In this document: positions 1 to 61,350 of the stretch, piece after piece | How positions within the stretch are numbered: position 1 is the stretch's first letter | Layout of the letters: each line of letters begins with the position of its first letter | Assembly: GCA_031257105.1 (NCBI GenBank) | Contig: JAIRPG010000132.1 | Location: forward strand, 1-61,350 | Length of the DNA stretch: 61,350 nt | Direction: 5' to 3' | DNA from: Treponema sp. | GTDB taxonomy: Bacteria; Spirochaetota; Spirochaetia; Treponematales; Breznakiellaceae | Made by a program: the position numbers and the translations under genes | The notes under the pieces: model-generated | Database searches by the model: none | Told to the model about the DNA's origin: nothing | The model's input: only the letters and a program-made list of their open reading frames with translations

Positions 1-58
1 AGAAGTTGGGTAATCGAAACTGAAGTTTTGCAACAGCCTCTCGATATAAGGAGTAATT

Positions 59-1561
59 GTGGTAAGCATCGGCGTTGTTTTTTTGGTGGTTTTTTTGGCC
101 CTTATGACCGGTATCGGCATCTGGGGGATGCGGAAGACCAAGACCCTGGGGGATTTCTTCCTGGGCGGCAGAACTTTGGGCCCCTGGATCTCTGCGGTGG
201 CCTACGGAACCTCCTACTTTTCGGCGGTTATCTTTATTGGCTTTGCGGGAACCCAGGGCTGGCAGTTCGGGCTTAACGCCCTGTGGATTGCCCTGGGGAA
301 CGCGGTTATCGGCGCGGGGGCGGCCTGGCTCGTCCTGGCCCGCCGCACGAGGCGCATGACCCAGAACCTGGACAGCATGACCATGCCGGAGTTCCTCCAG
401 GAGCGGTACGGCGCGAAACACATAAAGCCCCTGGCCGCGTCGGTGATCTTCTTTTTTCTACTGCCCTACTCGGCCAGCGTGTTCAAGGGGTTAGGCCACC
501 TCTTTGAAAAGGGTTTCGGCATACCCTACGACATCGCCCTGCTCATCATGATCGCCTTTACCGGGGTGTACCTGATCCTGGGGGGCTATTTCGCTATCGC
601 CGTTACCGACTTTATCCAAGGGATCATCATGTTCGTCGGGGCCGCGGTAATGGTCTTGGTAATCTCCGGCGAGAAAGGCGGCCTGTTTGAAATGTTCGGC
701 GCCGCCGCCGAAGCCTACGCCGCCCATATCCCTCCGGAACAGCGGCCCTCGGCGCTCACCGTCATCTCTCTGGTGTTTATGACGAGCTTCGGCGTTTGGG
801 GCCTCCCCCAGATGACCCAGAAATTCTACGCCATCAAGAACGAGCGGGTAATCTCCAAGGCCGCCATCGTCACCACGGCCTTTGCCCTGGTGATAGGCTT
901 CGCGGCCTATTCCACCGGGGCTTTTGCCCACGTATTTTTCAGCCTGGACACGGTTCCCCGGAACGACGCCGGGGCGATCCTCTACGATCTTATCGTGCCG
1001 ACCCTCCTAACCGCCCGACTGCCGCAACTTCTTTTAGCCCTGATCCTGCTTCTGGTGCTTTCAGCCTCCATGTCCACCCTCTCCAGTCTGGTGCTGGTTT
1101 CTTCCTCGGCCATCGCCATTGACCTCTACCCCTCGCGGGTGGACGCGAAAACCGGTAAAGACCGTTCCGTGGCGATGATGCGTTTTCTTTCAGCGGTGTT
1201 TATCGTCATCTCCTACTTTATTTCCCGGTTCCAGATCGGGATCATCGTGTACCTCATGTCCCTTAGTTGGGGAGCCGTTTCCGGGGCCTTCGCCGCGCCG
1301 TACATCCTGGGACTCTACAGCAGGCGGGTCACCAAAGCGGGGGCCTATGCGGGGCTTTTTACCGGCTTGGTGACGATGATCGCCCTCTTCTTCGTCTTCG
1401 GTTCCAGCCGGTCGCCCCTGGCGGCGTCTATTTCTATCATGCTGCCCTTTATTGTCGTCCCGGCGGTTTCCGCCTTTACCCGTCCGCCCGGACGGCAATT
1501 GCTGGAACGGGCTTTTGAGGGAATCGGGGAATCCTCACGCCCGCAAGGAGGGGCGCGATAA
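59..1561 (+). CDS. Sodium:solute symporter (SSS family)
   Basis: This is probably a secondary transporter that couples sodium entry to uptake of a small solute at the inner membrane. The 500-residue product is almost entirely hydrophobic, with about 13 predicted membrane segments, the usual SSS length and topology. The N-terminal part reads G-R-T-L-G-P-W followed by A-Y-G-T-S-Y-F-S-A, as in the SSS core. The start is GTG, chosen because AAGGAG lies at 48-53. The substrate cannot be read from sequence; sugar, carboxylate and amino-acid transporters all occur in the family. The gene converges on the TPR gene downstream. Confidence 0.85.
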   Translation: MVSIGVVFLVVFLALMTGIGIWGMRKTKTLGDFFLGGRTLGPWISAVAYGTSYFSAVIFIGFAGTQGWQFGLNALWIALGNAVIGAGAAWLVLARRTRRMTQNLDSMTMPEFLQERYGAKHIKPLAASVIFFFLLPYSASVFKGLGHLFEKGFGIPYDIALLIMIAFTGVYLILGGYFAIAVTDFIQGIIMFVGAAVMVLVISGEKGGLFEMFGAAAEAYAAHIPPEQRPSALTVISLVFMTSFGVWGLPQMTQKFYAIKNERVISKAAIVTTAFALVIGFAAYSTGAFAHVFFSLDTVPRNDAGAILYDLIVPTLLTARLPQLLLALILLLVLSASMSTLSSLVLVSSSAIAIDLYPSRVDAKTGKDRSVAMMRFLSAVFIVISYFISRFQIGIIVYLMSLSWGAVSGAFAAPYILGLYSRRVTKAGAYAGLFTGLVTMIALFFVFGSSRSPLAASISIMLPFIVVPAVSAFTRPPGRQLLERAFEGIGESSRPQGGAR

Positions 1562-1569
1562 AACAGAGC

Positions 1570-1639
1570 GCGCGTTTGCCGGTAAAGGGCGCCTTTGCCG
1601 GTAAGGGCGCGTTTGCGGTAAGGCGCGTTTGCGGTAAGG
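1570..1639. repeat. Four degenerate tandem repeats, 19-16 bp
   Basis: Four head-to-tail copies of GCGCGTTTGCCGGTAAGG-like sequence fill the gap between the convergent symporter and TPR genes. The units are 19, 18, 17 and 16 bp, losing one base each time. The last copy also forms the left arm of the terminator-like hairpin. Confidence 0.8.
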
Positions 1640-1655
1640 CAAACGCTATTTCTTT
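1625..1655 (+). terminator. Probable terminator of the symporter gene
   Basis: GCGTTTGC (1625-1632) and GCAAACGC (1639-1646) form a perfect 8-bp stem with a 6-nt loop, followed by the T-rich run TATTTCTTTTT. The right arm reaches the stop codon of the opposing TPR gene. Confidence 0.6.
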
Positions 1656-3025
1656 TTCACCGCGCCGGCGGCGACCGGCGGCTTTACATCTACGAGGTTG
1701 AGCATCGCGGTAAGCCGGTCTTTTTCGATAAGATCGATGAGCCGGGCCTCGGTGTAGCGCCGGGCCTCGTCGGTAAAGACGCCCACGGTGATGCAGATGC
1801 CCTTGCCTGCTTTCACTTCCTTGAGATGGGAATGAAAGTCCCTTACGATAAATTCTCCGATAGAGCCCTGGGAGCGGATAAACCGGAACATCACCACATC
1901 GGACCACTTGGGGGTGTCCACCTCCGCCAGTATGTCGGCCCACTCGTTTTTGTTGACCGCGATATTCGTTATCTTGATTTTGGCCCGCTGGTAGTAGCCT
2001 ATGACGATCTTCCGGCAGAGCGCGATGAAGTCGGCGGACGGGGCCATGAGGAAAATCTGAAGATTCTTGTTGGCGTTCAGTTCCTGATACTTACCGATGA
2101 GCATGGCCACGTCTTTGTAGCTTGGGTTCCGCGTTTGGATCGCCTTGAGGTTCGCCAGGGCCTTGCCGATTTCATTCTGCTTGAGGTACGCCGTGGCCAG
2201 TTGGTATTCAAGATCGACCTGCACTTCCGGTTTGATGTTGGTATGCCGCAGCCCGATCTCAAAATCCTCGATAGCCCGCTGGGTCTGGTGCATATCCGCG
2301 TTGATCGACCCGGAGAGCAGGCAGGCGTTGGGCCCCATAACGGGGTCGGGGCGCAGATGGCTGAAGATCTTCAACGCCTGCTCAACCTGATTTGCCTCGA
2401 AATAACATTCTCCCAGCGTGTACAAGGATTCTTTATCATCCGGAGCGAGGTCGATGGCCTTGCGGATTGACGCAAGGGCTTCTTTGTACCGTTTTACCTT
2501 AAAAAAAGCGTGGCCCAGGCAACGCAGGGTAGCGGCGTGGTCGGGATCCTGCCGTTTGGCTTGCTGGAGGAGGCCGATGGCTTTCTCGTAATTCTTTCGC
2601 TCGAATTCCAGCGCCCCAAGGTTGAAGTTTACTTCAAAATTGTCTTGTTTTATGTTCCGGGCGGCTGTAAGGCCCTTATGGGCTTCGTTTACCATCCCCA
2701 GCTTGAGCGCCGAAATCCCGTAACGAAGGTTCACCTCAAATTCGGCGGACGCGGAAGGTCCCGCTTCCAGCAAGGTTTCATAGGCTTTGTACGCCCTATC
2801 CCAGGTTTCTTCCCGAAAGAAAATATCCCCCATTGCCTTGAGCGCGTCCGGATCTTTAGGGTTCTGGTTAAGGCGCTTGCCGGCGTCTTTGAGGGCCGCG
2901 TCCCGGCTGCGTTCAGGTTTACCGGAACCGGAGCCGGCCCTGCCCTTGGAACGGCCTAATACAAACATCAACACGGTCGCCACGAGCCCAATGCCCACAA
3001 CCGCGGCTAAAATGGGTAGAATCAT
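1646..3025 (-). CDS. Membrane-anchored TPR-repeat protein
   Basis: The 459-residue protein starts with one membrane segment (residues 2-21, ILPILAAVVGIGLVATVLMF). A basic linker follows, then about eight tetratricopeptide repeats (roughly residues 45-310) with typical phrases such as ALRCLGHAFFKVKRYKEALA. TPR arrays mediate protein-protein contacts, so this is probably a scaffold on the cytoplasmic face. The last 150 residues form a separate alpha/beta domain I do not recognise. The start at 3025 was chosen over longer upstream options because GGGGAT precedes it and the membrane anchor begins there. Treponema pallidum has a similar TPR protein near its rpoE cluster (from memory). Confidence 0.8.
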   Translation of the reverse strand: MILPILAAVVGIGLVATVLMFVLGRSKGRAGSGSGKPERSRDAALKDAGKRLNQNPKDPDALKAMGDIFFREETWDRAYKAYETLLEAGPSASAEFEVNLRYGISALKLGMVNEAHKGLTAARNIKQDNFEVNFNLGALEFERKNYEKAIGLLQQAKRQDPDHAATLRCLGHAFFKVKRYKEALASIRKAIDLAPDDKESLYTLGECYFEANQVEQALKIFSHLRPDPVMGPNACLLSGSINADMHQTQRAIEDFEIGLRHTNIKPEVQVDLEYQLATAYLKQNEIGKALANLKAIQTRNPSYKDVAMLIGKYQELNANKNLQIFLMAPSADFIALCRKIVIGYYQRAKIKITNIAVNKNEWADILAEVDTPKWSDVVMFRFIRSQGSIGEFIVRDFHSHLKEVKAGKGICITVGVFTDEARRYTEARLIDLIEKDRLTAMLNLVDVKPPVAAGAVKKK

Positions 3026-3160
3026 ATCCCCATTATCGGAAGAAGGCGCCGGGCTATAAAGGATATGATTCGCGCCCGGCTTCCCGCAAAACCAACCGGG
3101 TTTTATACAGGCGCTATAATAAAGAGGTGAGAAAGACGCGCAACTTTCCGATATAAAGGT

Positions 3161-4243
3161 ATGGATTCTACTATTGGCATAAAAATCGCGAACGGAGAAT
3201 TTTATCCAATCGCTCAGGAAAATTCCAACGTTAAGAAACGCCTTGTGCTGACTACGGTGCATAACAACCAAAAGAGTATGCAGATTGATCTGTACAAGAG
3301 CTTTGTTAAATCCATGGCCGACGCCCGGTATATCGGCAGCATCGTGGTGGATAATATCAAATTCAAACCGAAAGGGGATCCTTCGGTGGAGTTGGTCATT
3401 ACCTCCGCCGAAGACGGCACGATTACCGCCGACGCCCAGGATCTTGACCCTCAGTTCCAGGGGGCTCCCCAGCACATGAGCGTGTCCCTCAAGTCACTGG
3501 AAGACGATAAAGAGCCTGAAGAACTCCCCGATTTTGAGCTTGAACCGACCGCTGCGCCGGAAGGCCTCTTTGAACGGGCCAGATCCATTCGGGAAGGGAA
3601 AGAAGAAAAGGAAAAAGGAACCCCCTGGCTGCCGATCATCCTTATCGGACTGGGGATTCTCTTGCTCTGCCTGGGGCTCTGGTTTTTCCTGTTTCGGGAA
3701 AATTCCAGGACGCCGGCGTCAAAACTTCAAACCGAATCCAAGGCCGTCGCCGAGCCGGCGGCTCCAGAGCCGGCGGTTCCAGAGCCGGCGGCGTCAGAAC
3801 CGGCGGCTCCAGAGCCGGCGGCGCCTGCGCGGACGGAACCGGTTCCGCCTGTCGCACGGACGGAAACCGAAGTTCCGGAGCGGCAAAAACCGGCGGAATC
3901 TCCGCCGGAATCTCCGCCGGAACCTCCGCTTATCACGTCTTCTCCGCCGCCGCGCCCTCCCGCCGCCGCCGGAACATCGCCGGCTGCCGGAACATCACCG
4001 GCGCCGGATCTTTCCGCGGACCGCCGCCGCGCCTCACCGCCGGTGGCTTCGTATAAGGTTCCCTTGGTGATTCCCAGGGATGGAGCGCCCTACACTATCC
4101 GCTGGGGGGATACCCTCTGGGATATTTCGGAGGCATTTTATCGGAATCCATGGCTTTACAGGCGTATCGCGCAATATAATCGTATCCGCAACCCGGATAT
4201 TATCGTCTCCGGCACGACTATCCGGATTCCGCCTAAGAATTAA
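3161..4243 (+). CDS. Hsp70-SBD-like / transmembrane / LysM protein
   Basis: The 360-residue protein has four parts. Residues 1-115 resemble the substrate-binding beta-sandwich of DnaK: GIKIANGEFYPIAQENS matches the DnaK stretch with G-I-E-T-L-G-G and P-L-I-E-R-N-T, and later D-N-I-K-F-K-P-K-G-D-P matches D-G-I-N-P-A-P-R-G-M-P. No Hsp70 ATPase domain is present. Residues 155-177 are one membrane segment. Residues 195-300 are a Pro/Ala/Glu-rich linker made of short tandem repeats. Residues 309-358 are a LysM domain (YTIRWGDTLWDISEAFY), which binds peptidoglycan. The topology would put the SBD-like part in the cytoplasm and LysM in the periplasm. The Shine-Dalgarno sequence is poor: AAAGGT touches the ATG. 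The stop overlaps the possible start of the lytic transglycosylase, so the two are probably coupled. Confidence 0.75.
   Translation: MDSTIGIKIANGEFYPIAQENSNVKKRLVLTTVHNNQKSMQIDLYKSFVKSMADARYIGSIVVDNIKFKPKGDPSVELVITSAEDGTITADAQDLDPQFQGAPQHMSVSLKSLEDDKEPEELPDFELEPTAAPEGLFERARSIREGKEEKEKGTPWLPIILIGLGILLLCLGLWFFLFRENSRTPASKLQTESKAVAEPAAPEPAVPEPAASEPAAPEPAAPARTEPVPPVARTETEVPERQKPAESPPESPPEPPLITSSPPPRPPAAAGTSPAAGTSPAPDLSADRRRASPPVASYKVPLVIPRDGAPYTIRWGDTLWDISEAFYRNPWLYRRIAQYNRIRNPDIIVSGTTIRIPPKN
3752..3929 (+). repeat. In-frame tandem repeats in the Pro/Ala linker
   Basis: About five 15-bp units (GAGCCGGCGGCTCCA-like) at 3752-3826 encode E-P-A-A-P repeats. Three 12-bp units (TCCGCCGGAATC) near 3891-3929 encode S-P-P-E. 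All are in frame and sit in a disordered linker, where copy-number change would be tolerated. Confidence 0.8.
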
Positions 4244-6527
4244 CCGCGCGGCGCGGCGTTTCCGTCATCTGGGCGTCTGTTGGCTTATCTACGTCTCCGG
4301 CTTGGTATGCTGCGGCGCCGGGAGAAGCGTTTTAGATCTTCCCCTGCACGACGCCAAAGAACGCCTTGAAAAGGGGGAGATCGCTTTTATCCTCGCCGCC
4401 AACGCCTCCCGCGTGAAGGAATTGAGAGAACTCAATTCCCCGGCGGTCTTCTACGCGGGGCTGCTCGCCGGGGAATCTTCTCCCAGCCACGAGGCGGCTC
4501 TGTTCGCCCTTGCCCTCGACGGATCCCCCCTGATCCGGGAACAGGCGGCTGCGAAACTTATCCCCCTCGTTTTGGCGGGCGGCGCGAAAGGCCCCGCGGA
4601 ATCTCTCTATGCGCTCCTCGCGGATCCCAAGCGTCCGGCCCCCGAAGCGGGTTCCCAGGCTGCGGCCCTGATGTGCGCCGTCTCCTTTGTCTTGGGCCGC
4701 TTTGAGGAGTCGGCGCCTCCAGAGGAGTTGCCTTTGAAGGCGGCGGGTAATGAAAAAATATCCGCGTGGGAAGGCGTTCTCCGCTTGGCGGGTTCCTTGA
4801 CAAAAGCGGGCATGACAAAACCGGACGGGGCGGAGGAACAACTGGCCGCCCTGCTTTTTAGCGCCCCTGCCGGGGCGGTTGACCGCTGGGTTTACGGGCA
4901 GGACGGTTCCTCGCCGGTTCCCGGGTTCCCGGACGCCTTCGGTCAGGCGGAATATGCGGCCCTCGCGGGGAGGCTTGCGGTGTCCCGCCAGGCCTATGAG
5001 GAAGCGCTTACTTCCTTTCGGACCGTGATCGCGCAAAAACGGAGCCTCTTCTTCCGGTATCCTCAGTTGCTGAATGATCTGGGCAGGGCTTTTCAGTTTA
5101 GTTCCGCCGGAGCGGAAGGGGCGGCCCTCTTTATCGCTTGGGACAGGTTCTTCGCCGGTGAGTTTCCGGCGGAAATTCCGGCGGAGTTTCCGGCGGATGT
5201 TCCGCCGGGGGAGAACGGCCCGGTTCGTTACCGGCTCCATTACTTTGCCGGAAGGATAGAGCGGCAGTTGGGAGCGTCCGCCAAGGCGGAGGAACACTTC
5301 ACGAGAGCGCTGGAATTTGCCCCCGATCCGGTTCAGAAAGACGCCTGTATATGGTACATTCTTGATACGGCTCAATCGCGGGGCCGCGCCAAGGGCGGCG
5401 CGTTTTGGGAAAAAGAGTTCGTTCCCTTGCTCAGGCGTTTTATCCCGCAATGGCGCGATACCCTTTACTTTGAAGACATCCTCGATCGCCTCTCCCGGAC
5501 GCTCGTTTCGGGAAGACGCTGGGATACCCTACAGGAGGTCTTCTCCCTCCTGCGAAAGCGCGCCGGCGGGGGCGGGAGCATCGCCGCCCGGTACGCCTAT
5601 ATCCTGGGCAGGGCCGTTCAGGAAGGCTACCTGCCCGCCGTTCAACCCGCTGAGGAGCTCTTTAAGATCGCCCGCGACGAAGGAGGGGCCGCCTTCTATT
5701 ACCGGGCTTTGGCGTCGAGCCGTTTGGGAACGGAGATCGCCATTGACGCGCCCCCGCCTGAGGATCCCGAAAACTTTCCCCACCGGGAAGCGGTGGAATT
5801 CCTCCTCGGATTTTTCCGCTTCGGCGCGGGACAGTTTGTCGGCGCGTACCTTCGTGATTTTCTGGAAGAACTCAGCCCCGGCGAATTGCGGGCGCTCGCG
5901 GAGGCATTCTCCGCTGCGGGACGCTGGGCCGAATCAATCAGAACGGTAGGGGCCTACCTGTTTCAAGAAGGTTATACGGCAAACCGCCGGGATCTGGAAC
6001 TCTACCACCCCCGGCCCTTCCGGGATCTGGTTGAGGCGCGAGCGGAGGAAAATATGATTCCGGCGGCGGCGCTCTACGGCCTTATCCACACGGAAAGCGC
6101 CTTTGAGCCGGACAGCCGCTCCCGAGTTGGGGCGGTGGGGCTTACCCAGCTTATGCCCGCTACCGCAGAGGAGATGGCGGGGCGGATCCGGCGTCAGGGA
6201 GGGCCCGATTACACCGGAGGGGAGGCGGTTTTAACCGATCCGGCGGTCAACATTCACCTGGGCGCTTACTACCTCCGCTACCTGGTAAACCTGATGGAGA
6301 ACCCTATGCTGGCGGTGCTGGCTTACAACGGGGGCTTAGGCCGTATCAGGCGGCTGCGCGCCGCGGAACCCCGCCTTGCCGCGGATCTCTTCCCCGAAAC
6401 CCTGGATATAGACGAAACCAGAAACTATGGCCGGAAGGTCTTGGGCGCCGCGGCGGTGTACGGCTATCTTTATTATACGGTGACGATGGAATCGGTACTT
6501 GCCGATATATATAGCGTTAATCGTTGA
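4239..6527 (+). CDS. Soluble lytic murein transglycosylase (SLT)
   Basis: This periplasmic enzyme should cleave the MurNAc-GlcNAc bond of peptidoglycan, leaving 1,6-anhydroMurNAc ends. The C-terminal SLT domain contains HTESAFEPDSRSRVGAVG, where E is the catalytic acid, then LTQLMPATAEEM, AYNGG and a C-terminal NYGRKV helix. The long N-terminal part is an alpha-helical superhelix of the Slt70 kind. The start is unclear. A signal-peptide-like stretch (R-A-A-R-R-F-R-H then a hydrophobic core) begins before any ATG, GTG or TTG. ATT at 4239 overlaps the LysM stop codon and fits best; ATG at 4080 would run 160 bp into the LysM gene, and TTG at 4302 would remove the signal peptide. Residues encoded near 5163-5207 are an in-frame E-F-P-A repeat. 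Confidence 0.8.
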   Translation: MNRAARRFRHLGVCWLIYVSGLVCCGAGRSVLDLPLHDAKERLEKGEIAFILAANASRVKELRELNSPAVFYAGLLAGESSPSHEAALFALALDGSPLIREQAAAKLIPLVLAGGAKGPAESLYALLADPKRPAPEAGSQAAALMCAVSFVLGRFEESAPPEELPLKAAGNEKISAWEGVLRLAGSLTKAGMTKPDGAEEQLAALLFSAPAGAVDRWVYGQDGSSPVPGFPDAFGQAEYAALAGRLAVSRQAYEEALTSFRTVIAQKRSLFFRYPQLLNDLGRAFQFSSAGAEGAALFIAWDRFFAGEFPAEIPAEFPADVPPGENGPVRYRLHYFAGRIERQLGASAKAEEHFTRALEFAPDPVQKDACIWYILDTAQSRGRAKGGAFWEKEFVPLLRRFIPQWRDTLYFEDILDRLSRTLVSGRRWDTLQEVFSLLRKRAGGGGSIAARYAYILGRAVQEGYLPAVQPAEELFKIARDEGGAAFYYRALASSRLGTEIAIDAPPPEDPENFPHREAVEFLLGFFRFGAGQFVGAYLRDFLEELSPGELRALAEAFSAAGRWAESIRTVGAYLFQEGYTANRRDLELYHPRPFRDLVEARAEENMIPAAALYGLIHTESAFEPDSRSRVGAVGLTQLMPATAEEMAGRIRRQGGPDYTGGEAVLTDPAVNIHLGAYYLRYLVNLMENPMLAVLAYNGGLGRIRRLRAAEPRLAADLFPETLDIDETRNYGRKVLGAAAVYGYLYYTVTMESVLADIYSVNR

Positions 6528-6554
6528 AGTTACGTACCCGGAGGAACCTGTTTC

Positions 6555-8897
6555 GTGGCCTTGCATAAATACCGTCTCGCCGCGCTGCTGATTGCCTCGA
6601 GCCTTGTACTCACGGCGCTTCTGCTGGGAATATCCATAATAGGAGCGCTGTTTGATATTGACTCGATGACCTCGGCGCCGGGGATGTTTTTTGTCGATTC
6701 TTACAGTTTTCTCGCCCTGCTTATCCCCGCCTACCTTGTCTGGGCCGCCCATATTACCGCGGATCCCGTGTACCGGCCCAAACGGATCTTTGTCCTGGGC
6801 CTTTCGGTGATTCCGTTTCTCACCCTCGCCGCCGGACTCAAGCTCCTGCGTGATTTCTACGCCCTGGCGCAAGGACATTCCCTGCTGACCGGGTTGGGGC
6901 AGATCGGCATTGGGTTCTGCGCCGTTATCATGGCTTCGTTGGAAGGGTTCCTTATCTGGGTGGGGACCGTCCGTCTCTTTAATACGAAAAACCGTAAACC
7001 CGGTTCCCCCGAAAAGAAGCCGGGAGCCGCTTCCGAACGGGCGGGAAAGAGCGGAAGCCGTCCGCTGCTTCCCGCGCCGCGCCAACCCTTGCGTAACTCC
7101 GCCGAAACCTCCGTTCAAGCGGACGCCCCGGAAGACGACCGGGCGGCGCTTTCGGCAGGCAACAGGAAAAAAGAGCCGCCGCCTGATCTCCGTACCGATC
7201 ACCCGGTCGTTGAGCTCTCGCTCGCGGAACGCCCTCTCAGCGAGCGGTTTCTCCGTAACGCGGAAACCGGCGGCACCGCGAAACGTTCCGATCGCGAGGA
7301 GGATCCACCGGCGGAAATCGGCGAATTTTTCAGCGTACCACCCGCGGCGCGGCTTATCCCGGTTTCTGAACCGGAAGAACCGGAGGAATTTCCAGGGGAA
7401 TTTGACGAAACGGATGACGACGGGACTGAGGAACCGCCCCCTCCGCTCCGGCCCGGCCCGGCTCAAATGAAGGTCTACCAGATTCCGGTCGAGGGGCTCC
7501 TTACCCAGTACCCGGACGGTCAGTACTGGATCATCGACCAGGCTACCCGGGACGCGGCGAATACCCTGCGGGCAACCTTGGAGGAATTTCACATCCAGGC
7601 GGAGGTAACGGGCATCCGCAAGGGGCCGGTGATCACCATGTTCGAGATCCTTCCCGCTCCGGGCGTAAAGCTCTCCAAGATCGTCAGCCTCCAGGATAAT
7701 ATCGCCTTGCGTATGGCCGCCTCGTCCGTGCGGATCGTAGCGCCGATTCCGGGGAAACACGCCGTAGGCATCGAGGTTCCAAACAAGCGGCGGAACATCG
7801 TCTCTTTCCGGGAACTTATCGAAGGGGAGATGGCCCGCGAAGACAAGAAGGACGGGCGGAAGTGGGAGATCCCCGTTGTGCTGGGAAAAGACATCGCCGG
7901 CGAGGCTCAGACCGTCGATCTGGTTCAGATGCCCCATCTCCTCATCGCCGGGTCAACCGGTTCGGGTAAATCGGTGTGCGTCAACACCATGATCCTCTCC
8001 ATCTTGTACCGGCGGGCCCCGGCGGAGTGCCGGCTCATCATGATCGATCCCAAAATCGTGGAACTCAAGCTGTACAACGATATTCCCCACCTCTTAACGC
8101 CGGTTATCACCGAACCGAAACGGGCTTTTCAGGCGCTTCAGTACTGTATCTTCGAAATGGAACGGCGTTACGCCTGCCTCGATTCCATGGGCGTTCGGGA
8201 TATCCGCAGCTACAACCGGCGCATCAGAGAGCGGAGCATAGCCGCGGAACACATGCCCTACATCGTCGTGGTGATCGACGAATTCGCCGACCTCATGGCC
8301 ACAACCGGCAAAGAGCTCGAGTCCACCGTGGCGCGCCTCGCGGCCATGAGCCGGGCGGTAGGTATCCACCTGGTGCTTGCGACTCAGCGGCCCTCTATCG
8401 ACGTGATCACCGGCCTCATAAAGGCCAATATCCCCAGCCGCATCGCGTTTATGGTGGCCAGCAAGATGGACAGCCGCATCATTATCGATATGGTGGGGGC
8501 GGAAAAACTCCTGGGCAAGGGAGATATGCTCTACGCCGGCGCGGTGGATCCCTTCCCTGTCCGTATGCAGGGGGCCTTCGTCTCCGAAGATGAGGTAGAA
8601 CGGGTGGTGGAATACGTCAAGGGACTCGGAGAGCCGGACTACATCGACGATGAGATTTTCATTGATGACGATGACGAAGCGAGCGATACTTCCCTTTTTT
8701 CCGACGGCGACGACCCACTCTACGATAAAGCCCTGGAAATCGTCATCCAGCAGGGAAAGGCCAGCGCCAGTTACATTCAGCGTCGGCTCAAAATCGGGTA
8801 TAACCGCGCGGCCAGGCTCGTGGAAGAAATGGAACAACGGGGCGTGGTGGGCCCCGCCCAGGGTTCCAAACCTCGGGAATTGCTCCGGGGCGTATAG
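6555..8897 (+). CDS. ftsK: DNA translocase FtsK/SpoIIIE
   Basis: FtsK pumps DNA through the closing septum and aligns the chromosome dimer-resolution site. The 780-residue protein has four membrane segments in residues 5-145. An acidic/Pro-rich linker runs to about 305. The motor domain has Walker A GSTGSGKS at 466-473 and Walker B VVVIDEFADL near 571. A winged-helix gamma domain lies near 710-775 (YIQRRLKIGYNRAARLVEEM). The start is GTG with GGAGGA about 9 nt upstream. The length is normal for SpoIIIE-type proteins and shorter than E. coli FtsK. It follows the lytic transglycosylase by 27 bp, so these two envelope/division genes are probably co-transcribed. Confidence 0.95.
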   Translation: MALHKYRLAALLIASSLVLTALLLGISIIGALFDIDSMTSAPGMFFVDSYSFLALLIPAYLVWAAHITADPVYRPKRIFVLGLSVIPFLTLAAGLKLLRDFYALAQGHSLLTGLGQIGIGFCAVIMASLEGFLIWVGTVRLFNTKNRKPGSPEKKPGAASERAGKSGSRPLLPAPRQPLRNSAETSVQADAPEDDRAALSAGNRKKEPPPDLRTDHPVVELSLAERPLSERFLRNAETGGTAKRSDREEDPPAEIGEFFSVPPAARLIPVSEPEEPEEFPGEFDETDDDGTEEPPPPLRPGPAQMKVYQIPVEGLLTQYPDGQYWIIDQATRDAANTLRATLEEFHIQAEVTGIRKGPVITMFEILPAPGVKLSKIVSLQDNIALRMAASSVRIVAPIPGKHAVGIEVPNKRRNIVSFRELIEGEMAREDKKDGRKWEIPVVLGKDIAGEAQTVDLVQMPHLLIAGSTGSGKSVCVNTMILSILYRRAPAECRLIMIDPKIVELKLYNDIPHLLTPVITEPKRAFQALQYCIFEMERRYACLDSMGVRDIRSYNRRIRERSIAAEHMPYIVVVIDEFADLMATTGKELESTVARLAAMSRAVGIHLVLATQRPSIDVITGLIKANIPSRIAFMVASKMDSRIIIDMVGAEKLLGKGDMLYAGAVDPFPVRMQGAFVSEDEVERVVEYVKGLGEPDYIDDEIFIDDDDEASDTSLFSDGDDPLYDKALEIVIQQGKASASYIQRRLKIGYNRAARLVEEMEQRGVVGPAQGSKPRELLRGV

Positions 8898-8954
8898 CGA
8901 ACCGTGTAACGTTTACGCACCGCACGATCTGTGTAAAATATTCTCATCATGCTT

Positions 8955-8998
8955 CCCGCCCGGGGGCTTTTTCCGGTTCAAGAAACCTTCCGGGCGGG
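8955..8998. promoter_or_regulatory. 9-bp inverted repeat upstream of the sigma-54 promoter
   Basis: CCCGCCCGG (8955-8963) and CCGGGCGGG (8990-8998) are perfect inverted repeats separated by 26 bp. They lie about 45-90 bp upstream of the -24 element, a plausible place for an activator (enhancer) site. A hairpin ending the ftsK transcript is the alternative, but no T-run follows it. Confidence 0.4.
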
Positions 8999-9039
8999 TA
9001 AAAGACGCCTTTAACCGTCCCGCTCTTCCCCTTTTCCGC

Positions 9040-9057
9040 TTGGCACGGTTTTTGCTA
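9040..9057 (+). promoter_or_regulatory. Sigma-54 (-24/-12) promoter of the efflux operon
   Basis: The sequence TTGGCACGGTTTTTGCTA matches the sigma-54 consensus. GG is at 9042-9043 and GC at 9054-9055, separated by exactly 10 nt, with the full TGGCACG core and TTGCT. Transcription would start about 12 nt past GC, close to position 9067, next to the ATG at 9068. A sigma-70 reading (GATAAT at 9058-9063) has no suitably spaced -35. Confidence 0.75.
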
Positions 9058-9067
9058 GATAATCGGT

Positions 9068-10501
9068 ATGAAACAGCGCAATGTTATTTTTAAGGCCGCC
9101 CCGGTTATCCTGGCGGCTATCCTGGCGGCGGAGCTTTCGGGCTGCGCCGCGGCTAAAACAGCAAACGGCAGCCGGACTTACGAATTTACCACCGTAAGCC
9201 GGGGTTCATTAGAAAAGACCGTGTCTTCAAGCGGTTCCCTCAACCCGGTGTCCACCGTAAAAGTCCGCGCCCAGATGAGCGGCCTGGTGGAACAGGTCTA
9301 CGTTGACTATAACGACCAGGTCAAAGCCGGAGACATCTTGGCGAAGCTGAACACCGATACCCTCCAGCTTCAGCGCCAGCAGCAGCAAGCCCAAGTGCAA
9401 AAAGTCCGGGCCAATTACGAGCTGCAACGGGTGAATTACCAGAACCAGCAGCAACTCGCGGAGAAGAACCTTATCTCCGAGTACGACCTTAAATCGAGCA
9501 AAACTACCCTGGATGGCCTCGCGGCGGATCTAGCGGTGGCGGAAGCGAACCTTAAGGTTATCGAGACCGAAATCAGCCAGTACGCCTATGTGACGAGCCC
9601 CATCAACGGCATCGTGCTGGAACGGAACATCAATGTCGGCGATACGGTATCGGGAAATACCAGCAGCTCCGCAACCGCCATGTTTACCCTCGCGGAGAAC
9701 CTAACGGAGATGCAAATTCAAGCCACCGTGGGGGAATTGGACGTATCCTCAATCTACAAGGGACAGGCCGTGCGGTTTACCCTGGAGAGCCTCGCGGGGC
9801 GGCGGTTTAGCGGGACGGTGGAAACCTTGCGGATGGTTCCCGCAGTGTCGAACAGCGTCGTGAACTACACGGTGATGATCAACGTGCGGAATCAGGACGG
9901 TTCGCTTATGCCGGGGATGACCTGCGCCGTGGACTTTATCGTGGAACGGGGCGAGAACATCCTTACGGTTCCCAACGCGGCCCTGCGCTACCAGCCTACC
10001 GGTTTAAGCGCCGAAGAAATCGCCGAACTGGTCTTTAACGCAAGCCTTAAAAATATGAGCGAAGAACAGCAAAAAGCGGCGCTCGACGCCCGCGCCCAGC
10101 AGAAAGCCGCGGCGGCTTCCGGCCAGACTCCTTCCGCTTCGACCGGCGGTAGCGCCGCAGGAGCTTCCAACACCAGCCTGGCAAGCCTCGTGGGCGGCGG
10201 CGCTGCCGGGGGAATGATGGGCGGCGGGATGCCCGGAGGCGGCCAATTCAACGCCCAGCGCGGAACCGGCGGTGCTACCGGCGGTGGCACCGCCGGTAGC
10301 ACCGGAACCCGTACCGGTTCGCGTCCGGCGGCGGCAACGGTAACGCTCAAAAACCTGTGGTACATCGCCGATGACGGCAAACCCGCCGTCATCCAGGTGG
10401 AAACCGGCATCACCAACGGAACCAGCACCGAAGTCAAGCTTCCGGCCAACGCGACAGACGATCTTGAAGGGATGCGGATCATTTTAAAGGAGAAGGTGTA
10501 A
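9068..10501 (+). CDS. Efflux periplasmic adaptor (MacA/HlyD-type lipoprotein)
   Basis: The adaptor should bridge the inner-membrane ABC permease and the TolC-like outer-membrane channel encoded downstream. The signal peptide ends in the lipobox L-S-G-C, so it is probably lipid-anchored. A biotinyl-lipoyl half-motif (STVKVRAQMSGLVEQVYVDY), a Gln-rich coiled-coil hairpin (about residues 95-165), the second lipoyl half (ITSPINGIVLERNINVGD-like) and beta-barrel domains follow. An insertion of about 90 residues rich in Gly, Ala, Ser and Thr (roughly 335-425, including MMGGGMPGGGQF) interrupts the C-terminal membrane-proximal domain, which resumes at L-W-Y-I-A-D-D-G-K-P. No Shine-Dalgarno sequence is visible, in keeping with a leaderless sigma-54 transcript. 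The gene overlaps the ATPase gene (TAATG). Confidence 0.88.
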   Translation: MKQRNVIFKAAPVILAAILAAELSGCAAAKTANGSRTYEFTTVSRGSLEKTVSSSGSLNPVSTVKVRAQMSGLVEQVYVDYNDQVKAGDILAKLNTDTLQLQRQQQQAQVQKVRANYELQRVNYQNQQQLAEKNLISEYDLKSSKTTLDGLAADLAVAEANLKVIETEISQYAYVTSPINGIVLERNINVGDTVSGNTSSSATAMFTLAENLTEMQIQATVGELDVSSIYKGQAVRFTLESLAGRRFSGTVETLRMVPAVSNSVVNYTVMINVRNQDGSLMPGMTCAVDFIVERGENILTVPNAALRYQPTGLSAEEIAELVFNASLKNMSEEQQKAALDARAQQKAAAASGQTPSASTGGSAAGASNTSLASLVGGGAAGGMMGGGMPGGGQFNAQRGTGGATGGGTAGSTGTRTGSRPAAATVTLKNLWYIADDGKPAVIQVETGITNGTSTEVKLPANATDDLEGMRIILKEKV

Positions 10502-11364
10502 TGAAAGCGGTTATCGAAATGAAAGGCATACAACGCTTTTACAAGCTCGGCGGGAAGAAAGGCGAGGAAGCGGTGATAGTCCGCGCCCTGCGGGGCTTGG
10601 ATTTCTCCGCCGAAGCGGGAGAGTTCGTCTCCGTCATGGGACCATCAGGGTCGGGTAAGTCCACATTGATGAACATCTTGGGCTGCCTGGACAAGCCCAA
10701 TGCGGGAACCTACAGCCTGGACGGGATTGAAACCTCCAAGTCCAGCGCGGATACCTTCGCCTATATCAGAAACCGGAAGATAGGCTTCGTGTTCCAGTCC
10801 TTCAACCTTTTAGGCCGGACTACAGCCCTGGAGAATGTGGAGCTTCCCCTGTTCTACCGCCGCCGGGAAAAAGGCGAAAAGCGGTTTTCCGCCAAGACCC
10901 GGAAGGAAAAGGCCCTGGCGGCGCTCAAAGAAGTGGGGCTCGGCAAGCGGCTTCACCATGTCCCCTCCCAGCTTTCAGGCGGCCAGCAGCAGCGGGTGGC
11001 AATTGCCCGGGCCATGGTGAACGACCCGGCGTTTATCCTCGCGGATGAGCCTACCGGCAACCTGGATACGGGGATGACCTTGGAGATCATGGGCCTCTTC
11101 CAGGAACTCAACAACCGGGGAAAAACCATCGTCATGGTAACCCACGAGCCTGAACTGGCCGCGTACACCAAACGGATCGTCACCCTGCGGGATGGAGAAC
11201 TGGTTTCGGATAAGCCGGTAACGGAACGCCGGAACGCCATGGAAGACCTTGCCCGGTGGAAGCAGGATCACGCGCTCCTTTCCGGGGAAGAGCTTGCCGG
11301 AGCCGCGGAGGCCGCAGAGGCCGCGGCGGCAATAGCGCCCGTAGAAGAGGAACTTTCAGCATGA
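10501..11364 (+). CDS. ABC transporter ATPase (MacB/LolD type)
   Basis: This subunit hydrolyses ATP to power the MacB-type permease encoded next. It has Walker A GPSGSGKST at 47-55, the Q-loop at Q99, signature LSGGQQQRVAIARAM from 158, Walker B FILADEP at 178-184, a D-loop and switch His in VTHEPE. In MacB proper the ATPase and permease are fused; here they are separate. Two additions are unusual: a basic insert R-R-R-E-K-G-E-K-R near 120-130 and a C-terminal tail of about 45 residues rich in Ala and Glu. The stop overlaps the first copy of the 55-bp repeat by ATGA. Confidence 0.92.
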   Translation: MKAVIEMKGIQRFYKLGGKKGEEAVIVRALRGLDFSAEAGEFVSVMGPSGSGKSTLMNILGCLDKPNAGTYSLDGIETSKSSADTFAYIRNRKIGFVFQSFNLLGRTTALENVELPLFYRRREKGEKRFSAKTRKEKALAALKEVGLGKRLHHVPSQLSGGQQQRVAIARAMVNDPAFILADEPTGNLDTGMTLEIMGLFQELNNRGKTIVMVTHEPELAAYTKRIVTLRDGELVSDKPVTERRNAMEDLARWKQDHALLSGEELAGAAEAAEAAAAIAPVEEELSA

Positions 11365-11470
11365 AACTTCGGGTTATACGGCGCGGCCATGCGTCCGCGC
11401 AAAGGAAAGGTTAGCATGAAACTTCGGGTTATACGGCGCGGCCATGCGTCCGCGCAAAGGAGAGGTTAGC
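11361..11470 (+). repeat. 55-bp tandem duplication with two mini-ORFs
   Basis: Two copies (11361-11415 and 11416-11470) differ at one base, AAGGAAAGG against AAGGAGAGG. Each begins with ATG and encodes a 17-codon peptide (MKLRVIRRGHASAQR followed by K-G or R-G) ending in TAG. The second copy supplies AGGAGAGG, the ribosome-binding site of the permease at 11471. The first ATG overlaps the ATPase stop codon. The duplication probably arose by slippage and may tune coupling between ATPase and permease. Confidence 0.9.
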
Positions 11471-12688
11471 ATGAACGTAGCTCAGTTGTTACAAACGTGT
11501 TTTCGGTCGATATTCCGGAACCGTATGAGGAGCTTTCTTACCTCATTGGGGGTGATTATCGGGGTGGGATCGGTGATCATCATGGTTGCCCTGGGGGAAG
11601 GTTCCCAGCGGGCTATCGAAGCCCAGATCGCCGCCATGGGTACGAATCTTTTGCAAGTCATGCCGGCGCGACAGATGAGCCGGGGCGGCCCGGGCATTAT
11701 GATGCGGATGAATTCTCTCACCAAGGCGGATCTCCAAAAGCTCAAGGATGAATCGAGCTATGCCGCGGCGGTTGCCGGGACGGTTCAGCGGAACGCCACC
11801 GTGGTGGGCAGCGAGGGGAGCGCCCAGGTCAATGTGACCGGCGTCGAGCCCGAGCAGCTCATGGTTGCGAACCGGAAGGTGGACGCGGGAATCTTTATCA
11901 GCGAAGACGACCTCGCCGGCAGGAACCGCGTGGCGGTTCTGGGCCGCACCACGGCGGCGAGCCTCTTCGGCGAGGCGGAAGACGCCTTGGATCAGCAGAT
12001 CCGTATCGGTACGGATTACTATACGGTCATCGGCCTTTTGGAAAGCAAGGGCGCGGGTATGGGCGGCCAGGATCAGGACGACGTGGTGATGATCCCCCTG
12101 GATACGGCTATGTACCGGCTGGCCAATTCCACCGCCGTCAATACGATCATGATAAGCGCGGTGAGCAAGGAGTATATGGAAGCGGCCCAGAAAGAGGCGG
12201 AGGTTATCCTGCGGGAATCCCGGAAGATAGCCGACGGAGCCGCGGCGGATTTCTCCATTATGAACCAGACGGATATGATAGGCATGGCCACCGCTACCTC
12301 TAAAACCTTAACAAGCCTGCTCGCCGCTATCGCCGGGGTGTCGCTCCTCGTCGGCGGTATCGGCATCATGAACATCATGCTGGTGTCGGTCACCGAGCGG
12401 ACCCGCGAGATCGGCATCCGCATGGCCGTGGGAGGACGCAAGCGGGACATCCTTATGCAGTTCCTCACCGAATCGGTGATCTTAAGCCTCTTGGGGGGAA
12501 TCATCGGCATCGGCATCGCCTTTGGAGCCTGCCGGGTTATGGCGTCCATGAACATCGCGACGTTTATCAACCCGGTTATCGTAGCGGGAGCGGCGCTGTT
12601 CGCGGCCTTGGTGGGGATCATCTTCGGATATTCCCCCGCGCAAAAAGCGGCGCGGCTCTACCCTATCGACGCGTTGCGCTACGAATAA
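11471..12688 (+). CDS. ABC transporter permease (MacB/FtsX type)
   Basis: The 405-residue permease has the MacB layout. One membrane segment lies near residues 20-45 (RSFLTSLGVIIGVGSVIIMVA, split here as RSFLTSLGVI and IGVGSVIIMV), then a large periplasmic MacB_PCD domain, then three C-terminal segments with the family signature NIMLVSVTERTREIGIRMAV (ERTREIGIR). It should work as a dimer with the ATPase and feed the adaptor and TolC-like channel. The start at 11471 is favoured over 11444 because AGGAGAGG (11458-11465) is well spaced and the family begins M-N-V-A-Q-L-L. The substrate is unknown. Confidence 0.92.
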   Translation: MNVAQLLQTCFRSIFRNRMRSFLTSLGVIIGVGSVIIMVALGEGSQRAIEAQIAAMGTNLLQVMPARQMSRGGPGIMMRMNSLTKADLQKLKDESSYAAAVAGTVQRNATVVGSEGSAQVNVTGVEPEQLMVANRKVDAGIFISEDDLAGRNRVAVLGRTTAASLFGEAEDALDQQIRIGTDYYTVIGLLESKGAGMGGQDQDDVVMIPLDTAMYRLANSTAVNTIMISAVSKEYMEAAQKEAEVILRESRKIADGAAADFSIMNQTDMIGMATATSKTLTSLLAAIAGVSLLVGGIGIMNIMLVSVTERTREIGIRMAVGGRKRDILMQFLTESVILSLLGGIIGIGIAFGACRVMASMNIATFINPVIVAGAALFAALVGIIFGYSPAQKAARLYPIDALRYE

Positions 12689-12706
12689 AGCGTTATGGAG
12701 AAAACG

Positions 12707-14047
12707 ATGAAAAAACTTCTTATTGTGGTAATGGGAATGGTACTCTTCGCCGGACTGTGCGCCGCCGACAGCGCCCTTACCTTGGAACAAGCGCGGGAAC
12801 TGGCCTTGTCCAATTCCCGGACGCTCGCCAGCGCCGCCTTGACGGTACAGAGCAATGAACTGACCCAAAAGACCCAGTACTTTTCCCTGCTGCCGAAAGT
12901 CAACTTAACGGCTGACGCGGGCGTTGTTTTGTGGAATAACAACGGGTTCACCCAAGATATATCTAACGGCGCTACCGCAGGGATAAGCTTGAACGTTACC
13001 GAAACCCTCCCGCTCTGGGACGCCAAAAAGTATTCTATCCAAAAAATCCTCAACAATCTTTCCACCGAGCAGGCCCGGCAGGACGCGCTCGCGGAGTACT
13101 TTTCGGTCTTGAGCGCGGTAGATACGGCGTATTACAACGTCCGTAAGGCAATAGCGACCCTTGAGTCCGCGGAAAACGCCCTGGAAACCGCGAATGTAAG
13201 CCTTGCCATCGCGGAGATACGCCGCCAGAACAGCATGATAAACGAGGCCGGCTATCTTCAGGCCCTGGCAAATAAGGAAAAGACGGAGAATTCCCGCAAC
13301 GATGCCCGCCGTTCCCTCTCCCTGGCGCGGCTTACCTTGAAAAACCTCCTGGGCTTGGAAACACTGCCCGAACCGGAACCGGTGGACTTTAGCGCCCTGG
13401 ACAGCCTGCTCCCAAGTATCGCGGCCATGGATGACGCGGACTTCGAGCGCGTCTACGAACGGCTCTGGAAAAACATCGAAAGCCGCAACCCCGGCCTCAT
13501 TAAAGCGGGAATCGATACCGTCAAAGCCGATCAGAACCTCAAGAGCGCCGTCATGGGGTATTCGCCCACGGTGAACGCTACCGCAAACATGGGCCTGAGC
13601 TATGACTTCTTAAACGGAACCTTCAAGATCGCCGAGGGGAAAGTGGGCGTTACCGCGACTATTCCCCTGGATTTCTGGAATACCGGCGCGAGTGTGAAAA
13701 AAAGCCGGCTCTCCGTAAACCAGCAGGCCCTCACTTACCAATCCAAGGTGGAAAGTCTGGATATAGACGTTCAGCGCGCCCTGGTGAGCCTTATCTCCCA
13801 GGCGGGGCAGACGCTTTCCTCCGCCAGAACGCTCGAGTACGCCCGGTTGAATTTCGACCACGTGATGGAACTCTACCGGATGAATCAGAATTCCCTCTCC
13901 GCCCTTATCGATGCGGAAAAACTGCGGCTCGACAGCGCCAACAACCTGACCAACGCGCGGTATGAAGCGCTGTCGGCGCTGTCAACGCTCCGGAGCCTTG
14001 GAGCCTTTGAAGATGAAGAAGCGGTTATCGCGCTCTTACGGTCATAA
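12707..14047 (+). CDS. TolC-family outer-membrane efflux channel
   Basis: This should be the outer-membrane exit duct of the tripartite pump. It has a signal peptide (MKKLLIVVMGMVLFAGLCAA), then two OEP repeats of long coiled helices with typical features: LTLEQARELALSNSRTL at the N-terminus and EKLRLDSANNLTNARYEAL near the end. At 446 residues it is of normal length. ATG 12707 is preferred over 12695 because GGAG sits 6 nt before it and the basic signal-peptide start follows. Its 3' end overlaps the kinase gene by 35 bp, which ties the pump to its regulators. Confidence 0.88.
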   Translation: MKKLLIVVMGMVLFAGLCAADSALTLEQARELALSNSRTLASAALTVQSNELTQKTQYFSLLPKVNLTADAGVVLWNNNGFTQDISNGATAGISLNVTETLPLWDAKKYSIQKILNNLSTEQARQDALAEYFSVLSAVDTAYYNVRKAIATLESAENALETANVSLAIAEIRRQNSMINEAGYLQALANKEKTENSRNDARRSLSLARLTLKNLLGLETLPEPEPVDFSALDSLLPSIAAMDDADFERVYERLWKNIESRNPGLIKAGIDTVKADQNLKSAVMGYSPTVNATANMGLSYDFLNGTFKIAEGKVGVTATIPLDFWNTGASVKKSRLSVNQQALTYQSKVESLDIDVQRALVSLISQAGQTLSSARTLEYARLNFDHVMELYRMNQNSLSALIDAEKLRLDSANNLTNARYEALSALSTLRSLGAFEDEEAVIALLRS

Positions 14048-15464
14048 GGCCGTGTTTTCCGGCAATACCGGGTCGTTATTCGCGGCTATCCTCGGCTGGC
14101 TCCTCTTTTCGGCGCTGGCGGTTTTTATCACCTGGACGATTCGGGATCGCGCCCGGTTGCTCCGGGATAACGAGAACGAGCAGCTCTTCAATACCCTCTT
14201 TACGGAGTTGAGGAGCTTTGAGGACTTCGGCTCCGTCATTGAAAACAACGCGGTCTTGAAAGCGCGGATCTCCGGCTTCGCGGTGTACGGGTTCCATCTG
14301 AACCTCCTCTATTCCTGGGGTAAAACGCCCGCTTCCTTTGACGAGAGCATCCTGCAAAACACGCTGCTCCAGGGACTCCAGGGACGGTTCGGACGGTATA
14401 CGATTCCGGATAAAAACGGCGGCTCGGTAAAATTTATCATACGAAACGGAGACGGAAGGGGAGGGGAACCCTTGGATCAACCGCTCAGGATTTCGCCCTT
14501 TTCGCCGGGTCCCGGCACTCCCATTCCCGGTGAAGGAAAAGAGGCGGAGAAAGCCCGGTCCCCAGACGAAAGCGCCACGGGCAAACGGACGCCGCAAGAA
14601 CGGGCCGAGATCACTATCATCCGGCAGGGCTTCCCTTTCTTTAATACCTTGGCCCGGGGACGCTACTACTACGTTGATATTTCCCATCCCGCGTACCGGC
14701 GAACAATGATCATCACCTCCGCGCTCCTCATTCTCTGTATACCGGCGCTCTTCGCCGCGGCGGCCGCTATTCGCCGGCTCTACCTCCGCAGCCATACCTA
14801 CCGGGAACAGATCGAGGCGCAGAAAAATTTGGTGGTGCTGGGAACCGCCGCCAGCACGCTGGCCCATGAGATCAAGAACCCCCTCTCTTCTATCCGGCTT
14901 CAAACGGGGATTTTACGGAAGACCTTGAACGGCGAAAACCAGGAAGAATTGACCATCATCGAGGAAGAGGTAAACCGCCTTTCGGATCTGACCTACCGGG
15001 TGAATGATTACCTGCGGGAAGCCTCCGGGAACCCGGAAGCCCTCAAGGTATACGATCTGTTGGAAGAAACGGGGCGGCGGCTCTGTAGACGGGATATTAT
15101 GGAAGAAGGCGCGGCGGAAGACGTCCTGATATGGGCCGATAAGGAGCGGTTCCGATCGGTCTTCGAGAATCTGCTGCGGAACGCCCTGGAAGCGGGAGGC
15201 CCCCCCGAAGCGGTGAGCGCCCAGATCATCCGGGGAAGCGCGGGCGCCGTCATTATCACGGTAAACGACCGGGGCCAGGGCATAGACGGAACAGATAAAC
15301 AACGGGTGTTTGATCTGTTTTTCACGAAGAAGAGCGCCGGCACAGGCATAGGGCTTTCTATCGGTAAGCGCTTTGTGGAAGCCGCCGGGGGAACTATCGA
15401 ACTGGACAACCGCGAAGGCGGCGGCGTCCGGGCGCAAATCACCATAAAAGAGTACAGGAAATGA
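14013..15464 (+). CDS. Sensor histidine kinase (NtrB/AtoS-like)
   Basis: The 483-residue kinase has two membrane segments (about 20-43 and 230-258) flanking a periplasmic sensor domain with a disordered Pro/Lys-rich stretch. The DHp domain has phosphoacceptor H285 in TLAHEIKNPLSSIRLQ, and the HATPase has NLLRNALEA (N box), NDRGQGI (G1) and GTGIGLSIGKR (G2). It probably phosphorylates the NtrC-type regulator encoded next (ATGA overlap). Being in the pump operon, it may sense pump substrate or envelope stress (inference). The start at 14013 overlaps the TolC gene and has GGAG about 9 nt upstream. Confidence 0.9.
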   Translation: MKKRLSRSYGHKAVFSGNTGSLFAAILGWLLFSALAVFITWTIRDRARLLRDNENEQLFNTLFTELRSFEDFGSVIENNAVLKARISGFAVYGFHLNLLYSWGKTPASFDESILQNTLLQGLQGRFGRYTIPDKNGGSVKFIIRNGDGRGGEPLDQPLRISPFSPGPGTPIPGEGKEAEKARSPDESATGKRTPQERAEITIIRQGFPFFNTLARGRYYYVDISHPAYRRTMIITSALLILCIPALFAAAAAIRRLYLRSHTYREQIEAQKNLVVLGTAASTLAHEIKNPLSSIRLQTGILRKTLNGENQEELTIIEEEVNRLSDLTYRVNDYLREASGNPEALKVYDLLEETGRRLCRRDIMEEGAAEDVLIWADKERFRSVFENLLRNALEAGGPPEAVSAQIIRGSAGAVIITVNDRGQGIDGTDKQRVFDLFFTKKSAGTGIGLSIGKRFVEAAGGTIELDNREGGGVRAQITIKEYRK

Positions 15465-16867
15465 ACATACTTATTGTAGATGATGAGAAAAATATCAGGG
15501 AATCCCTGAGGAAGTATTTGAGCCTTGAGGACATCGGTTCCGAAGGCGCGGAGAGCGGGGAAGCCGCTCTGGAGAAACTGGCCCTGGAAAGCTTTGACGC
15601 GATTGTTTTGGACTTGAAGCTGCCGGGGATAAGCGGTCAGGACGTGCTGGAAAAACTCCAGCAGCGGGGGCTTTCTACTCCGGTGATTATGATTTCCGCC
15701 CATGGGCAAATCGCCGACGCGGTGGAAGCCCTTAAAACCGGCGCCAAGGATTATCTGGTAAAACCCTTTGACCCGGCGGAACTGGTTATCAAGCTGAAAG
15801 CGCTCGTGGATAACAAACGCCGGGAGAATTTGGTCGAGGCGGTGGAGCGTACCGGCGCGTTGACCAGCGCCCTGGTGGGGGATTCCCCCGCCATGCGGGA
15901 ACTTTCCGCCGGAATCGACAAGATTGCCGCCGCTTTTTCCACCGTGCTCATCACCGGAGAGAGCGGAACCGGCAAGGAAGTGGCCGCCAGAGAGATCCAC
16001 CGCCGGAGCAAAAACGCCGCCGAGCCTTTTGTGGCGGTCAATGTGGGGGGCATCCACGAAGGGCTGATGGAAAGCGAACTCTTCGGCCACGAGAAGGGGT
16101 CGTTTACCGGCGCGGCGGCCCGTAGGAACGGCCTTTTTGAACTTGCCGGGAGGGGCGCGATCTTTCTGGATGAAATCGGCGAGATGCCGCTGCCGTTGCA
16201 GGTCAAACTCCTCCGGGTTCTCCAGGAACGGAAGATCCGCCGCTTAGGAGGCGCTTCGGATATTCCGGTAAACGCCCGGATTATTTCCGCGACTCACCGG
16301 GATTTGGAGGCCATGGTCAAAGAGGGCCGCTTCCGGGAGGATCTGTACTACCGGCTCAATGTCGTGCGGTTGGCGCTTCCCCCGCTCCGGGAACGGACCG
16401 GGGATATCGCCCTCCTTTCCATCTTTCTCTTGGGCAAACTCAGCGTCCGTATGGGCCGCTCGGCGCCCGGCCTTTCCCCGGAAGCCCTGAACTGCCTCCA
16501 GGCGTACCGGTTCCCCGGTAATATCCGGGAATTGGAAAACATCTTGGAACGGGCGCTTATCTATTGCGATGGAAACGTTATTACGGCGGAAGATATCGGC
16601 CCGCCTTGCTGGACCGCCGCAGCCGGGAACCGGGAAGAGCCCCCCGAATCCCGCCGGATGGATTCAGGCGCGGAGGGCGGCGCGGTAGGCGGCGCGGTAG
16701 GCGGCGGCGAGGACGTTGCTTTCGACGGCTCTCTTGAGGATATTGAAAAAAAAGCCGTCATAGACGCCCTGGCCCGTTTCGAGGGGAACCGCACGAGAGC
16801 CGCGGCATCGCTCGGAATAAGCCGGAAGACGATTTTGAACAAGATAAAACACTACGCCATCCGGTGA
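15461..16867 (+). CDS. NtrC-family sigma-54-dependent response regulator
   Basis: The 468-residue activator has a receiver domain (D51 phosphorylation site, K101), then an AAA+ domain with Walker A GESGTGKE (166-173), the sigma-54 contact loop GSFTGA (213-218; the common form is GAFTGA) and Walker B AIFLDEIGE (233-241). A Fis-type helix-turn-helix (NRTRAAASLGISRKTILNKI) closes the protein. It should remodel RNA polymerase-sigma-54 at the promoter at 9040-9057, which would make the operon self-regulating (inference). The linker before the DNA-binding domain carries a G-G-A-V repeat from a 12-bp tandem repeat (16674-16708). Confidence 0.93.
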   Translation: MNILIVDDEKNIRESLRKYLSLEDIGSEGAESGEAALEKLALESFDAIVLDLKLPGISGQDVLEKLQQRGLSTPVIMISAHGQIADAVEALKTGAKDYLVKPFDPAELVIKLKALVDNKRRENLVEAVERTGALTSALVGDSPAMRELSAGIDKIAAAFSTVLITGESGTGKEVAAREIHRRSKNAAEPFVAVNVGGIHEGLMESELFGHEKGSFTGAAARRNGLFELAGRGAIFLDEIGEMPLPLQVKLLRVLQERKIRRLGGASDIPVNARIISATHRDLEAMVKEGRFREDLYYRLNVVRLALPPLRERTGDIALLSIFLLGKLSVRMGRSAPGLSPEALNCLQAYRFPGNIRELENILERALIYCDGNVITAEDIGPPCWTAAAGNREEPPESRRMDSGAEGGAVGGAVGGGEDVAFDGSLEDIEKKAVIDALARFEGNRTRAAASLGISRKTILNKIKHYAIR

Positions 16868-16882
16868 TCCGTATTTCACCGC

Positions 16883-16934
16883 ACCAATATCACCGCCGCT
16901 TGCGCCGCGCCGTTCGTGTGGCGGCGATATTGGT
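16883..16934. terminator. Long hairpin between convergent genes
   Basis: ACCAATATCACCGCC (16883-16897) pairs with GGCGGCGATATTGGT (16920-16934) with one mismatch. It lies between the response regulator stop and the stop of the opposing isomerase gene. There is no clear T-run, so it may block read-through rather than act as a canonical terminator. Confidence 0.45.
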
Positions 16935-16939
16935 ATCGG

Positions 16940-17791
16940 TCACCGGTATTTCATCACCATGGCGCCGAAGCGTTCCCCGGCCCGGAAGGCCCTTTCCAGC
17001 CAGGGGCCGTCCTCCTCCTCCATCCTGAAAGAAGGTTCCATCGTGATGGGGAGTTCGTAGGGGGACCGGGCCAGGACCGGGGCAAAGGCTTCCCAGTTAA
17101 AGGTTCCCTCGAAGGGGAGGATGTGTTCGTCATCCCGGCCTTGGTTGTCGTGGATATGAATCATGAAAAGCCGGTCGTTCCAGCGTTCCGCGTATTCGAC
17201 GCAATTTTCCTTACAGGCCGCATTGGCGTGCCCGGTGTCGAAACAGAGGCCCATGAAGCCGGAATCGTAGCGTTCAAAGAGATCGCCGAACATGGCGTGG
17301 GTGGAGGCCGGGGGCTCCGACAGCATGTTTTCCACGCAGATGCGGATGTGCCTGACCCGGCAGAAGGGTTCAAGCTCGTCGAAGGATTTGAAGGCCTGGG
17401 CGTAAAACCGTTTCCGGTAGTCCCGGTCTTTTTCAAAGGCTTCAACGGGCTGCTTGAAGTGGAGGACGATGGCCCCCGCGTCCAGGATATGGGCCAGCTC
17501 CACCCGGTTTTTCACCAGTTCCACCCCGGCCAGACGGTTGAACTCGTTGGGGGAAACGTAGTCTTTTGTACCGCCCCCGTGGGTAGCGTGAACCCCCTTG
17601 ACCTTGAGGCCCAATTCATCCAGCCATTCCCGGATTTGGAGCATCTCGTGGATGCTGTAGAGGTAGGGCCCGGACCATTCGTGGCACCAGTGGACATGGC
17701 TGAACCCGGCCCGGGCGATTTTTTCCAGGGTCTGCCGAATCTCCCCAGGATTCCTGCTTTCACCGTGAAAATCAGTTGTCATTGCTAACAT
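16940..17791 (-). CDS. Sugar phosphate isomerase/epimerase-like TIM barrel
   Basis: The 283-residue protein fits the AP-endonuclease-2/xylose-isomerase-like TIM-barrel family. Candidate metal ligands are in VKGVHATHG, ICVENM, LCFDTGHANA and FMIHIHDNQG. Such proteins isomerise or epimerise sugars or polyols in the cytoplasm. It stands alone, convergent to the efflux operon and divergent from cysK. The start is uncertain: 17791 (MLAMTTDF) is used here, while GTG at 17809 and ATG at 17782 are alternatives; none has a strong Shine-Dalgarno sequence. The substrate cannot be named. Confidence 0.75.
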   Translation of the reverse strand: MLAMTTDFHGESRNPGEIRQTLEKIARAGFSHVHWCHEWSGPYLYSIHEMLQIREWLDELGLKVKGVHATHGGGTKDYVSPNEFNRLAGVELVKNRVELAHILDAGAIVLHFKQPVEAFEKDRDYRKRFYAQAFKSFDELEPFCRVRHIRICVENMLSEPPASTHAMFGDLFERYDSGFMGLCFDTGHANAACKENCVEYAERWNDRLFMIHIHDNQGRDDEHILPFEGTFNWEAFAPVLARSPYELPITMEPSFRMEEEDGPWLERAFRAGERFGAMVMKYR

Positions 17792-17840
17792 GGGTCTATT
17801 GAACCCCACGGAAGGCGGAAATTCAAGCCGGCCCCGGGCC

Positions 17841-17869
17841 TTGACGGGTTTTTCCTTTTGATTTATAAT
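17841..17869 (+). promoter_or_regulatory. Sigma-70 promoter of cysK
   Basis: TTGACG (17841-17846), a 17-nt spacer and a perfect TATAAT (17864-17869) precede cysK by 40 bp. The expected leader of about 33 nt is too short for a T-box or riboswitch. Confidence 0.8.
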
Positions 17870-17909
17870 GCCTATATAAATACTAGGAATTATCCATTAT
17901 GGAGGTACT

Positions 17910-18830
17910 ATGTCACGGGTAGATAGAATTACGGAACTCATCGGTAAAACGCCGCTGGTGAAGATCAACCGGCTCAATACCGGCGGGGCGGTCGTGTATG
18001 CCAAGCTGGAATGTTTCAATCCATTCTCCAGCGTTAAAGACCGGATCGCGCTGGCCCTTATCGAGGCGGGGGAGCGCGAAGGGAAAATCACCAAAGACAC
18101 GATGATCATCGAGCCTACCAGCGGTAATACGGGGATAGGTTTAGCCTTTGTGGCGGCGGTTAAGGGGTACCGGATCACCCTGACGATGCCGGAAACGATG
18201 AGCGTTGAGCGGCGGAAGCTTCTGAAAGCGCTGGGCGCCCACTTGGAGCTGACCGAAGGGGCTAAGGGCATGAAGGGGGCAATCGCCCGGGCGGAAGAAC
18301 TCGCGGCGACGATTCCCAACTCTTTTATTCCCCAGCAGTTTAACAACCCCGCGAATCCGGCGATTCACGAGAAGACCACGGGTCCTGAAATCTGGGAAGA
18401 TACGGAAGGCAAAGTGGATATACTGGTAAGCGGAGTCGGCACCGGAGGAACGGTAACCGGAGCGGGGAAGTTCCTCAAGGCTCAGAAGCCTTCTCTCAAA
18501 GTCATTGCCGTGGAGCCCGCGGCTTCACCGGTACTCAGCGGAGGCCAGCCGGGGCCCCATAAGATCCAAGGTATCGGCGCGGGTTTTGTGCCCCAGGTTT
18601 TCGATTCGCATATCGTTGATGAGATATACCTGACCGACGATATAAAAGCCGGCATTATCGCCCGCCGGGCGGCTAAGGAAGAGGGCATCCTTGTGGGAAT
18701 CTCTTCCGGCGCGGCGCTGGAAGCGGCCCTTACCGTGGCCCAGCGTCCGGAAAACGCGGGCAAAACGATTGTGGCGGTACTCCCCGATACGGGGGAACGC
18801 TACCTCTCCACCTGGCTCTGGGACGAATAG
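17910..18830 (+). CDS. cysK: Cysteine synthase (O-acetylserine sulfhydrylase)
   Basis: The enzyme replaces the acetyl group of O-acetylserine with sulfide to make cysteine, using PLP. The 306-residue sequence has the PLP lysine K43 in [12 protein letters not shown], the asparagine loop [12 protein letters not shown] (69-80), the phosphate-binding [12 protein letters not shown] and the C-terminal [11 protein letters not shown]. The start has GGAGGT upstream. It appears monocistronic, with its own promoter and terminator. No serine acetyltransferase gene is nearby. Confidence 0.95.
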
Positions 18831-18840
18831 CCGGTTCCAA

Positions 18841-18872
18841 AGGGGCGGCCTTCAACGGCGCCCCTTTTTTTT
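18841..18872 (+). terminator. Intrinsic terminator of cysK
   Basis: AGGGGCG (18841-18847) pairs with CGCCCCT (18859-18865) across an 11-nt loop, followed by a run of eight T. Confidence 0.9.
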
Positions 18873-18887
18873 AATGAAAAAAAACGA

Positions 18888-18915
18888 TTGACAGATCGAA
18901 AAAAAGTGATAAACT
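18888..18915 (+). promoter_or_regulatory. Probable promoter of the carbohydrate operon
   Basis: TTGACA (18888-18893) is followed after 16 nt by TAAACT (18910-18915). It lies just after the cysK terminator and about 55 bp before the NHL gene, in an A/T-rich stretch unlike the neighbouring sequence. Confidence 0.6.
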
Positions 18916-18970
18916 GTTTTTATTAGTTCCACATTAAAAACCGGTATTGGAAGGAAGGTATGAATAAGAC

Positions 18971-20446
18971 ATGATTTTCTGTACCATAGCTCTCCTCTTT
19001 CTCCCCCTCTCTTTGGGGGCTGAACCTTCGAATTACACCTACAACTACAACTTTAGCGGCGATACCATGGCTTCCCCGGACCCCTACCGGGTCGTGGACT
19101 ACCTCCTGGGGACCGATTTCGGCGTCGGCCCTTTCCGGGAAGCCCAGGGGCTCTTTATCCGGGAAAACCGCATCTATATTTGCGATACCGGCAATAACCG
19201 GATCGTTCTGTTGGAAGCGGACGATACGGGGGGCTATACCCTCAAGGCCGTGGTATCCTCGGTGCGTATCGGGGAGGAGGAAAGCCTTTTTTCCGGGCCC
19301 CAGGACATTTTTGAGGACGCCAAGGGCTTCCTCTATATCGCCGACACCAACAACGGGCGGATCCTGAAACTCAACCGGGACTGGGGCTTTGTTTCCGCCA
19401 TATTCAGGCCCGATGACGAGACCATCGACCCGGAAATGGATTTTTTGCCCTCTAAGCTCGTGGTGGATAAGACGGGGCGGCTCTACCTCCAGGCGCTGAA
19501 TATGAACAAGGGGCTCATGGAGTTCAACAACCGGGGTGAATTTTCAGGCTTTGTAGGGGCCGAGAAGGTTATGGTCAACCCTATCGACTATTTCTGGAAG
19601 AGCATTGCCACCAAAGCCCAGCGGGAGACTATGGATCTCTTCGTCCCCACGGAATATAACAACCTCCACCTGGATCACGAGGGTTTTATTTACGTGACCA
19701 ACTCGTCATTCACGCTCTCGGACTCGGAGACCGGGAACATTACGGACGTCGGAACTCCGGTAAAACGGCTTACCCCTACGGGGACGGATATTCTCCTTCA
19801 CAACGGCTGGAACGAATTTATTGTAGGAGATACTGCATGGGGGATGCTCGGGCCCGGCGCGCCGAAGGGGGGTTCCCGCTTTGTGGACGTGACGTCCCTG
19901 GAGAACGGCGCGTATGTCTGCCTGGATCAGAAGCGGGGGAGGCTGTTTACCTACGATTCCCAGGGAAATATGCTCTACGCCTTCGGCGGGATGGGGAACC
20001 GGGAGGGGTACTTTCTCTTCGCCTCGGCGCTGGAACACATGGGCTCCTCCCTCTTTGTGCTGGATTCCCAGGCCGGTTCCCTGACCCGCTTCGACCTGAC
20101 CGGCTACGGGGCGGCGATAAACGCGGCTATGGAAGAATACGCGGCGGGGCGCTACCCGGAGTCCGGGGCACGTTGGGAGGAGGTGCTCAAAATGAACGGA
20201 AACTACGATTTAGCCTACGTGGGCATTGGGCGCGCCGCCTATCAACAGGGAGAATTCGAAAAAGCCATGTACTATTTCAAGATAAAGTACTCGGTGGAAA
20301 ACTACGCGGCGGCTTTTCAGGCTTACCGGAAGGAATGGGTTGAACGGAACCTCTGGATCATTGTGCTGGCTCTGGGGCTTCTTTTTGTGGCGCCGCCGCT
20401 CTGGCGATCCGGGGCGAAACTCGTAAAAAAAATACAGGAAGCGTGA
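18971..20446 (+). CDS. Exported NHL/beta-propeller protein with C-terminal anchor
   Basis: The 491-residue protein begins with a hydrophobic signal (MIFCTIALLFLPLSLGA). NHL-type blades follow, with repeats like RIYICDTGNNRIVLLE and LYIADTNNGRILKLNRDWG. A TPR-like helical segment lies near 370-440 (YAAGRYPESGARWEEVLKMN), then a C-terminal membrane segment (LWIIVLALGLLFVAPPLW). It is probably an extracytoplasmic binding or scaffold protein held in the inner membrane, and it heads the carbohydrate ABC operon. The start region is odd: ATG at 18960 opens the four-codon frame M-N-K-T whose TGA overlaps the ATG at 18971. The signal peptide lacks the usual N-terminal basic residues, so a small indel or translational coupling is possible. 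Confidence 0.75.
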   Translation: MIFCTIALLFLPLSLGAEPSNYTYNYNFSGDTMASPDPYRVVDYLLGTDFGVGPFREAQGLFIRENRIYICDTGNNRIVLLEADDTGGYTLKAVVSSVRIGEEESLFSGPQDIFEDAKGFLYIADTNNGRILKLNRDWGFVSAIFRPDDETIDPEMDFLPSKLVVDKTGRLYLQALNMNKGLMEFNNRGEFSGFVGAEKVMVNPIDYFWKSIATKAQRETMDLFVPTEYNNLHLDHEGFIYVTNSSFTLSDSETGNITDVGTPVKRLTPTGTDILLHNGWNEFIVGDTAWGMLGPGAPKGGSRFVDVTSLENGAYVCLDQKRGRLFTYDSQGNMLYAFGGMGNREGYFLFASALEHMGSSLFVLDSQAGSLTRFDLTGYGAAINAAMEEYAAGRYPESGARWEEVLKMNGNYDLAYVGIGRAAYQQGEFEKAMYYFKIKYSVENYAAAFQAYRKEWVERNLWIIVLALGLLFVAPPLWRSGAKLVKKIQEA

Positions 20447-20450
20447 CATC

Positions 20451-23129
20451 ATGGGAAACAAATTTGCAGGGGGCCGGGGAGGCCGCGCCTCCCCGGCGGG
20501 GGCGCGGGGGCTGCGCCCCCGCCTCTTCGCCTTACTGTCACTCGGCTGCGTGGCGATCGGCTGCGCCCTTATATCCTGCGACAAGCCCAGCGGGGGAACC
20601 TCAAAACGCATCGTCCTCTATACCAACGAGGGCGGCGCGGAACCCCTCAGCCTGGAAAACGACAAACTCCGGCTGGACTATTTCCCCGACACCACGGAAA
20701 TCGTCCTTTCCGTCAAAGATACGGGGGCGCAGTGGCGTTCCATCCCCGAAAACGCGGCGGCGGATCCGGCGGCCACGGTTATCACCAAATCCGCCCTTAG
20801 ATCGCCCTTTACCCTGCTCTATACCAGCTTCTTCCAGCAGCACGAGGGGACTCCGCGGGTAAATAAAAGCGAGGTAAGCCTTACGGCTTTCGCGGACAGC
20901 GTGGAACTTAAACAGTATGAGTACGCTCTCGTGGATGGCGGCATCGAAGTGAACTACACGGTGGGCAAGGCGGATCGGATCTATTACTATCCTATTGCCG
21001 TCCCGGAAGCGCGGATGGAAGCGTACCTGGAACGGCTTCCCCCGGAAAACCTAAAAGAAGCCCTGCGGGTGATAGACTCCTGTTACCGGCTCTACGACAT
21101 CAACAACCTGCTCCCCACGGACGACAAGAGCGCGCTCCTGCGGGATTACCCGGATCTGGCCCGGGGGCAGACGCACATCCTGCAAACGATACCCAATTTC
21201 CTCAAAGCCGAGCTTGAGGGGCTCTTTAACGCGGCGGGTTATACTATGGAAGAATACGAAGAAGACCTTACCCGCGCCCCTGTCCCTGTGGAGGCGGAAA
21301 CCCCGGTTTTCAATGTGACCCTCCGTTACGAGCTGGACGGCGGCTCCCTCCTGGTGAGCGTTCCCTTCGACAAGATCGGCTGGCGCAAGCAGTTCGCGCT
21401 TACCCAGCTCAAGTTACTTCCCTTTTTCGGGGCCGGCGGCCTTGAAGACGAGGGGTTTATGCTCGTACCCGACGGCCCGGGGGCGCTGGTGTATTTTAAC
21501 AACGGGAAGCAAGCCCAGAACGCCTATAACCTCCCGGTATACGGCTGGGACGGCGGACAGGTAAGGCGGGTTAAAATAACCGATGCCCAGGCGGCGTTCC
21601 CGGCCTTCGGCATCGAAAAGAACGGGGAAAGCATCCTTGCCCTCATTGAGGAAGGGGCATCCTACGCCTCGATCATCGCGGACGTATCCGGCAGGGATTG
21701 TTCCTGGAATTCCGTTGCCCCCCTCTTTACCATCGTCCACGGAGAGGAGATTGAGTTCGGCTTCGGCGCAAATAAAGACGATATTGTCCATTACGAAAAC
21801 ACGCTTCCCGAAGGGGAACGGCTCCTCGTGCGCTATACCCCTTGCGCCGGGGACGGCTATGTGGGCATGGCAAAGGAATACCGGGCGCGGCTTTTGGAAC
21901 GGTATCCCGCCCTGAGAAACGGCGGAACTTCCGGCGGAGTTTCCGGCGGAAGTTCCGGCGGGAAGGTTCCCGTGGCGGTTGAGATACTGGGGGCGGTGGA
22001 AAAAATCCAGCAGGTCGTGGGCTTTCCTGTCAACCTGCCCCTCAAGCTCACGTCGAGCCGGGAGGCGGAAGGGATGATCCGGGACTTCGCCGGCTGGGGC
22101 TGGGAAAACGCCGTGATAAAACTGAACGGCTGGTTCAACGGGGGCGTGGAACATTCCGTGCCTTCCGTCCTCCGCCCGGTGAATGAACTGGGTTCTTCCC
22201 AGGATTTTGGCGCCCTCCTCGCCGCCGCCCGGGAAGGGGGTATGGCTGTTTTCGCGGAGGCGGATTTCCTGTATATGCGGAAAACCGGGCGTGGCGGCGG
22301 GTTCAGTCTGGCCCGGGACGCGCTGATGGCGCTCAATCGGGAGCGGATGGAAGCGTATCCTTACAACGTGGTCGGCTACGGCCAGGATCGCTGGGATGAC
22401 CCGGCCTATCTGTCCCGGCCCGCGTATATGGCCGGCCTGGTATCCTCTTTTGCCGCCGCCGCGAAGGGTTACAGCATAGAAAATATCGCCTTTCGGACTA
22501 TCGGCTCGGTACTCGCGGCTGACTACCGCGAAGATGACGCCGTCAGCCGGGAAGCGGCGATTGGGGTACAACAGAAGATTCTGGCGGAGCGGAAAAGCTC
22601 CGGCGCGAAGGTGATGGTCAACGGAGGCTTTGAGTACACCCTGCCGTACGCGGATTTTATCACCAACATGACCCTGGAGGATCAAAAGTTCGGCATAATG
22701 GACGCGGCGGTTCCCTTTTATCAGATCGCCATCCACGGCCTCGTGCCCTACACGGGGACGGCGATCAACCTGGCGGAAGATTACGCCCGGTATCTGCTGC
22801 GGACTATTGAAACCGGCGCGGGGCTCTCCTTTAGCTTTATGGGCGAATCGAGCGGGGTCTTGCAGAACACCCGGTTCCAGCGTTACTTCTCCAACGAATA
22901 CCGGCGCTGGGCCGCCGAAGCGGACGGCCTGTACCGGCGTTTTGTCCGGGATTTCGGCGGCCTCTACGGGCAGACCATCGAGAACCACACGGTTCTCGCG
23001 CCTGAGGTGACGGTGACGGAATATGCGGACGGGACGCGGGTGCTGGTGAACGCGGGGAAAAGCGCCTTTGACTACGAGGGCCGGATTATCGCCGGCGGAA
23101 ACTACGAAGTGATACGGAGCGAACCATGA
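20451..23129 (+). CDS. Large lipoprotein, DUF5696-type (possible glycosidase fold)
   Basis: The 892-residue protein has a signal peptide ending in the lipobox L-I-S-C (C43) and is probably anchored outside the cytoplasm. The N-terminal half (about 50-470) looks beta-rich. The C-terminal half (about 520-860) contains phrases typical of a TIM-barrel glycosidase-like fold, such as AVIKLNGWFNGG, MAVFAEADFLY and KVMVNGGFEYTLPYADF. I associate this with DUF5696 proteins found beside sugar ABC transporters in Paenibacillus and relatives (from memory). Activity is unproven; candidate acids include the E in FAEADF. The signal peptide has a G/R-rich extension encoded by two GC-rich hairpins. A 12-bp in-frame repeat at 21920-21962 encodes S-G-G units. 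It is tightly packed between the NHL gene (4-bp gap) and the first permease (ATGA overlap). Confidence 0.75.
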   Translation: MGNKFAGGRGGRASPAGARGLRPRLFALLSLGCVAIGCALISCDKPSGGTSKRIVLYTNEGGAEPLSLENDKLRLDYFPDTTEIVLSVKDTGAQWRSIPENAAADPAATVITKSALRSPFTLLYTSFFQQHEGTPRVNKSEVSLTAFADSVELKQYEYALVDGGIEVNYTVGKADRIYYYPIAVPEARMEAYLERLPPENLKEALRVIDSCYRLYDINNLLPTDDKSALLRDYPDLARGQTHILQTIPNFLKAELEGLFNAAGYTMEEYEEDLTRAPVPVEAETPVFNVTLRYELDGGSLLVSVPFDKIGWRKQFALTQLKLLPFFGAGGLEDEGFMLVPDGPGALVYFNNGKQAQNAYNLPVYGWDGGQVRRVKITDAQAAFPAFGIEKNGESILALIEEGASYASIIADVSGRDCSWNSVAPLFTIVHGEEIEFGFGANKDDIVHYENTLPEGERLLVRYTPCAGDGYVGMAKEYRARLLERYPALRNGGTSGGVSGGSSGGKVPVAVEILGAVEKIQQVVGFPVNLPLKLTSSREAEGMIRDFAGWGWENAVIKLNGWFNGGVEHSVPSVLRPVNELGSSQDFGALLAAAREGGMAVFAEADFLYMRKTGRGGGFSLARDALMALNRERMEAYPYNVVGYGQDRWDDPAYLSRPAYMAGLVSSFAAAAKGYSIENIAFRTIGSVLAADYREDDAVSREAAIGVQQKILAERKSSGAKVMVNGGFEYTLPYADFITNMTLEDQKFGIMDAAVPFYQIAIHGLVPYTGTAINLAEDYARYLLRTIETGAGLSFSFMGESSGVLQNTRFQRYFSNEYRRWAAEADGLYRRFVRDFGGLYGQTIENHTVLAPEVTVTEYADGTRVLVNAGKSAFDYEGRIIAGGNYEVIRSEP
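20473..20522. repeat. Two adjacent GC-rich hairpins inside a signal-peptide region
   Basis: GCCGGGGAGGC/GCCTCCCCGGC (20473-20483 and 20487-20497) is a perfect 11-bp stem with a 3-nt loop. GCGGGGGC/GCCCCCGC (20504-20511 and 20515-20522) is a perfect 8-bp stem with a 3-nt loop. Both are translated as part of residues 8-25 of the DUF5696-type protein. Confidence 0.85.
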
Positions 23130-24067
23130 AGGCTGTTTTTGTGAATACGGGAAACGGGCGGGGCGCGCGTTTGTCGATAGGCGGCAAGCGGGCCGTCACG
23201 GGACTGCTCTTTATTTCCCCCTTCCTGATTGGCTTTTTGGCCTTCATGGCCATTCCGCTCTTTCAGTCCCTGGCGATGGCCTTTAGCGAGGTGGGGCTGG
23301 ATAACGTGAAGCACGCCTTTACCCTGAGCTTCCGGGGGCTGGGAAACTTCAACAACGCCTTCTTTGTGGACGCCGGGTTCAACCGGAGCTTGGTTAGCGA
23401 GCTTATGCGGATGCTGGCCTTTGTGCCCTCCGTTATTATTTTCAGCATTTTCACGGCCCTGCTGATGAATCAGGAGTTTTGGGGAAGGGCCTTTGCGCGG
23501 ACGGTTTTTTTCATGCCGGTTATTTTGTCCGCGGGAGTTTTCGCTTCTATCGAGGCGTCTACCCACGCCGCGTCATCCCTTCTGGACATGGCCCGGAGTA
23601 ACTTTTACGTCGGCGGTTTTTTATCAGAGATTGTCCAGGAAATTCTCCAGGGAATTAACAACAACTTGAATGTAAATATTGCGGGCTATGTGCTTCTGGC
23701 GGTAAGCCGGGTGTATACGATTGCCATGGCTTCGGGGATACAGGTAGTGATATTCCTTTCCGCCCTCCAGGGGATTCCGCCCAGCATGTACGAGGCTGCG
23801 GAACTGGAAGGCTGCGGCAAATGGGAATGTTTCTGGAAAGTTACCTTCCCCCTTTTGGTGCCGCAGATATTTGTGGTGGTGGTGTACAGCATTGTGGACT
23901 TTCTGACCGGCGGAATCAACGCGGTGATGAACAATATCGCCGGAGATTCAAACCGGTTCAGGTGGGGAGAAGCCTCGGCGAAGGCGTGGATTTACATGGC
24001 GCTGGTAATAGCGATTCTCGGCATTATTACGGCGCTTCTTTCAAAGAAGGTACGGTACAATGACTAA
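23126..24067 (+). CDS. Sugar ABC permease (MalF-like), pair 1
   Basis: This 313-residue inner-membrane protein has six predicted membrane segments and the permease EAA loop EAAELEGCGKWECFWKVTFP near residues 223-242, which docks on an ABC ATPase. The fold matches MalF/LacF-type carbohydrate permeases. It overlaps the DUF5696-type gene by ATGA and its partner permease by 8 bp, so the pair is probably made in equal amounts. Confidence 0.9.
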   Translation: MKAVFVNTGNGRGARLSIGGKRAVTGLLFISPFLIGFLAFMAIPLFQSLAMAFSEVGLDNVKHAFTLSFRGLGNFNNAFFVDAGFNRSLVSELMRMLAFVPSVIIFSIFTALLMNQEFWGRAFARTVFFMPVILSAGVFASIEASTHAASSLLDMARSNFYVGGFLSEIVQEILQGINNNLNVNIAGYVLLAVSRVYTIAMASGIQVVIFLSALQGIPPSMYEAAELEGCGKWECFWKVTFPLLVPQIFVVVVYSIVDFLTGGINAVMNNIAGDSNRFRWGEASAKAWIYMALVIAILGIITALLSKKVRYND

Positions 24068-25007
24068 GCGCGATACGGCTTCTTTGTCCGCGCGTCTGCC
24101 GCGGTTCATGAAAAAAAAGGTTCTCGGCGCGGTATTCCGGATCTGCCGGGGGCTTTTGGTCGCGGGGATGTGCTTTATGATCCTCCAGCCGGTGCTGGTA
24201 AAGCTCAGTTCCAGCTTCAAGAGCGTCGAGGACGCGCGGGATTCCACCGTGCAAAACATTCCCCGGCGTCTTTCGCTCGAAAATTACGTGTATGTTTCCC
24301 GGGCCATATCGTATCCCGCGAACTTTTTGCGCTCCCTGGCCGTGGTGATCCCCGGGGCGATCCTGCAGATCGCCGCCTGTACCCTGGCGGCTTACGGCTT
24401 TGCCCGCTTCCGCTTCCCCGCTCAGAACCTCTTATTCTTCCTGGTGATTATCATCATCGTGACGCCCGCTCAGATGATTGCGAGCCCCCTGTACCTTAAC
24501 TTCCGGTTCTTCGACGTGTTCGGCATCTTCCGCCTTATCACCGGGCAGCCCCTCAACCTCCTGAACAAACCTATTTCATATTACCTGGTATACGCGACGG
24601 GGCTGGGGTTAAAGGGCGGCTTGTATATCTTTATTATGCGCCAGTATTTTCTGGGCGCGCCGAAAGAACTGGAAGAAGCCGCCTGGGTGGACGGCTGCGG
24701 CAGCCTCCGCACCTTCGCGCAGATCATGCTGCCTGACGCGATGCCGATGATCACCTCCTGTTTTTTATTTTCCTTTGTCTGGCAGTGGGCCGATGGCTAC
24801 TATGTCTCGTTGTTTATGCCCCGCTACGGCGTGCTGGCAAACACGATAGGAGGCCTTTTGGGGGAAGTGTGGAATTTTTTGACCGTCCTGAATCAGAACC
24901 GGCTTTATACCGGGTTTTTGATGTGCATCGCCCCGCCGCTTTTGGTTTACCTTTTTGCCCAGCGGCTCTTTGTGGCGAGCCTTTCCCAGACGGGGATCAA
25001 AGCCTAA
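24060..25007 (+). CDS. Sugar ABC permease (MalG-like), pair 1
   Basis: The 315-residue partner permease has six membrane segments and an EAA loop beginning EAAWVDGCGSLRTF near residue 205. The C-terminus has the MalG-like F-V-A-S-L-S-Q-T-G-I-K-A end. It should form the heterodimeric pore with the preceding gene. Its stop (TAA) overlaps a possible upstream ATG of the binding-protein gene. Confidence 0.9.
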   Translation: MTKRDTASLSARLPRFMKKKVLGAVFRICRGLLVAGMCFMILQPVLVKLSSSFKSVEDARDSTVQNIPRRLSLENYVYVSRAISYPANFLRSLAVVIPGAILQIAACTLAAYGFARFRFPAQNLLFFLVIIIIVTPAQMIASPLYLNFRFFDVFGIFRLITGQPLNLLNKPISYYLVYATGLGLKGGLYIFIMRQYFLGAPKELEEAAWVDGCGSLRTFAQIMLPDAMPMITSCFLFSFVWQWADGYYVSLFMPRYGVLANTIGGLLGEVWNFLTVLNQNRLYTGFLMCIAPPLLVYLFAQRLFVASLSQTGIKA

Positions 25008-25030
25008 TGTTTAGGAGGCAAAGAAAGACT

Positions 25031-27886
25031 ATGTCCATCACACACCGAATATTCGCCGCCGCCCTATTTTTTGCCCTTGCCTCCTGTACCGGAAGCGCGG
25101 ATCACGGCGCGGGCGCCGGGCCTGAACCGTCCGCCTCAGGCGGCAGGAATACCTACGCGGCTTACCGGGAACGGCACGCAAACGCGGCCCCGGCGGAGGC
25201 GGACATTCCCCTCGATATTTTCGCCTACGCTGAAGGCTCCGGCATCGAAGAGCTTGCCGGCTTCCAGGGGGAAGAACGGGCGCTCCTCTCCGGAGAAGAA
25301 AGCTTTGTCGAGTACCTCGTCCAAGTGGATCATCCCGGATTCTATACCTGCTACCTTGAATATTTCCCCGTAGCCTCACGGGGCATCTCCATTGAACGGA
25401 GCTTTTCCATCGACGGCGAAGTTCCCTTCCTCAATGCGGAACGCCTGAGCTTTTCCCGGATCTGGGGAGACGGCGGGCCGGTAAGAACCGACAACCAGGG
25501 AAACCAGATCCGCCCCACTCAGGTGGAGCTTCCCCGCTGGGAGACGGCCTTTTTCCGCGACCCCACCGGGTATAGCGCCGAACCCTACCGGTTCTACCTT
25601 TCCCAGGGGGAGCACCGGATCCGTCTTACCGGGAGCGCCGAGCCTATGGCTATCCGGCGCTTCGAACTGCGGGCCCCAACCTCGGAACAGCCCTACGCGG
25701 AGTACGCGGCGGGGTTCGATACGAGCCGCTTCCAAAACCGGGACAAAACGCTCATCGTGAAAGTCCAGGGGGAAGACGCCGCCCGCCGTTCCGATCCCGC
25801 CCTCTACGCCCGCTACGACCGCTCTTCGGGACAGACCGAGCCGGCCAACCCCGCGCAGATCACCTTGAACATGATAGGCGGCGACCCCTGGAAAACCCCG
25901 GGGCAGTGGATTGAATGGGAGGTCGAGGTTCCCGAAGACGGGATGTACCGGATCTCCCTCAAGGTCCGGCAAAAATACAACCGGGGCTTTGTGTCAAGCC
26001 GCGCGGTACTTATTGACGGGATTATCCCCTGTACGGAACTCCAGGCCGCGCCTTTCCGTTACCGGAACGCCTGGGATCTCTCTACCCTGCGGGATGCGGA
26101 GGGCAACGATCTGTACTTTCCCCTCAGCCGGGGAACCCACCGAATCAGGCTCCAGGTAACGCTGGGGGAACTGGGGGGGATGCTGGAAACCATGGAAGAG
26201 TCGATATTCCGGCTCAACGGTATGTACCGGAGGATCCTGGTGCTGACGGGGGCGGAGCCCGATCCATTGCGGGATTACCGCCTGGAAAGAGTCTACCCCG
26301 ATATAATCGAGGCGATGGCGGCGGAGAGCCGGGTTCTCTATAAACTGGCGGACGATCTGACCCGGTATTCGGGGGAACGGAGTTCCCAGTCTGCGGCGAT
26401 CCTGACCCTGGCCCGGCAGTTGGAACTTTACGCGGAACGTCCCGATAAGCTGCCCCCCGCGTTGAGCGGCTTTAAGGGGGCCATCGGCTCCCTGGGGGAC
26501 GGCATCATCGCCCTTACCGAGTCCAAGCTGGATGTGGATTACATCCTTGTTTCCGCGGCGGAGGCGAAACTGCCCAAGATGCGGGAAAATTTTATTACCG
26601 CCGCCTATCATGAACTCCGTTCTCTGGCGGCCTCTTTTATGGTGGATTACAACAACCTGGGGGACGTGTACGAGGGAAGCGGCGCGGTGGATGTATGGCT
26701 GCTGACCGGGCGGGATCAAAGCACGATTGTGAAATCTATGGTGGACGACAGCTTTACCCCCCAGACGGGGATTCCGGTGAACGTCAGGCTGGTGGAAAAG
26801 GGGGTGGTGATGCCGGCGGTGGTGGCCGGCACGGGGCCGGATGTCGCCATACCCATGGCCGTCTCGGAACCGGTAAACTACGCCCTGCGGGACGCCGCGA
26901 TTGACCTTTCCCAGTTTGATGATTATCCGGAGGTGGCCAAACGTTTCCACCGGAGCGCCGTTGTACCCTTTGAATACAACGGCGGGGTCTACGCGCTCCC
27001 CGAAACCCAGAACTTCAGCATCATGTTTTACCGGACAGACATCTTGGAAGAACTGGAACTGGAGCCGCCTGAAACCTGGGATGACCTTTTAAGCATGATG
27101 CCCGTGTTGCAGAAGAACAACATGAATGCGGGTATTCCCTCTATGGCGTCGGGGACCGATATGTCGGGCTACCTGATCACGCTCTACCAGCGGGGAGGCG
27201 CCCTGTACGACCCGGAAGGATCCCGGACGATTCTGGACCGGGAAACGCCCCTGGCCGCCTTTGAGGCATACACCCGCTTCTTTACCCATTACATGGCCCC
27301 GCAAAGCTTTGACTTTATCAACCGGTTCAGGAGCGGGGAAATCCCCGTGGGAATCGCGGATATCGAGAATTTTAATAAGCTGGAAGTGTCCGCGCCGGAG
27401 ATCCGGGGGCTCTGGCAGTTCGCCCTCCTGCCGGGAACCTTCCGGGAGGACGGAAGGTTAGACCGTTCCATTACGTCAACCGTAACGGGGTCTATCCTGT
27501 TTTCCAGGCCCAAGCGGAGTGAAAGCTCTCTGCGGGCATCTTGGGAGTTTATGAAATGGTGGACAAGCGCGGAAACCCAGGCCCGTTACGCCCGGGAACT
27601 GGAGAGCGTAATGGGCGCCGCCGCCCGCTACGCCACGGCGAACACGGAAGCTTTTGATCGGCTGTCCTGGCGGGTTTCACAATTGACGGCGCTGCGGGAG
27701 CAGCGTTCCTGGGCGGTGGGGATTCCGGAAGTGCCGGGGGGGTACTATGTAAGCCGGAATATCACGAACGCGGTGCGGAAGGTACTGAACGAGCGGGTGG
27801 ATACCCGTGAAACCCTGCTCAACTACAACCGCCTAATTAACGAAGAGCTGATCAAAAAGCGGAAAGAATTCGGACTGGAAAAATAG
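25031..27886 (+). CDS. Giant extracellular solute-binding lipoprotein (family 1)
   Basis: The 951-residue protein is about twice the size of a normal sugar-binding protein. The signal peptide ends L-A-S-C (C19), so it is a lipoprotein. Two related beta-sandwich modules (about 90-220 and 285-400) share the pattern G-x-Y ... IDG ... L-S-x-G-x-H-R-I-R-L and look like carbohydrate-binding modules. After a helical linker (400-545), the C-terminal 400 residues form a family-1 solute-binding domain (VPFEYNGGVYALPETQNFSI, MFYRTDILEELEL). It probably captures a glycan and passes it to the flanking permeases. The start was chosen for the lipoprotein signal and AGGAGG 12 nt upstream; ATG at 25007 in the same frame is an alternative. 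Confidence 0.82.
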   Translation: MSITHRIFAAALFFALASCTGSADHGAGAGPEPSASGGRNTYAAYRERHANAAPAEADIPLDIFAYAEGSGIEELAGFQGEERALLSGEESFVEYLVQVDHPGFYTCYLEYFPVASRGISIERSFSIDGEVPFLNAERLSFSRIWGDGGPVRTDNQGNQIRPTQVELPRWETAFFRDPTGYSAEPYRFYLSQGEHRIRLTGSAEPMAIRRFELRAPTSEQPYAEYAAGFDTSRFQNRDKTLIVKVQGEDAARRSDPALYARYDRSSGQTEPANPAQITLNMIGGDPWKTPGQWIEWEVEVPEDGMYRISLKVRQKYNRGFVSSRAVLIDGIIPCTELQAAPFRYRNAWDLSTLRDAEGNDLYFPLSRGTHRIRLQVTLGELGGMLETMEESIFRLNGMYRRILVLTGAEPDPLRDYRLERVYPDIIEAMAAESRVLYKLADDLTRYSGERSSQSAAILTLARQLELYAERPDKLPPALSGFKGAIGSLGDGIIALTESKLDVDYILVSAAEAKLPKMRENFITAAYHELRSLAASFMVDYNNLGDVYEGSGAVDVWLLTGRDQSTIVKSMVDDSFTPQTGIPVNVRLVEKGVVMPAVVAGTGPDVAIPMAVSEPVNYALRDAAIDLSQFDDYPEVAKRFHRSAVVPFEYNGGVYALPETQNFSIMFYRTDILEELELEPPETWDDLLSMMPVLQKNNMNAGIPSMASGTDMSGYLITLYQRGGALYDPEGSRTILDRETPLAAFEAYTRFFTHYMAPQSFDFINRFRSGEIPVGIADIENFNKLEVSAPEIRGLWQFALLPGTFREDGRLDRSITSTVTGSILFSRPKRSESSLRASWEFMKWWTSAETQARYARELESVMGAAARYATANTEAFDRLSWRVSQLTALREQRSWAVGIPEVPGGYYVSRNITNAVRKVLNERVDTRETLLNYNRLINEELIKKRKEFGLEK

Positions 27887-27892
27887 GAGGGA

Positions 27893-28828
27893 ATGATGAG
27901 TTTAAGGCGCTTTGCGGTGCAACAACAACGTCTGATCGGCAAAACCTTGAAGGAGGCTTGGCACAAGCGGCTGGGATACCTGTTCTTGCTGCCCTATGCG
28001 GCGAGCTTTTCCGTATTCGTGGTGGCCCCGGTGGTGATTTCTCTCTTCTACAGCTTTACCTACTACAACATTTTGCAGCCTCCGAAATTTATCGGCCTGC
28101 GGAATTACATCAACCTGCTCCTGGCGGACGATGTGTTCCTGATCGCCGTTAAGAACACCTTCGTCTTCGCGGTCATCACCGGGCCGCTGGGGTATTTCGC
28201 CTCGTTTATTTTCGCCTGGTTTATCTACGAAATTCCCGCCCGGATCCGGTCGTTCGTTATCCTCGTGTTCTACGCCCCCTCTATCTCCGGGTCGGTTTAT
28301 GTGCTCTGGGCGCTCATCTTTTCCGGGGACGCCTACGGCTACATAAACGGGATGCTCATGCGGCTGGGGATAATCAACGGGCCCGTACTCTGGCTTACCG
28401 ACCCCAAGTATATGATGACCGTCGTCATCATCGTGATCCTCTGGATGAGCCTGGGAACCGGCTTTCTCGCCTTTGTCGCCGGGCTCGCCACGGTGGACGA
28501 GACGCTCTACGAGGCGGGACTGGTGGACGGCATCAGCAACCGCTGGCAGGAACTGTGGTTCATCACCCTGCCGAACATGAAGGGTATGCTCTTCTTCGGC
28601 GCGGTCATGGCTATTACCGGCTCCTTCGGAGTAGGGGGGGTGGGCGCGGCGCTGGCCGGCTTTCCGAGTACGGACTACGCCGTACACACGGTGATGAACC
28701 ATCTGGACGATTACGGTACCTTGCGTTTTGAAATGGGCTACGCCTCCGCCATCGCCACGCTGCTGTTTCTTGTCGCGCTATTGTCCAAATCGCTTGTTCA
28801 GAGACTATTGAACCGGGTAGGAACCTAA
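27893..28828 (+). CDS. Sugar ABC permease (MalF/LplB-like), pair 2
   Basis: The 311-residue permease has six membrane segments and an EAA loop (YEAGLVDGISNRWQELW) near residue 206. AGGAGGGA precedes the start by a few bases, and ATG at 27896 is an equally good start. With the next gene it makes a second permease pair around the same binding protein, an unusual doubling. Confidence 0.9.
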   Translation: MMSLRRFAVQQQRLIGKTLKEAWHKRLGYLFLLPYAASFSVFVVAPVVISLFYSFTYYNILQPPKFIGLRNYINLLLADDVFLIAVKNTFVFAVITGPLGYFASFIFAWFIYEIPARIRSFVILVFYAPSISGSVYVLWALIFSGDAYGYINGMLMRLGIINGPVLWLTDPKYMMTVVIIVILWMSLGTGFLAFVAGLATVDETLYEAGLVDGISNRWQELWFITLPNMKGMLFFGAVMAITGSFGVGGVGAALAGFPSTDYAVHTVMNHLDDYGTLRFEMGYASAIATLLFLVALLSKSLVQRLLNRVGT

Positions 28829-28839
28829 GGAGTTATACT

Positions 28840-29733
28840 ATGGAAGCCAAGGCGCAAAGCGTGGGAAAACACAAACGAAAATTCTGGAAACGCCGGAAGC
28901 CGAACCGGTCGGTGGGGGGCGATATGTTCATCACCGCGGTAATCGGGGTCTTCGCCATATTTTTCGTGTGGCCCCTGGTGTATGCGGTCAACAACGCCTT
29001 CAAGCCCCTGAGCGAGATATTTCTTTTTCCGCCCCGGCTCTTTGTGCGGCAGCCGACGCTGAATAACTTTCAAGACCTCTTCGTGATCATGGGGAGTTCC
29101 TGGGTTACTTTTTCGCGGTATGTCGTCAACAGCCTGCTTATCACCACCGCAGGTACCCTGGGGCTTATTGTAATCGCGTCCCTGGGGGCCTATGTGGTCT
29201 CTAAGATGCGGGTGCCCGGCTGGTCCCTCTTTATGAAGCTGGTAATAACCTGCTTGATGTTTTCCGGCGCGGTAACGGCGATTCCGAACTACCTGATAAT
29301 GACGAAATTAGGCTGGATTGATACCTATTGGGCGGTGATCGTGCCGGCCATGACCATGCCCATGGGCTTTTTCCTCCTCAAGCAGTTTATCGACACCATT
29401 CCGGATACGCTGCTGGAGGCGGCGAAGATAGACGGAGCCCAAGAACTCCTGATCTTTACGCGGATCGTGCTGCCGATGATAAAGCCCGCCTGGCTCACGG
29501 TGCTGATATTTTCGGTACAGGCCCTCTGGAACGCCTCGGGTTCAACCTATATCTACTCCGAACAGCTCAAGACCCTGCCCTACGCCCTGTCCCAGATTGT
29601 CGGCGGGGGGATAGCCCGCACGGGGGTGAGCGCGGCGGTAACGTTGTTTATGATGATTCTTCCGCTGGGAGTTTTTATTTTTTCTCAGAGCAATGTGATG
29701 CAAACCATGGCCAATTCGGGAATCAAGGAATAG
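28840..29733 (+). CDS. Sugar ABC permease (MalG-like), pair 2
   Basis: The 297-residue protein has six membrane segments and an EAA loop LEAAKIDGAQELLIFTRIVL near residue 193. The basic N-terminus (K-H-K-R-K-F-W-K-R-R-K) is cytoplasmic. It follows its partner by 11 bp. No ABC ATPase is encoded in the operon, so a shared MsiK/UgpC-type ATPase elsewhere is expected. Confidence 0.9.
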   Translation: MEAKAQSVGKHKRKFWKRRKPNRSVGGDMFITAVIGVFAIFFVWPLVYAVNNAFKPLSEIFLFPPRLFVRQPTLNNFQDLFVIMGSSWVTFSRYVVNSLLITTAGTLGLIVIASLGAYVVSKMRVPGWSLFMKLVITCLMFSGAVTAIPNYLIMTKLGWIDTYWAVIVPAMTMPMGFFLLKQFIDTIPDTLLEAAKIDGAQELLIFTRIVLPMIKPAWLTVLIFSVQALWNASGSTYIYSEQLKTLPYALSQIVGGGIARTGVSAAVTLFMMILPLGVFIFSQSNVMQTMANSGIKE

Positions 29734-29741
29734 GGGGGCGT

Positions 29742-30392
29742 ATGAAACAGATTGCCGGCAATCAGTTGTGGGCGAGCCTGCGCTACGCCTTCTATGTCGC
29801 GGTGCGTCCGCTGGACGGGTTCTGGGATTTGATCCACGAGAAGCGCGGTTCCTTGGGGGCGGCCCATATTATTGTTGTGGCCGCGATAGTCGTGGAGATA
29901 CTGACGGTAACGCTGACTAACATCCAGTTTAGCAACTGGGGGCTGTACATGGAATACTTCAACGTCTCTATGGTGGTGTTGCAAGTGCTGGTTCCCCTCC
30001 TGCTCTGGACTTTGTCGAACTGGAGCCTGACGACCCTGATGGACGGCAAGGGGCGGTTCCACGAGATCTACATGGCCACGGCCTATGCTCTTACCCCTTC
30101 TATCATCATCAAGGCGGTTCTGATCCTGCTCAGCCACCTCATCACCCGCCAAGAAGGGACGGTATACCAGGTACTGGCCGCTTTTTCGCTGCTCTGGTCG
30201 GGGATGCTGATCATGGCGGCGATGATGATGATCCATGACTATAGTCCGGCGAAAATGCTTTTTTCCTCCTTCCTTTCTATTGTGGGAATGGGGGTCATTG
30301 TGTTCATCTTCCTGATTTTTTTCAATATGATTAGCGACATGATAGCGTATCTTATCTCCATCGTGAAAGAAATTCGGTTTAGGATGGGCTGA
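29742..30392 (+). CDS. Yip1-family membrane protein
   Basis: The 216-residue protein has about five membrane segments and resembles the Yip1 domain family, with the helical N-terminal stretch R-P-L-D-G-F-W-D-L-I-H-E-K-R-G and L-T-P-S-I-I in the core. Such proteins occur next to DUF5696-type genes and sugar permeases in Gram-positive bacteria (from memory). The role is unknown; assembly or stabilisation of the permease complex is one guess. The start has a weak purine-rich region (TAGGGGGGCGT). It is the last gene of the operon and is followed 5 bp later by a dispersed palindrome. Confidence 0.7.
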   Translation: MKQIAGNQLWASLRYAFYVAVRPLDGFWDLIHEKRGSLGAAHIIVVAAIVVEILTVTLTNIQFSNWGLYMEYFNVSMVVLQVLVPLLLWTLSNWSLTTLMDGKGRFHEIYMATAYALTPSIIIKAVLILLSHLITRQEGTVYQVLAAFSLLWSGMLIMAAMMMIHDYSPAKMLFSSFLSIVGMGVIVFIFLIFFNMISDMIAYLISIVKEIRFRMG

Positions 30393-30397
30393 ACGAG

Positions 30398-30434
30398 TGT
30401 CTGTCTACAAAGCAACCGGCTTTGTGGACAGACA
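30398..30434. repeat. Dispersed palindrome, copy A
   Basis: Two 16-nt arms (TGTCTGTCTACAAAGC and GCTTTGTGGACAGACA) flank the loop AACCG, with one T-G wobble. Related copies are at 37923-37959 and 49061-49097. It lies right after the Yip1-like gene. Confidence 0.9.
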
Positions 30435-30453
30435 AGAACTAACATGTTTATAA

Positions 30454-30483
30454 TTGATCTATTTTAAGAAAACATAATACAAT
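30454..30483 (+). promoter_or_regulatory. Probable promoter of the second sugar ABC operon
   Basis: TTGATC (30454-30459), 18 nt, then TACAAT (30478-30483), in an A/T-rich gap. The leader would be about 60 nt and contains the hairpin at 30498-30516. Confidence 0.45.
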
Positions 30484-30497
30484 ATGAAGGAATGTGA

Positions 30498-30516
30498 AGA
30501 ACCCAACCGGGGTTCT
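30498..30516 (+). promoter_or_regulatory. Hairpin in the leader of the second ABC operon
   Basis: AGAACCC (30498-30504) pairs with GGGTTCT (30510-30516) across AACCG. It lies between the predicted transcription start and the AGGAGGA ribosome-binding site, so it could affect initiation or message stability. Confidence 0.45.
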
Positions 30517-30552
30517 GAACAATTCTACTATCTTTTTCCAGGAGGAAAGAAA

Positions 30553-31880
30553 ATGAAGAAAATAGTGTTGACAATTATGGCTGTTTCCATGTGCGCCGGC
30601 GCAGCCTTTGCCGCCGGTAGCCGGAGCGCTTCCAACTCTACGGGGGGGGGGGGGGGGCTATAGAAGTAACCAACCCCCATTATAAATCGGGCCAGAATGT
30701 CGGCGGTCTCTTTTTCCTGCCCCAGGTTGAGCGGTTCAACCAGAAGTACGCAGGAAAGTACAAGCTCACCATCGAGGAACTGGTTCAGGATATGTACGCC
30801 CCTAAAATGCAGCAACTGAGTCAGCAGGGCAAGCTGCCCGCCCTGGTTGAAGGGGGCGCTTATGAATGGCTCACCGAATTTGTCATCCCGGGTAATATGT
30901 TCGTGGATCTCAAGCCCCTGTTGGACAGCACTCCCGAATTAAGGGCTCTGGCGATTCCGGAAGCGATAGCGTATAACACGGTAAATGGCGGCAAAATTTT
31001 TTCGATCACCTATCCGGTGGTACGGCCTATCGGTCTGTACTACAACCCCAAACTCTACCAGCCTTCCAAGCCCATGTCCCAGATGAGCTGGGAACAGGTT
31101 GCCGCTGAACTGGGGAACAACAAGATCGCCTTTATGACCGGCGAGAACGCCTGGACCACGGTGCTGGTGCTGTCTTCGCTTATCGCCAAAGAACCGGGTG
31201 GCGTTGAATGGCTTGCCTCCGGCGCGAATACCAATCCCCGGCTGACGGATTATAACAACCCCATCATGATCGGCGCGGTTACAAAACTCCAGCAGTTGCT
31301 CCAGAAAAACGCCTCTGCCAATACCCTGGGCGCGGCTTATGCCGATGCCGCCAACAGCTTTATGTCCGCCCGTTCCGCGATTATCGCCAACGGCAGTTGG
31401 ATGATTGGCGATTTCGCCCCGGATGCTCAGGCAAAATGGTCCAACGGGTTTAACGGCGCCGATGTGCGGGCCGACGTATTCCCCGGCAATGTGGCTATCG
31501 GCGGCCCGGGCATCGGCTACAGTTGGTGGATTCCCAACACCGCCACTCCCCAAGAACAGGAACTGGCCAAGGCGTTTATCGCCTTTATCATGTCCCAGGA
31601 CGAGCTTGAACGGTATATGCTGGCCGAAGGCGGCGTTTCTCCCCGCATGACCGCGACCCAGAGCTTCCTGGCTGAACGGGCCAAAAATAAACTGATGGAC
31701 GAATATGTCGGCGCGGTTAAGCCCGACACGATCCTGTCGTACAGTTGGGGCGATGTGATTCCTAATTCGGTTTACGAGACCGAATGGGGACGGCTCCTGC
31801 CGCTGCTGATCAACGGCACCTACACCCCTGCGCGGTTCTGCCAGGAACTGACCATTAAGGCCCAGGAAACCATCCGGTAA
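30553..31880 (+). CDS. Sugar ABC solute-binding protein, frame broken by a G16 tract
   Basis: This is a family-1 solute-binding protein for the permeases that follow. ATG 30553 has AGGAGGA 6 nt upstream and opens a clear signal peptide (MKKIVLTIMAVSMCAGAAFA). After codon 30 the frame runs into 16 consecutive G (30642-30657) and stops at TAG 30661. The rest of the gene, from A-I-E-V-T-N-P to the stop at 31880, is intact in the next frame and includes NMFVDLKPLLDS and GPGIGYSWWIPN. A tract of 17 or 14 G would restore a 442-residue protein, so the gene is either phase-variable and OFF here or carries a sequencing error. It is not a decayed pseudogene, because the body is fully open. Confidence 0.85.
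30642..30657 (+). repeat. Poly-G tract (16 G), slippage site
   Basis: Sixteen uninterrupted G lie 90-105 nt into the binding-protein gene, just after the signal peptide. The next longest G runs I noticed in the window are about seven bases. Confidence 0.95.
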
Positions 31881-31895
31881 ACGGCGTACGGCACA

Positions 31896-32001
31896 GATTA
31901 ACGTGAGCGGCGATACCGCCGCTCGTTATAGGAGTTATCATTAACACTTCGTGTTAATGTCCGATTAACGTGAGCGGCGATACCGCCGCTCGTTATAGGA
32001 G
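31896..32001 (+). repeat. 39-bp direct repeat, each with a hairpin and a ribosome-binding site
   Basis: Identical 39-bp copies at 31896-31934 and 31963-32001 each hold the hairpin GAGCGGCG-ATAC-CGCCGCTC followed by GTTATAGGAG. The second copy provides the ribosome-binding site of the permease at 32007. Between them lies a third hairpin, ATTAACAC-TTC-GTGTTAAT (31940-31958). The group probably sets the ratio of binding protein to permease by stalling exonucleases or tuning initiation. Confidence 0.85.
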
Positions 32002-32006
32002 AAACC

Positions 32007-32894
32007 ATGATGAAAACAGCGGCTATCAGCAGGCTGGAACGCCGGAACCTGCCCTGGATTTACGTTTTCCTGGCCCCTACGCTGATCATGTTCCTCATGT
32101 TCTACCTGTGGCCCATTTTCACCGTGATATACACCAGCTTTACCAAATGGAACGGCATGACCAGCCCCCAATGGACAGGGCTGGTCAACTACCAGCGTCT
32201 TTTTTCCATGAAGAGTTTTCTTATCTCCTTAAAAAATCTGGGGCTTTGGGCGCTGATCGCCGCGGTGTTTCACACCCTCTTCGGCGTTTTGGTGGCCCTG
32301 GCTTTTTTCAAGGCTCCGCCAGGCTGGAAAATCGTCCGCACTGTTTTTATGATCCCCAATGTGATCTCCGGCGCGGCATGGGCAATGATCTACCGGTTCC
32401 TCTTTAATAACGATTTTGGAATCCTCAATAATATCATTAGAATCTTTAACAGAGATTTTAACGTGAACTGGTTTTACGAAAGCCCCGCGGCTTTTTGGGC
32501 CATCACCTTTACCTGGCTTTTCTATGCCGTGGTCATCTCCCTGGTGGTTTTGGCCGACCTCATGGCCATATCCAAAGATGTTCACGAGGCGGCCACTATT
32601 GACGGCGCTTCGGGCTGGCAGGTGATGACCCGCATAGATCTTCCCCTCTGCCGCTTCTCTATCGGCACTTCGGTCATTATGGGGGTAACTTCCCGAATCT
32701 CCATGTACGAGGCCATTGCCCTTACCTCCCGGGGCGGCCCGGGTGACGACACCATGAGTCTTTCGCTGATCCTGGTGAAAAATATTTCCGACTACAACTA
32801 CGGCCTTGCCAACGCCGCCGCAATGGTGATGCTGATCCTGGGCGCCGGAATCATGCTGGCCTGTAACCGGGCCTTCCGCATGAATGATCAGTGA
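32007..32894 (+). CDS. Sugar ABC permease (MalF-like), second system
   Basis: The 295-residue protein has six membrane segments and the EAA loop HEAATIDGASGWQVMTRIDL near residue 193. It forms the pore with the next gene and takes substrate from the G-tract-controlled binding protein. ATG 32010 is an alternative start. AGGAG comes from the second 39-bp repeat. Confidence 0.9.
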   Translation: MMKTAAISRLERRNLPWIYVFLAPTLIMFLMFYLWPIFTVIYTSFTKWNGMTSPQWTGLVNYQRLFSMKSFLISLKNLGLWALIAAVFHTLFGVLVALAFFKAPPGWKIVRTVFMIPNVISGAAWAMIYRFLFNNDFGILNNIIRIFNRDFNVNWFYESPAAFWAITFTWLFYAVVISLVVLADLMAISKDVHEAATIDGASGWQVMTRIDLPLCRFSIGTSVIMGVTSRISMYEAIALTSRGGPGDDTMSLSLILVKNISDYNYGLANAAAMVMLILGAGIMLACNRAFRMNDQ

Positions 32895-32906
32895 TAAGGA
32901 GTGATC

Positions 32907-33767
32907 ATGAATACCTACGAACAGAAAAAAGGCTGGTATCTGCTGCAAAAAACAGCGGTTTATTTTCTGATCTACCTGCTTTTTGCTTTTGTGGCGCTGG
33001 TTTCCGTGGGGCCCCTGATCTGGGTAGTGATCTCTTCGTTCAAAACCAACGGTGAAATTCTCACCGCCCCTTTTGCGCTGCCCCAAAAAATCGATTTTGG
33101 CCCTTACCTGGAAGTGATCCGGGGGAACAACTTCATGCGTTACGCGCTCAATTCGGCGCTTATCTCCACGGTCGCCACCGCGCTTTCCCTTGTCATGTAC
33201 GCGATGGGGGCCTATGTCTTTGCGCGGTTTAACTTTCCCCTCAAAAATATACTCTTTACCCTTTTTGTGCTGACCATGCTGATTCCGGGGCATACCAAAA
33301 CCCAGCCGATTTTTTACATTATCATGAAGCTGGGGCTCTACGGCACCCTTCCGGGGATAACCCTGGTGTACCTATCCGGCGGTATTGCCATGAGCCTTTT
33401 TGTTATGCGATCCGCCTTTGCCGCTATACCCAAAGAGATGACCGAAGCCGCCGTCATCGACGGCATCGGTTTTTTCCGCAACTTTTGGCAGATGCACGTG
33501 CCCTTGGCAAAGAGCGGTCTTGCCACCGCCGGTATCCTGATGTTTCTGGGGAACTGGAACGAGTACTTCTTTGCTTCCCTGCTTTCTGCGTCAGCTTCCA
33601 CCCGCACCCTTCCCTACGCTCTGGCCTTTTTCACCGAGGCCTATTCCTACGATTACACTAAAATGTTCGCCGCCCTCACGCTGATAATTCTGCCGGGGAT
33701 CATTATCTACGCCGTATCACAGGAACAGGTGCAGGTTTCTATCACCTCTGGGAGCGTTAAGGGATAA
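32907..33767 (+). CDS. Sugar ABC permease (MalG-like), second system
   Basis: The 286-residue permease has six membrane segments and the EAA loop TEAAVIDGIGFFRNFWQMHV near residue 178. The ATG at 32907 is preferred over GTG 32901 because AAGGAG (32896-32901) is 5 nt before it. It ends the operon and is followed at once by a terminator. Again no ATPase gene is present. Confidence 0.9.
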   Translation: MNTYEQKKGWYLLQKTAVYFLIYLLFAFVALVSVGPLIWVVISSFKTNGEILTAPFALPQKIDFGPYLEVIRGNNFMRYALNSALISTVATALSLVMYAMGAYVFARFNFPLKNILFTLFVLTMLIPGHTKTQPIFYIIMKLGLYGTLPGITLVYLSGGIAMSLFVMRSAFAAIPKEMTEAAVIDGIGFFRNFWQMHVPLAKSGLATAGILMFLGNWNEYFFASLLSASASTRTLPYALAFFTEAYSYDYTKMFAALTLIILPGIIIYAVSQEQVQVSITSGSVKG

Positions 33768-33768
33768 G

Positions 33769-33789
33769 ACGCCGGACGACGGCGTTTTT
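33769..33789 (+). terminator. Intrinsic terminator of the second ABC operon
   Basis: ACGCCG-GACGA-CGGCGT followed by five T. It touches the stop codon of the opposing DnaJ-domain gene. Confidence 0.75.
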
Positions 33790-34232
33790 CAGCGGGCAGG
33801 ATTCCTTCGCCATTTTTCGATGCGATCATACGCGGCGTTGATCCGGGCGGACTTTTCGGTGGCTTTTTTCATGTTTCCTTCATGGCCGGCATGGCGATCC
33901 GGGTGGTGGATCTTGAGAAGCCGTTTGTAGGCGTTTTTACATTCCTCCGGGGAAGCCCCCAAAGGAAGCTCCAGTTCGGCAAAGTCCGCCCGGAGGGACT
34001 CCGGAGGCTGCCGGGAAGAGGACGCCCGCTCTTTTCCGGCCCTTCCGTTGCGGTAAGCCGCTTCTCCTTCAGCCTTCTCTTTACCGGAAAGAAAGTCATT
34101 CAACTCTTCAAAGGCCGCGCCCAGATCGGGATCCTCGAAAGGAGAAGCCCCGCCGCCTTTCCCTATAGGGGTGGCGTCCTCATCGTTCAGATAACTCTTG
34201 ATAACATTCCCGAGCCGATCCCAGATTCCCAT
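33789..34232 (-). CDS. Small protein with a C-terminal J domain
   Basis: The 147-residue protein has a J domain at its C-terminus (about 80-140) with the invariant HPD motif in KIHHPDRHAGHEG, which stimulates the ATPase of an Hsp70 partner. The N-terminal half has no glycine/phenylalanine or zinc-finger region, so it is not a DnaJ chaperone proper. The start at 34232 (MGIWDRLGNVI) has no Shine-Dalgarno sequence but lies 6 nt after an extended -10 element, which suggests a leaderless message. A longer reading to 34304 looks non-coding. It is divergent from the phosphoribosyltransferase. Confidence 0.75.
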   Translation of the reverse strand: MGIWDRLGNVIKSYLNDEDATPIGKGGGASPFEDPDLGAAFEELNDFLSGKEKAEGEAAYRNGRAGKERASSSRQPPESLRADFAELELPLGASPEECKNAYKRLLKIHHPDRHAGHEGNMKKATEKSARINAAYDRIEKWRRNPAR

Positions 34233-34238
34233 AGGGGA

Positions 34239-34247
34239 ACTATACCA
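34239..34247 (-). promoter_or_regulatory. Extended -10 promoter, leaderless (J-domain gene)
   Basis: On the minus strand TGG-TATAGT is followed by TCCCCT and the ATG at 34232. The TGn extension makes up for a poor -35. The 6-nt gap to ATG predicts transcription starting at or next to the start codon. Confidence 0.55.
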
Positions 34248-34298
34248 TGTACCCGCTTTGTTAAACAGCCCGGGCATCCGCTCCCGCAAAGGCGAGCT

Positions 34299-34327
34299 TT
34301 GCAAAACGTTGCCCGCCGCTCTATAAT
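34299..34327 (+). promoter_or_regulatory. Promoter, leaderless (phosphoribosyltransferase)
   Basis: TTGCAA (34299-34304), 17 nt, perfect TATAAT (34322-34327), then CCCCCT and ATG at 34334. This is the same -10-to-ATG geometry as the divergent J-domain gene. Confidence 0.65.
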
Positions 34328-34333
34328 CCCCCT

Positions 34334-34945
34334 ATGAACAAAGAATTTCTTTCCGCCGATACCATGCGGAATAACGCGCTCAAGATGGCCCACCGAATCT
34401 ACCGGGACGGGTTCATCCCGGATGTGATTTATGTCCCCCTCCGGGGAGGCGCCCTGGTGGGTAATGTGGTAAGCGAATATTTCAAGATACGCCGCGGGGA
34501 AGGCAGGCCGGTGTACTATGCCGCCGTAGTGGCTCGGTCTTACACGGGGATACGCCGGCAGGCGGAGATCAAGATTGAAGGCTGGACGTACGATCCGGGG
34601 CATCTGCGTACCGGGGATAAGGCGCTGGTGGTAGACGATATTTTTGATACCGGACGCACTATCAACCGCCTCACCGGGATAATCCTTGAAAAAGGTATTC
34701 CCCGGAACAACATCAAGATAGCCGTCCATGATTACAAGTATTTCTATGATAAACCGGAACAACTGCCCATCCAGCCCGATTACTGGTGCCGCAAACACCG
34801 TTTCTCGATACATGACGACGATCGGTGGATCCACTACCTGAGCCATGAACTGACGGGTCTTACGGCGGAAGAACTCGAAACCTACTACTATTCACAGGAT
34901 CCGGAACTTCGGGATGTTCTATCGGTAATAACCCAAAACCAATGA
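34334..34945 (+). CDS. Phosphoribosyltransferase-domain protein
   Basis: The 203-residue protein has the type-I PRTase PRPP-binding loop DKALVVDDIFDTGRTI and upstream VIYVPLRGGALVG. It may transfer phosphoribose to a purine or related base in salvage (xanthine/hypoxanthine type), but the base is not clear. There is no Shine-Dalgarno sequence; ATG 34334 follows the -10 element by 6 nt. It overlaps RNase HII by ATGA. Confidence 0.82.
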   Translation: MNKEFLSADTMRNNALKMAHRIYRDGFIPDVIYVPLRGGALVGNVVSEYFKIRRGEGRPVYYAAVVARSYTGIRRQAEIKIEGWTYDPGHLRTGDKALVVDDIFDTGRTINRLTGIILEKGIPRNNIKIAVHDYKYFYDKPEQLPIQPDYWCRKHRFSIHDDDRWIHYLSHELTGLTAEELETYYYSQDPELRDVLSVITQNQ

Positions 34946-35553
34946 TCTGCGGTATTGATGAAGCCGGACGGGGGCCGCTGGCCGGGCCGGTTTTCGCCGC
35001 GGCGGTAATCCTCGGCCCCGCCTTTTCCCCCATTTTATTGAACGACTCAAAGAAGCTCACTCCCGCCCGGCGGGAACGGGCGGAAGCGGCGATTCGCGCC
35101 GGGGCCTCAGCCTGGGGAATCGGCTGGGCGTCCCATGAGGAGATTGACGCCGTCAACATCCTCCGGGCAAGCCTCCTGGCCATGAAGCGGGCCGTTGAGG
35201 AACTGCTCAAAGCGGCGGCGGAACGGGGGCTGACGGAGGACCTTGAAGCAATCGTGGACGGCCTTTACACGCCGGATATTACGATTCCCTGCCGGGCAAT
35301 GGTCAAAGCCGACGCCCGTATCCCCGAAGTCATGGCCGCGTCAATCCTCGCCAAGACCGCCCGCGATCGAGAAATGACCCGTTACGCCCTGCTTTATCCG
35401 GGGTACGGCTATGAGCGGCACAAGGGCTATCCAACCAAAGCCCACCGGCAGGCCATAGCCCGCCTGGGGCCTTCTCCCATTCAACGGTTGAGCTTTACCG
35501 TCACGTATGAAGCGGATATACCCGGGGCAGCCGCTTGTTCATGTTACAGGTAA
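34942..35553 (+). CDS. rnhB: Ribonuclease HII
   Basis: RNase HII cleaves RNA in RNA-DNA hybrids and single ribonucleotides in DNA. The 203-residue protein opens with the family motif CGIDEAGRGPLAGPV (catalytic D and E) and keeps LNDSKKLTPARRE and IPEVMAASILAKTARDREM. Its last 53 bp overlap the 3' end of the opposing alanine racemase gene. Confidence 0.95.
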   Translation: MICGIDEAGRGPLAGPVFAAAVILGPAFSPILLNDSKKLTPARRERAEAAIRAGASAWGIGWASHEEIDAVNILRASLLAMKRAVEELLKAAAERGLTEDLEAIVDGLYTPDITIPCRAMVKADARIPEVMAASILAKTARDREMTRYALLYPGYGYERHKGYPTKAHRQAIARLGPSPIQRLSFTVTYEADIPGAAACSCYR

Positions 35554-36634
35554 TTTCGTAGGGGATCGTGTTCAAGATGGAGGCCGGCGCGTCCGCGCCG
35601 GGAGCCGCGCCGCCGAAGACCGTAACTTCATCCCAACGTGTAACGGCGGGTTCGGGCCCCAGGTTTACCATGCATTGATCCATACAGATCCTTCCGGCCA
35701 GCGGGTAGAAGGCGTCCCGGATAAGCACGGAGAAGTTCCCACTCAGGGAACGGGGCAGCCCGTCGCCGTAGCCTACCGGCAAGACCGCGATAAACGTATC
35801 TTCCGGGGCGATCCAGGTACGTCCGTACGAAACGCTTTCGCCCCGGTAGAACCGCTTCACGCAGGCGACCCGGGTACGCAGCTCCATCACCGGCTCCACC
35901 GGAATCGGCGCTTCCTTCGGAATCGGCGCTTCCGGTGGAATCGGCGAATACCCGTAGATGAGGAGGCCGGGCCTTACCATGTTGAACCACGCGCCGGGGT
36001 GAAGGAGTATCGCCCCGGAATTGGCGGCGTGGACGACGCCGGGATCCAGTCCCGCGCCTCTGATGGCCTCTAGGCTCTCCCGAAATCGGGTAAGCTGATC
36101 CCCGGTGTAGCGGCGCGACGCTTCGGCGGGATCGTCCGATACGGCCAGGTGCGTGGCGGTTCCGGCGTATTCCAGCGAATCTTGGGCCGCGATAAAGGCG
36201 GCCAACTCCACCGCTTCGTTGGGGCGGCACCCCAGCCGGCCCATGCCGGTATCGATCTTCAAATGTACCGGAAGCCGCTTTCCCGCTTGGCGCGCCGCGC
36301 GGGCGATTTGTCCGGCGAATTCACGGTCGTTCACCAGGGGGATAAGCCCAAGCTCGACCGCCTCCCCCAGTTCTTCGGGGGCGGGAAGGGAGAGGAGAAG
36401 GATCGGCGCTTCGATTCCCTCCCGCCTGAGCTCCGCCCCTTCGGAAACCGCAGCCACCGCCAAGCGCGAAACGCCCGCTTCCAGGGCCGCCTGCGCTATC
36501 CGAGGGGCTCCATGCCCATAGGCGTCGGCTTTTACCGGCAGGCAAATCTCCGGCACGCTTCCAATCCGGTTCCGGATAGCGCCGATATTCCGGCGGAGCC
36601 TATCAAGATGAATCAATAACCTCGTTGCCCGCAT
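35501..36634 (-). CDS. alr: Alanine racemase
   Basis: The PLP enzyme converts L-alanine to D-alanine for peptidoglycan. The 377-residue sequence has the PLP lysine K35 in LPVKADAYGHGA, the SYGRTW motif with the second catalytic Tyr region, and CMDQCMVN near the C-terminus. An 18-bp in-frame tandem repeat (35901-35947) adds the loop P-I-P-P-E-A-P-I-P-K-E-A-P-I-P. AAAGG lies 9 nt before the ATG. It follows the URO-D-family gene by 24 bp in a minus-strand group that starts with murB, so two cell-wall precursor genes may share a transcript. Confidence 0.95.
   Translation of the reverse strand: MRATRLLIHLDRLRRNIGAIRNRIGSVPEICLPVKADAYGHGAPRIAQAALEAGVSRLAVAAVSEGAELRREGIEAPILLLSLPAPEELGEAVELGLIPLVNDREFAGQIARAARQAGKRLPVHLKIDTGMGRLGCRPNEAVELAAFIAAQDSLEYAGTATHLAVSDDPAEASRRYTGDQLTRFRESLEAIRGAGLDPGVVHAANSGAILLHPGAWFNMVRPGLLIYGYSPIPPEAPIPKEAPIPVEPVMELRTRVACVKRFYRGESVSYGRTWIAPEDTFIAVLPVGYGDGLPRSLSGNFSVLIRDAFYPLAGRICMDQCMVNLGPEPAVTRWDEVTVFGGAAPGADAPASILNTIPYEITCNMNKRLPRVYPLHT
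35901..35947 (-). repeat. In-frame 18-bp tandem repeat in alr
   Basis: About 2.6 copies of GGAATCGGCGCTTCCTTC-like sequence (plus-strand reading) encode the hexapeptide P-I-P-x-E-A. Confidence 0.85.
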
Positions 36635-36658
36635 CGAAATAACCTTTCGCGGAGGAGC

Positions 36659-37897
36659 TTAGCGGTAATACCGGTCAATGACTTCCATTGCCGTGGATGT
36701 CCACTCTATCAGGTTTTGAGGTCTGCCGTTCACCGTGCTGATGTCTTTAAGGACAAACTCGTAGGGGCAGTTGTTCGCTATCGCTGTTTTAACGGTTTCC
36801 TCGATTTCCCTTGCCACGGTTTCTTTGTCAAAACGAGCCGCGTTGGCCGGGTTGGGCTTGCGGGCCATGACATAGGAGCCGCCTATTTGTTCCGCGGAGG
36901 AGCGGACATCGGCCCAGGGGGTAACGCCAATCTTACGCATATTGGGGACTTTTTTTAGAACAGGAATAAATTGATCCAGCGGTTCGCAGCAGCCGTAGTA
37001 CGCAAGACCGCATTTTTCCATAAAGGGACGCATATACTGAAAATCAAATTCCTCCCGCATATCCGGAGACGCCGATCCGAAAAGCTGGGCCATCCCCCGG
37101 AACCAGACATCCTTAAAGCGGACTTTGCCGCCGTCCCAGTCTTGCGCCGGGAGTTCGTCCGTATACGGCGGGGTACAGTGGATCGAAGGGATGTTAAAAT
37201 CCAGGAGCCCTTGCTCCTCCATCTGGTTGTACCGCGCCCGGTAGATTTCCGTAAACTTGGCAATGATTTTGTGGATGAATTCAGGGCGCTCCACCATATC
37301 GACGTAGCAGTTTTCAACGCCCCGGTACCGGGGAATCTGATCCCAGGGGGCGTAATAGATCTGATGCCCCCGTAGTTTTACGGGCAGGATCCCCCCCAGT
37401 ATAGAGGCGGCTCTTTCTAGATTTCTCGCGTCTTCTTCGGGCAGCGCCTTGATTACAGGAATCGTGAGGGCGTCTACCTGCGCTTCCGTGTTCAGTTGAT
37501 CCTCGTAATGGTGGGAAACGATAGGGTTCGTCGTATCGGTAGCGATGGTTTCTTCTTTAACTTTAAGGCCTGAACCCGAATCGGCGTAGGCTTTGGTAAC
37601 GTAGAAGGCGTCTTCCACAACCATGTCGGCTTGAATATGCTTCCAGCGGTACAGGATGCGGCGGAAATGCAGTTCCATGTTCCGTCCTTCTTCCGACCGG
37701 CAGCGGAGGGAGAGTTCGTCCCCTATGTCCATTTCGTGCCAGGGGATCTCGTCGATCCAAACCGGAGGGCGGACAGGTTTAAGGCTGTGCATATCCTTTA
37801 TCCGCCGGATGCGTTCCTTGTTTACGTCCTGCGCGGCCAGATCCCGAACTCGCTTTGCCAATTCCCGAATGATAGTTTGTTCTTCCTGATCGATCAT
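36659..37897 (-). CDS. URO-D family protein (possible corrinoid methyltransferase)
   Basis: The 412-residue protein matches the uroporphyrinogen-decarboxylase superfamily, which includes methylcobamide:CoM-type methyltransferases. Recognisable parts are the C-terminal TPWADVRSSAEQIGG and GLAYYGCCEPLDQFIPVL, the latter with Cys residues that could bind zinc. No heme-synthesis genes are nearby, so a methyl-transfer role is more likely than decarboxylation (inference). ATG 37897 was chosen because GGGGAGG lies 7 nt upstream; a longer in-frame opening would translate the dispersed palindrome. It is downstream of the hybrid kinase and upstream of alr. Confidence 0.78.
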   Translation of the reverse strand: MIDQEEQTIIRELAKRVRDLAAQDVNKERIRRIKDMHSLKPVRPPVWIDEIPWHEMDIGDELSLRCRSEEGRNMELHFRRILYRWKHIQADMVVEDAFYVTKAYADSGSGLKVKEETIATDTTNPIVSHHYEDQLNTEAQVDALTIPVIKALPEEDARNLERAASILGGILPVKLRGHQIYYAPWDQIPRYRGVENCYVDMVERPEFIHKIIAKFTEIYRARYNQMEEQGLLDFNIPSIHCTPPYTDELPAQDWDGGKVRFKDVWFRGMAQLFGSASPDMREEFDFQYMRPFMEKCGLAYYGCCEPLDQFIPVLKKVPNMRKIGVTPWADVRSSAEQIGGSYVMARKPNPANAARFDKETVAREIEETVKTAIANNCPYEFVLKDISTVNGRPQNLIEWTSTAMEVIDRYYR

Positions 37898-37922
37898 ATC
37901 GATTCCTCCCCTTCCTTTTCTT

Positions 37923-37959
37923 TGTCTGTTCACAAAGTAACCGACTTTGTGAACAGACA
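37923..37959. repeat. Dispersed palindrome, copy B
   Basis: TGTCTGTTCACAAAGT and ACTTTGTGAACAGACA are perfect 16-nt arms around the loop AACCG. It sits in the gap between the hybrid kinase stop and the URO-D-family gene. Confidence 0.92.
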
Positions 37960-40900
37960 CTAAATAGTGTCCAGGCGCGGCAGCCAGCGGGCAATCGTTT
38001 TGAATAAAATTTCCGCGTCAACCGGTTTGGTCAGATAGTCGTTTAAGCCCGCTTCCCGGCACCGGGCGCGTATTTCCGCGCCGTTATCCGCGGTCAGCGC
38101 GATAATCGGCGTTGTCGCGGATCCGAAAAGCGGCGCGGCCCGGATGCCCCGAGCGGCGTCTAACCCGTCCATGCCGGGCATGTGCAGATCCATGAACACC
38201 AAATCGTATTTCTTTTGAGAACATAACGCAACCGCTTCACCGCCGCCCGCCGCGCCCTCAAGTTCCGCTCCGGTATCTTCCAGCAGCGCGAAAATCATCT
38301 CACGGTTTATATCCACATCGTCCACCACGAGAATCTTCCGCCCGGCAAGATCGGGGATTTCTCCGCCGTCCCCGCCTGAAGGAACGCCGGAACGGTCGAC
38401 GCCGAAGAGGAGATCGCAGATAAAGCGGGAACCTTCGCCCGGTTCCGACTCAACCCGTATCTCGCCGTTCATCATCCCGACGATGCGTTTGGTAAGGGAC
38501 AGGCTCAAGCCTATCCCGCCGTATTCACGGGTGATGCCGGTGTCCGCCTGCTCAAAGGGATCCCATATCCGTCCCCGCGCTTCCTCGGTAATGCCTACGC
38601 CGGTGTCGGAAATCTCAAAACGGACAAGGCAGGCGCTTCCCCGGTCCTCGATACGTTGAGCGGAAAACTCGACTTTTCCCGCGCCGCCGGTGAATTTTAC
38701 CGCGTTAGACAGCAGATTGGTCAGGATCTGCTGCAAGCGCCGCTCGTCGCTTACCAACCGATCGGGAATGTTTTCATCAATAACGGCGACGAAGCGCAGT
38801 CCCTTTTCCGCCGCCTTTGATTCGATACCCGCGATAACCGGGCGGAGGGCTTCGCTGAAACTGAACGGCTCATGGAAGAAGAATAATCCGCCCGTATCAA
38901 TGCCGGTCATGTCAAGGATGTCGTTGACGATTCCCAAAAGACGCCGGGAGGCGTCTTCGATCTTGTTATAACACCGTTCCCGTTCCTCATCGGAGGAAGA
39001 TTTTTGAGCGATGCTTGTCATTCCGATGATGGCGTTCAGAGGGGTACGCATTTCGTGGCTTACACGGCTCAAGAAATCGCTCTTTATCTTGTTGTAATGA
39101 GATTCTCTGGCCCAGGCCCGCTCGGCCTGCTCTTTCGCGGCGATAAGATCCCGCTGTACTTCTTTGAGATCCGTGATGTCCCGTCCCAAAAGCCCGATGC
39201 CGGGCCTCCCGTCATGCAGGCGGGTAGGAAACGCGAAGAATACAAAATCGCGGCGTTCCCCTCCGCCCGCGGCGAGGGGTATCTCGAACTGAACGCTCCG
39301 CTTTTTTCCGTTATCCCGAATTCCTTCTTCATTCACGGAACGCGGCGGAATACCATTCGGGGAAACGCGGCGCAAGGTTTCCGCGAGCAGCGCTTCCCGG
39401 GAAGGATCGCCGATGGCGGAAGCCGCCGGGTTCATATACTCTATCATCCCTTCGGCGCCGATGTACAATATCAGACTGGGGGAACCTTCCGTTATCGACG
39501 TTATCCTGATAAGATTATCCCTGGTTTCCACCAGATCGGTCAGATCCCGGATATAGGCAACTACCCGGTAGCCGCTCTTCCATTTAACCCGGATCATGGT
39601 TACTTCCGTGGGCAGCGGGGAGCCGTCGCCCCGTATATGATCCCAGCGGGCGCTATTTTTTCCGGTCCGAAAGGTATCCCGGATAAGTTCCATCCCCTTT
39701 TCCCCGCTGGGCCTGCCATCGCTCTGAAATTCAGGCGAAAAGCGGAAGATGTTATCGATAAGATCCTGTTTACACGTGCTCCGGAAAAGGGAAACGGCCC
39801 GCCGGTTACAGTCGATAGCTTTTCCGTCTTCATCATAGAAAACACAGGAAAAAGCCATTTCGTCCAGCATGATCCGCAGGCGTTCCTCGGTTTCCCGGGC
39901 GGCTTCTTCTTTCGCCTTGATTTCCCGCAGATCCCGGGCATAGACCGTGACGCGGGCGCCGTCCTTCCAGGGCACCCGTACCATGGTGGTTTCCACCGGC
40001 AGGAGTTCCCCCGTATCCGTCAAAAACGTCCACTCAAAACAATGGCGCCCGGTCTCGAAGGCCGCTTTAAGCGCCATGGCCACCTTTTCCCGGCTGTTCA
40101 CGCCGTCACTCTGGAATTCCGGGCAATGATCGAAAAAACGCTCGATGTAGTCCGCTTTGGTTGAGAGGCCCAGCATATTCAGGGCTTCCCTGTTGCAGTC
40201 CAGCATGACGCCCTCCGTATTCCAGATGGAACAGGCCATGGGCGTCGCGTCCATCATCAGCCGGGTGCGCTCATTGGCTTCTATAGTCTGAATCGGGACA
40301 AGAACGGACCTATAGTCAACGGCCATCTGAACGCACATTATGAGAAAGATGACAAACGCGAATATGGCGAGATTCTCCAATAATAAGCGCTCTATCGTTT
40401 CTTCCCGTTTGTCGAGCGCATCCTCCTGGACGCGCAGGGAGTCCAAGATGAAAGAAACATCATAGTCAACGCCAAGGATACCCACCGTCTTGCCGTCGTT
40501 GACGATAGGCAGCACGACCGAATACAGGAGGCCCCATTCATTGGCGGTATAGTCCGGGGAAAAGGCGAACTGCCGCGATTCCCAGGCGTCGTCAATAAAG
40601 GCGGGGGCCTTCCCTTCCCAAACGGATCCGCCCAGCCATTCGGGATGCTCGGTTTTCCCGATGCCGGAGGACAGGAGGAACACATACGCTCCGGTTTCTG
40701 TTTTTTCGATGTAGTAGATGTAGGCGAATCCGAAGAGCCGGGCGATACGGGTGAATTCGCCGGATAGTTCCCAGAACCAGTCTGTCCCCGCTTCCCGCTT
40801 GAGCAGTTCCGTATCATGCAAGATGGGAAACTGCTTTTCAATTGACATGGCGGTGTTCTTGAGGGTGTTTTTATTTAACAAATCAAGGTATTCAACGTAC

Positions 40901-41034
40901 ATTTGCCGGGCGCGTTCGTCCCATTGCCCCGCCAGTTGATGAAACCGCAGGTAAAACACCAAACCCGCCGCCAGAACGGTAATAAAACACAAACCGGTGA
41001 GCAGTACATGAAAACGGAGCCTGGTGATCTTCAC
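37960..41034 (-). CDS. Hybrid sensor histidine kinase with receiver domain
   Basis: The 1024-residue protein has a membrane segment at 10-28, an extracytoplasmic sensor of about 190 residues resembling a Cache fold (ILGVDYDVSFI), and a second segment near 225-245. At least three PAS domains follow (NREALNMLGLS, CNRRAVSLFRS, EYMNPAASAIGD). The kinase core has H in FLSRVSHEMRTPLNAIIGM (about 660) and an HATPase with FSLTKRIVG-like G2 region, and a C-terminal receiver with the aspartate in VFMDLHMPGMDG. Phosphate would pass internally and perhaps to another regulator. The start is uncertain: GTG 41034 is used here, TTG 41070 is an alternative, and neither has a strong ribosome-binding site. It lies between murB and a URO-D-family gene. 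Confidence 0.88.
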   Translation of the reverse strand: MKITRLRFHVLLTGLCFITVLAAGLVFYLRFHQLAGQWDERARQMYVEYLDLLNKNTLKNTAMSIEKQFPILHDTELLKREAGTDWFWELSGEFTRIARLFGFAYIYYIEKTETGAYVFLLSSGIGKTEHPEWLGGSVWEGKAPAFIDDAWESRQFAFSPDYTANEWGLLYSVVLPIVNDGKTVGILGVDYDVSFILDSLRVQEDALDKREETIERLLLENLAIFAFVIFLIMCVQMAVDYRSVLVPIQTIEANERTRLMMDATPMACSIWNTEGVMLDCNREALNMLGLSTKADYIERFFDHCPEFQSDGVNSREKVAMALKAAFETGRHCFEWTFLTDTGELLPVETTMVRVPWKDGARVTVYARDLREIKAKEEAARETEERLRIMLDEMAFSCVFYDEDGKAIDCNRRAVSLFRSTCKQDLIDNIFRFSPEFQSDGRPSGEKGMELIRDTFRTGKNSARWDHIRGDGSPLPTEVTMIRVKWKSGYRVVAYIRDLTDLVETRDNLIRITSITEGSPSLILYIGAEGMIEYMNPAASAIGDPSREALLAETLRRVSPNGIPPRSVNEEGIRDNGKKRSVQFEIPLAAGGGERRDFVFFAFPTRLHDGRPGIGLLGRDITDLKEVQRDLIAAKEQAERAWARESHYNKIKSDFLSRVSHEMRTPLNAIIGMTSIAQKSSSDEERERCYNKIEDASRRLLGIVNDILDMTGIDTGGLFFFHEPFSFSEALRPVIAGIESKAAEKGLRFVAVIDENIPDRLVSDERRLQQILTNLLSNAVKFTGGAGKVEFSAQRIEDRGSACLVRFEISDTGVGITEEARGRIWDPFEQADTGITREYGGIGLSLSLTKRIVGMMNGEIRVESEPGEGSRFICDLLFGVDRSGVPSGGDGGEIPDLAGRKILVVDDVDINREMIFALLEDTGAELEGAAGGGEAVALCSQKKYDLVFMDLHMPGMDGLDAARGIRAAPLFGSATTPIIALTADNGAEIRARCREAGLNDYLTKPVDAEILFKTIARWLPRLDTI

Positions 41035-41088
41035 ATTCTTTACTGTAAATGAAATTGAGCCGCTTCGCAAATTCAGGCGCCGTCGCCG

Positions 41089-42069
41089 TTAGGCTGATGG
41101 CGACGCTTCTTCCCACTCGCCGGCAAAGAGGATCTCCGGTTCCAGTTCTATTCCCCGCGCGGCCCGGACGCGGGCGGTCACTTCCCGGACCAGCGACCGG
41201 ATGTCCTCTGCCCGGGCGTTTTCCCGGTTAATGATGATGTTGCCGTGCCATTCCGCGACCGCCGCCCCTCCCCGAGAGAGCCCCCTTAGTCCCACTTCAT
41301 CGATGATCTGTCCGGCGGGTTTGCCCCAAGACCGGTTATTCTTAAACGCCGAACCTGCCGAAGGAAACCGGTAATGGCCTTTCATCGTCCGGTCTCGGCG
41401 CAGGGCGGCCATTTCATCCCGAATTTCTTGTTCCGGCCTCGGCGTTAAGGCAAAACGGGCGCCTAAAATGAGGGTATCCCGCCCCTGAAAAGGGCTTTTC
41501 TTATAGGAAAAATCTTCCGCGCGGTATGGCATGATACGTTTCCCCCTCGCTTCCAAAATCTCCGTCTCCACAAGGCAATCAGACAGGGAACGCCCGTAGC
41601 ACCGAGCGTTCATCCATACGGCCCCGCCAATGGAGCCGGGCATCCCGGCGAGAAATTCCAGTCCTCCCAGCCCCGCCTCCGCCGCAGCCTCCGCAGCGGC
41701 GTCTACCGGCGTTCCGGAACGGATAAAAACGGAGCGCGCTCCGGCGGCGCCGCTCCCCGCCGCGTCAAATCCCGCCCAGCCCCCGGTGTCAAGGACGATA
41801 CCCCGGATACCCCGGTCCGCCACCACCAGATTCGCCCCGGCTCCAAGAACGAAGACCGGAATCCCCCGCGCTTTGGCGGCGCCCCGCAATGTTTCGGCAT
41901 ATTCAGGAAAAATATCCCCGTGGGGGCGTATCCAGCAATCGGCGGGGCCGCCGACCCGGAAGGTAGTATGGGCCGCCATAGGCTCATTATAGCGGACTTC
42001 CCCCCGAAAAACCGCTTCCCCAAAGCGCTCCTTATTGATTTCTTCGATAAATTCTCGTAAAGTGTTCAT
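41089..42069 (-). CDS. murB: UDP-N-acetylenolpyruvoylglucosamine reductase
   Basis: MurB reduces UDP-GlcNAc-enolpyruvate to UDP-MurNAc with NADPH and FAD. The 326-residue protein has the FAD-binding VLGAGANLVVADRGIRGIVL, FLAGMPGSIGGAVWMNARCYG and the C-terminal GSAFKNN, with the shorter loop of type II MurB. ATG 42069 is 37 bp from the divergent cysS start and has no Shine-Dalgarno sequence, so its message may have a very short leader. Confidence 0.95.
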   Translation of the reverse strand: MNTLREFIEEINKERFGEAVFRGEVRYNEPMAAHTTFRVGGPADCWIRPHGDIFPEYAETLRGAAKARGIPVFVLGAGANLVVADRGIRGIVLDTGGWAGFDAAGSGAAGARSVFIRSGTPVDAAAEAAAEAGLGGLEFLAGMPGSIGGAVWMNARCYGRSLSDCLVETEILEARGKRIMPYRAEDFSYKKSPFQGRDTLILGARFALTPRPEQEIRDEMAALRRDRTMKGHYRFPSAGSAFKNNRSWGKPAGQIIDEVGLRGLSRGGAAVAEWHGNIIINRENARAEDIRSLVREVTARVRAARGIELEPEILFAGEWEEASPSA

Positions 42070-42106
42070 AATATTCAGATATTACCGGTTTCGTTTTGGA
42101 GGTTCT

Positions 42107-43534
42107 ATGGCGCTTACCCTTTTTAACACCCTTAAACGGGAACCGCAGATCTTTGAGCCCCTTACGCCGGGGAAGGTCGGTTTTTACGGCTGCGGCCCGA
42201 CGGTGTATAACAACGCCCATATCGGGAATCTTCGGGCATACGTAACGCATGACCTCCTGGTAAAAACCCTCCGTCGGCTTGGTTTTGAGGTAACCCATGT
42301 GATGAATATTACCGATGTAGGGCACCTCACCGGGGACGATGATTTTGGGGACGACAAGATGGTCAAAAGCGCCGGGGAACGGGGGAAGAGCGTCCTCGAG
42401 GTGGCGAATTATTATACCGAAGCTTTCTTCAAAGACACGGAACGGCTGCGTATAGACCGGCCTACCGTGGTGTGCAGAGCCACGGAACATATCGCGGATA
42501 TGATCGAGCTTATCAGGCGGATAGAAGCGGCGGGCTTTACCTACGCTGCCGGGGGGAATCTCTATTACGACGTCGGCAAATTCCCCCATTACGGGGAACT
42601 GACCCTTTCGCGCTCCGGCGATTCCCCGGTACGGAGCAGAACCGGGCAGGACGAAAACAAGCGAAACCCCCAAGATTTTGTCCTCTGGTTCACCAAAAGT
42701 AAATTCGAGCGTCAGGCGCTGACATGGGACAGCCCCTGGGGGCGGGGCTATCCGGGCTGGCACCTCGAATGTTCCGCTATGAGCATCAAGTACCTGGGGG
42801 AACAGTTCGACATTCACGCCGGGGGAATCGACCATGTGCCGATCCACCATACCAACGAGATCGCCCAAAGCGAGGCGGCCACCGGCAAACGCCCGTGGGT
42901 ACGGTTCTGGCTGCACAATGAATTTCTCGTGATAGACAAGGGAAAGATGTCTAAGTCCTCCGGGGAGTTCCTTACCCTGCAAAGCCTGGTGGACGCCGGT
43001 TACGATCCCCTCGATTACCGGTATTTCCTCCTCGGCGCGCATTACCGCAGCCAATTACAGTTCTCCTACGAGGCCCTCGACGGCGCCCGGAACGCCAGAA
43101 GATCCCTGCGGGATAGGATCCGGTTCCTGGCAAAACGGGCTTCCCCTGTTTGGATGAACCGGGATGTACCGGATCCGGACGGAAAGGCGCTTCAATATAG
43201 AGAAGCTTTTAACCGGGCCTTGGAGGATGATTTATCCGGCCCCCGGGCGCTGGCGGAGTTATGGGGAATCCTGCGAGACCCGGAGGTTACGGCGGAGGAA
43301 GCCCTCGCGTCGGCCCTAGATATGGATCGGGTTCTGTCTTTGGGCGTCAGGGAAATGGCTTTGGAAGGCGGCGGCGGCGGGGAGCGGGAAGAGATCGAGG
43401 CCCTTATCGCCGAACGGGGAGCGGCAAAAAAAGCCCGCGACTTTACCCGGGCCGACGCCATACGGGATGCCCTGAAAGCGCGGGGGATTGTCTTGGAAGA
43501 TGGAAAAGATGGAACCCTCTGGCGCCGCCTTTAA
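42107..43534 (+). CDS. cysS: Cysteinyl-tRNA synthetase
   Basis: The enzyme charges tRNA-Cys. The 475-residue protein has the zinc/cysteine-recognition C29 in FYGCGPTVYNNAHIGN, the HIGH-type motif HIGN (38-41), GWHLECSAMS, and KMSKS at 280-284. The start has GGAGG upstream. An in-frame GGGG stretch in the C-terminal anticodon-binding region (G-G-G-G-G-E) is a small local expansion. Confidence 0.97.
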   Translation: MALTLFNTLKREPQIFEPLTPGKVGFYGCGPTVYNNAHIGNLRAYVTHDLLVKTLRRLGFEVTHVMNITDVGHLTGDDDFGDDKMVKSAGERGKSVLEVANYYTEAFFKDTERLRIDRPTVVCRATEHIADMIELIRRIEAAGFTYAAGGNLYYDVGKFPHYGELTLSRSGDSPVRSRTGQDENKRNPQDFVLWFTKSKFERQALTWDSPWGRGYPGWHLECSAMSIKYLGEQFDIHAGGIDHVPIHHTNEIAQSEAATGKRPWVRFWLHNEFLVIDKGKMSKSSGEFLTLQSLVDAGYDPLDYRYFLLGAHYRSQLQFSYEALDGARNARRSLRDRIRFLAKRASPVWMNRDVPDPDGKALQYREAFNRALEDDLSGPRALAELWGILRDPEVTAEEALASALDMDRVLSLGVREMALEGGGGGEREEIEALIAERGAAKKARDFTRADAIRDALKARGIVLEDGKDGTLWRRL

Positions 43535-43581
43535 GGAACCGCTCAATCAAGTTTATTCCAATATTGAAGTAATGGAACAGG

Positions 43582-43600
43582 CTTAATTGTAACAATTAAG
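43582..43600. promoter_or_regulatory. Perfect dyad upstream of the ECF sigma gene
   Basis: CTTAATTG-TAA-CAATTAAG is a perfect 8-bp inverted repeat in the gap between cysS and the sigma gene. A GGAAC (43574-43578), the core of an ECF -35 element, lies just upstream. It may be an operator, but no fitting -10 was found. Confidence 0.4.
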
Positions 43601-43647
43601 GGAAAAATTTGTTTATAACAATAGATGGAGATAGGAACCGGCAATCG

Positions 43648-44166
43648 ATGGAACGAGAAGCGGAAGAATTCCGCGGGCTTTACGAGACGATATTCCCGGT
43701 TTTGCTGCGGGTGTCCTATCGTATCACCCATAGCGAGGAAGCGGCGGAAGATCTTTGCCAGGAGGCGTTTTTCCGGTTGCATGAAAAAAGGATGGTTTTC
43801 CCCAACCGAGAGGAGGCAAAGTATTGGCTCATACGGGTTGTAAAAAACGCCGCCTTAAACTACGCGAAACGCAAAGACCGGGAACGAAAGGCTTACCAGC
43901 GGGCGTTTCATGAAGATAAAAGGGTTGTGGAAACCGGCGAAGCGGCTCTGGTTAAAGGAGAAACCCGCCGGACAATCCAGGAAGCTTTGGAACAGCTTCC
44001 TGAAAATTTACGGATTGTGTTAATTTTGAAGGAATACGGTGAACTTAACTACAAGGAGATTGGCCGCGCCCTCGGTATCAGTGAAGGCAACGTGAAGGTT
44101 CGTGTATTCAGGGCCCGGGAGCGTTTGGCCGGGTTGTTACCTAAGGATGGTTTATATGTGTCCTGA
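43648..44166 (+). CDS. ECF (sigma-24/RpoE-like) sigma factor
   Basis: The 172-residue sigma-70-family factor has region 2 (ITHSEEAAEDLCQEAFFRLH ... YWLIRVVKNAALNYAKR) and region 4 (LPENLRIVLILKEY, then YKEIGRALGISEGNVKVRVF). It directs RNA polymerase to its own regulon, probably for envelope stress. Two starts are possible: ATG 43648, or TTG 43609 preceded by AAGGGA (43598-43603), which would add 13 residues and put the dyad over the ribosome-binding site. It overlaps the anti-sigma gene by 11 bp. A similar rpoE follows murB and cysS in T. pallidum (from memory). Confidence 0.88.
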   Translation: MEREAEEFRGLYETIFPVLLRVSYRITHSEEAAEDLCQEAFFRLHEKRMVFPNREEAKYWLIRVVKNAALNYAKRKDRERKAYQRAFHEDKRVVETGEAALVKGETRRTIQEALEQLPENLRIVLILKEYGELNYKEIGRALGISEGNVKVRVFRARERLAGLLPKDGLYVS

Positions 44167-44728
44167 TCGTGAAATAGTATCCGTCTATCTTGACAATGAA
44201 TTGCCTTCGCCATGGAAAGAAAAGATGGAAGCCCACTTGGCGGATTGCCCCGGCTGCCGCGCCCGGCTTGATCGGTACCGGCTGGTTTCCCAAGCCCTCA
44301 GGGAGGAGGTTCCCGCTTTAGAGGAAGCGACCCGGGAACGGGTCTGGAAAACTATCGGGGCGGGCCGGACGGATTCCATGGTTTTTACCGCGGTTCGCCG
44401 CGTCTGGCGAGGATCCGTTACGGTGCCCGTGCCCGTTATCGCCGCCGCCGCGGCTCTTTTTGCGTTCACCCTGGGGTTTGCGTGGATAGGCCGTTCCGCC
44501 GATAGATACCGGGAGCAAACAGAGTCTATGGCGTCAGCAGGGATCGAACTTGACGCTCCCGGCATCATGCCGCTCTCGGATATGAATAGCGTCCTCCAAT
44601 ACTTAAGCGGGGAGGATAGCGGGGATACCATGATCCTCTTGCTGCCCGAAAGTAAGAGTTTTACGAGCGTCGGCGAACCGGCCATCATCAAGGCGGCGGA
44701 CTACCCCAGGAGATACCAGAGCCCATGA
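44156..44728 (+). CDS. Membrane anti-sigma factor with zinc finger
   Basis: The 190-residue protein begins with a ZAS zinc-binding domain, H27-x3-C31-x2-C34 in AHLADCPGCRARLDR. A cytoplasmic linker, one membrane segment (about 92-116) and a short extracytoplasmic tail follow. It should hold the ECF sigma factor inactive at the membrane until a signal releases it. The 11-bp overlap with the sigma gene supports co-regulation. The start has AAGGATGG upstream. Confidence 0.88.
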   Translation: MCPDREIVSVYLDNELPSPWKEKMEAHLADCPGCRARLDRYRLVSQALREEVPALEEATRERVWKTIGAGRTDSMVFTAVRRVWRGSVTVPVPVIAAAAALFAFTLGFAWIGRSADRYREQTESMASAGIELDAPGIMPLSDMNSVLQYLSGEDSGDTMILLLPESKSFTSVGEPAIIKAADYPRRYQSP

Positions 44729-45312
44729 TTTCTCCCCGGTTGATACGTCTGTCTTTGGGACGTGCGTTTTTTTGGAACGTCCTTTTCCTTGCCGCCGCCG
44801 CGGCGCCCGCCCAGGATCTTTCCCTGGAAGAGTTGTTACCCGACTTGAAGGATCGGGCGGTGGTACTGGATATTGTAGCGAGAGTCGTGGAGCGGAATCA
44901 GGAGGAGGTCTGGAATGCCGCCAATTCTAAAGTGACGATTCCCGGCAGGCCGGTTGGTATTAGATTGGTAGGCGCCAACGTGGTGGTAGCGATACAGCTT
45001 ACCCCGTACCGCCGACGAGATGGGCGTAATATGCTGGTTGCCCAAGGACAGATTTGGGTGGATATTCCCAATGAGGGAATCCGCTATCAGGCTACCATGG
45101 AAACAATTCCGCTGGAATACGGCGAGCCGGTTTATTTCTTCCCCCTCGGTTCCACCGGTTCGTTCGACCGGACTCATATTGAAATTCAACTGACGCTCTA
45201 CCCCTATGGACAGGGTTCCGGTCAAGCCGGCGAGCCTACGCTAACGGTTCCGCCGCCTCCTCCGACCGGGCCTTCCGCTTCAAATATCAGGACGCCCGAC
45301 GCGCTTCGATGA
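44725..45312 (+). CDS. Exported protein of unknown function
   Basis: The 195-residue protein has a signal peptide ending A-P-A-Q. The mature part (LSLEELLPDLKDRAVVLD onward) looks like a small beta-rich domain, with a Gly/Pro-rich tail. I do not recognise the family. It overlaps the anti-sigma and the next gene by ATGA, so it is part of the ECF operon and may be a regulated envelope component. Confidence 0.7.
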   Translation: MISPRLIRLSLGRAFFWNVLFLAAAAAPAQDLSLEELLPDLKDRAVVLDIVARVVERNQEEVWNAANSKVTIPGRPVGIRLVGANVVVAIQLTPYRRRDGRNMLVAQGQIWVDIPNEGIRYQATMETIPLEYGEPVYFFPLGSTGSFDRTHIEIQLTLYPYGQGSGQAGEPTLTVPPPPPTGPSASNIRTPDALR

Positions 45313-46961
45313 GTTTCCGTTCTCTTTTCTTTCTTTTCATCCTTCTTCTTGCGGGTTTTCTGGCGGGATCCTGTGATTCGAGAGAACCCCGGATCGGTTC
45401 TCTGTATCCCCAAGCGGGTCATTTAGGGGATGTTTTGACGATTTTCGGAGAAAACTTCGGCGCCGAGCGGAATGAATCCTACGTTACCGTCGGGGGAATT
45501 ATCCCCACTTCTTCGGCGTACATTGAATGGAAGAATGATACGATTGTTTTTGTAACGCCTGAATTTGGAGAATCAGGACTGGTCTATGTTCACCGGGGAG
45601 GCAAGAAAAGTAACGCCGTCCTATTTTCAAACCAAGCGGTAATCCCCAAACAGCCGTCGGACGCTGAGCCGGATATTGCGCCCAGGATTCTCTCCATACG
45701 GGGAAGTCCCGGCGCTATCGGTTCGGTGGTGACGATTACAGGGAAAAATTTCGGCGCGTCCCGTGAAGGAGGGGGCGTTTTCTTCAGTTGGGGCGCGGCG
45801 CCGTCTCCTTCGGCTCCCGCCGAAAATCAGGGGCCCTTTTTTGTCGAGGTCTCCGAGCGGGATTTCGGCTATGAACTCTGGAGTGAACGGGAGATCCGGG
45901 TGAGGGTTCCCGACGGCGCCGTCAGCGGGAGCCTTGAGGTGCGGACCCTCAAGGGCGGCGGCAACCCGGAATTCTTTGAAGTCGCGGCTAAACCGGGAAC
46001 CAAGGCGTATCGAGACAAACGGAACTACGCCATTTCTTACGCGGTTGACATCAAGGTTCGAGAAGCATCCCCGTCTAATACGCTCTACCTGTGGGTACCT
46101 CGGCCCGTGAATTCGGCGTCCCAGCGCAATGTGGAACTTCTCAGCCGGAATGTAGAACCTTTTGTGGAGGACTACCGGGGTACGACGCTCTTCAAACTGA
46201 CGGATCTGAGTTCCGGCGGCAGCGCGAGCATCGGGCTTTCCTACCATGTTGAGGTCTACGCAGTGGAAACCGCCCTTCAGAGCAATCTGATCCGCACCGC
46301 AGGCCGTTCCTCGCCGCTTGCAACGGCCCTTTGTATGCCATCCGCCCTTATCCCTTCGGATGATCCGGCGGTTATCAAGCAAGCCGCCGCCATAACCGGC
46401 AGGGAACAGAATCTCTATACCAAAGCGTGGAAGATCTACCAATGGCTCATCACCGAGGGAGGAATTCAAGCCGAATCTGTCTCGGACGGCGCAAGCGACC
46501 CGGCGCCGGTTCTGGAAGCGTTGGAAAAACGGCGGGCGAATCCCTATACAGCGGCGCTGCTCTTTTGCGCCCTTGCCAGAGCGTCCGGCGTTCCGGCTAT
46601 TCCCGTGGCGGGAGTCTTGATAGACCGTCTGAGCGCCGCCAAACGCCATTATTGGGCTGAATTCTGGCTTGAAGGCTTCGGATGGGTACCCCTGGATCCG
46701 GCGCTGGGCGCCGGCGCCGCGCCGCCTTTCTTCAGCCCGGAACCGGACGCGGCGGCGTACTATTTTGGGAATCTGGATAACCGGCGGCTCACCTTTTCCC
46801 GGGGACAGACCCTCCTTTCCCCCATGGATCCAAGGGGGCGTACCGCGGTACGGAACGGGGATTACGCCCTGCAAAGCCTTTGGGAAGAAGCGGTAGGAAA
46901 CCTTGAATCCTATTCATCCCTGTGGAGCGATATTATTATCGACGGCATCTATGCCCAATAA
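45309..46961 (+). CDS. Lipoprotein with IPT/TIG repeats and degenerate transglutaminase fold
   Basis: The 550-residue lipoprotein (lipobox A-G-S-C, C22) has two IPT/TIG immunoglobulin-like domains (about 27-115 and 130-225; VLTIFGENFGAE, VVTITGKNFGAS). A transglutaminase-like domain follows (about 370-475). The catalytic His (H447) and Asp (D463, in GWVPLDP) are present. The position of the usual nucleophilic Cys, just before A-A-L-x-x-A-L-A-R-A, is Pro412; C420 lies in the following helix and is not equivalent. It is probably a non-catalytic binding or structural protein, or one with changed chemistry. Last gene of the ECF sigma operon. Confidence 0.75.
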   Translation: MSFRSLFFLFILLLAGFLAGSCDSREPRIGSLYPQAGHLGDVLTIFGENFGAERNESYVTVGGIIPTSSAYIEWKNDTIVFVTPEFGESGLVYVHRGGKKSNAVLFSNQAVIPKQPSDAEPDIAPRILSIRGSPGAIGSVVTITGKNFGASREGGGVFFSWGAAPSPSAPAENQGPFFVEVSERDFGYELWSEREIRVRVPDGAVSGSLEVRTLKGGGNPEFFEVAAKPGTKAYRDKRNYAISYAVDIKVREASPSNTLYLWVPRPVNSASQRNVELLSRNVEPFVEDYRGTTLFKLTDLSSGGSASIGLSYHVEVYAVETALQSNLIRTAGRSSPLATALCMPSALIPSDDPAVIKQAAAITGREQNLYTKAWKIYQWLITEGGIQAESVSDGASDPAPVLEALEKRRANPYTAALLFCALARASGVPAIPVAGVLIDRLSAAKRHYWAEFWLEGFGWVPLDPALGAGAAPPFFSPEPDAAAYYFGNLDNRRLTFSRGQTLLSPMDPRGRTAVRNGDYALQSLWEEAVGNLESYSSLWSDIIIDGIYAQ

Positions 46962-46980
46962 CGTTATTTTGGAGGAGTGT

Positions 46981-47664
46981 ATGGTTACGGTCATTTCGTT
47001 GGGAGGCTCTCTTGTGGCTCCCGAAGGTGTGGATGAAGCCTTTTTGAAAGACTTCACGGCCCTCATTGGGGAATCTCTGAGGCATGATGAGAAACGGCGT
47101 TTCATCCTCGTGTGCGGCGGCGGCGGCCCGGCGCGGATTTGGCAGAGAGCCTACCGGAATATTTCAGGCGGCGGCGTAGACGAACAGGCCGACCGGATTG
47201 GCGTTATGGCTACCAGGCTCAACGCCCAACTGGTCAAGGCGATAATGGGCGAGTGGTGCCTTCAAGATGTGGTGATCGATCCGACTCAAGCGGAGCCGAT
47301 AACGGGCCGTGTTCTCGTCGCGGCGGGCTGGAAGCCGGGATTCTCCTCCGATTATGACGCGGTACTCCTGGCGGAACGATTCCAAGCCGGTACGGTGATA
47401 AACCTTTCCAACATCGAGCAGGTCTATACCGATGATCCTCGAAAAAATCCTGACGCCAAACCGGTAGGCGCCATTTCCTGGGCGGATTTCCGCGCTCTTG
47501 TAGGCGATGAATGGACGCCGGGGAAAAATGTCCCCTTTGACCCGGTGGCAAGCAGGCGCGCCGCCGACAGAGGGCTCAAGGTCATCTTCGCCGGAGGAAA
47601 AAACAGGGAAAATCTGAGAAAGCTCCTCTCCGGCGAACCATTCTTGGGAACGGTCATCGGCTAG
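46981..47664 (+). CDS. pyrH: UMP kinase, archaeal/spirochete type
   Basis: The 227-residue amino-acid-kinase-fold protein opens V-I-S-L-G-G-S-L, then VCGGGGPARIWQ and VINLSNIEQVYTDDPRKNP, as in PyrH proteins of the archaeal type. It phosphorylates UMP to UDP for RNA and DNA synthesis. GGAGGAG is 5 nt upstream of ATG 46981. Its 3' end overlaps the opposing aminotransferase gene by 11 bp. Confidence 0.85.
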   Translation: MVTVISLGGSLVAPEGVDEAFLKDFTALIGESLRHDEKRRFILVCGGGGPARIWQRAYRNISGGGVDEQADRIGVMATRLNAQLVKAIMGEWCLQDVVIDPTQAEPITGRVLVAAGWKPGFSSDYDAVLLAERFQAGTVINLSNIEQVYTDDPRKNPDAKPVGAISWADFRALVGDEWTPGKNVPFDPVASRRAADRGLKVIFAGGKNRENLRKLLSGEPFLGTVIG

Positions 47665-48994
47665 GTTTCGGCGTAAGGTACTCCCTCACCGACGCTCCGA
47701 GGGTCTTAAAAATCCAGCGCCGTTTTTCGTCATTGTGTTCTAACAAGGTAAAACGGAACCCCGGAAGTTCGCTGGCAAATCCCGAAAGGGGCACGACGCA
47801 GATCCCCGTAGCCGCTAAAAGCCAATAAACAAACCGTTTATCCGCCGCCGCTTGGACGGTGGCGTTCTCGATGTATGCCGCGAGACTTGGATCGGATACT
47901 CGAAGAGAAAGACTTGTGTCCCCGCCGTTTTCAGGCGGCGGAGCGTTAAAAACAGCGGTGGCGTAGAGCGCGCCTCGCGGTTTCCGCAGACTGACGCCGG
48001 GTATATCTTGAAACGCCATCGACGCCTCTTCGGCCCGCCGCTCAAATATCGCGGCCCGGCGGGCCAGGTGTTCCGGGTAACGAGGATCTCCCATAATGGC
48101 GGGAATACAGAGTTGCGGAAGGCTGGTAGAACAGACCTCGAGCCGCTTGGCGTCCAGTAAGCTGCGGATGTAAGCGTCAAAACGATGATCCGCCCTCCGA
48201 TTATAGACCTCCACCCAACCGCAGCGGGCGCCCGGCCAGGGAACCTCCTTGGAAATAGAACGCATCGCAAGGCCGGGAACATCTTCGATAATCTGGGAAA
48301 GGGCGGCGGTTTGAGCCCCCCCGTAGACGATGTTGGCGTAGGTTTCATCGCAGATTAAAAAAAGCCCGTATGTTCTGGCAATGCGAACAAATTCCTTGAG
48401 AACACCTGCGGGGTACACCGCGCCGGTGGGATTATCGGGGTTGATCAGGAGTATCCCGGCGATGGAATCGTTGTACTTTACCTTGAGTTCTACGTCTTCC
48501 ATATCCGGCATCCATTCCCGAAAAGGATCGAGGCGATAGCTGAGGTGTTCGTATCCCGAATGGGCCGCTTCCGCGGAGGAGAGGGTTGAATAGGCTGGAG
48601 ACGGCCCGAGAACCCGCGCTTCCCGTTTTAGAAACCCGAAGACTTTGGCTACCGCATCTCCAAGACCGTTAAAAAAGAGAATATCTTCCGGCCCAATCCT
48701 GCCTTGGCCGGACGGATCCGCGCCTCCCCGCCGGTTCGCCCGCTCCGCCAAGAATTCCCTGGACTCCCTGGCGCCCTCGGTTTCGGAGTATGCGTAGGAA
48801 AGATCCTCCCCGGCTTTTTCTCTAACAATATCTTTGATCCATGAGGCTATCGGTTCGCCTTTCTTAACCGGATCTCCGATATTCTCCCAATAAATAGGAA
48901 TATTCCACCGGCTTAAGCTCCGGGCAAAAGACACGATTTCCCGAATTTCATACTTGAGCTGTCCGGCTCCCGGGTGGAGAATATCTCTCCGCAT
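47654..48994 (-). CDS. Class I/II aminotransferase (PLP)
   Basis: The 446-residue PLP enzyme has NPDNPTGAVYP, LICDETYANIVYGG and the PLP lysine in SISKEVPWPGARCGW. It belongs to the aspartate-aminotransferase fold. The substrate is not clear. The start has GGAGGAG. It is divergent from the YkgJ-type gene, with the third dispersed palindrome between them. Confidence 0.88.
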   Translation of the reverse strand: MRRDILHPGAGQLKYEIREIVSFARSLSRWNIPIYWENIGDPVKKGEPIASWIKDIVREKAGEDLSYAYSETEGARESREFLAERANRRGGADPSGQGRIGPEDILFFNGLGDAVAKVFGFLKREARVLGPSPAYSTLSSAEAAHSGYEHLSYRLDPFREWMPDMEDVELKVKYNDSIAGILLINPDNPTGAVYPAGVLKEFVRIARTYGLFLICDETYANIVYGGAQTAALSQIIEDVPGLAMRSISKEVPWPGARCGWVEVYNRRADHRFDAYIRSLLDAKRLEVCSTSLPQLCIPAIMGDPRYPEHLARRAAIFERRAEEASMAFQDIPGVSLRKPRGALYATAVFNAPPPENGGDTSLSLRVSDPSLAAYIENATVQAAADKRFVYWLLAATGICVVPLSGFASELPGFRFTLLEHNDEKRRWIFKTLGASVREYLTPKPSR

Positions 48995-49055
48995 ACAACA
49001 CTCCTCCGTGTTACAAGAGACGTGTCCTGAAACTGGATTTTTCTGGACAGGTCTA

Positions 49056-49102
49056 TATAGTGTCTGTCCACAAAGTCGGTTACTTTGTGGACAGACACTA
49101 TA
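49056..49102. repeat. Dispersed palindrome, copy C (extended)
   Basis: TGTCTGTCCACAAAGT and ACTTTGTGGACAGACA flank the loop CGGTT, the reverse complement of the loop in copies A and B. The stem extends by TATAG/CTATA to 21 bp. The core is 49061-49097. The rest of the 290-bp gap between the aminotransferase and YkgJ-type genes (48995-49285) holds only the promoter below and no RNA or ORF that I recognise. Confidence 0.92.
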
Positions 49103-49236
49103 TACTAAGACACTCGATCCGGTATGTCGAACCGAAGGTTCGCGCTCACCGGGTTTTGCACCGGTTCACTCTAAAGGTTAAAACCGGCGGAGATCAAGAC
49201 GGCGCGTCTTTGCGTTGTCAGACTTGTCAGGGCCGC

Positions 49237-49263
49237 TTGACATAGTGTAACTTTTTCTATAAA
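49237..49263 (+). promoter_or_regulatory. Probable promoter of the YkgJ-to-rpoD gene chain
   Basis: TTGACA (49237-49242), 15 nt, TATAAA (49258-49263), 23 bp before the ATG at 49286. The spacer is short; TAAATA two bases further gives 17 nt. Confidence 0.55.
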
Positions 49264-49285
49264 TAAAGTATCAGGTGAGGCTGTT

Positions 49286-49735
49286 ATGCTGGAAAGCCCC
49301 TTTTACACACAGGGACTCCATTTTTCTTGTACGCGCTGTTCGGTATGTTGCCGCTATGAGCCGGGCTTTGTTTTTCTTTCCCTACAGGATCTGCAAGCAC
49401 TGGCGGCGGCTTTAAAAATGAGCCATAATGGATTTATGGAAACGTATTGCCGGTGGATACCATTAGGGGAAGGCGTTCAGCGGTTATCTCTAAAAGAAAA
49501 CGCCCGTTTTGATTGTGTTTTCTGGAAGGACGGGTGTTCGGTTTATGAAGCTCGGCCTTTACAGTGCAGAACGTTCCCGTTCTGGTCCTCCAACCTCCTT
49601 TCGGAGGATGCATGGAAAACGGCGGGGCGCTCTTGCCCAGGCGTGGGCCAAGGCCGTGTTTACGATACCGGGCATATTGAGGACTGCTTGAAACAGGAAA
49701 AGGCCAATAGGGCCGTTACTCGGAGAGAAAATTGA
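49286..49735 (+). CDS. YkgJ-family cysteine-cluster protein
   Basis: The 149-residue protein has the cluster C15-x2-C18-x2-C21-C22 (FSCTRCSVCCRYE) and further Cys in DCVFWKDGCSVYEARPLQCR, matching the YkgJ family, which is thought to bind zinc or an iron-sulfur centre. Exact activity is unknown. It starts a chain of overlapping genes running to dnaG and rpoD. The stop overlaps a TTG start (TTGA). Confidence 0.82.
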   Translation: MLESPFYTQGLHFSCTRCSVCCRYEPGFVFLSLQDLQALAAALKMSHNGFMETYCRWIPLGEGVQRLSLKENARFDCVFWKDGCSVYEARPLQCRTFPFWSSNLLSEDAWKTAGRSCPGVGQGRVYDTGHIEDCLKQEKANRAVTRREN

Positions 49736-50679
49736 CGAACATCCATTTCTGGGGTGTTCGCGGCTCTCTGCCGGCGCCTCAATTACCCGTTCAGATTAGA
49801 AGTAAAATATCGGCGATCCTTGAACGCCTCACGGTGTCGGATATTGAAAGCGCCGCCAGCCGGGAGCATTTTCTGGCTCATCTTCCCCCATCGCTTTTTG
49901 GCACTATCGGCGGGAATACTCCCTGCGTGACGGCGCGTGTTGACGGGGGGGATATCTTTGTATTTGACGCCGGTTCGGGGATACGGGAAATGGGCATAGC
50001 CATGAATTTAGAAAAGCCTCGTCCATGCGGTTATCACCTTTTCCAGTCCCATTTTCACTGGGATCATATCATGGGACTGCCCTTCTTTAACCCCGCTTAC
50101 GACCCTTTGGTACGTATCGATTTTTATTCTCCTGAGGCTAATATAGAAGAAATCCTGCGAGGGCAGATGAGCCCTCCCTATTTCCCGGTAAATATGGACG
50201 CGATGGGAGCGCAGAAGACGTTCCATATAATGACGGAACCGGTCAGCTTTTCCGGAGGGATAACCGTTTCCTTTAAAAAAATGAACCATCCCGGAGGCTG
50301 CTATTCATATCTGTTTAACGACGGCAAACATCGCTTTGTCTACGCCACCGATACCGAATTGTCGGCGACGGATTTCATTAAGACCGACCGGGAGAGCGCC
50401 GCGTTTTTCCAAGACGCCGATCTCGTGGTGATTGACGCCCAATATACGTTGGGAGAAGCCATTGAAAAGTATAGCTGGGGCCATAGCGCCTTCAGTCTGG
50501 CGGTTGATTTTGCCGCTAACTGGGGTATTAAACACCTCATCTTCTTTCACCATGATCCCGCTTATGACGACAAAAAGCTTTTTAACATTATCCAATCGGC
50601 CCGGTGGTATATGGATCGTATGAATATTAAAGGTACTCAAGTCTCTCTGGCGACAGAAGGAATGGAGATAACGCTCTAA
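49732..50679 (+). CDS. Metallo-beta-lactamase-fold hydrolase
   Basis: The 315-residue protein has the metal site HFHWDHIMGLPF, FVFDAGSGIRE and later H-x-x-G-G-C and FVYATDTELS, as in RNase Z/PhnP-like phosphodiesterases. Likely a cyclic or RNA phosphodiester hydrolase, but the substrate is unknown. The TTG start overlaps the YkgJ-type stop. Confidence 0.82.
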   Translation: MTNIHFWGVRGSLPAPQLPVQIRSKISAILERLTVSDIESAASREHFLAHLPPSLFGTIGGNTPCVTARVDGGDIFVFDAGSGIREMGIAMNLEKPRPCGYHLFQSHFHWDHIMGLPFFNPAYDPLVRIDFYSPEANIEEILRGQMSPPYFPVNMDAMGAQKTFHIMTEPVSFSGGITVSFKKMNHPGGCYSYLFNDGKHRFVYATDTELSATDFIKTDRESAAFFQDADLVVIDAQYTLGEAIEKYSWGHSAFSLAVDFAANWGIKHLIFFHHDPAYDDKKLFNIIQSARWYMDRMNIKGTQVSLATEGMEITL

Positions 50680-50682
50680 GTT

Positions 50683-50895
50683 ATGGACGCCTCCCCTAAC
50701 GAAGGGTTACTATTAACCCTTTCGGATCTCCGCGCTTTGTTTCCCCGTCTGAAGCGTATGGAAGCTGTTTTGGCGCCGGGTGAGTGGATGGCGTTCTCTA
50801 AAATTGAAAAGTACATCTACGAATATCATTCGGTGGAAGAGCTGGAAACCCTTATTAAGCCGTTGTCCGAGACCGGAGGAGGGACGAACCGGTGA
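50683..50895 (+). CDS. Small conserved-context protein, 70 residues
   Basis: A soluble acidic 70-residue protein with the helical pattern LSDLRALFPRLKRMEAVLA and YEYHSVEELETLIKPL. Not recognised. It is 4 bp after the MBL-fold gene and overlaps mltG by GTGA, so it is very probably real. I recall an uncharacterised gene at this place in T. pallidum. Confidence 0.65.
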   Translation: MDASPNEGLLLTLSDLRALFPRLKRMEAVLAPGEWMAFSKIEKYIYEYHSVEELETLIKPLSETGGGTNR

Positions 50896-52010
50896 AAAAA
50901 GAAAAACGGAGAGGCGAACCGGGAGCAATCGGAATTTTCAGGAGGCTCTGTGCGCTCTTAGGCGTACTCGTCGGCTCGGTACTGGTATTGGGGATCCTTA
51001 TCTTGGCCGTAGCGCGTTACTGTAACGCTCCTCCCGCCTGGCCGCCTGAGGATATTCCTCAAAACAGTATGTTACGGATGGAAGATGACGGTACGGTCTA
51101 TGCGGAGGTGGAGATCCGTAACGGGGAAAGCGCCATGTCGGTAGGGCGGAGGCTGGAAAACGCCGGTCTTATCAAAACCAGGTACTTCTGGAATCTTCTC
51201 GCCCGGTTGGACGATGGGCGTATCAAGGCCGGCGTCTACCGGTTTAAGAAGCCTGTAAGTCAGTTCCAGATTCGTTCTATCCTTGTGGAAGGAAGGCAAG
51301 AACCCCGCCGAGTAACCATACCCGAGGGACTCACGCTATCTAAAACCGCCGCCTTGCTGGAAGAAGGGGAGATCTGCGATGCAAAAGACTTCCTGGCGGC
51401 CGTTCGGGATCCGGATATTATCGGAAAATATCCGGTAAGCGGCCCGACAATGGAAGGTTACTTGTATCCGGACACCTATTTTTTCCCCGTTCCCTATCCG
51501 GCGGATAAGGTAATTGATACAATGGCGAATACTTTTTTCGAACGCCTCAAGGAAATTGCCTCCGAAAGCATCGGGATGGATCCCCGGGAACTCAATAGAA
51601 AAGTGATCCTGGCCTCTATAGTGGAGCGGGAATACCGGGTTCCCGAGGAAGCGCCCCTTATGGCGGGAGTCTTCTACAACCGTCTGGAGATAGGCATGAA
51701 ACTCCAGTCCTGCGCGACAGTAGAATATGTGATCACTGAAATTCAAGGACGCCCCCATCCAACGGTACTCTATGACCGGGATACGGAAATCCAAAATCCC
51801 TTCAATACGTATGTGATGCCGGGCCTGCCGCCGGGTCCAATAGCCTCTCCCGGCGCCGTTGCCCTGAACGCGGCCTTTCATCCCCAGGCCAGCAACTATC
51901 TCTACTTCCGCTTAGCGGATTCCGCTTTAGGAAAACACTATTTTTCTAAAACGTTTGATGAACACATCCGCGCGGCTTCCCTTTATGTCAAAGGGAGCGC
52001 CGTGAATTGA
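50892..52010 (+). CDS. mltG: Endolytic murein transglycosylase MltG
   Basis: MltG cuts nascent glycan strands during wall growth. The 372-residue protein has one N-terminal membrane segment (about 20-42), a LysM-like subdomain and the YceG catalytic domain with the active-site Glu in ILASIVEREYRVPEEA, then GVFYNRLEIGMKLQSCATVE and YVMPGLPPGPIASPG. The start is GTG. It overlaps dnaG by TGATG. Confidence 0.93.
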   Translation: MKKEKRRGEPGAIGIFRRLCALLGVLVGSVLVLGILILAVARYCNAPPAWPPEDIPQNSMLRMEDDGTVYAEVEIRNGESAMSVGRRLENAGLIKTRYFWNLLARLDDGRIKAGVYRFKKPVSQFQIRSILVEGRQEPRRVTIPEGLTLSKTAALLEEGEICDAKDFLAAVRDPDIIGKYPVSGPTMEGYLYPDTYFFPVPYPADKVIDTMANTFFERLKEIASESIGMDPRELNRKVILASIVEREYRVPEEAPLMAGVFYNRLEIGMKLQSCATVEYVITEIQGRPHPTVLYDRDTEIQNPFNTYVMPGLPPGPIASPGAVALNAAFHPQASNYLYFRLADSALGKHYFSKTFDEHIRAASLYVKGSAVN

Positions 52011-53914
52011 TGGCGCATATCGCCGGCGCCACCATTCAGGCACTCAACGATCGGCTTGACGCAGCGGCCGTGGTTGGTGATTATGTGCGCCTGGAAAAAA
52101 GGGGAGGGCAATACTGGGGATGCTGCCCCTTCCATAATGAAAAGACCCCCTCCTTCAAGGTAGATCCAAGCCGGAAACTCTACTATTGTTTCGGCTGCCA
52201 CAAGGGGGGCTCAATCATTGATTTTGTTATGGAGATGGATAAACTGAGCTTCCCTGAAGCGGTAGAAGACCTGGCAAAAAAATCAGGCGTTGAGATTATC
52301 TATGATAGCTCTCATTCGCGGGAACAAGAACGGGATATCGCGGCCCGGAAAGACGAGCTTTATGAGCTTTACCGACGGGTTGCGGGAACCTTTAGCCATA
52401 TTCTTCTGGAGCGGCCGCAAGGGGAAGATGCCCGAACATACCTGGCGGAACGGAAGATCAACCGGGAGATGGTAGAGCGGTTCCGTATGGGATTTGCCCC
52501 GAAAGATCGTTTATGGCTCTTTAATTTTTTGAGCGAGAAGGGCTATTCCGAGACTTTTCTTGCCGAATCGAAGCTTTTTTCCTCCAAATACCCCCGGTGG
52601 GCCTTTTTTTCAAACCGGCTTATGTTTCCTATCGCCGATCGTCAGGGCCGGTTTGTGGCTTTTGGGGGTAGGATTCTTCCTTCAATCGGAGCGCTCGGAG
52701 AAGATGGAGGCCGGAATCCTAAGTATATCAATTCTCTGGAATCAGATATTTATAAAAAAGGGCAGACCTTGTTCGCCGTCGATCTGGCGCTACCGGAGAT
52801 CCGGCGTACCAAAGAAGTCTGTGTCGCCGAAGGCTACATGGATGTTGTAGCCCTCCACCAGGCGGGGGTGAGCAACGCCGTGGCTCCCCTGGGGACAGCC
52901 TTCACCGATGATCAGGCAAAACTCCTCCGGCGATGGGCCGAGCGGGTTAAGCTGATTTTTGACGCCGATGAAGCGGGACAGAACGCGGCGGTAAAGGCTA
53001 TCCTTACCTGCCGAAGAAACGGCCTTGCCGCGTCGGTGGTAGTTCCAGGCGATAAACCGCCGCCGGATTACCTTCCGGCGCGCGGCGGGGAAGGAGGAAT
53101 GTCGGAAGACTTTAAAACGGAAGCGGTTTTTAAAGATCCTGCGGATATTTTAAAAAAATTTGGTCCGGAGGCATTGCGAAAAAGTATTGAATATGTTATA
53201 CTAGATTTTGAGTACCTGTTGCGTCGCGGCAAGAATCTTTTTGACGTTACCACTTCCGAAGGAAAGGCGCGGGCGGCGGCTTATTTATTTCCTTATTTGG
53301 AGACGCTTGATTCAGAAGTCTCCAGGGATACTTTTGTTGGAGAAATAGCCGATGCTCTTGGAATTGAAAGACAGGCTGTTTTAACAGACTACCGTCGTGC
53401 CGGAACCATCCGGACCGGCGTCGATAGAGAGAGGGCGCCGGAGTTCGAGGGAGGTGTTTCCAACGGACGAGGGTCGATTCGTATGAACGATGAGCTTTTT
53501 TTGCTCGCCTCGGTTTTAGCGAATCATGAATTGGTAATAAAGTTACGTTCAACCTTATCGATAGAGGAGATAGAGGATCCCCGGGCCAAGGAATTGTTCA
53601 TTGCCCTTGAGGAATGGTTCAGAAATGATATGCCCGGGATAGACGACCTTTTATCCCGTATTCATGACGAGGCTCTGCGAAATTTTGTTCTTGAGCAGAG
53701 TGTTTCCAAAGCTTTTTCCATAAACCCGGAGATGCTTCTCGATGACGGCATCAAAAGGGTAAAACGGAAACGGCTTGAGCGTAGGCAGTCCGAAATTGTT
53801 ATTGAACTGCGTACGCAAAAACGTGGGGAATCTGGGCGAAGCCTGGAAGATCTCCTTGCGGAAAAAGTGCACATTGATGCCGAAATGCGCAAATTTAAGG
53901 AAGTTAACCCATGA
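52010..53914 (+). CDS. dnaG: DNA primase
   Basis: DnaG makes RNA primers for replication. The 634-residue protein has the CHC2 zinc ribbon (C39, H42, C60, C63 in [12 protein letters not shown] and [10 protein letters not shown]), the catalytic TOPRIM domain ([25 protein letters not shown]) and a C-terminal helicase-interaction region. An insert G-G-E-G-G lies near residue 360. The ATG overlaps the mltG stop. Confidence 0.96.
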
Positions 53915-55665
53915 CGGAACAACCGATACCGGATATGGCTCTTGATCCCGCTGTTTTAAAACTGATTGAATACGCAAAAGAAAAGAAAACTCTTTCTTAT
54001 GATGAACTATCTGATTTTTTGCCCGAGTATATCGCCAATTCTGATAAGATTGAGCAGGTATTGGCGCTTCTTGAGGCGAATAATGTACAACTTTTGGAAG
54101 AAGAAAGTCCCGGCGATGACGACGGAGAACCTGAACCCCGAAAAAACCAGGATGTAGAGAAAAAACGCCTGGTATACAGTGATAAGGAATCATCGGTAGA
54201 CGATCCTATCAGGTTATACCTTCGAGAGATCGGCAAGGAAAATTTGCTTACCGCAGAGCAGGAAATAGAACTCTCCAAACAGATGGAAGAGGGGGAGAAT
54301 ATCATCAAGAGGGTGATCAAAAAATCGGGGATGATCATTCCGGAATTTTTCCATATCGCTCAACGGGCTTTCTCTAAAAAAGATCCCCGAGAGCTTAATT
54401 TTTCTAAAAAAGAGATCACCGAATATATGACCGAGCGTCGCCGTTTAAATCAATTCTACAAGGAGACGCTTCGGCTCATCGGGGGGGATCTAAAGAGTTA
54501 CGTTGAACTTAAGCGGAAAGTCATTACCCGGGGAGGTGATATTTTCGAGGATGGGGAACTCAACGAATTTCGGCGGCGGATCTTGGAAGCGATTCAAGCG
54601 GCGGAAATTCACCCTGAGGAAATTACGGGTTTCTCTGAAAAATTCGTTACGGCCGCTAAGAAAATTAAGCGCTACAAAAAGGAACAGGAGCGGATCGAGA
54701 AACGTCTGCGGGTAGCGTCTCTCAAAGAACTGCGAGCTTTGGGTAGAGGGCTTACCATCCGGGAAGAGCGGGAGCGGTTGGAGGATGATCTGGGCTTGAG
54801 TTCCGATGAAATCAAGGAACTTATCCGGCATATCCAAGTTACCGAAAAGAAACTCCGCCAGATGGAATCGGAATTTGAAGAGTCTATTGAGAGCATCAAC
54901 CTTATGGCCAAAGAGATAAGCCGCGGACGGGTTATGATGAAGAACGCCAAAGACCGGCTTATCAAGGCGAACCTGCGTCTGGTTGTATCTATCGCAAAAA
55001 AGTACACCAATAGGGGGCTCCATTTCTTCGACTTGGTTCAAGAAGGAAACATCGGCCTCATCAAAGCGGTGGAGAAATTTGAGTATCAAAAGGGATTCAA
55101 ATTTTCTACCTACGCCACATGGTGGATAAGACAGGCCATTACCCGTTCTATCTCAGATCAGGCTCGAACTATCCGGGTGCCGGTACACATGATCGAGCAG
55201 ATTAACAAGGTGGTCCGTGAATCCCGGCAGCTTATGCAGGTTCTTGGGCGGGAGCCCAATGACGAGGAAATCGCCGAACGCCTCGGCTGGACAGCTCAGC
55301 GAGTAAAATCGGTTAAAAACGTGGCGCGGGAACCTATTTCCCTGGAAACGCCCATCGGAGAGGAGGAAGATTCTCTTTTGGGAGACTTCATTGAAGACAA
55401 AGATGTGGAGAACCCCGCAAGCCAAACCGCTTTTACGCTTCTTCAGGAACAGCTTTCGGGTGTATTAGCCACGCTGCCGGCCCGGGAGCAGGAGGTACTC
55501 AAGATGCGTTTCGGCCTGGACGATGGGTATTCTCTCACTTTGGAAGAAGTGGGGCTCTATTTTGACGTGACGAGGGAACGGATTAGGCAGATTGAGGCCA
55601 AGGCATTACGCCGCCTTCGTCATCCGAAACGGAGCCGCCGCCTGAAAGATTATCTGGATCATTAA
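53911..55665 (+). CDS. rpoD: Primary sigma factor RpoD (sigma-70)
   Basis: The housekeeping sigma factor, 584 residues. It has region 1.1, region 1.2 ([20 protein letters not shown]), a large non-conserved region, region 2 ([38 protein letters not shown]), region 3 and region 4 ([20 protein letters not shown]). It would recognise the TTGACA/TATAAT promoters seen here. It overlaps dnaG by ATGA. Confidence 0.97.
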
Positions 55666-55682
55666 ATGACAAGGGGATTTGC

Positions 55683-56525
55683 ATGGTAATGGATGAAGTT
55701 TTTGAAAAACTGCGGCTTCTGCAGGATGTTCTTTCCCGTAAGATTGCCTTAGAGCAGGAAGTTCAAGAGATACCAAAATTGTTAACTACTCAAGAAGAAC
55801 TCCTCTCCCGGCTCAAGAAGTCTTTTATCGAGAAAAACATAGACTACGAGCGGGCCAAAACGGCGGAAGGAAAATTCCGAGAGCTTCTCGTTTCGGCGGA
55901 ACAGTCCCGGGAAGGCGCTGAAAAAAATATGGATTCCATCAGTACCCAGCGGGAATATGAGGCCTTGGACAAAGAAATTCGGGATGCCGCTGAAAAAGAA
56001 CAGCAGTACCGTAAGGAACTTCAACGGGAAGAACGGCTCCTGGCGGATTTGGATGAACAGATGAAGCAAAACGCCGATCTCGTTGATCAGCAGGAGCGAG
56101 AACTCGCCGATCGCCGCGCGGGCATTGAGGTAGATATCGCTGAAAAAAATCGGCAAATTAAGGAACTGGATGAGGAAGAACGGAACATCAGCCGGGATCT
56201 TGACCCTGAAGTGCTTTTCAAGTTCGAGCGGATCATCCGAAACAAGATGGGGCGGGGTATCGTAGCCATCAGAGGCGGGGTCTGTACAGGCTGCCACATG
56301 ATTCTGCCGACACAGTTTGCCAACGAAGTGCATTTGGGGAAAGAAATTGTTTTCTGCCCTTACTGTTCCCGGATCCTTTTTTATGAGGAATCGGATCAGG
56401 AGACTGAACAGTACTTCGACAGCGAGGACGCCGGCAGTCTTTCGGATCTGGACGATATGGACGAGGAGGAATACGAAGAAGAGGACGAGGAAGAAGAAAA
56501 GGTTAATATCGATTACGAAGAATGA
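55683..56525 (+). CDS. Coiled-coil protein with C4 zinc ribbon
   Basis: The 280-residue protein is a long coiled coil (about residues 5-175) followed by a zinc ribbon with C-x2-C in GGVCTGCHMILP and C-x2-C in VFCPYCSRILFYEE, then a very acidic tail. It matches the family often annotated as C4-type zinc ribbon proteins (CdsZ in chlamydiae) found near rpoD and rnpB. Function is uncertain; a nucleic-acid or secretion role has been suggested for relatives. Confidence 0.8.
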   Translation: MVMDEVFEKLRLLQDVLSRKIALEQEVQEIPKLLTTQEELLSRLKKSFIEKNIDYERAKTAEGKFRELLVSAEQSREGAEKNMDSISTQREYEALDKEIRDAAEKEQQYRKELQREERLLADLDEQMKQNADLVDQQERELADRRAGIEVDIAEKNRQIKELDEEERNISRDLDPEVLFKFERIIRNKMGRGIVAIRGGVCTGCHMILPTQFANEVHLGKEIVFCPYCSRILFYEESDQETEQYFDSEDAGSLSDLDDMDEEEYEEEDEEEEKVNIDYEE

Positions 56526-56533
56526 AAATAAGA

Positions 56534-57037
<504 letters not shown>

Positions 57038-57052
57038 ATTCGGTCGGCAGCG

Positions 57053-57081
57053 TTGACTTTTTTGATGTAAAAGCATTTAAT
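57053..57081 (+). promoter_or_regulatory. Promoter of the TPR-mre operon
   Basis: TTGACT (57053-57058), 17 nt, TTTAAT (57076-57081), only 12 bp before the ATG at 57094, so the leader would be about five nucleotides. Confidence 0.65.
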
Positions 57082-57093
57082 AAGTAAAGCGGT

Positions 57094-58134
57094 ATGAAGA
57101 GAAGACATTCCCTATCTAATTATGGCGTTCAGGCGCGCCGGAAACAGGTTATCCGCATTGTTACGGCGGTAGGCGCATTTGGTTTTCTCGCAGCGGCGCT
57201 GGTATTTATTTTTATGTTTTGGAAGAATAGGCGCGGGAACGAAAAACAGGAACTGGTAGCAATTTGGGGAGAAGGCGCATATACCCGAACCTTTGAAATG
57301 AGCCGGTCCCGCCTGCAAGAGAAACCTATGGACTATTTTTTGCTTGTCCTCAATGGGTTTTCGGCCTATCAGCTTGCCGTGGCGCAGATCAATAATTCAG
57401 ACACTCAAATCTATATTGACGAATGTATATGGTCCCTTAGAAAGGCTCTTTTGTGTAAAGAAGGTTCTCAGGGCGATTCCCGTATCTACTATGTGCTTGG
57501 AAAGGCGTATTATTACAAGGGAGCAAGTTACGCCGATTTGTCGGTTACCTATCTGGAAGCGGCTCGAAGGGGAGGGTACGAGGCCCAAGATATTCCTGAG
57601 TATCTGGGATTGGCGTATGCTTCCGTCCATGATTATCGAAACAGCGTGGCGGCCTTTTCTCTGGCCTTGGATGCCGGTGCGGAGTCCGGCGCGGAACTTG
57701 TTCCGGCGGCTGATTCATCTAATCCGTTGGAAATCATCTCTACCCGAAATACGAGCTATACCGAGGGGGAGCTTCCGTCTGATTTACTGTTGCTTTCTAT
57801 CGCCCGTTCTTATACGGCGCTGGATGAGTATGACGCGGCAAGGGCATATCTGGTTCGCTGTCTAGAAATATCGAAGGATTCTAACACACGGGTCGCGACC
57901 CGTCTCCTTTTAGGGGAAATTCTCGCGAAGGCCGGTAATAGTTCCGCTGCGGAGTCTCAATATCTTACCATTTTAGAGGAAAACGGCGACTATGCCGACG
58001 CCCACTACCAATTGGGGGAATTATACGCCGCGGAGGGGGACAAATACAAGGCACGGGCCGAATTGCGAAGAGCGCTACGGGTGAATCCCGCTCATGGGCC
58101 GGCCCAGACGCTGCTTACGCGGCTTAATATGTAA
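57094..58134 (+). CDS. TPR-repeat membrane protein upstream of mreB
   Basis: The 346-residue protein has a basic N-terminus, one membrane segment (about 17-44) and about four to five TPR units (for example AYYYKGASYADLSVTYLEAA and YADAHYQLGELYAAEGDKYK). By position, just before mreB, it probably serves the elongation machinery, an inference also suggested by the same order in T. pallidum (from memory). The Shine-Dalgarno sequence is weak. Confidence 0.8.
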   Translation: MKRRHSLSNYGVQARRKQVIRIVTAVGAFGFLAAALVFIFMFWKNRRGNEKQELVAIWGEGAYTRTFEMSRSRLQEKPMDYFLLVLNGFSAYQLAVAQINNSDTQIYIDECIWSLRKALLCKEGSQGDSRIYYVLGKAYYYKGASYADLSVTYLEAARRGGYEAQDIPEYLGLAYASVHDYRNSVAAFSLALDAGAESGAELVPAADSSNPLEIISTRNTSYTEGELPSDLLLLSIARSYTALDEYDAARAYLVRCLEISKDSNTRVATRLLLGEILAKAGNSSAAESQYLTILEENGDYADAHYQLGELYAAEGDKYKARAELRRALRVNPAHGPAQTLLTRLNM

Positions 58135-58167
58135 ACGAAATATCGGGCTTAAAGGCCAGGAGGCGCT

Positions 58168-59196
58168 ATGTTTGGAAGAACTTCTTCCGATATCGGTATT
58201 GATTTAGGAACCTGTAACACTCTTATCTATATAAGGGGAAAGGGTATAGTTATTAACGAGCCGTCTGTAGTGGCTGTTGAGCGGGGAACCAAGAAAGTAA
58301 TAGCCGTTGGCGCCGACGCCAAGCGAATGCTCTGGAAGACGCCGGGAAATATTATCGCGATTCGCCCTATGCGGGACGGAGTGATCGCTGATCTGGAATC
58401 CACGGAAAAGATGATCCGTTACTTTGTTTCTAAAGTATTGCCCCGGTATCGGTTTATTAAGCCCCGTATGGTTATTGGGATTCCTTCGTGTATCACCGAG
58501 GTTGAGCGCCGGGCTGTGGAAGAAAGCGCCTATAAGGCGGGCGCTCGAGAGGTAATGGTCATAGAGGAAAGTCTCGCTGCGGCTATCGGGGCGGATATTC
58601 CTATCTTCGAGCCCGCCGGGCACATGATCTGCGATATTGGCGGGGGAACGACCGAAGTTTCCGTTATTTCGCTGGGGGGTATGGTGGTAACAAACGCCAT
58701 ACGCCTTGGGGGAGACGAATTCGATGAGGCGATTATCAAACATGTCCGTAGCGTTCATAACCTCATCATCGGGGAGCAGATGGCCGAACGCCTCAAGATA
58801 GAGATTGGCAACGCCTCGCCGGACAAGACTATCGAGAAGGTGGAAGTTAAGGGGACAGATGCTATTACCGGGCTTCCCCGGCGGTTGGAGATCGACTCGG
58901 TGGAGATTAGGGAAGCGTTAAAAGATCCTATTCAGCAAATTGTGGATGTAATCAAAGCTACCCTCGGCCAAACCCCGCCCGAATTGGCGGCGGATATTGT
59001 AGAGCGCGGTATTGTTATGACCGGCGGCGGTTCCCTGCTCAAGGGGCTGACCAAGGTTATCCAGAAAGAAACCGGCGTTCCGGTAATTCTTGCCGAGCGG
59101 CCCCTTGACTGTGTCGCGTTGGGGGCGGGGCAATATTTTGAAAATGCCCAAGGTTTTGAAAGCGCTCGAACCATCTACGATAAATTGAACGGATAA
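58168..59196 (+). CDS. mreB: Rod-shape protein MreB
   Basis: This actin-like ATPase forms membrane filaments that guide wall synthesis. The 342-residue protein has the nucleotide-binding [44 protein letters not shown] and [17 protein letters not shown] precedes the start. It heads the mreB-mreC-mreD-pbp2 block. Confidence 0.97.
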
Positions 59197-59199
59197 GCC

Positions 59200-60099
59200 A
59201 TGCGGATAGGGGAGGGGAGAAAACAGAAAAAACGGGGCGGCGCCGCTACGTATCTTTTCGTGGTGCTGGCCTTTATTTCGTTTGCGTTGTTGTTCTTTTC
59301 AACCCGTAGTTTTTTGATTGACTTCCGGAACATAGGCTTATCTGTTTTTTCCGGGGTGAGGGGAGGGGTGTATGGAGTATCTTCTTTTTTTTCCCGCACG
59401 GTTCTTTCTATTCAGGAACTTGCTAAACTCCGTCAGGAATACGCCGAGCTCGTTGAACGAGTTGCCCGATACGAGCAGCTTGAGCGAAGCGCGGCGGAGA
59501 TCCGGCAGGAAAATCACCGCCTCCGGGAACAGTTAGATTTTGCCCAAACGATTCGTTACCGGCATATACCGGCGGAGATAATAGGCCGGGATCCGGATAA
59601 TAACTACTCGGCCTTTGTGATAAACAAGGGAAAGCTGGACGGCGTGATCTATAATATGCCGGTTATCGCTTTCCAAAATGGCGTCCAGGCTCTGGCCGGT
59701 AAAGTAGTGCTGGCCGGACAAATGGAAAGCTTGGTTATGCCTATCTTTGATGTAAGTTCTTTTGTTTCCGCCCGGCTTGCCGAAAGCCGGTATGACGGCC
59801 TTGTGGAAGGGCGGGGTAAACGTGAATATCCGCTGCTGATGCGTCTTATCAATAAGCGGGCGCGGGACGAGATCCGTTTCGGCGATCTCGTCATTACCAG
59901 CGGGTTAGACGGCGTGGTAAAAGGGGCCGTATACCCCGGTGGAATTGTGATCGGGCGGGTAAGCCGGATTCTCTACCAAGAATACGAGACATCTATGGAA
60001 GTAGAACTGGAACCTTCCCTGGATTTTTCTAAGCTTGAATATGTTTTTGTGATCGGCGAAGTTTTAGATGGCGCCGAGGATTGGGGCTCAAATGGCTAA
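59200..60099 (+). CDS. mreC: Rod-shape-determining protein MreC
   Basis: The 299-residue protein has one N-terminal membrane segment (about 17-40), a coiled coil (about 65-110) and two beta-barrel domains with VINKGKLDGVIYNMPVI and DLVITSGLDGVVKGAVYPGG. MreC activates PBP2-RodA in the periplasm. It overlaps mreD by 8 bp. Confidence 0.93.
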   Translation: MRIGEGRKQKKRGGAATYLFVVLAFISFALLFFSTRSFLIDFRNIGLSVFSGVRGGVYGVSSFFSRTVLSIQELAKLRQEYAELVERVARYEQLERSAAEIRQENHRLREQLDFAQTIRYRHIPAEIIGRDPDNNYSAFVINKGKLDGVIYNMPVIAFQNGVQALAGKVVLAGQMESLVMPIFDVSSFVSARLAESRYDGLVEGRGKREYPLLMRLINKRARDEIRFGDLVITSGLDGVVKGAVYPGGIVIGRVSRILYQEYETSMEVELEPSLDFSKLEYVFVIGEVLDGAEDWGSNG

Positions 60100-60598
60100 A
60101 AAAGTTATTTGGGCAACCGTCTTTGCCGTAGTCGCCATTATTCTTCAGTCAACCTTACTTTCCCGTTTGTCTGTTTACATACACGCGGTGCCGGATATAG
60201 CCCTCGTGATACTCGTATTCACCGCCTATGTAAATGGTACGACGACCGGTCAGCTTACGGGGTTTTGTTCCGGGCTGCTTATGGATTTTCTTTCCGCGGC
60301 GCCTTTGGGCCTGAACGCGTTTATTCGTACAATTCTTGGGGCTCTCGGCGGGTTTATGAACGGTTCATTCTTCCTCGATACACTCTTCCTCCCTATGGTT
60401 CTCTGCGCCGGCGCTACGCTGCTCAAGGCGTTACTTCTTTACGCGCTTCATATCTTATTTGCCGGCGAAGTGGCCGCGTACGGTATCACGGAGCCTACGT
60501 TGTGGGTAGAGTTGGTTTTGAATACCCTATCGGCGCCTTTCTTGTTTGCTTTTCTGAAACTCTTTAAACCTTTACTCGCCGAAAGGAGAGAAAGTTAA
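60092..60598 (+). CDS. mreD: Rod-shape-determining protein MreD
   Basis: A 168-residue membrane protein with about five segments, typical of MreD (LTGFCSGLLMDFLSAAPLGL, NTLSAPFLFAFLKLF). Part of the elongasome. The start at 60092 was chosen for GGGG upstream and M-A-K-K-V, although 60068 is possible in frame. The stop overlaps the pbp2 start (TAATG). Confidence 0.88.
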   Translation: MAKKVIWATVFAVVAIILQSTLLSRLSVYIHAVPDIALVILVFTAYVNGTTTGQLTGFCSGLLMDFLSAAPLGLNAFIRTILGALGGFMNGSFFLDTLFLPMVLCAGATLLKALLLYALHILFAGEVAAYGITEPTLWVELVLNTLSAPFLFAFLKLFKPLLAERRES

Positions 60599-61350
60599 TG
60601 CCCGTTCCCTTGGCTCGCGGCGAAGAACGCCCCAAGGGGCGAATCCGGTTACTTCAATTTCTCTTTATCGTGGTTTTTGTTTCCTATACGTTGAGGCTTT
60701 TCAGTATGCAAATCCTCAACGGCGAAAAACACATCATCGATGCCAAGGATATTGCCCGGCGGACGACGGTTATTCCTTCTCAACGGGGGGAGATCTTCGA
60801 CCGCCACTTCAATCAGCCTATGGCGCTCAACACCGATTCTTTTGCCGTGAGCATTACCCCTGCGGAAGTTCCCCGGAAAGAGATGCTCGATCTCTTCGAC
60901 CGGGTAGCGTGGTTTCTCGATATTTCCCGTGAGCAGATTGAGCGGAAGATCCCGCCCAACCTCTATGGTGATTACCGTCCGGTAGAGGTGGCGGTAAACG
61001 TACCTTTTTATGTGGTCGCCGCCTTGGCGGAAAATGTTGATTCTCTACCGGGGCTTTCCTGGCAATCAAAACCCATGCGGAATTACGCGGATACGGGAAG
61101 TCTTTCCCATGTTGTCGGTTATGTAGGGGATATTACCCGGGATGAACTTACCATGCTCTACAACAGGGGCTACCAGCAGGGAGATGTGATAGGCAAAGCA
61201 GGTATCGAGCGGCAATACGATGAACTCCTGCGGGGTAAAGATGGCCGGGAAACTCGTACGGTGGATGTCAAGGGCAGGCGCGTTACCGGGGATTCTAATG
61301 TAGTCCGGGAACCGCCTGAGATGGGGAAGAACCTGGTACTCACCATCGAT
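60598..61350 (+). CDS. mrdA: Penicillin-binding protein 2 (partial, 5' part)
   Basis: The first 251 codons of the elongation transpeptidase, cut by the end of the window. It shows a membrane segment (about 18-38), the PBP dimerisation domain (SQRGEIFDRHFNQPMALN) and YGVIGKAGIERQYDELLRG-like IGKAGIERQYDELLRGKDG. AAGGAGAG is the ribosome-binding site. The transpeptidase domain lies beyond the window. Confidence 0.92.
   Translation, partial: MPVPLARGEERPKGRIRLLQFLFIVVFVSYTLRLFSMQILNGEKHIIDAKDIARRTTVIPSQRGEIFDRHFNQPMALNTDSFAVSITPAEVPRKEMLDLFDRVAWFLDISREQIERKIPPNLYGDYRPVEVAVNVPFYVVAALAENVDSLPGLSWQSKPMRNYADTGSLSHVVGYVGDITRDELTMLYNRGYQQGDVIGKAGIERQYDELLRGKDGRETRTVDVKGRRVTGDSNVVREPPEMGKNLVLTID

Follow-up and report, generated by a model that had tools for sequence, protein, structure and literature searches.

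The substrate-binding beta-domain (SBD-beta) of DnaK and other Hsp70 proteins (PF00012; 1DKX, 1DKZ, 4R5J) is also found in FAP363, a protein of the Chlamydomonas axoneme (6u42/8glv) whose globular HSP70-like, SBD-type domain serves as a ciliary bridge between RIB43a copies (PMC7590530). FAP363 is, however, a eukaryotic microtubule inner protein, and is related to the protein described here through the shared Hsp70 domain only. In spirochaetes, TPASS_0042 of T. pallidum is annotated only as 'peptidoglycan binding (LysM)' (PMC5951579). BB0259 (LTaseBb) of Borrelia is an inner-membrane-associated, peptidoglycan-lytic enzyme that is required for periplasmic flagella, uses a Sec signal and binds FlgJ; a term search of the paper describing it (PMC8517470) returned no mention of neighbouring LysM or TPR genes. 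The gene analysed here lies in a Treponema sp. contig (JAIRPG010000132.1), of which the whole stretch of 61,350 nucleotides is referred to as the window. Its product matches the SBD-beta fold of DnaK/Hsp70 from end to end at 19–25% identity, but differs in that it is tethered to the membrane and fused to LysM, whereas the ATPase, interdomain linker and helical lid are missing. The features of the gene and its neighbours are as follows.

1646..3022, minus strand: divergent gene for a transmembrane (TM) and TPR protein with an Mrr-like C-terminal domain
3161..4243, plus strand: whole gene, 360 aa, comprising SBD-beta, linker, TM helix, Pro-rich spacer and LysM
3167..3505, plus strand: Hsp70 substrate-binding beta-domain, residues 3–115, eight strands in the AF2 model
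3248..3286, plus strand: cleft motif LTTVxxxQxSMQI, residues 30–42, equivalent to DnaK F426–I438
3524..3580, plus strand: linker motif [IL]PDF[ED][LF][ED]...PPxGLY, residues 122–140, where the Hsp70 lid would be expected to start
3626..3694, plus strand: transmembrane helix predicted from hydrophobicity, residues ~156–178
3695..4075, plus strand: Pro/Ala/Glu-rich spacer read from sequence, presumably periplasmic, residues 179–305
4091..4231, plus strand: LysM domain (PF01476), residues 311–357
4244..6527, plus strand: SLT lytic transglycosylase, counterpart of Borrelia BB0259; start codon approximate
6555..8897, plus strand: FtsK/SpoIIIE translocase

The N-terminal domain is a true homologue of the Hsp70 SBD-beta. 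Pfam PF00012 (profile length 599, curated cut-off 20.6 bits) matches residues 4–97 at profile positions 393–488, within the SBD, with an E value of 2.8e-7 and 29.6 bits, and the NCBIfam DnaK models concur (E ~8e-7). E. coli DnaK SBD chains were found by phmmer with the 360-aa protein (E 2.6e-5), and a family profile of 41 rows matched Hsp70 chains in the PDB with E values from 2.5e-11 to 1e-9. Across 41 diverse family members, Pfam detects HSP70 in 40 and LysM in all 41; identity within the SBD domain is 37–71% over 40 diverse members. The AF2 model of the domain is confident (pLDDT 86) and eight-stranded, and its best fold matches are Hsp70 SBDs throughout; against DnaK/Hsp70 SBDs, Foldseek returned an E value of 3e-8 and VIA-align a Z score of 13–15 over 105–115 residues. 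The initial annotation had aligned residues 1–115 with DnaK SBD-beta by eye, and both the likeness and the boundary hold, in a profile match above the Pfam cut-off and in a predicted fold related to the Hsp70 SBD. Pfam, PDB profile and fold are concordant, ruling out chance resemblance. A truncated DnaK or pseudogene is ruled out because the gene is intact, with start and stop kept in dozens of genomes, and conserved, and because it falls outside the Hsp70 group: in a tree of 78 SBDs, all spirochaete Hsp70s (canonical and short second copies) form one group apart from the family with support of 99/93, in a short alignment whose deep forks are weak.

The actin-like nucleotide-binding domain (NBD) is absent: the Pfam match spans no more than positions 393–509 of 599, and the open frame begins 30 bp before the ATG, with the next gene upstream divergent, which leaves no room for an NBD and agrees with the earlier reading that no ATPase domain is present. 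The interdomain linker is also absent, the protein beginning at approximately DnaK residue 396, as is the helical lid (SBD-alpha), in place of which residues 116–155 form an acidic linker to the TM helix, with no Pfam Hsp70 match past residue 121. Lacking NBD, linker and lid, the protein does not qualify as an Hsp70 chaperone, yet it uses an Hsp70 SBD. In the NBD-docking loop, the equivalent of DnaK P419 is deleted in 51 of 51 family rows, and K414 is replaced by E in the main group. By comparison, the substrate cleft is well preserved. Residues T31, T32, Q37 and I42 are invariant in 41 rows; the equivalents of DnaK I401, M404, F426, S427 and T428 are I, A, L, T and T in the family, and those of A429, Q433, V436, I438 and I472 are V, Q, V/M, I and I/V, so that Q433, T428, I401 and I438 are kept. 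Here the numbering and the roles of cleft and NBD-contact residues follow general background on DnaK. Mean entropy is 0.42 bits at the cleft positions (DnaK 401–474 equivalents) versus 1.32 bits elsewhere in the domain (Mann–Whitney p 4e-4). The P419 deletion and K414E replacement, set against this low entropy, indicate that the family gave up coupling to an NBD but retained the cleft. Peptide binding is plausible given the conserved cleft residues, but their conservation could instead reflect folding, as the cleft positions overlap the hydrophobic core of the domain. In treponemes, the linker motif retains D124 in 37 of 41 rows and F125 in 38 of 41, and DFx[LFMI] is found again in most spirochaete members at order level and in several at class level. 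As a speculation, the motif might act as a ligand of the protein itself or serve as a motif for a partner.

A conserved cleft would also suit a membrane-docked holdase that passes on unfolded polypeptides, or exported ones, to the usual DnaK/DnaJ system, and the host genome does encode a separate full-length DnaK (C12:15318–17099), with a J-domain protein in the window. However, the docking loop for the NBD is lost, no linkage to dnaK, dnaJ or grpE was seen in the treponeme loci read, and the wall-binding domain would be left unexplained, which together make a holdase very improbable. The J-domain protein itself (33789–34304, minus strand) is small, with a C-terminal J-domain bearing the HPD motif (PF00226, E 3.7e-8). 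J-domains engage the NBD and linker of Hsp70. Since both are missing and the gene lies 30 kb away with no visible link, the cooperation that the initial annotation had envisaged is unsupported, and this candidate was set aside.

The 360-aa protein contains a single hydrophobic helix (residues 159–177, mean KD 2.86), followed by a LysM domain at residues 311–357 (PF01476, E 8.9e-9, 35.6 bits against a curated cut-off of 20.9), in line with the membrane helix and LysM assigned earlier. Lys and Arg residues near the helix average 4.1 before it and 2.2 after it across the family, and no signal peptide was seen in the protein. This charge bias and the missing signal peptide suggest an N-in/C-out orientation, in which the SBD would be cytoplasmic and LysM would lie beyond the inner membrane. 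The length of the intervening spacer differs among family members.

Homologues were counted in 45 of 58 close relatives (46 match, the weakest matches including DnaK itself). The best 80 of 348 database matches are all titled spirochaetes, and these listed matches include many termite-gut Treponema genomes and Breznakiella. The family spans most of the class Spirochaetia and a few families beyond, and probably includes the agents of syphilis and Lyme disease. In a T. pallidum-like genome the gene (L165:9512–10444) is intact, with SBD-like domain, TM helix and LysM; by gene order and position it would be TPASS_0042, whose annotation names LysM alone. The TP0046–TP0048 genes of an interactome paper were considered as candidates and proved to be other genes. 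The Borrelia positional counterpart (L146–L148, L186–L196), by position probably BB0260, adjoins BB0259 and lies between TPR and SLT genes as in treponemes. Its N-terminal domain matches the family profile with E values up to 5e-10, and the acidic linker and TM helix are kept, but LysM is gone and the TT...Q cleft motif has decayed. Borrelia also has, only a few genes from this SBD-only gene, a second short Hsp70 of ~500 aa with NBD and SBD-beta and little or no lid (L146:8075–9586, L147:6591–8084, L148:6879–8411). A recent origin of the family from this Hsp70 (L146:8075–9586) is unsupported, as both Hsp70 groups cluster together and apart from the family in the tree, with its short alignment. 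LysM was also not found in the frame read for L149, L151 and L156; with its loss in Borrelia, this makes the domain plus helix the most constant unit of the family. Conversely, in one treponeme locus (L198, G021:C111, ~3173–3301) the gene before SLT has LysM without an SBD, with an unrelated ABC gene close by, which is either natural domain loss or truncation.

The architecture is thus widespread in spirochaetes, lineage-wide and ancient. The initial annotation had called it novel. This stands for the literature searched (TP0042/0043, BB0260, and LysM with DnaK or Hsp70 SBD), where no description of an SBD-beta/TM/LysM protein was found, but is tempered by its spread through spirochaetes and by the automatic detection of both domains by Pfam. 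The SBD-beta could be a scaffold only, its cleft unused, forming a protein–protein bridge through which the LysM protein tethers a cytoplasmic structure to the wall. FAP363 (6u42_5F), described as a bridge (PMC7590530), is among both the fold and the sequence matches, and Borrelia lost the cleft motif while keeping domain and TM helix. However, in most of the family no part of the domain is as conserved as the positions that contact peptide, and we consider a pure scaffold rather unlikely.

The gene surroundings are operon-like and conserved. Of 76 treponeme loci with room for it, 75 have SLT as the next gene downstream, in the same orientation; the divergent TPR gene is immediately upstream in 51 of 69 treponeme loci, and FtsK is found downstream in 39 of the 61 loci that have room; SLT/TPR/FtsK surroundings extend to Borrelia and other families. 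Of the partners proposed earlier from within the window, the TPR protein is thus upheld in part, its gene being adjacent in Borrelia also, while the conserved downstream SLT had not been singled out. As the counterpart of BB0259, the SLT is a candidate partner, and not a homologue, of the SBD-LysM protein. The TPR neighbour (1646–3022, minus strand) combines an N-terminal membrane helix with an Mrr restriction-endonuclease-like C-terminus (PF04471, E 1.2e-8), an odd pairing that is yet conserved beside the SBD-LysM gene. In another family (f6; L152 6330–7313, L153 5929–6948, L158 6137–7159), the SBD-LysM gene lies outside the SLT/TPR neighbourhood and adjoins a gene for an uncharacterised protein of ~1610 aa.

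Co-occurrence with flagella was evaluated using FliF and FlhA as markers. Among the 58 relatives, all 45 genomes with the protein have FliF or FlhA, whereas 5 of the 13 without it have neither (Fisher p 2.8e-4, a value that ignores ancestry). The protein is absent from 17 of 17 sampled genomes lacking flagellar markers, which represent two lineages and approximately two independent losses. In one (f4, a group we take to be Rectinema-like), the protein is missing from five genomes that have neither marker and present in three flagellated ones; in the other (f13, presumably Sphaerochaetaceae), neither FliF nor the protein is present in any of the 12 sampled genomes, and FlhA and SLT are missing too from the 5 tested further. 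Apparent exceptions by FliF alone (G006, G038, G197, G310) were resolved once FlhA was counted, and G046 was discarded as a genome lacking the protein because its contig ends inside the gene. Among the genomes sampled, the protein therefore occurs only with flagellar markers, two lineages having lost flagella. The converse fails, as some flagellated spirochaetes (e.g. f11, f14, f16, f25) have no detectable homologue, and no mutant of the gene was found in the literature searched.

Flagella-less spirochaete lineages also lost the spirochaete shape. Cell shape thus confounds the correlation, because these spirochaetes change shape and wall as well and comprise only two lineages. This loss of shape would also fit an adaptor for division or elongation, in which a protein of the divisome or elongasome is held by the clamp and LysM tracks peptidoglycan at the septum or sidewall. 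FtsK is two genes down in the 39 of 61 loci, as it is in Borrelia and in other families, and a role in division would suit this neighbour just as well. However, the protein is missing from every one of the 17 flagella-less genomes, and these still divide; its tightest neighbour is SLT rather than FtsK; in the T. pallidum-like locus (L165) the gene after SLT resembles GidA, not FtsK. On balance, a division or elongation adaptor seems unlikely.

We tentatively favour, at somewhat less than even confidence, an adaptor that spans the envelope and works independently of ATP: a clamp in the cytoplasm would hold a peptide of a partner, LysM would bind peptidoglycan, and the protein would serve the remodelling of flagella or the cell wall. 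The SBD-beta has been cut free of the ATPase motor and lid, and a single helix would tether it beneath the inner membrane, with LysM reaching peptidoglycan across the Pro-rich spacer. With no NBD, the cleft cannot be cycled by ATP, and it would most likely act constitutively, clamping or docking a short stretch of a partner from the cytoplasm or inner membrane, or else the PDF[ED]L motif of its own linker. Such an adaptor could serve the neighbouring SLT as that enzyme opens or remodels peptidoglycan for the periplasmic flagella, as suggested by the conserved pairing of the two genes, by what BB0259 is known to do and by the lack of the protein in flagella-less spirochaetes. Against the adaptor, LysM is gone and TT...Q decayed in Borrelia, where BB0259 still works. 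The fuller version is possible but more doubtful, namely that an Hsp70 SBD became an ATP-free transmembrane clamp in which a partner segment or PDF[ED]L occupies the cleft, coupling flagellar or wall machinery via LysM to peptidoglycan and the lytic enzyme.

Hsp70 biology centres on the ATP-driven coupling of two domains, and a motorless cleft tied to the wall would show the reuse of one of them as a fixed clamp or bridge. The proposal offers a testable function for an uncharacterised Treponema gene and, in reduced form, for a Borrelia gene, and may bear on the way in which periplasmic flagella get through the cell wall.

Follow-up and report, generated by a model that had tools for sequence, protein, structure and literature searches.

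An eight-gene set from Treponema with two permease pairs and NHL, Yip1 and DUF5696 partners is a candidate glycan importer shared with Bacillota

Eight genes in the window (the whole 61,350-nucleotide stretch of Treponema sp. DNA analysed here) are read, with a probability of roughly 55%, as encoding a glycan importer in which a fixed membrane core is usually joined by a second module, with a shared ATPase and with the DUF5696 protein as receptor. The core would consist of the propeller/TPR protein tethered to Yip1, the membrane-anchored DUF5696 protein and the permease pair p3/p4; the usually joined module would consist of the giant binding protein and p6/p7. Taken as a whole, it would be a pair of CUT1-type importers attached to a membrane-anchored propeller/Yip1 hub and to a pseudo-glycosidase that binds glycans. 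The set is real and widespread, and gut and soil bacteria from a second phylum have it in nearly the same form.

All eight open reading frames between positions 18971 and 30392 are intact, lie on one strand and almost abut (Table 1), the gaps in operon order (NHL-DUF5696-p3-p4-SBP-p6-p7-Yip1) being 4, −4, −8, 23, 6, 11 and 8 bp. Pfam and NCBIfam agree with the labels that the original prediction had given to the eight genes. The protein of the first gene scores 34.8 bits as NHL against a Pfam cut-off of 20 and also carries TPR; DUF5696 (PF18952) scores 563 bits against a gathering cut-off of 25.6 and covers positions 3–612 of the 612-position profile; Yip1 (PF04893) scores 46.1 bits against 28.6 with a query that began 9 bases inside the gene. 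BPD_transp_1 was matched four times, each time above the Pfam cut-off (p3, p4, p6 and p7), and SBP_bac_8 (64 bits) is confined to residues 574–855 of the 951-residue protein.

Table 1. Features of the eight-gene operon and its flanks, in window coordinates.
Feature	Position	Strand	Basis and remarks
Promoter-like site TTGACA-16-TAAACT, TG preceding second hexamer	18888..18915	+	Consensus match only; ~56 bp 5' of first gene
NHL beta-propeller + TPR protein, 491 aa	18971..20446	+	Pfam; N-terminal signal, C-terminal membrane segment at ~residues 460-478
DUF5696 (PF18952) protein, 892 aa, lipobox LISC	20451..23129	+	Pfam, model; GH129-type three-domain fold; T683, N724, T738 at mapped catalytic acids
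Permease p3, BPD_transp_1, MalF/UgpA-like	23126..24067	+	Pfam/NCBIfam; EAA loop intact
Permease p4, BPD_transp_1, UgpE/MalG-like	24060..25007	+	Pfam/NCBIfam; EAA loop intact
Giant solute-binding lipoprotein, 951 aa, lipobox FALASC	25031..27886	+	Pfam, model; four-part domain layout
Permease p6, BPD_transp_1	27893..28828	+	Pfam/NCBIfam; EAA-type loop (EAG)
Permease p7, BPD_transp_1	28840..29733	+	Pfam/NCBIfam; EAA loop intact
Yip1-domain polytopic membrane protein, 216 aa	29742..30392	+	Pfam
Second promoter-like site	30425-30454		Consensus match only; precedes next transport operon

The same set is conserved in other genomes, which rules out a chance arrangement. Relatives of the DUF5696 protein were recovered only with an alignment query; searches with the single sequence gave no match in viral contigs and none in genome contigs. 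Among named genome contigs, a profile-type search confirmed 508 relatives, and the best 80 of these, which are near the query by choice and come from Treponema, Lachnospiraceae, Butyrivibrio, Clostridium and others, were taken as loci for comparison. The culturable Butyrivibrio hungatei DSM 14810 and Clostridium sp. 12(A) are among the carriers of a set. All eight genes are adjacent and in one order in 66 of these best 80 of 508, the remaining 14 being cut by contig ends. The usual order is giant SBP-p6-p7-NHL-Yip1-DUF5696-p3-p4, and that of the window is a rearranged form of it. In evenly drawn genome samples of the two phyla, DUF5696 was matched at E under 1e-90 in 33 of 348 genomes of Bacillota and 12 of 296 of Spirochaetota, and above the family cut-off in 35 and 14, respectively; weak PF18952 matches, present in many genomes (mostly profile positions ~265–440, E 1e-3 to 1e-6), were treated as background and left uncounted.

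The comparison was then extended by 42 loci, of which 32 came from the Bacillota sample, six were extra copies from four genomes among the 80, two came from Spirochaetota and two from named plasmids. The core NHL-Yip1-DUF5696-p3-p4 is present in 40 of the 42, and the other two are cut by contig ends. All eight genes are adjacent in 32, and the giant-protein module heads the set in 28 of these and ends it in four; locus L205 was scored as incomplete although only its p7 reading frame is split. Two loci carry the core without a giant-protein module nearby, within ~5.6 kb on either side in L193 and within flanks of 4.2 and 5.6 kb in L196. NHL and Yip1 form a single protein in 25 of the 42 further loci, with NHL first in all 25, and among the copies surveyed it is solely in the window that Yip1 is detached from NHL. 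The expectation that the neighbors travel together elsewhere is thus borne out by both surveys (66 of the best 80 of 508 loci, and the core in 40 of 42), and so is the suggestion of similar sets in Paenibacillus: a plasmid of Paenibacillus cellulosilyticus (L140) carries the set with ugpC just 5' of it and with the propeller and Yip1 proteins fused. On the Butyrivibrio fibrisolvens plasmid pNP243 the order is GH43-SBP-p-p-NHL-YIP1-DUF5696-p-p-SBP-SBP. Around the P. cellulosilyticus set lie four genes annotated as LLM-class flavin oxidoreductases, together with genes for two binding proteins and for aldo/keto reductases, a strange neighborhood for an importer of plant glycans.

The window copy is itself unusual. 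A normal-size binding protein follows p4 in 66 of the best 80 of 508 loci (median gap 117 bp), elsewhere as many as five such genes come after the set (L194), and three do so in one paralogue in this genome (C101); the window copy has none after p4. The lone binding protein noted in the original prediction is therefore not a defining trait, since most relatives have an additional one of normal size at this place, and the description of four permeases around one binding protein fits the window copy and not the system. The binding-protein gene 3' of Yip1 (30559-31880) was considered as the missing normal-size partner of p3/p4 and rejected for now: it gave no BLAST or HMM match to that family at the limits used, and it has a permease pair of its own (32007-33767), heading a separate transporter operon. 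The frame of this gene (start near 30559, body 30792-31880) is disrupted by a run of 16 G at 30642-30657, a tract that is either phase-variable or misassembled. A near-perfect inverted repeat at 30400-30431, in the gap between Yip1 and this next operon, overlaps the −35 element of an 11/12 promoter-like site; it is possibly an operator, or a terminator without a T run. Elsewhere in the window lies a class A RNase P RNA (56534-57035, 218.7 bits).

The 951-residue protein was modeled at pLDDT 77.8 and is laid out as two beta-rich domains (~44–377), a helical part (~380–496) and an MBP-like part (~500–951), the binding domain occupying about the last 450 residues. This domain is nearest to oligosaccharide-binding proteins: its fold matches are 5ci5 and beta-1,2-gluco-, cycloisomalto- and cycloalternan-binding proteins, and its nearest solved sequence relative is Lin1841 (E 6.8e-21), a beta-1,2-gluco-oligosaccharide-binding protein (5ysb-5ysf) whose 397-residue chain, in contrast, has none of the N-terminal domains of the giant protein. 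An SOGP-type gene stands beside one paralogous set; no such gene lies near the window set, and so the Lin1841 substrate is not transferable to the window copy. Neither Pfam nor NCBIfam named a family for the N-terminal parts (one chance hit, E 0.12), and the Foldseek list for the giant protein was filled by the binding domain and thus barely probed them. We infer that these N-terminal domains may bind glycans.

The ATPase-coupling loop is present in 112 of 131 p3 proteins, 128 of 129 for p4, 107 of 110 for p6 and 111 of 111 for p7, and all four window permeases have an EAA-type loop. No ATPase gene lies within the eight-gene operon, which suggests that both pairs are driven by one shared ATPase of the UgpC/MsmK type whose gene lies elsewhere. 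The genome assembly (86% complete) holds one OB_MalK protein, UgpC by NCBIfam, on a separate contig (C127), and three further TOBE_2 matches. An ATPase encoded apart is a trait of MsmK/MsiK systems. With the CUT1 importers MalEFGK, UgpABCE and MsmEFGK the set has in common an SBP_bac_1/8 domain, MalF/MalG-like permeases with EAA loops and probably an ATPase encoded apart; it differs from them in having two permease pairs, a 951-residue binding protein that is longer by ~460 residues at its N terminus, and three obligate partners that are not transporters.

Anchor type was scored by a home-made rule that leaves signal-peptide cleavage aside. By this rule a lipobox-like Cys is present in 12 of 115 DUF5696 proteins and 5 of 104 giant proteins, and an N-terminal hydrophobic segment without a lipobox in 102 of 115 and 93 of 104, respectively. 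Because most relatives carry such an anchor, most DUF5696 and giant proteins are probably anchored to the cytoplasmic membrane on its outer face, near the permeases, which in a spirochaete is the periplasmic side. For the same reason the surface location that had been proposed for the complex is doubtful in a spirochaete.

Evidence on the substrate comes from neighboring genes. From 262 candidate flanking proteins, 103 (64 loci of Treponema and Clostridia) were drawn at random and scanned with Pfam; AraC regulators (12), GH43 (11), GH10 (9) and GH5 (4) were the most frequent families, followed by GH3 (3), GDSL esterases (3), GH115 (2) and GH39 (2). These flanking enzymes look like a xylan-type set. 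Genes for a LacI regulator and an SOGP-domain phosphorylase (GH94-type, a homologue of beta-1,2-oligoglucan phosphorylase) come after the C42 set of this genome, and a GH95 gene lies near its C83 set; in one relative (G013) the set directly adjoins a GH27 gene. Among the reading frames scanned, none beside the window set encodes a glycosidase or a sugar regulator. The neighboring enzymes point to glycan import, with substrates that probably differ from copy to copy, and the glycosidases flanking the sets of relatives lend support to the glycan uptake proposed at the outset. Passages of a report on Butyrivibrio transcriptomes (PMC6344614) mention induced binding proteins beside GH43 and GH10 genes, which could not be tied from those passages to the eight-gene set.

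Ten DUF5696 matches were found across this genome. The ends of contigs C34, C123 and C25 overlap exactly, by 90 and 56 bp, and the three are taken to be one locus; C123 and C25 were accordingly rejected as two extra sets, leaving eight: C138 (the window), C101 (whose contig starts inside NHL), C34/C123/C25, C83, C67, C42, C58 and C1. The joined locus (L229, L026, L024) has the order giant SBP-NHL-Yip1-DUF5696-p3-p4-SBP; p6/p7 are absent next to its giant gene, whose product may use permeases encoded elsewhere. In a FastTree of 79 DUF5696 sequences, the detail of which is limited by long branches and uneven composition, the eight copies of this genome need four changes that are forced by the starred branches (at least four lineages). 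Three copies group with the family of the window, three stand beside the copy of Bacterium D16-50 (G339), one groups with a Lachnospiraceae copy and one sits on a long branch. The tree fits repeated transfer between phyla together with local duplication, and so supports transfer, which the original prediction had raised as one possibility. In three genomes DUF5696 matches outnumber those of the giant protein, fragments included (G428, 22:10; G386, 11:6; G408, 11:5). One of the 22 matches in G428 (Bacillota, ~3 Mb) has an in-frame TAG, and around a partial DUF5696 match in G386 (C5:103998-104681) an open frame of 24,576 aa was reported, possibly an artefact.

Structure prediction had been proposed as a way to ask whether the DUF5696 protein has a carbohydrate-enzyme fold, and the answer is favorable. 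The AlphaFold model (pLDDT 84.2, pTM 0.82) has as its top solved match the GH129 enzyme NagBb (5wzr; Z 29.7, rmsd 3.9 Å, 580 residues aligned), followed by ZgGH129 (5opq; Z 29.5, rmsd 3.9 Å, 588 aligned). Both matches span all three domains of the model, and later ones (blood-group galactosaminidase, GH13, GH36 and GH101) fall below Z 20. A profile of 43 homologues compared with the PDB likewise gave ZgGH129 (E 1.7e-16 and 2.1e-16) and NagBb (0.013–0.02). The protein thus has a full-length GH129-type glycosidase fold, sharing the beta-sandwich, TIM barrel and C-terminal beta domain of NagBb (5wzn/5wzr) and of ZgGH129/DagB (5opq, 8rzg-8rzk). Unlike those enzymes it is membrane-anchored and permease-linked and lies outside the GH129 Pfam model: only PF18952 was found in it, and Glyco_hydro_129 (PF11308) was unmatched at E 0.001.

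Whether this fold works as an exo-glycosidase, shortening the glycan ahead of its import as the original prediction suggested, turns on the catalytic acids, and we consider such activity improbable. Passages of the ZgGH129 report (PMC5698469) give these as D202, D486, E517 and E531, with D486 equivalent to NagBb D435. Alignment with hhalign through the ZgGH129-like sequence L139 places D486 at window residue 683 and E517 at 724 (E 3.4e-4, probability 38%, a weak mapping); HMMER places E517 at 724 and E531 at 738, through a segment that alone scores below zero. By this weak profile mapping, which leaves D202 (from the other subunit) unplaced, the window copy has Thr, Asn and Thr in place of the mapped acids, making trimming by it unlikely. 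Residues were counted over 93 aligned rows with one gap, two of these rows (L027 and L033) coming from a single gene. Asp occupies position 683 in 71 of 92 homologues, Glu (6), Asn (6), Ser (4), Thr (4) and Gly (1) also being tolerated there, whereas 724 is Asn in 77 of 92 and 738 is Thr in 81 of 92. We infer that the active site is degenerate in the window copy, and possibly throughout the family. However, D691, D751 and E787 are conserved (86, 86 and 90 of 92 rows), as is D367, and all four are present in the window protein; with the frequent Asp at 683, the weakness of the mapping and a GH129-type fold over the full length, other copies may be catalytic.

In the importer that we favor, DUF5696 would accordingly be, in the window copy, a glycan-holding receptor and not an enzyme; the N-terminal domains of the giant protein would capture longer chains for delivery to p6/p7, NHL-Yip1 would be a scaffold holding the two permease pairs together, a shared UgpC/MsmK-type ATPase would power both, and paralogous sets would be tuned to different glycans. 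The roles of Yip1 and NHL are guesses. A simpler arrangement, two ordinary CUT1 importers in one operon with NHL, Yip1 and DUF5696 as accessories without a common complex, seems to us rather unlikely, though some features speak for it: both permease pairs belong to the ordinary MalF/MalG type, and giant SBP-p6-p7 and DUF5696-p3-p4-normal SBP act as movable blocks, the former standing before the core in 28 of the 32 complete further loci and after it in 4. Yet the non-transporter genes are linked to p3/p4 in every surveyed locus not cut by a contig end, and fusion of NHL to Yip1 in 25 of 42 loci exceeds what operon convenience would give. Because of this fusion and strict linkage, assembly into one complex is plausible; the cores without a giant module (L193, L196), the excess of DUF5696 over giant proteins in three genomes and the giant protein without p6/p7 indicate that the modules need not form one complex. 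It is very improbable that the set senses or handles the envelope glycans of the cell itself rather than food glycans. The window copy does lack an adjoining catabolic enzyme in the reading frames scanned, and membrane-anchored propeller and Yip1 proteins are, to our knowledge, unusual in sugar importers, but the patchy distribution (12/296 Spirochaetota and 33/348 Bacillota genomes at E under 1e-90), the transfer, the expansion in copy number and the flanking xylanases, GH43, GH95 and GH27 fit nutrition better.

Beyond the glycan importer that we prefer, we put forward tentatively the stronger proposal of a new ABC importer architecture, in which a propeller-TPR-Yip1 hub and an ex-glycosidase receptor would be obligate subunits joining two permease pairs and at least one binding protein, and which would be a chassis open to re-targeting that has passed between Spirochaetota and Bacillota and gained copies inside genomes. 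A Gram-positive polysaccharide utilisation locus (gpPUL) is defined by a transporter, a glycosidase and a regulator in one locus, and NHL, Yip1 and DUF5696 are not part of that definition. The Clostridia loci share with the Gram-positive PULs of Butyrivibrio and relatives an ABC importer with GH43, GH10 and esterase genes and an AraC regulator; the window copy differs from them in having no glycosidase or regulator adjoining in the reading frames scanned. In the open literature, outside which most subscription journals lie, we found no description of the eight-gene set and no publication on DUF5696, and among the matches listed none linked Yip1 to sugar ABC importers. The set is an importer assembly of known parts that is apparently undescribed there.

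If the preferred reading is right, a common class of importer would explain part of the uptake of plant glycans by gut and rumen Clostridia, Treponema and Paenibacillus; one sampled genome has 22 DUF5696 matches and this one eight sets. DUF5696 and a group of bacterial Yip1 proteins would gain a testable role, the former as an example of a glycosidase fold put to new use within a transporter, and the genes would provide markers with which to annotate the glycan uptake of uncultured gut bacteria.

Follow-up and report, generated by a model that had tools for sequence, protein, structure and literature searches.

Homopolymeric G tracts are known to control nutrient uptake in bacteria, the closest described cases being the Neisseria nutrient receptors hpuAB and hmbR, which are switched by poly-G; G runs of more than 7 are hypermutable in bacteria, with rates of 1e-5 to 1e-2 per division (PMC4235727). 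In the spirochaete Treponema pallidum, poly-G tracts have been described in the promoters of TP0126 (an OmpW homolog) and of tpr genes (PMC7864442). Coding tracts differ among clones of the Nichols strain, and 24 of the 46 tracts of at least 8 vary, some of them inside genes (PMC10013896). A search of the open-licence literature returned no report of a solute-binding protein made phase-variable by a homopolymeric tract, nor of phase variation via G tracts in termite spirochaetes.

The locus described here contains 16 consecutive G within the gene of a solute-binding protein. It resembles hpuAB and hmbR in that an in-frame G run of a nutrient-uptake gene shifts the reading frame; however, the Neisseria genes encode outer-membrane receptors of a pathogen whose switching has been shown, whereas here the target is an ABC binding protein of a gut symbiont, the run is longer and switching is predicted from the sequence. 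T. pallidum is a spirochaete of the same order in which G/C tracts, some of them intragenic, are likewise what varies, but those studied in it are ~7-11 G long and lie mostly upstream of outer-membrane proteins. The tract studied here starts 89 nt after a start codon and thus lies inside the coding region, not in the spacer between -35 and -10 that the TP0126-type run occupies. The original prediction called a nutrient-binding target unusual. For the binding protein of an ABC importer this stands, but for nutrient receptors as such hpuAB and hmbR are precedents (PMC4235727).

Reading frames and constraint at the tract

The window, i.e. the whole stretch of 61,350 nt that was analysed, is contig C138 of a draft genome (2.54 Mb in 160 contigs, 86% complete). 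It contains the following features.

30540..30545, + strand: ribosome-binding site AGGAGG, read directly from the letters
30553..30641, + strand: ATG (30553), signal peptide MKKIVLTIMAVSMCAGAAFA (called by eye) and Ser/Thr linker; layout shared by orthologs
30642..30657, + strand: G16 tract, poly-glycine linker codons, read from the sequence; G5 at the matching site in ortholog L211
30661..30663, + strand: TAG closing the as-assembled frame to give a 36-residue product; CTATAG directly follows the tract
30660..31880, + strand: mature solute-binding protein, 406 codons plus stop (31878-31880) in the next frame, from PF13416, a structure model and dN/dS
31905..32001, + strand: two identical 30-nt hairpin-forming repeats (31905-31934 and 31972-32001), folding z -4.5
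32007..32894, + strand: ABC permease 1, PF00528, 253 of 295 residues identical to L211
32901..33767, + strand: ABC permease 2, PF00528, 235 of 288 residues identical to L211

Direct reading confirmed the arrangement given in the original prediction, with G16 after the signal peptide, a frame closed by TAG at 30661 and the rest of the gene open in the next frame. After the tract the three frames remain open for 1, 8 and 406 codons. Because the tract lies early in the reading frame its length sets the frame downstream, and lengths of 2 mod 3 (14, 17) fuse the N-terminal part with the 406-codon frame. Adding one G does yield the predicted 442 residues (17 G), but losing two yields 441 and not 442 (14 G).

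At 16 G the tract is well beyond the 7 G above which runs are classed as hypermutable (PMC4235727). The second-longest G/C run of the window is 7, and all nine overlapping matches to 8 G found there fall within this single tract. A first-order Markov model predicts 0.001 G runs of at least 16 in the window, against one observed; shuffled sequences preserve the tract's own GG dinucleotides and therefore provide no test of its rarity. Since the tract sits mid-contig with conserved gene sequence on either side, it is not the junk found at contig ends, and a false assembly join across it was ruled out because orthologs match both flanks in the expected order.

The part of the gene downstream of the tract encodes an extracellular solute-binding protein with a carbohydrate-type domain (SBP_bac_8, PF13416; E 4.5e-16, 59.9 bits against a curated cut-off of 27). 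Structure prediction was poor from 4 sequences and good from 38; the model from 38 homologs has a mean pLDDT of 92, with values <50 only at the first residues, where the poly-glycine lies. In structural alignments the nearest solved folds were chito- and xylo-oligosaccharide-binding proteins (PDB 7eho, 7ehp, 8xba, 3zkk), which at 14-19% identity share the fold and probably the ligand class; we know of no tract in these proteins. Two adjacent permease genes (PF00528, BPD_transp_1, found twice) complete the appearance of an ABC importer, and this gene order is kept in G002 and L211. The relatives sharing it are Treponema drafts, taken to be from termite-gut samples judging from their isolate codes. 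In G002 the ortholog has a LacI regulator and a gene resembling glycoside hydrolases as neighbours; together with the fold neighbours, this neighbourhood suggests a carbohydrate ligand, and the gene product would be the binding protein of an oligosaccharide-type ABC importer. The earlier call of a sugar-type binding protein is thereby upheld by domain match, fold neighbours and downstream permeases.

The 30-nt repeats lie between the binding-protein and permease genes. Each forms a strong hairpin followed by an RBS-like AGGAG, and the pair could set the ratio of binding protein to permeases. All other loci fetched for comparison lack these repeats.

Intactness of the downstream gene, the further premise of a switch, was corroborated. 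Compared with L211, an ortholog of 75% identity, the binding protein has dN 0.184 and dS 1.49 (ratio ~0.12), and the permeases have dN/dS of 0.07-0.08; compared with G002, dN is 0.28 and dS is saturated. None of the 33 columns conserved in at least 90% of 37 homologs is changed, and the 406 codons contain no second frame break. The gene behind the tract is thus intact and under selection, which implies that the break is recent, reversible or a miscount of the run.

The tract itself has a shallower history. L211 has ACGGGGGTAATTGAAGTAACC where the window has AC-G16-CTATAGAAGTAACC, so that its site reads AC-G5, and 5, like the predicted ON lengths, is 2 mod 3. Three other orthologs have 2-4 G at this site, and more distant homologs have Gly/Ser-rich linkers of variable length. 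Homolog comparison and the structure model both indicate that the position accepts any in-frame number of glycines. The short run in L211 and the variable linkers together point to G16 as a short run that expanded within a tolerant linker and solely in this lineage. The original prediction had named homologs lacking the tract and showing no length variation as evidence against it, and half of this was found: the four orthologs (65-75% identity) have only 2-5 G, which marks the long tract as a recent lineage-specific acquisition and not a conserved switch.

Long G tracts in the genome and its relatives

Pattern searches of the draft genome returned 101 G/C runs of at least 8 and 42 of at least 10, about 12 of the latter being poly-G/GC junk at contig ends. 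About 23 tracts of 13-21 G have ordinary flanks and are mostly intergenic (loci L033-L097). The base preceding the run is C in 22 of 23 long tracts, compared with 20 of 54 runs of 8-9 (p = 8e-7); the long tracts are mostly preceded by AC, with A/T-rich sequence behind, at coding and intergenic sites alike. The tract of the window is one of these ~23, and since the AC 5' boundary is the same in coding and intergenic tracts, it gives no evidence for selection on this gene alone. In this genome and its relatives most tracts have neighbours of diverse function with no enrichment, which fits tolerated mutational expansion equally as well as adaptive switching.

Elsewhere in the genome, some coding tracts leave their gene in frame and others out of frame. 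A GDPD gene (contig C102) has 18 G and is out of frame, as is an Fn3-like lipoprotein gene (C89) with 17 G, while a copy of the latter (C110) has 21 G and is in frame. Duplicated tracts differ in length (17/21, 16/11 and 14/15), which in these data comes closest to a length change observed directly. A second binding-protein gene (L058, contig C115) has G16 directly after its lipobox (MKKLLGVLLIPLAMGFFSCNKT) and a frame break further downstream.

Among 59 genomes, the own one included, the pattern used detected a G run of at least 12 in 46. Tract counts ranged from 0 to 106 in genomes of the same family, presumably the Breznakiellaceae (PMC13067680), against 0 to 5 in other families of the order, and lengths were typical of the genome (11-12, 12-13, 14-16, 15-18, ~18 and 18-24). 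A typical length together with a typical preceding base was seen in the own genome and in G010, G022, G009 and G041, the base being A in G009 and G041; short runs had no such pattern. MutL was found in 56 of the 59 genomes. The richest in tracts, G010 (106 matches, 94% complete), is the only nearly complete genome in which MutL was not detectable, a single case that is suggestive of a link between the two. A G15 run in the same genome encodes the linker that joins the IIB domain of a PTS sugar transporter to its IIC domain (L161:1472-3403), in frame as assembled.

Three further observations concern where tracts are placed. A relative, G059, and the two binding-protein genes of the own genome gave rise to the idea that ABC-importer genes are favoured targets; it was rejected, as these genes are not enriched near tracts in comparison with controls taken from the same loci across six genomes (9/114 against 6/117, p=0.43). 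Intergenic tracts in G000 and G009 are enriched, on the G strand, in TATAAT-like letters just after the run; in G000 there are also TTGAC-like letters ahead of it. In 25 of 34 cases (p=0.009) the closest gene start is on the strand that shows the tract as C, so that a TP0126-like promoter at these sites would mostly face away from the nearest gene. A C21 run that opens a contig, 142 nt upstream of the ATG in the L211 ortholog, was considered as a promoter tract and set aside as indistinguishable from the poly-G artefacts common at contig ends there. In G000 and G059 many contigs end in a long G run (e.g. G88 at C49 of G000), often with G/C junk behind it, and these ends are probably dark-cycle sequencing artefacts; tract counts in drafts of this kind therefore need both flanks.

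Slippage and its alternatives

Slippage-driven phase variation accounts best for the G16 tract, and since long G runs are generally hypermutable we hold it to be somewhat favoured by the evidence. According to this model, glycine-linker codons, still AC-G5 in the nearest ortholog, would have grown into a hypermutable run, and replication slippage would then add or remove one or two G. The full exported protein would be made at 14, 17 or 20 G and a stub of ~36 residues at 15, 16 or 18 G, giving a population in which cells with and without the binding protein are mixed. Probably, then, only some cells make it. The permease genes may remain on, the first having its own ribosome-binding site, and the benefit might lie in bet-hedging on a sugar. 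The phase-variation interpretation of the original prediction is thus supported in part: the tract, the frame logic, the intact and selected gene and the hypermutable length speak for it, as do the G5 of matching frame class in L211, the coding tracts of either frame state and the unequal duplicated tracts elsewhere in the genome, and the orthologs without a long tract speak against it. MutL, which the own genome encodes, should lower the slippage rate and also counts against switching.

A miscounted homopolymer would remove the OFF state as an assembly artefact, the true run being mostly an in-frame 17 (or 14) that may still vary. The assembled length might be off by one, with a modal length of 17: short-read accuracy drops at runs of at least 13 and contigs break at poly-G (PMC4235727), poly-G junk is present at contig ends of this draft, and the strong constraint on the gene predicts a mostly ON state. 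The mixture of in-frame and out-of-frame coding tracts in the draft is what real variation would give, although random miscounting would match it too. We regard a miscount as unlikely, and it would alter the assembled state while leaving the hypermutable nature of the run unchanged. That the gene is a recent pseudogene, just lost through a permanent frame break, appears very improbable. It is out of frame as assembled, and the additional break in the tract-bearing gene on C115 indicates that decay near tracts occurs; but here no further lesion is found in 406 codons, conserved columns are unchanged, the constraint resembles that of intact orthologs, and a G16 run is intrinsically reversible.

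RNA polymerase slippage on long G runs is established in general, and G runs may expand wherever the damage is small, in which case transcriptional slippage would leak protein in all cells and there would be no adaptive switch. The tracts form one class throughout the genome, alike in length and boundary base, and most are intergenic with neighbours of unrelated function, as such tolerated noise would have it. DNA length would nevertheless still vary among cells and alter the amount of protein, and tracts within constrained genes would be costly unless part-time expression is acceptable. We consider it distinctly unlikely that tolerated noise is the whole account, and retain slippage-driven phase variation as the best reading.

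Implications for termite-gut treponemes

Poly-G switching of nutrient receptors, and poly-G switching in treponemes, are known already; what is unusual here is the target. If cells do differ randomly in the sugar that they bind, the tract would provide division of labour in the termite gut with a simple genetic switch, and the abilities of each cell would be overstated by its gene content. Independently of this, uncultured termite treponemes are rich in long G tracts. Contig breaks coincide with these tracts, and in draft assemblies they put genuine genes out of frame, so that a function may be wrongly annotated as absent.

Of more interest than this single gene is the family-wide abundance of the tracts, with their genome-typical length and boundary base. 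We tentatively raise the possibility, in which our confidence is low, that termite-gut treponemes diversify their populations, the sugar uptake of single cells included, by means of a genome-wide poly-G set (tens of tracts in each genome, 11-24 nt long, alike in length and boundary base within a genome), such that the switches would serve nutrition and not immune escape.
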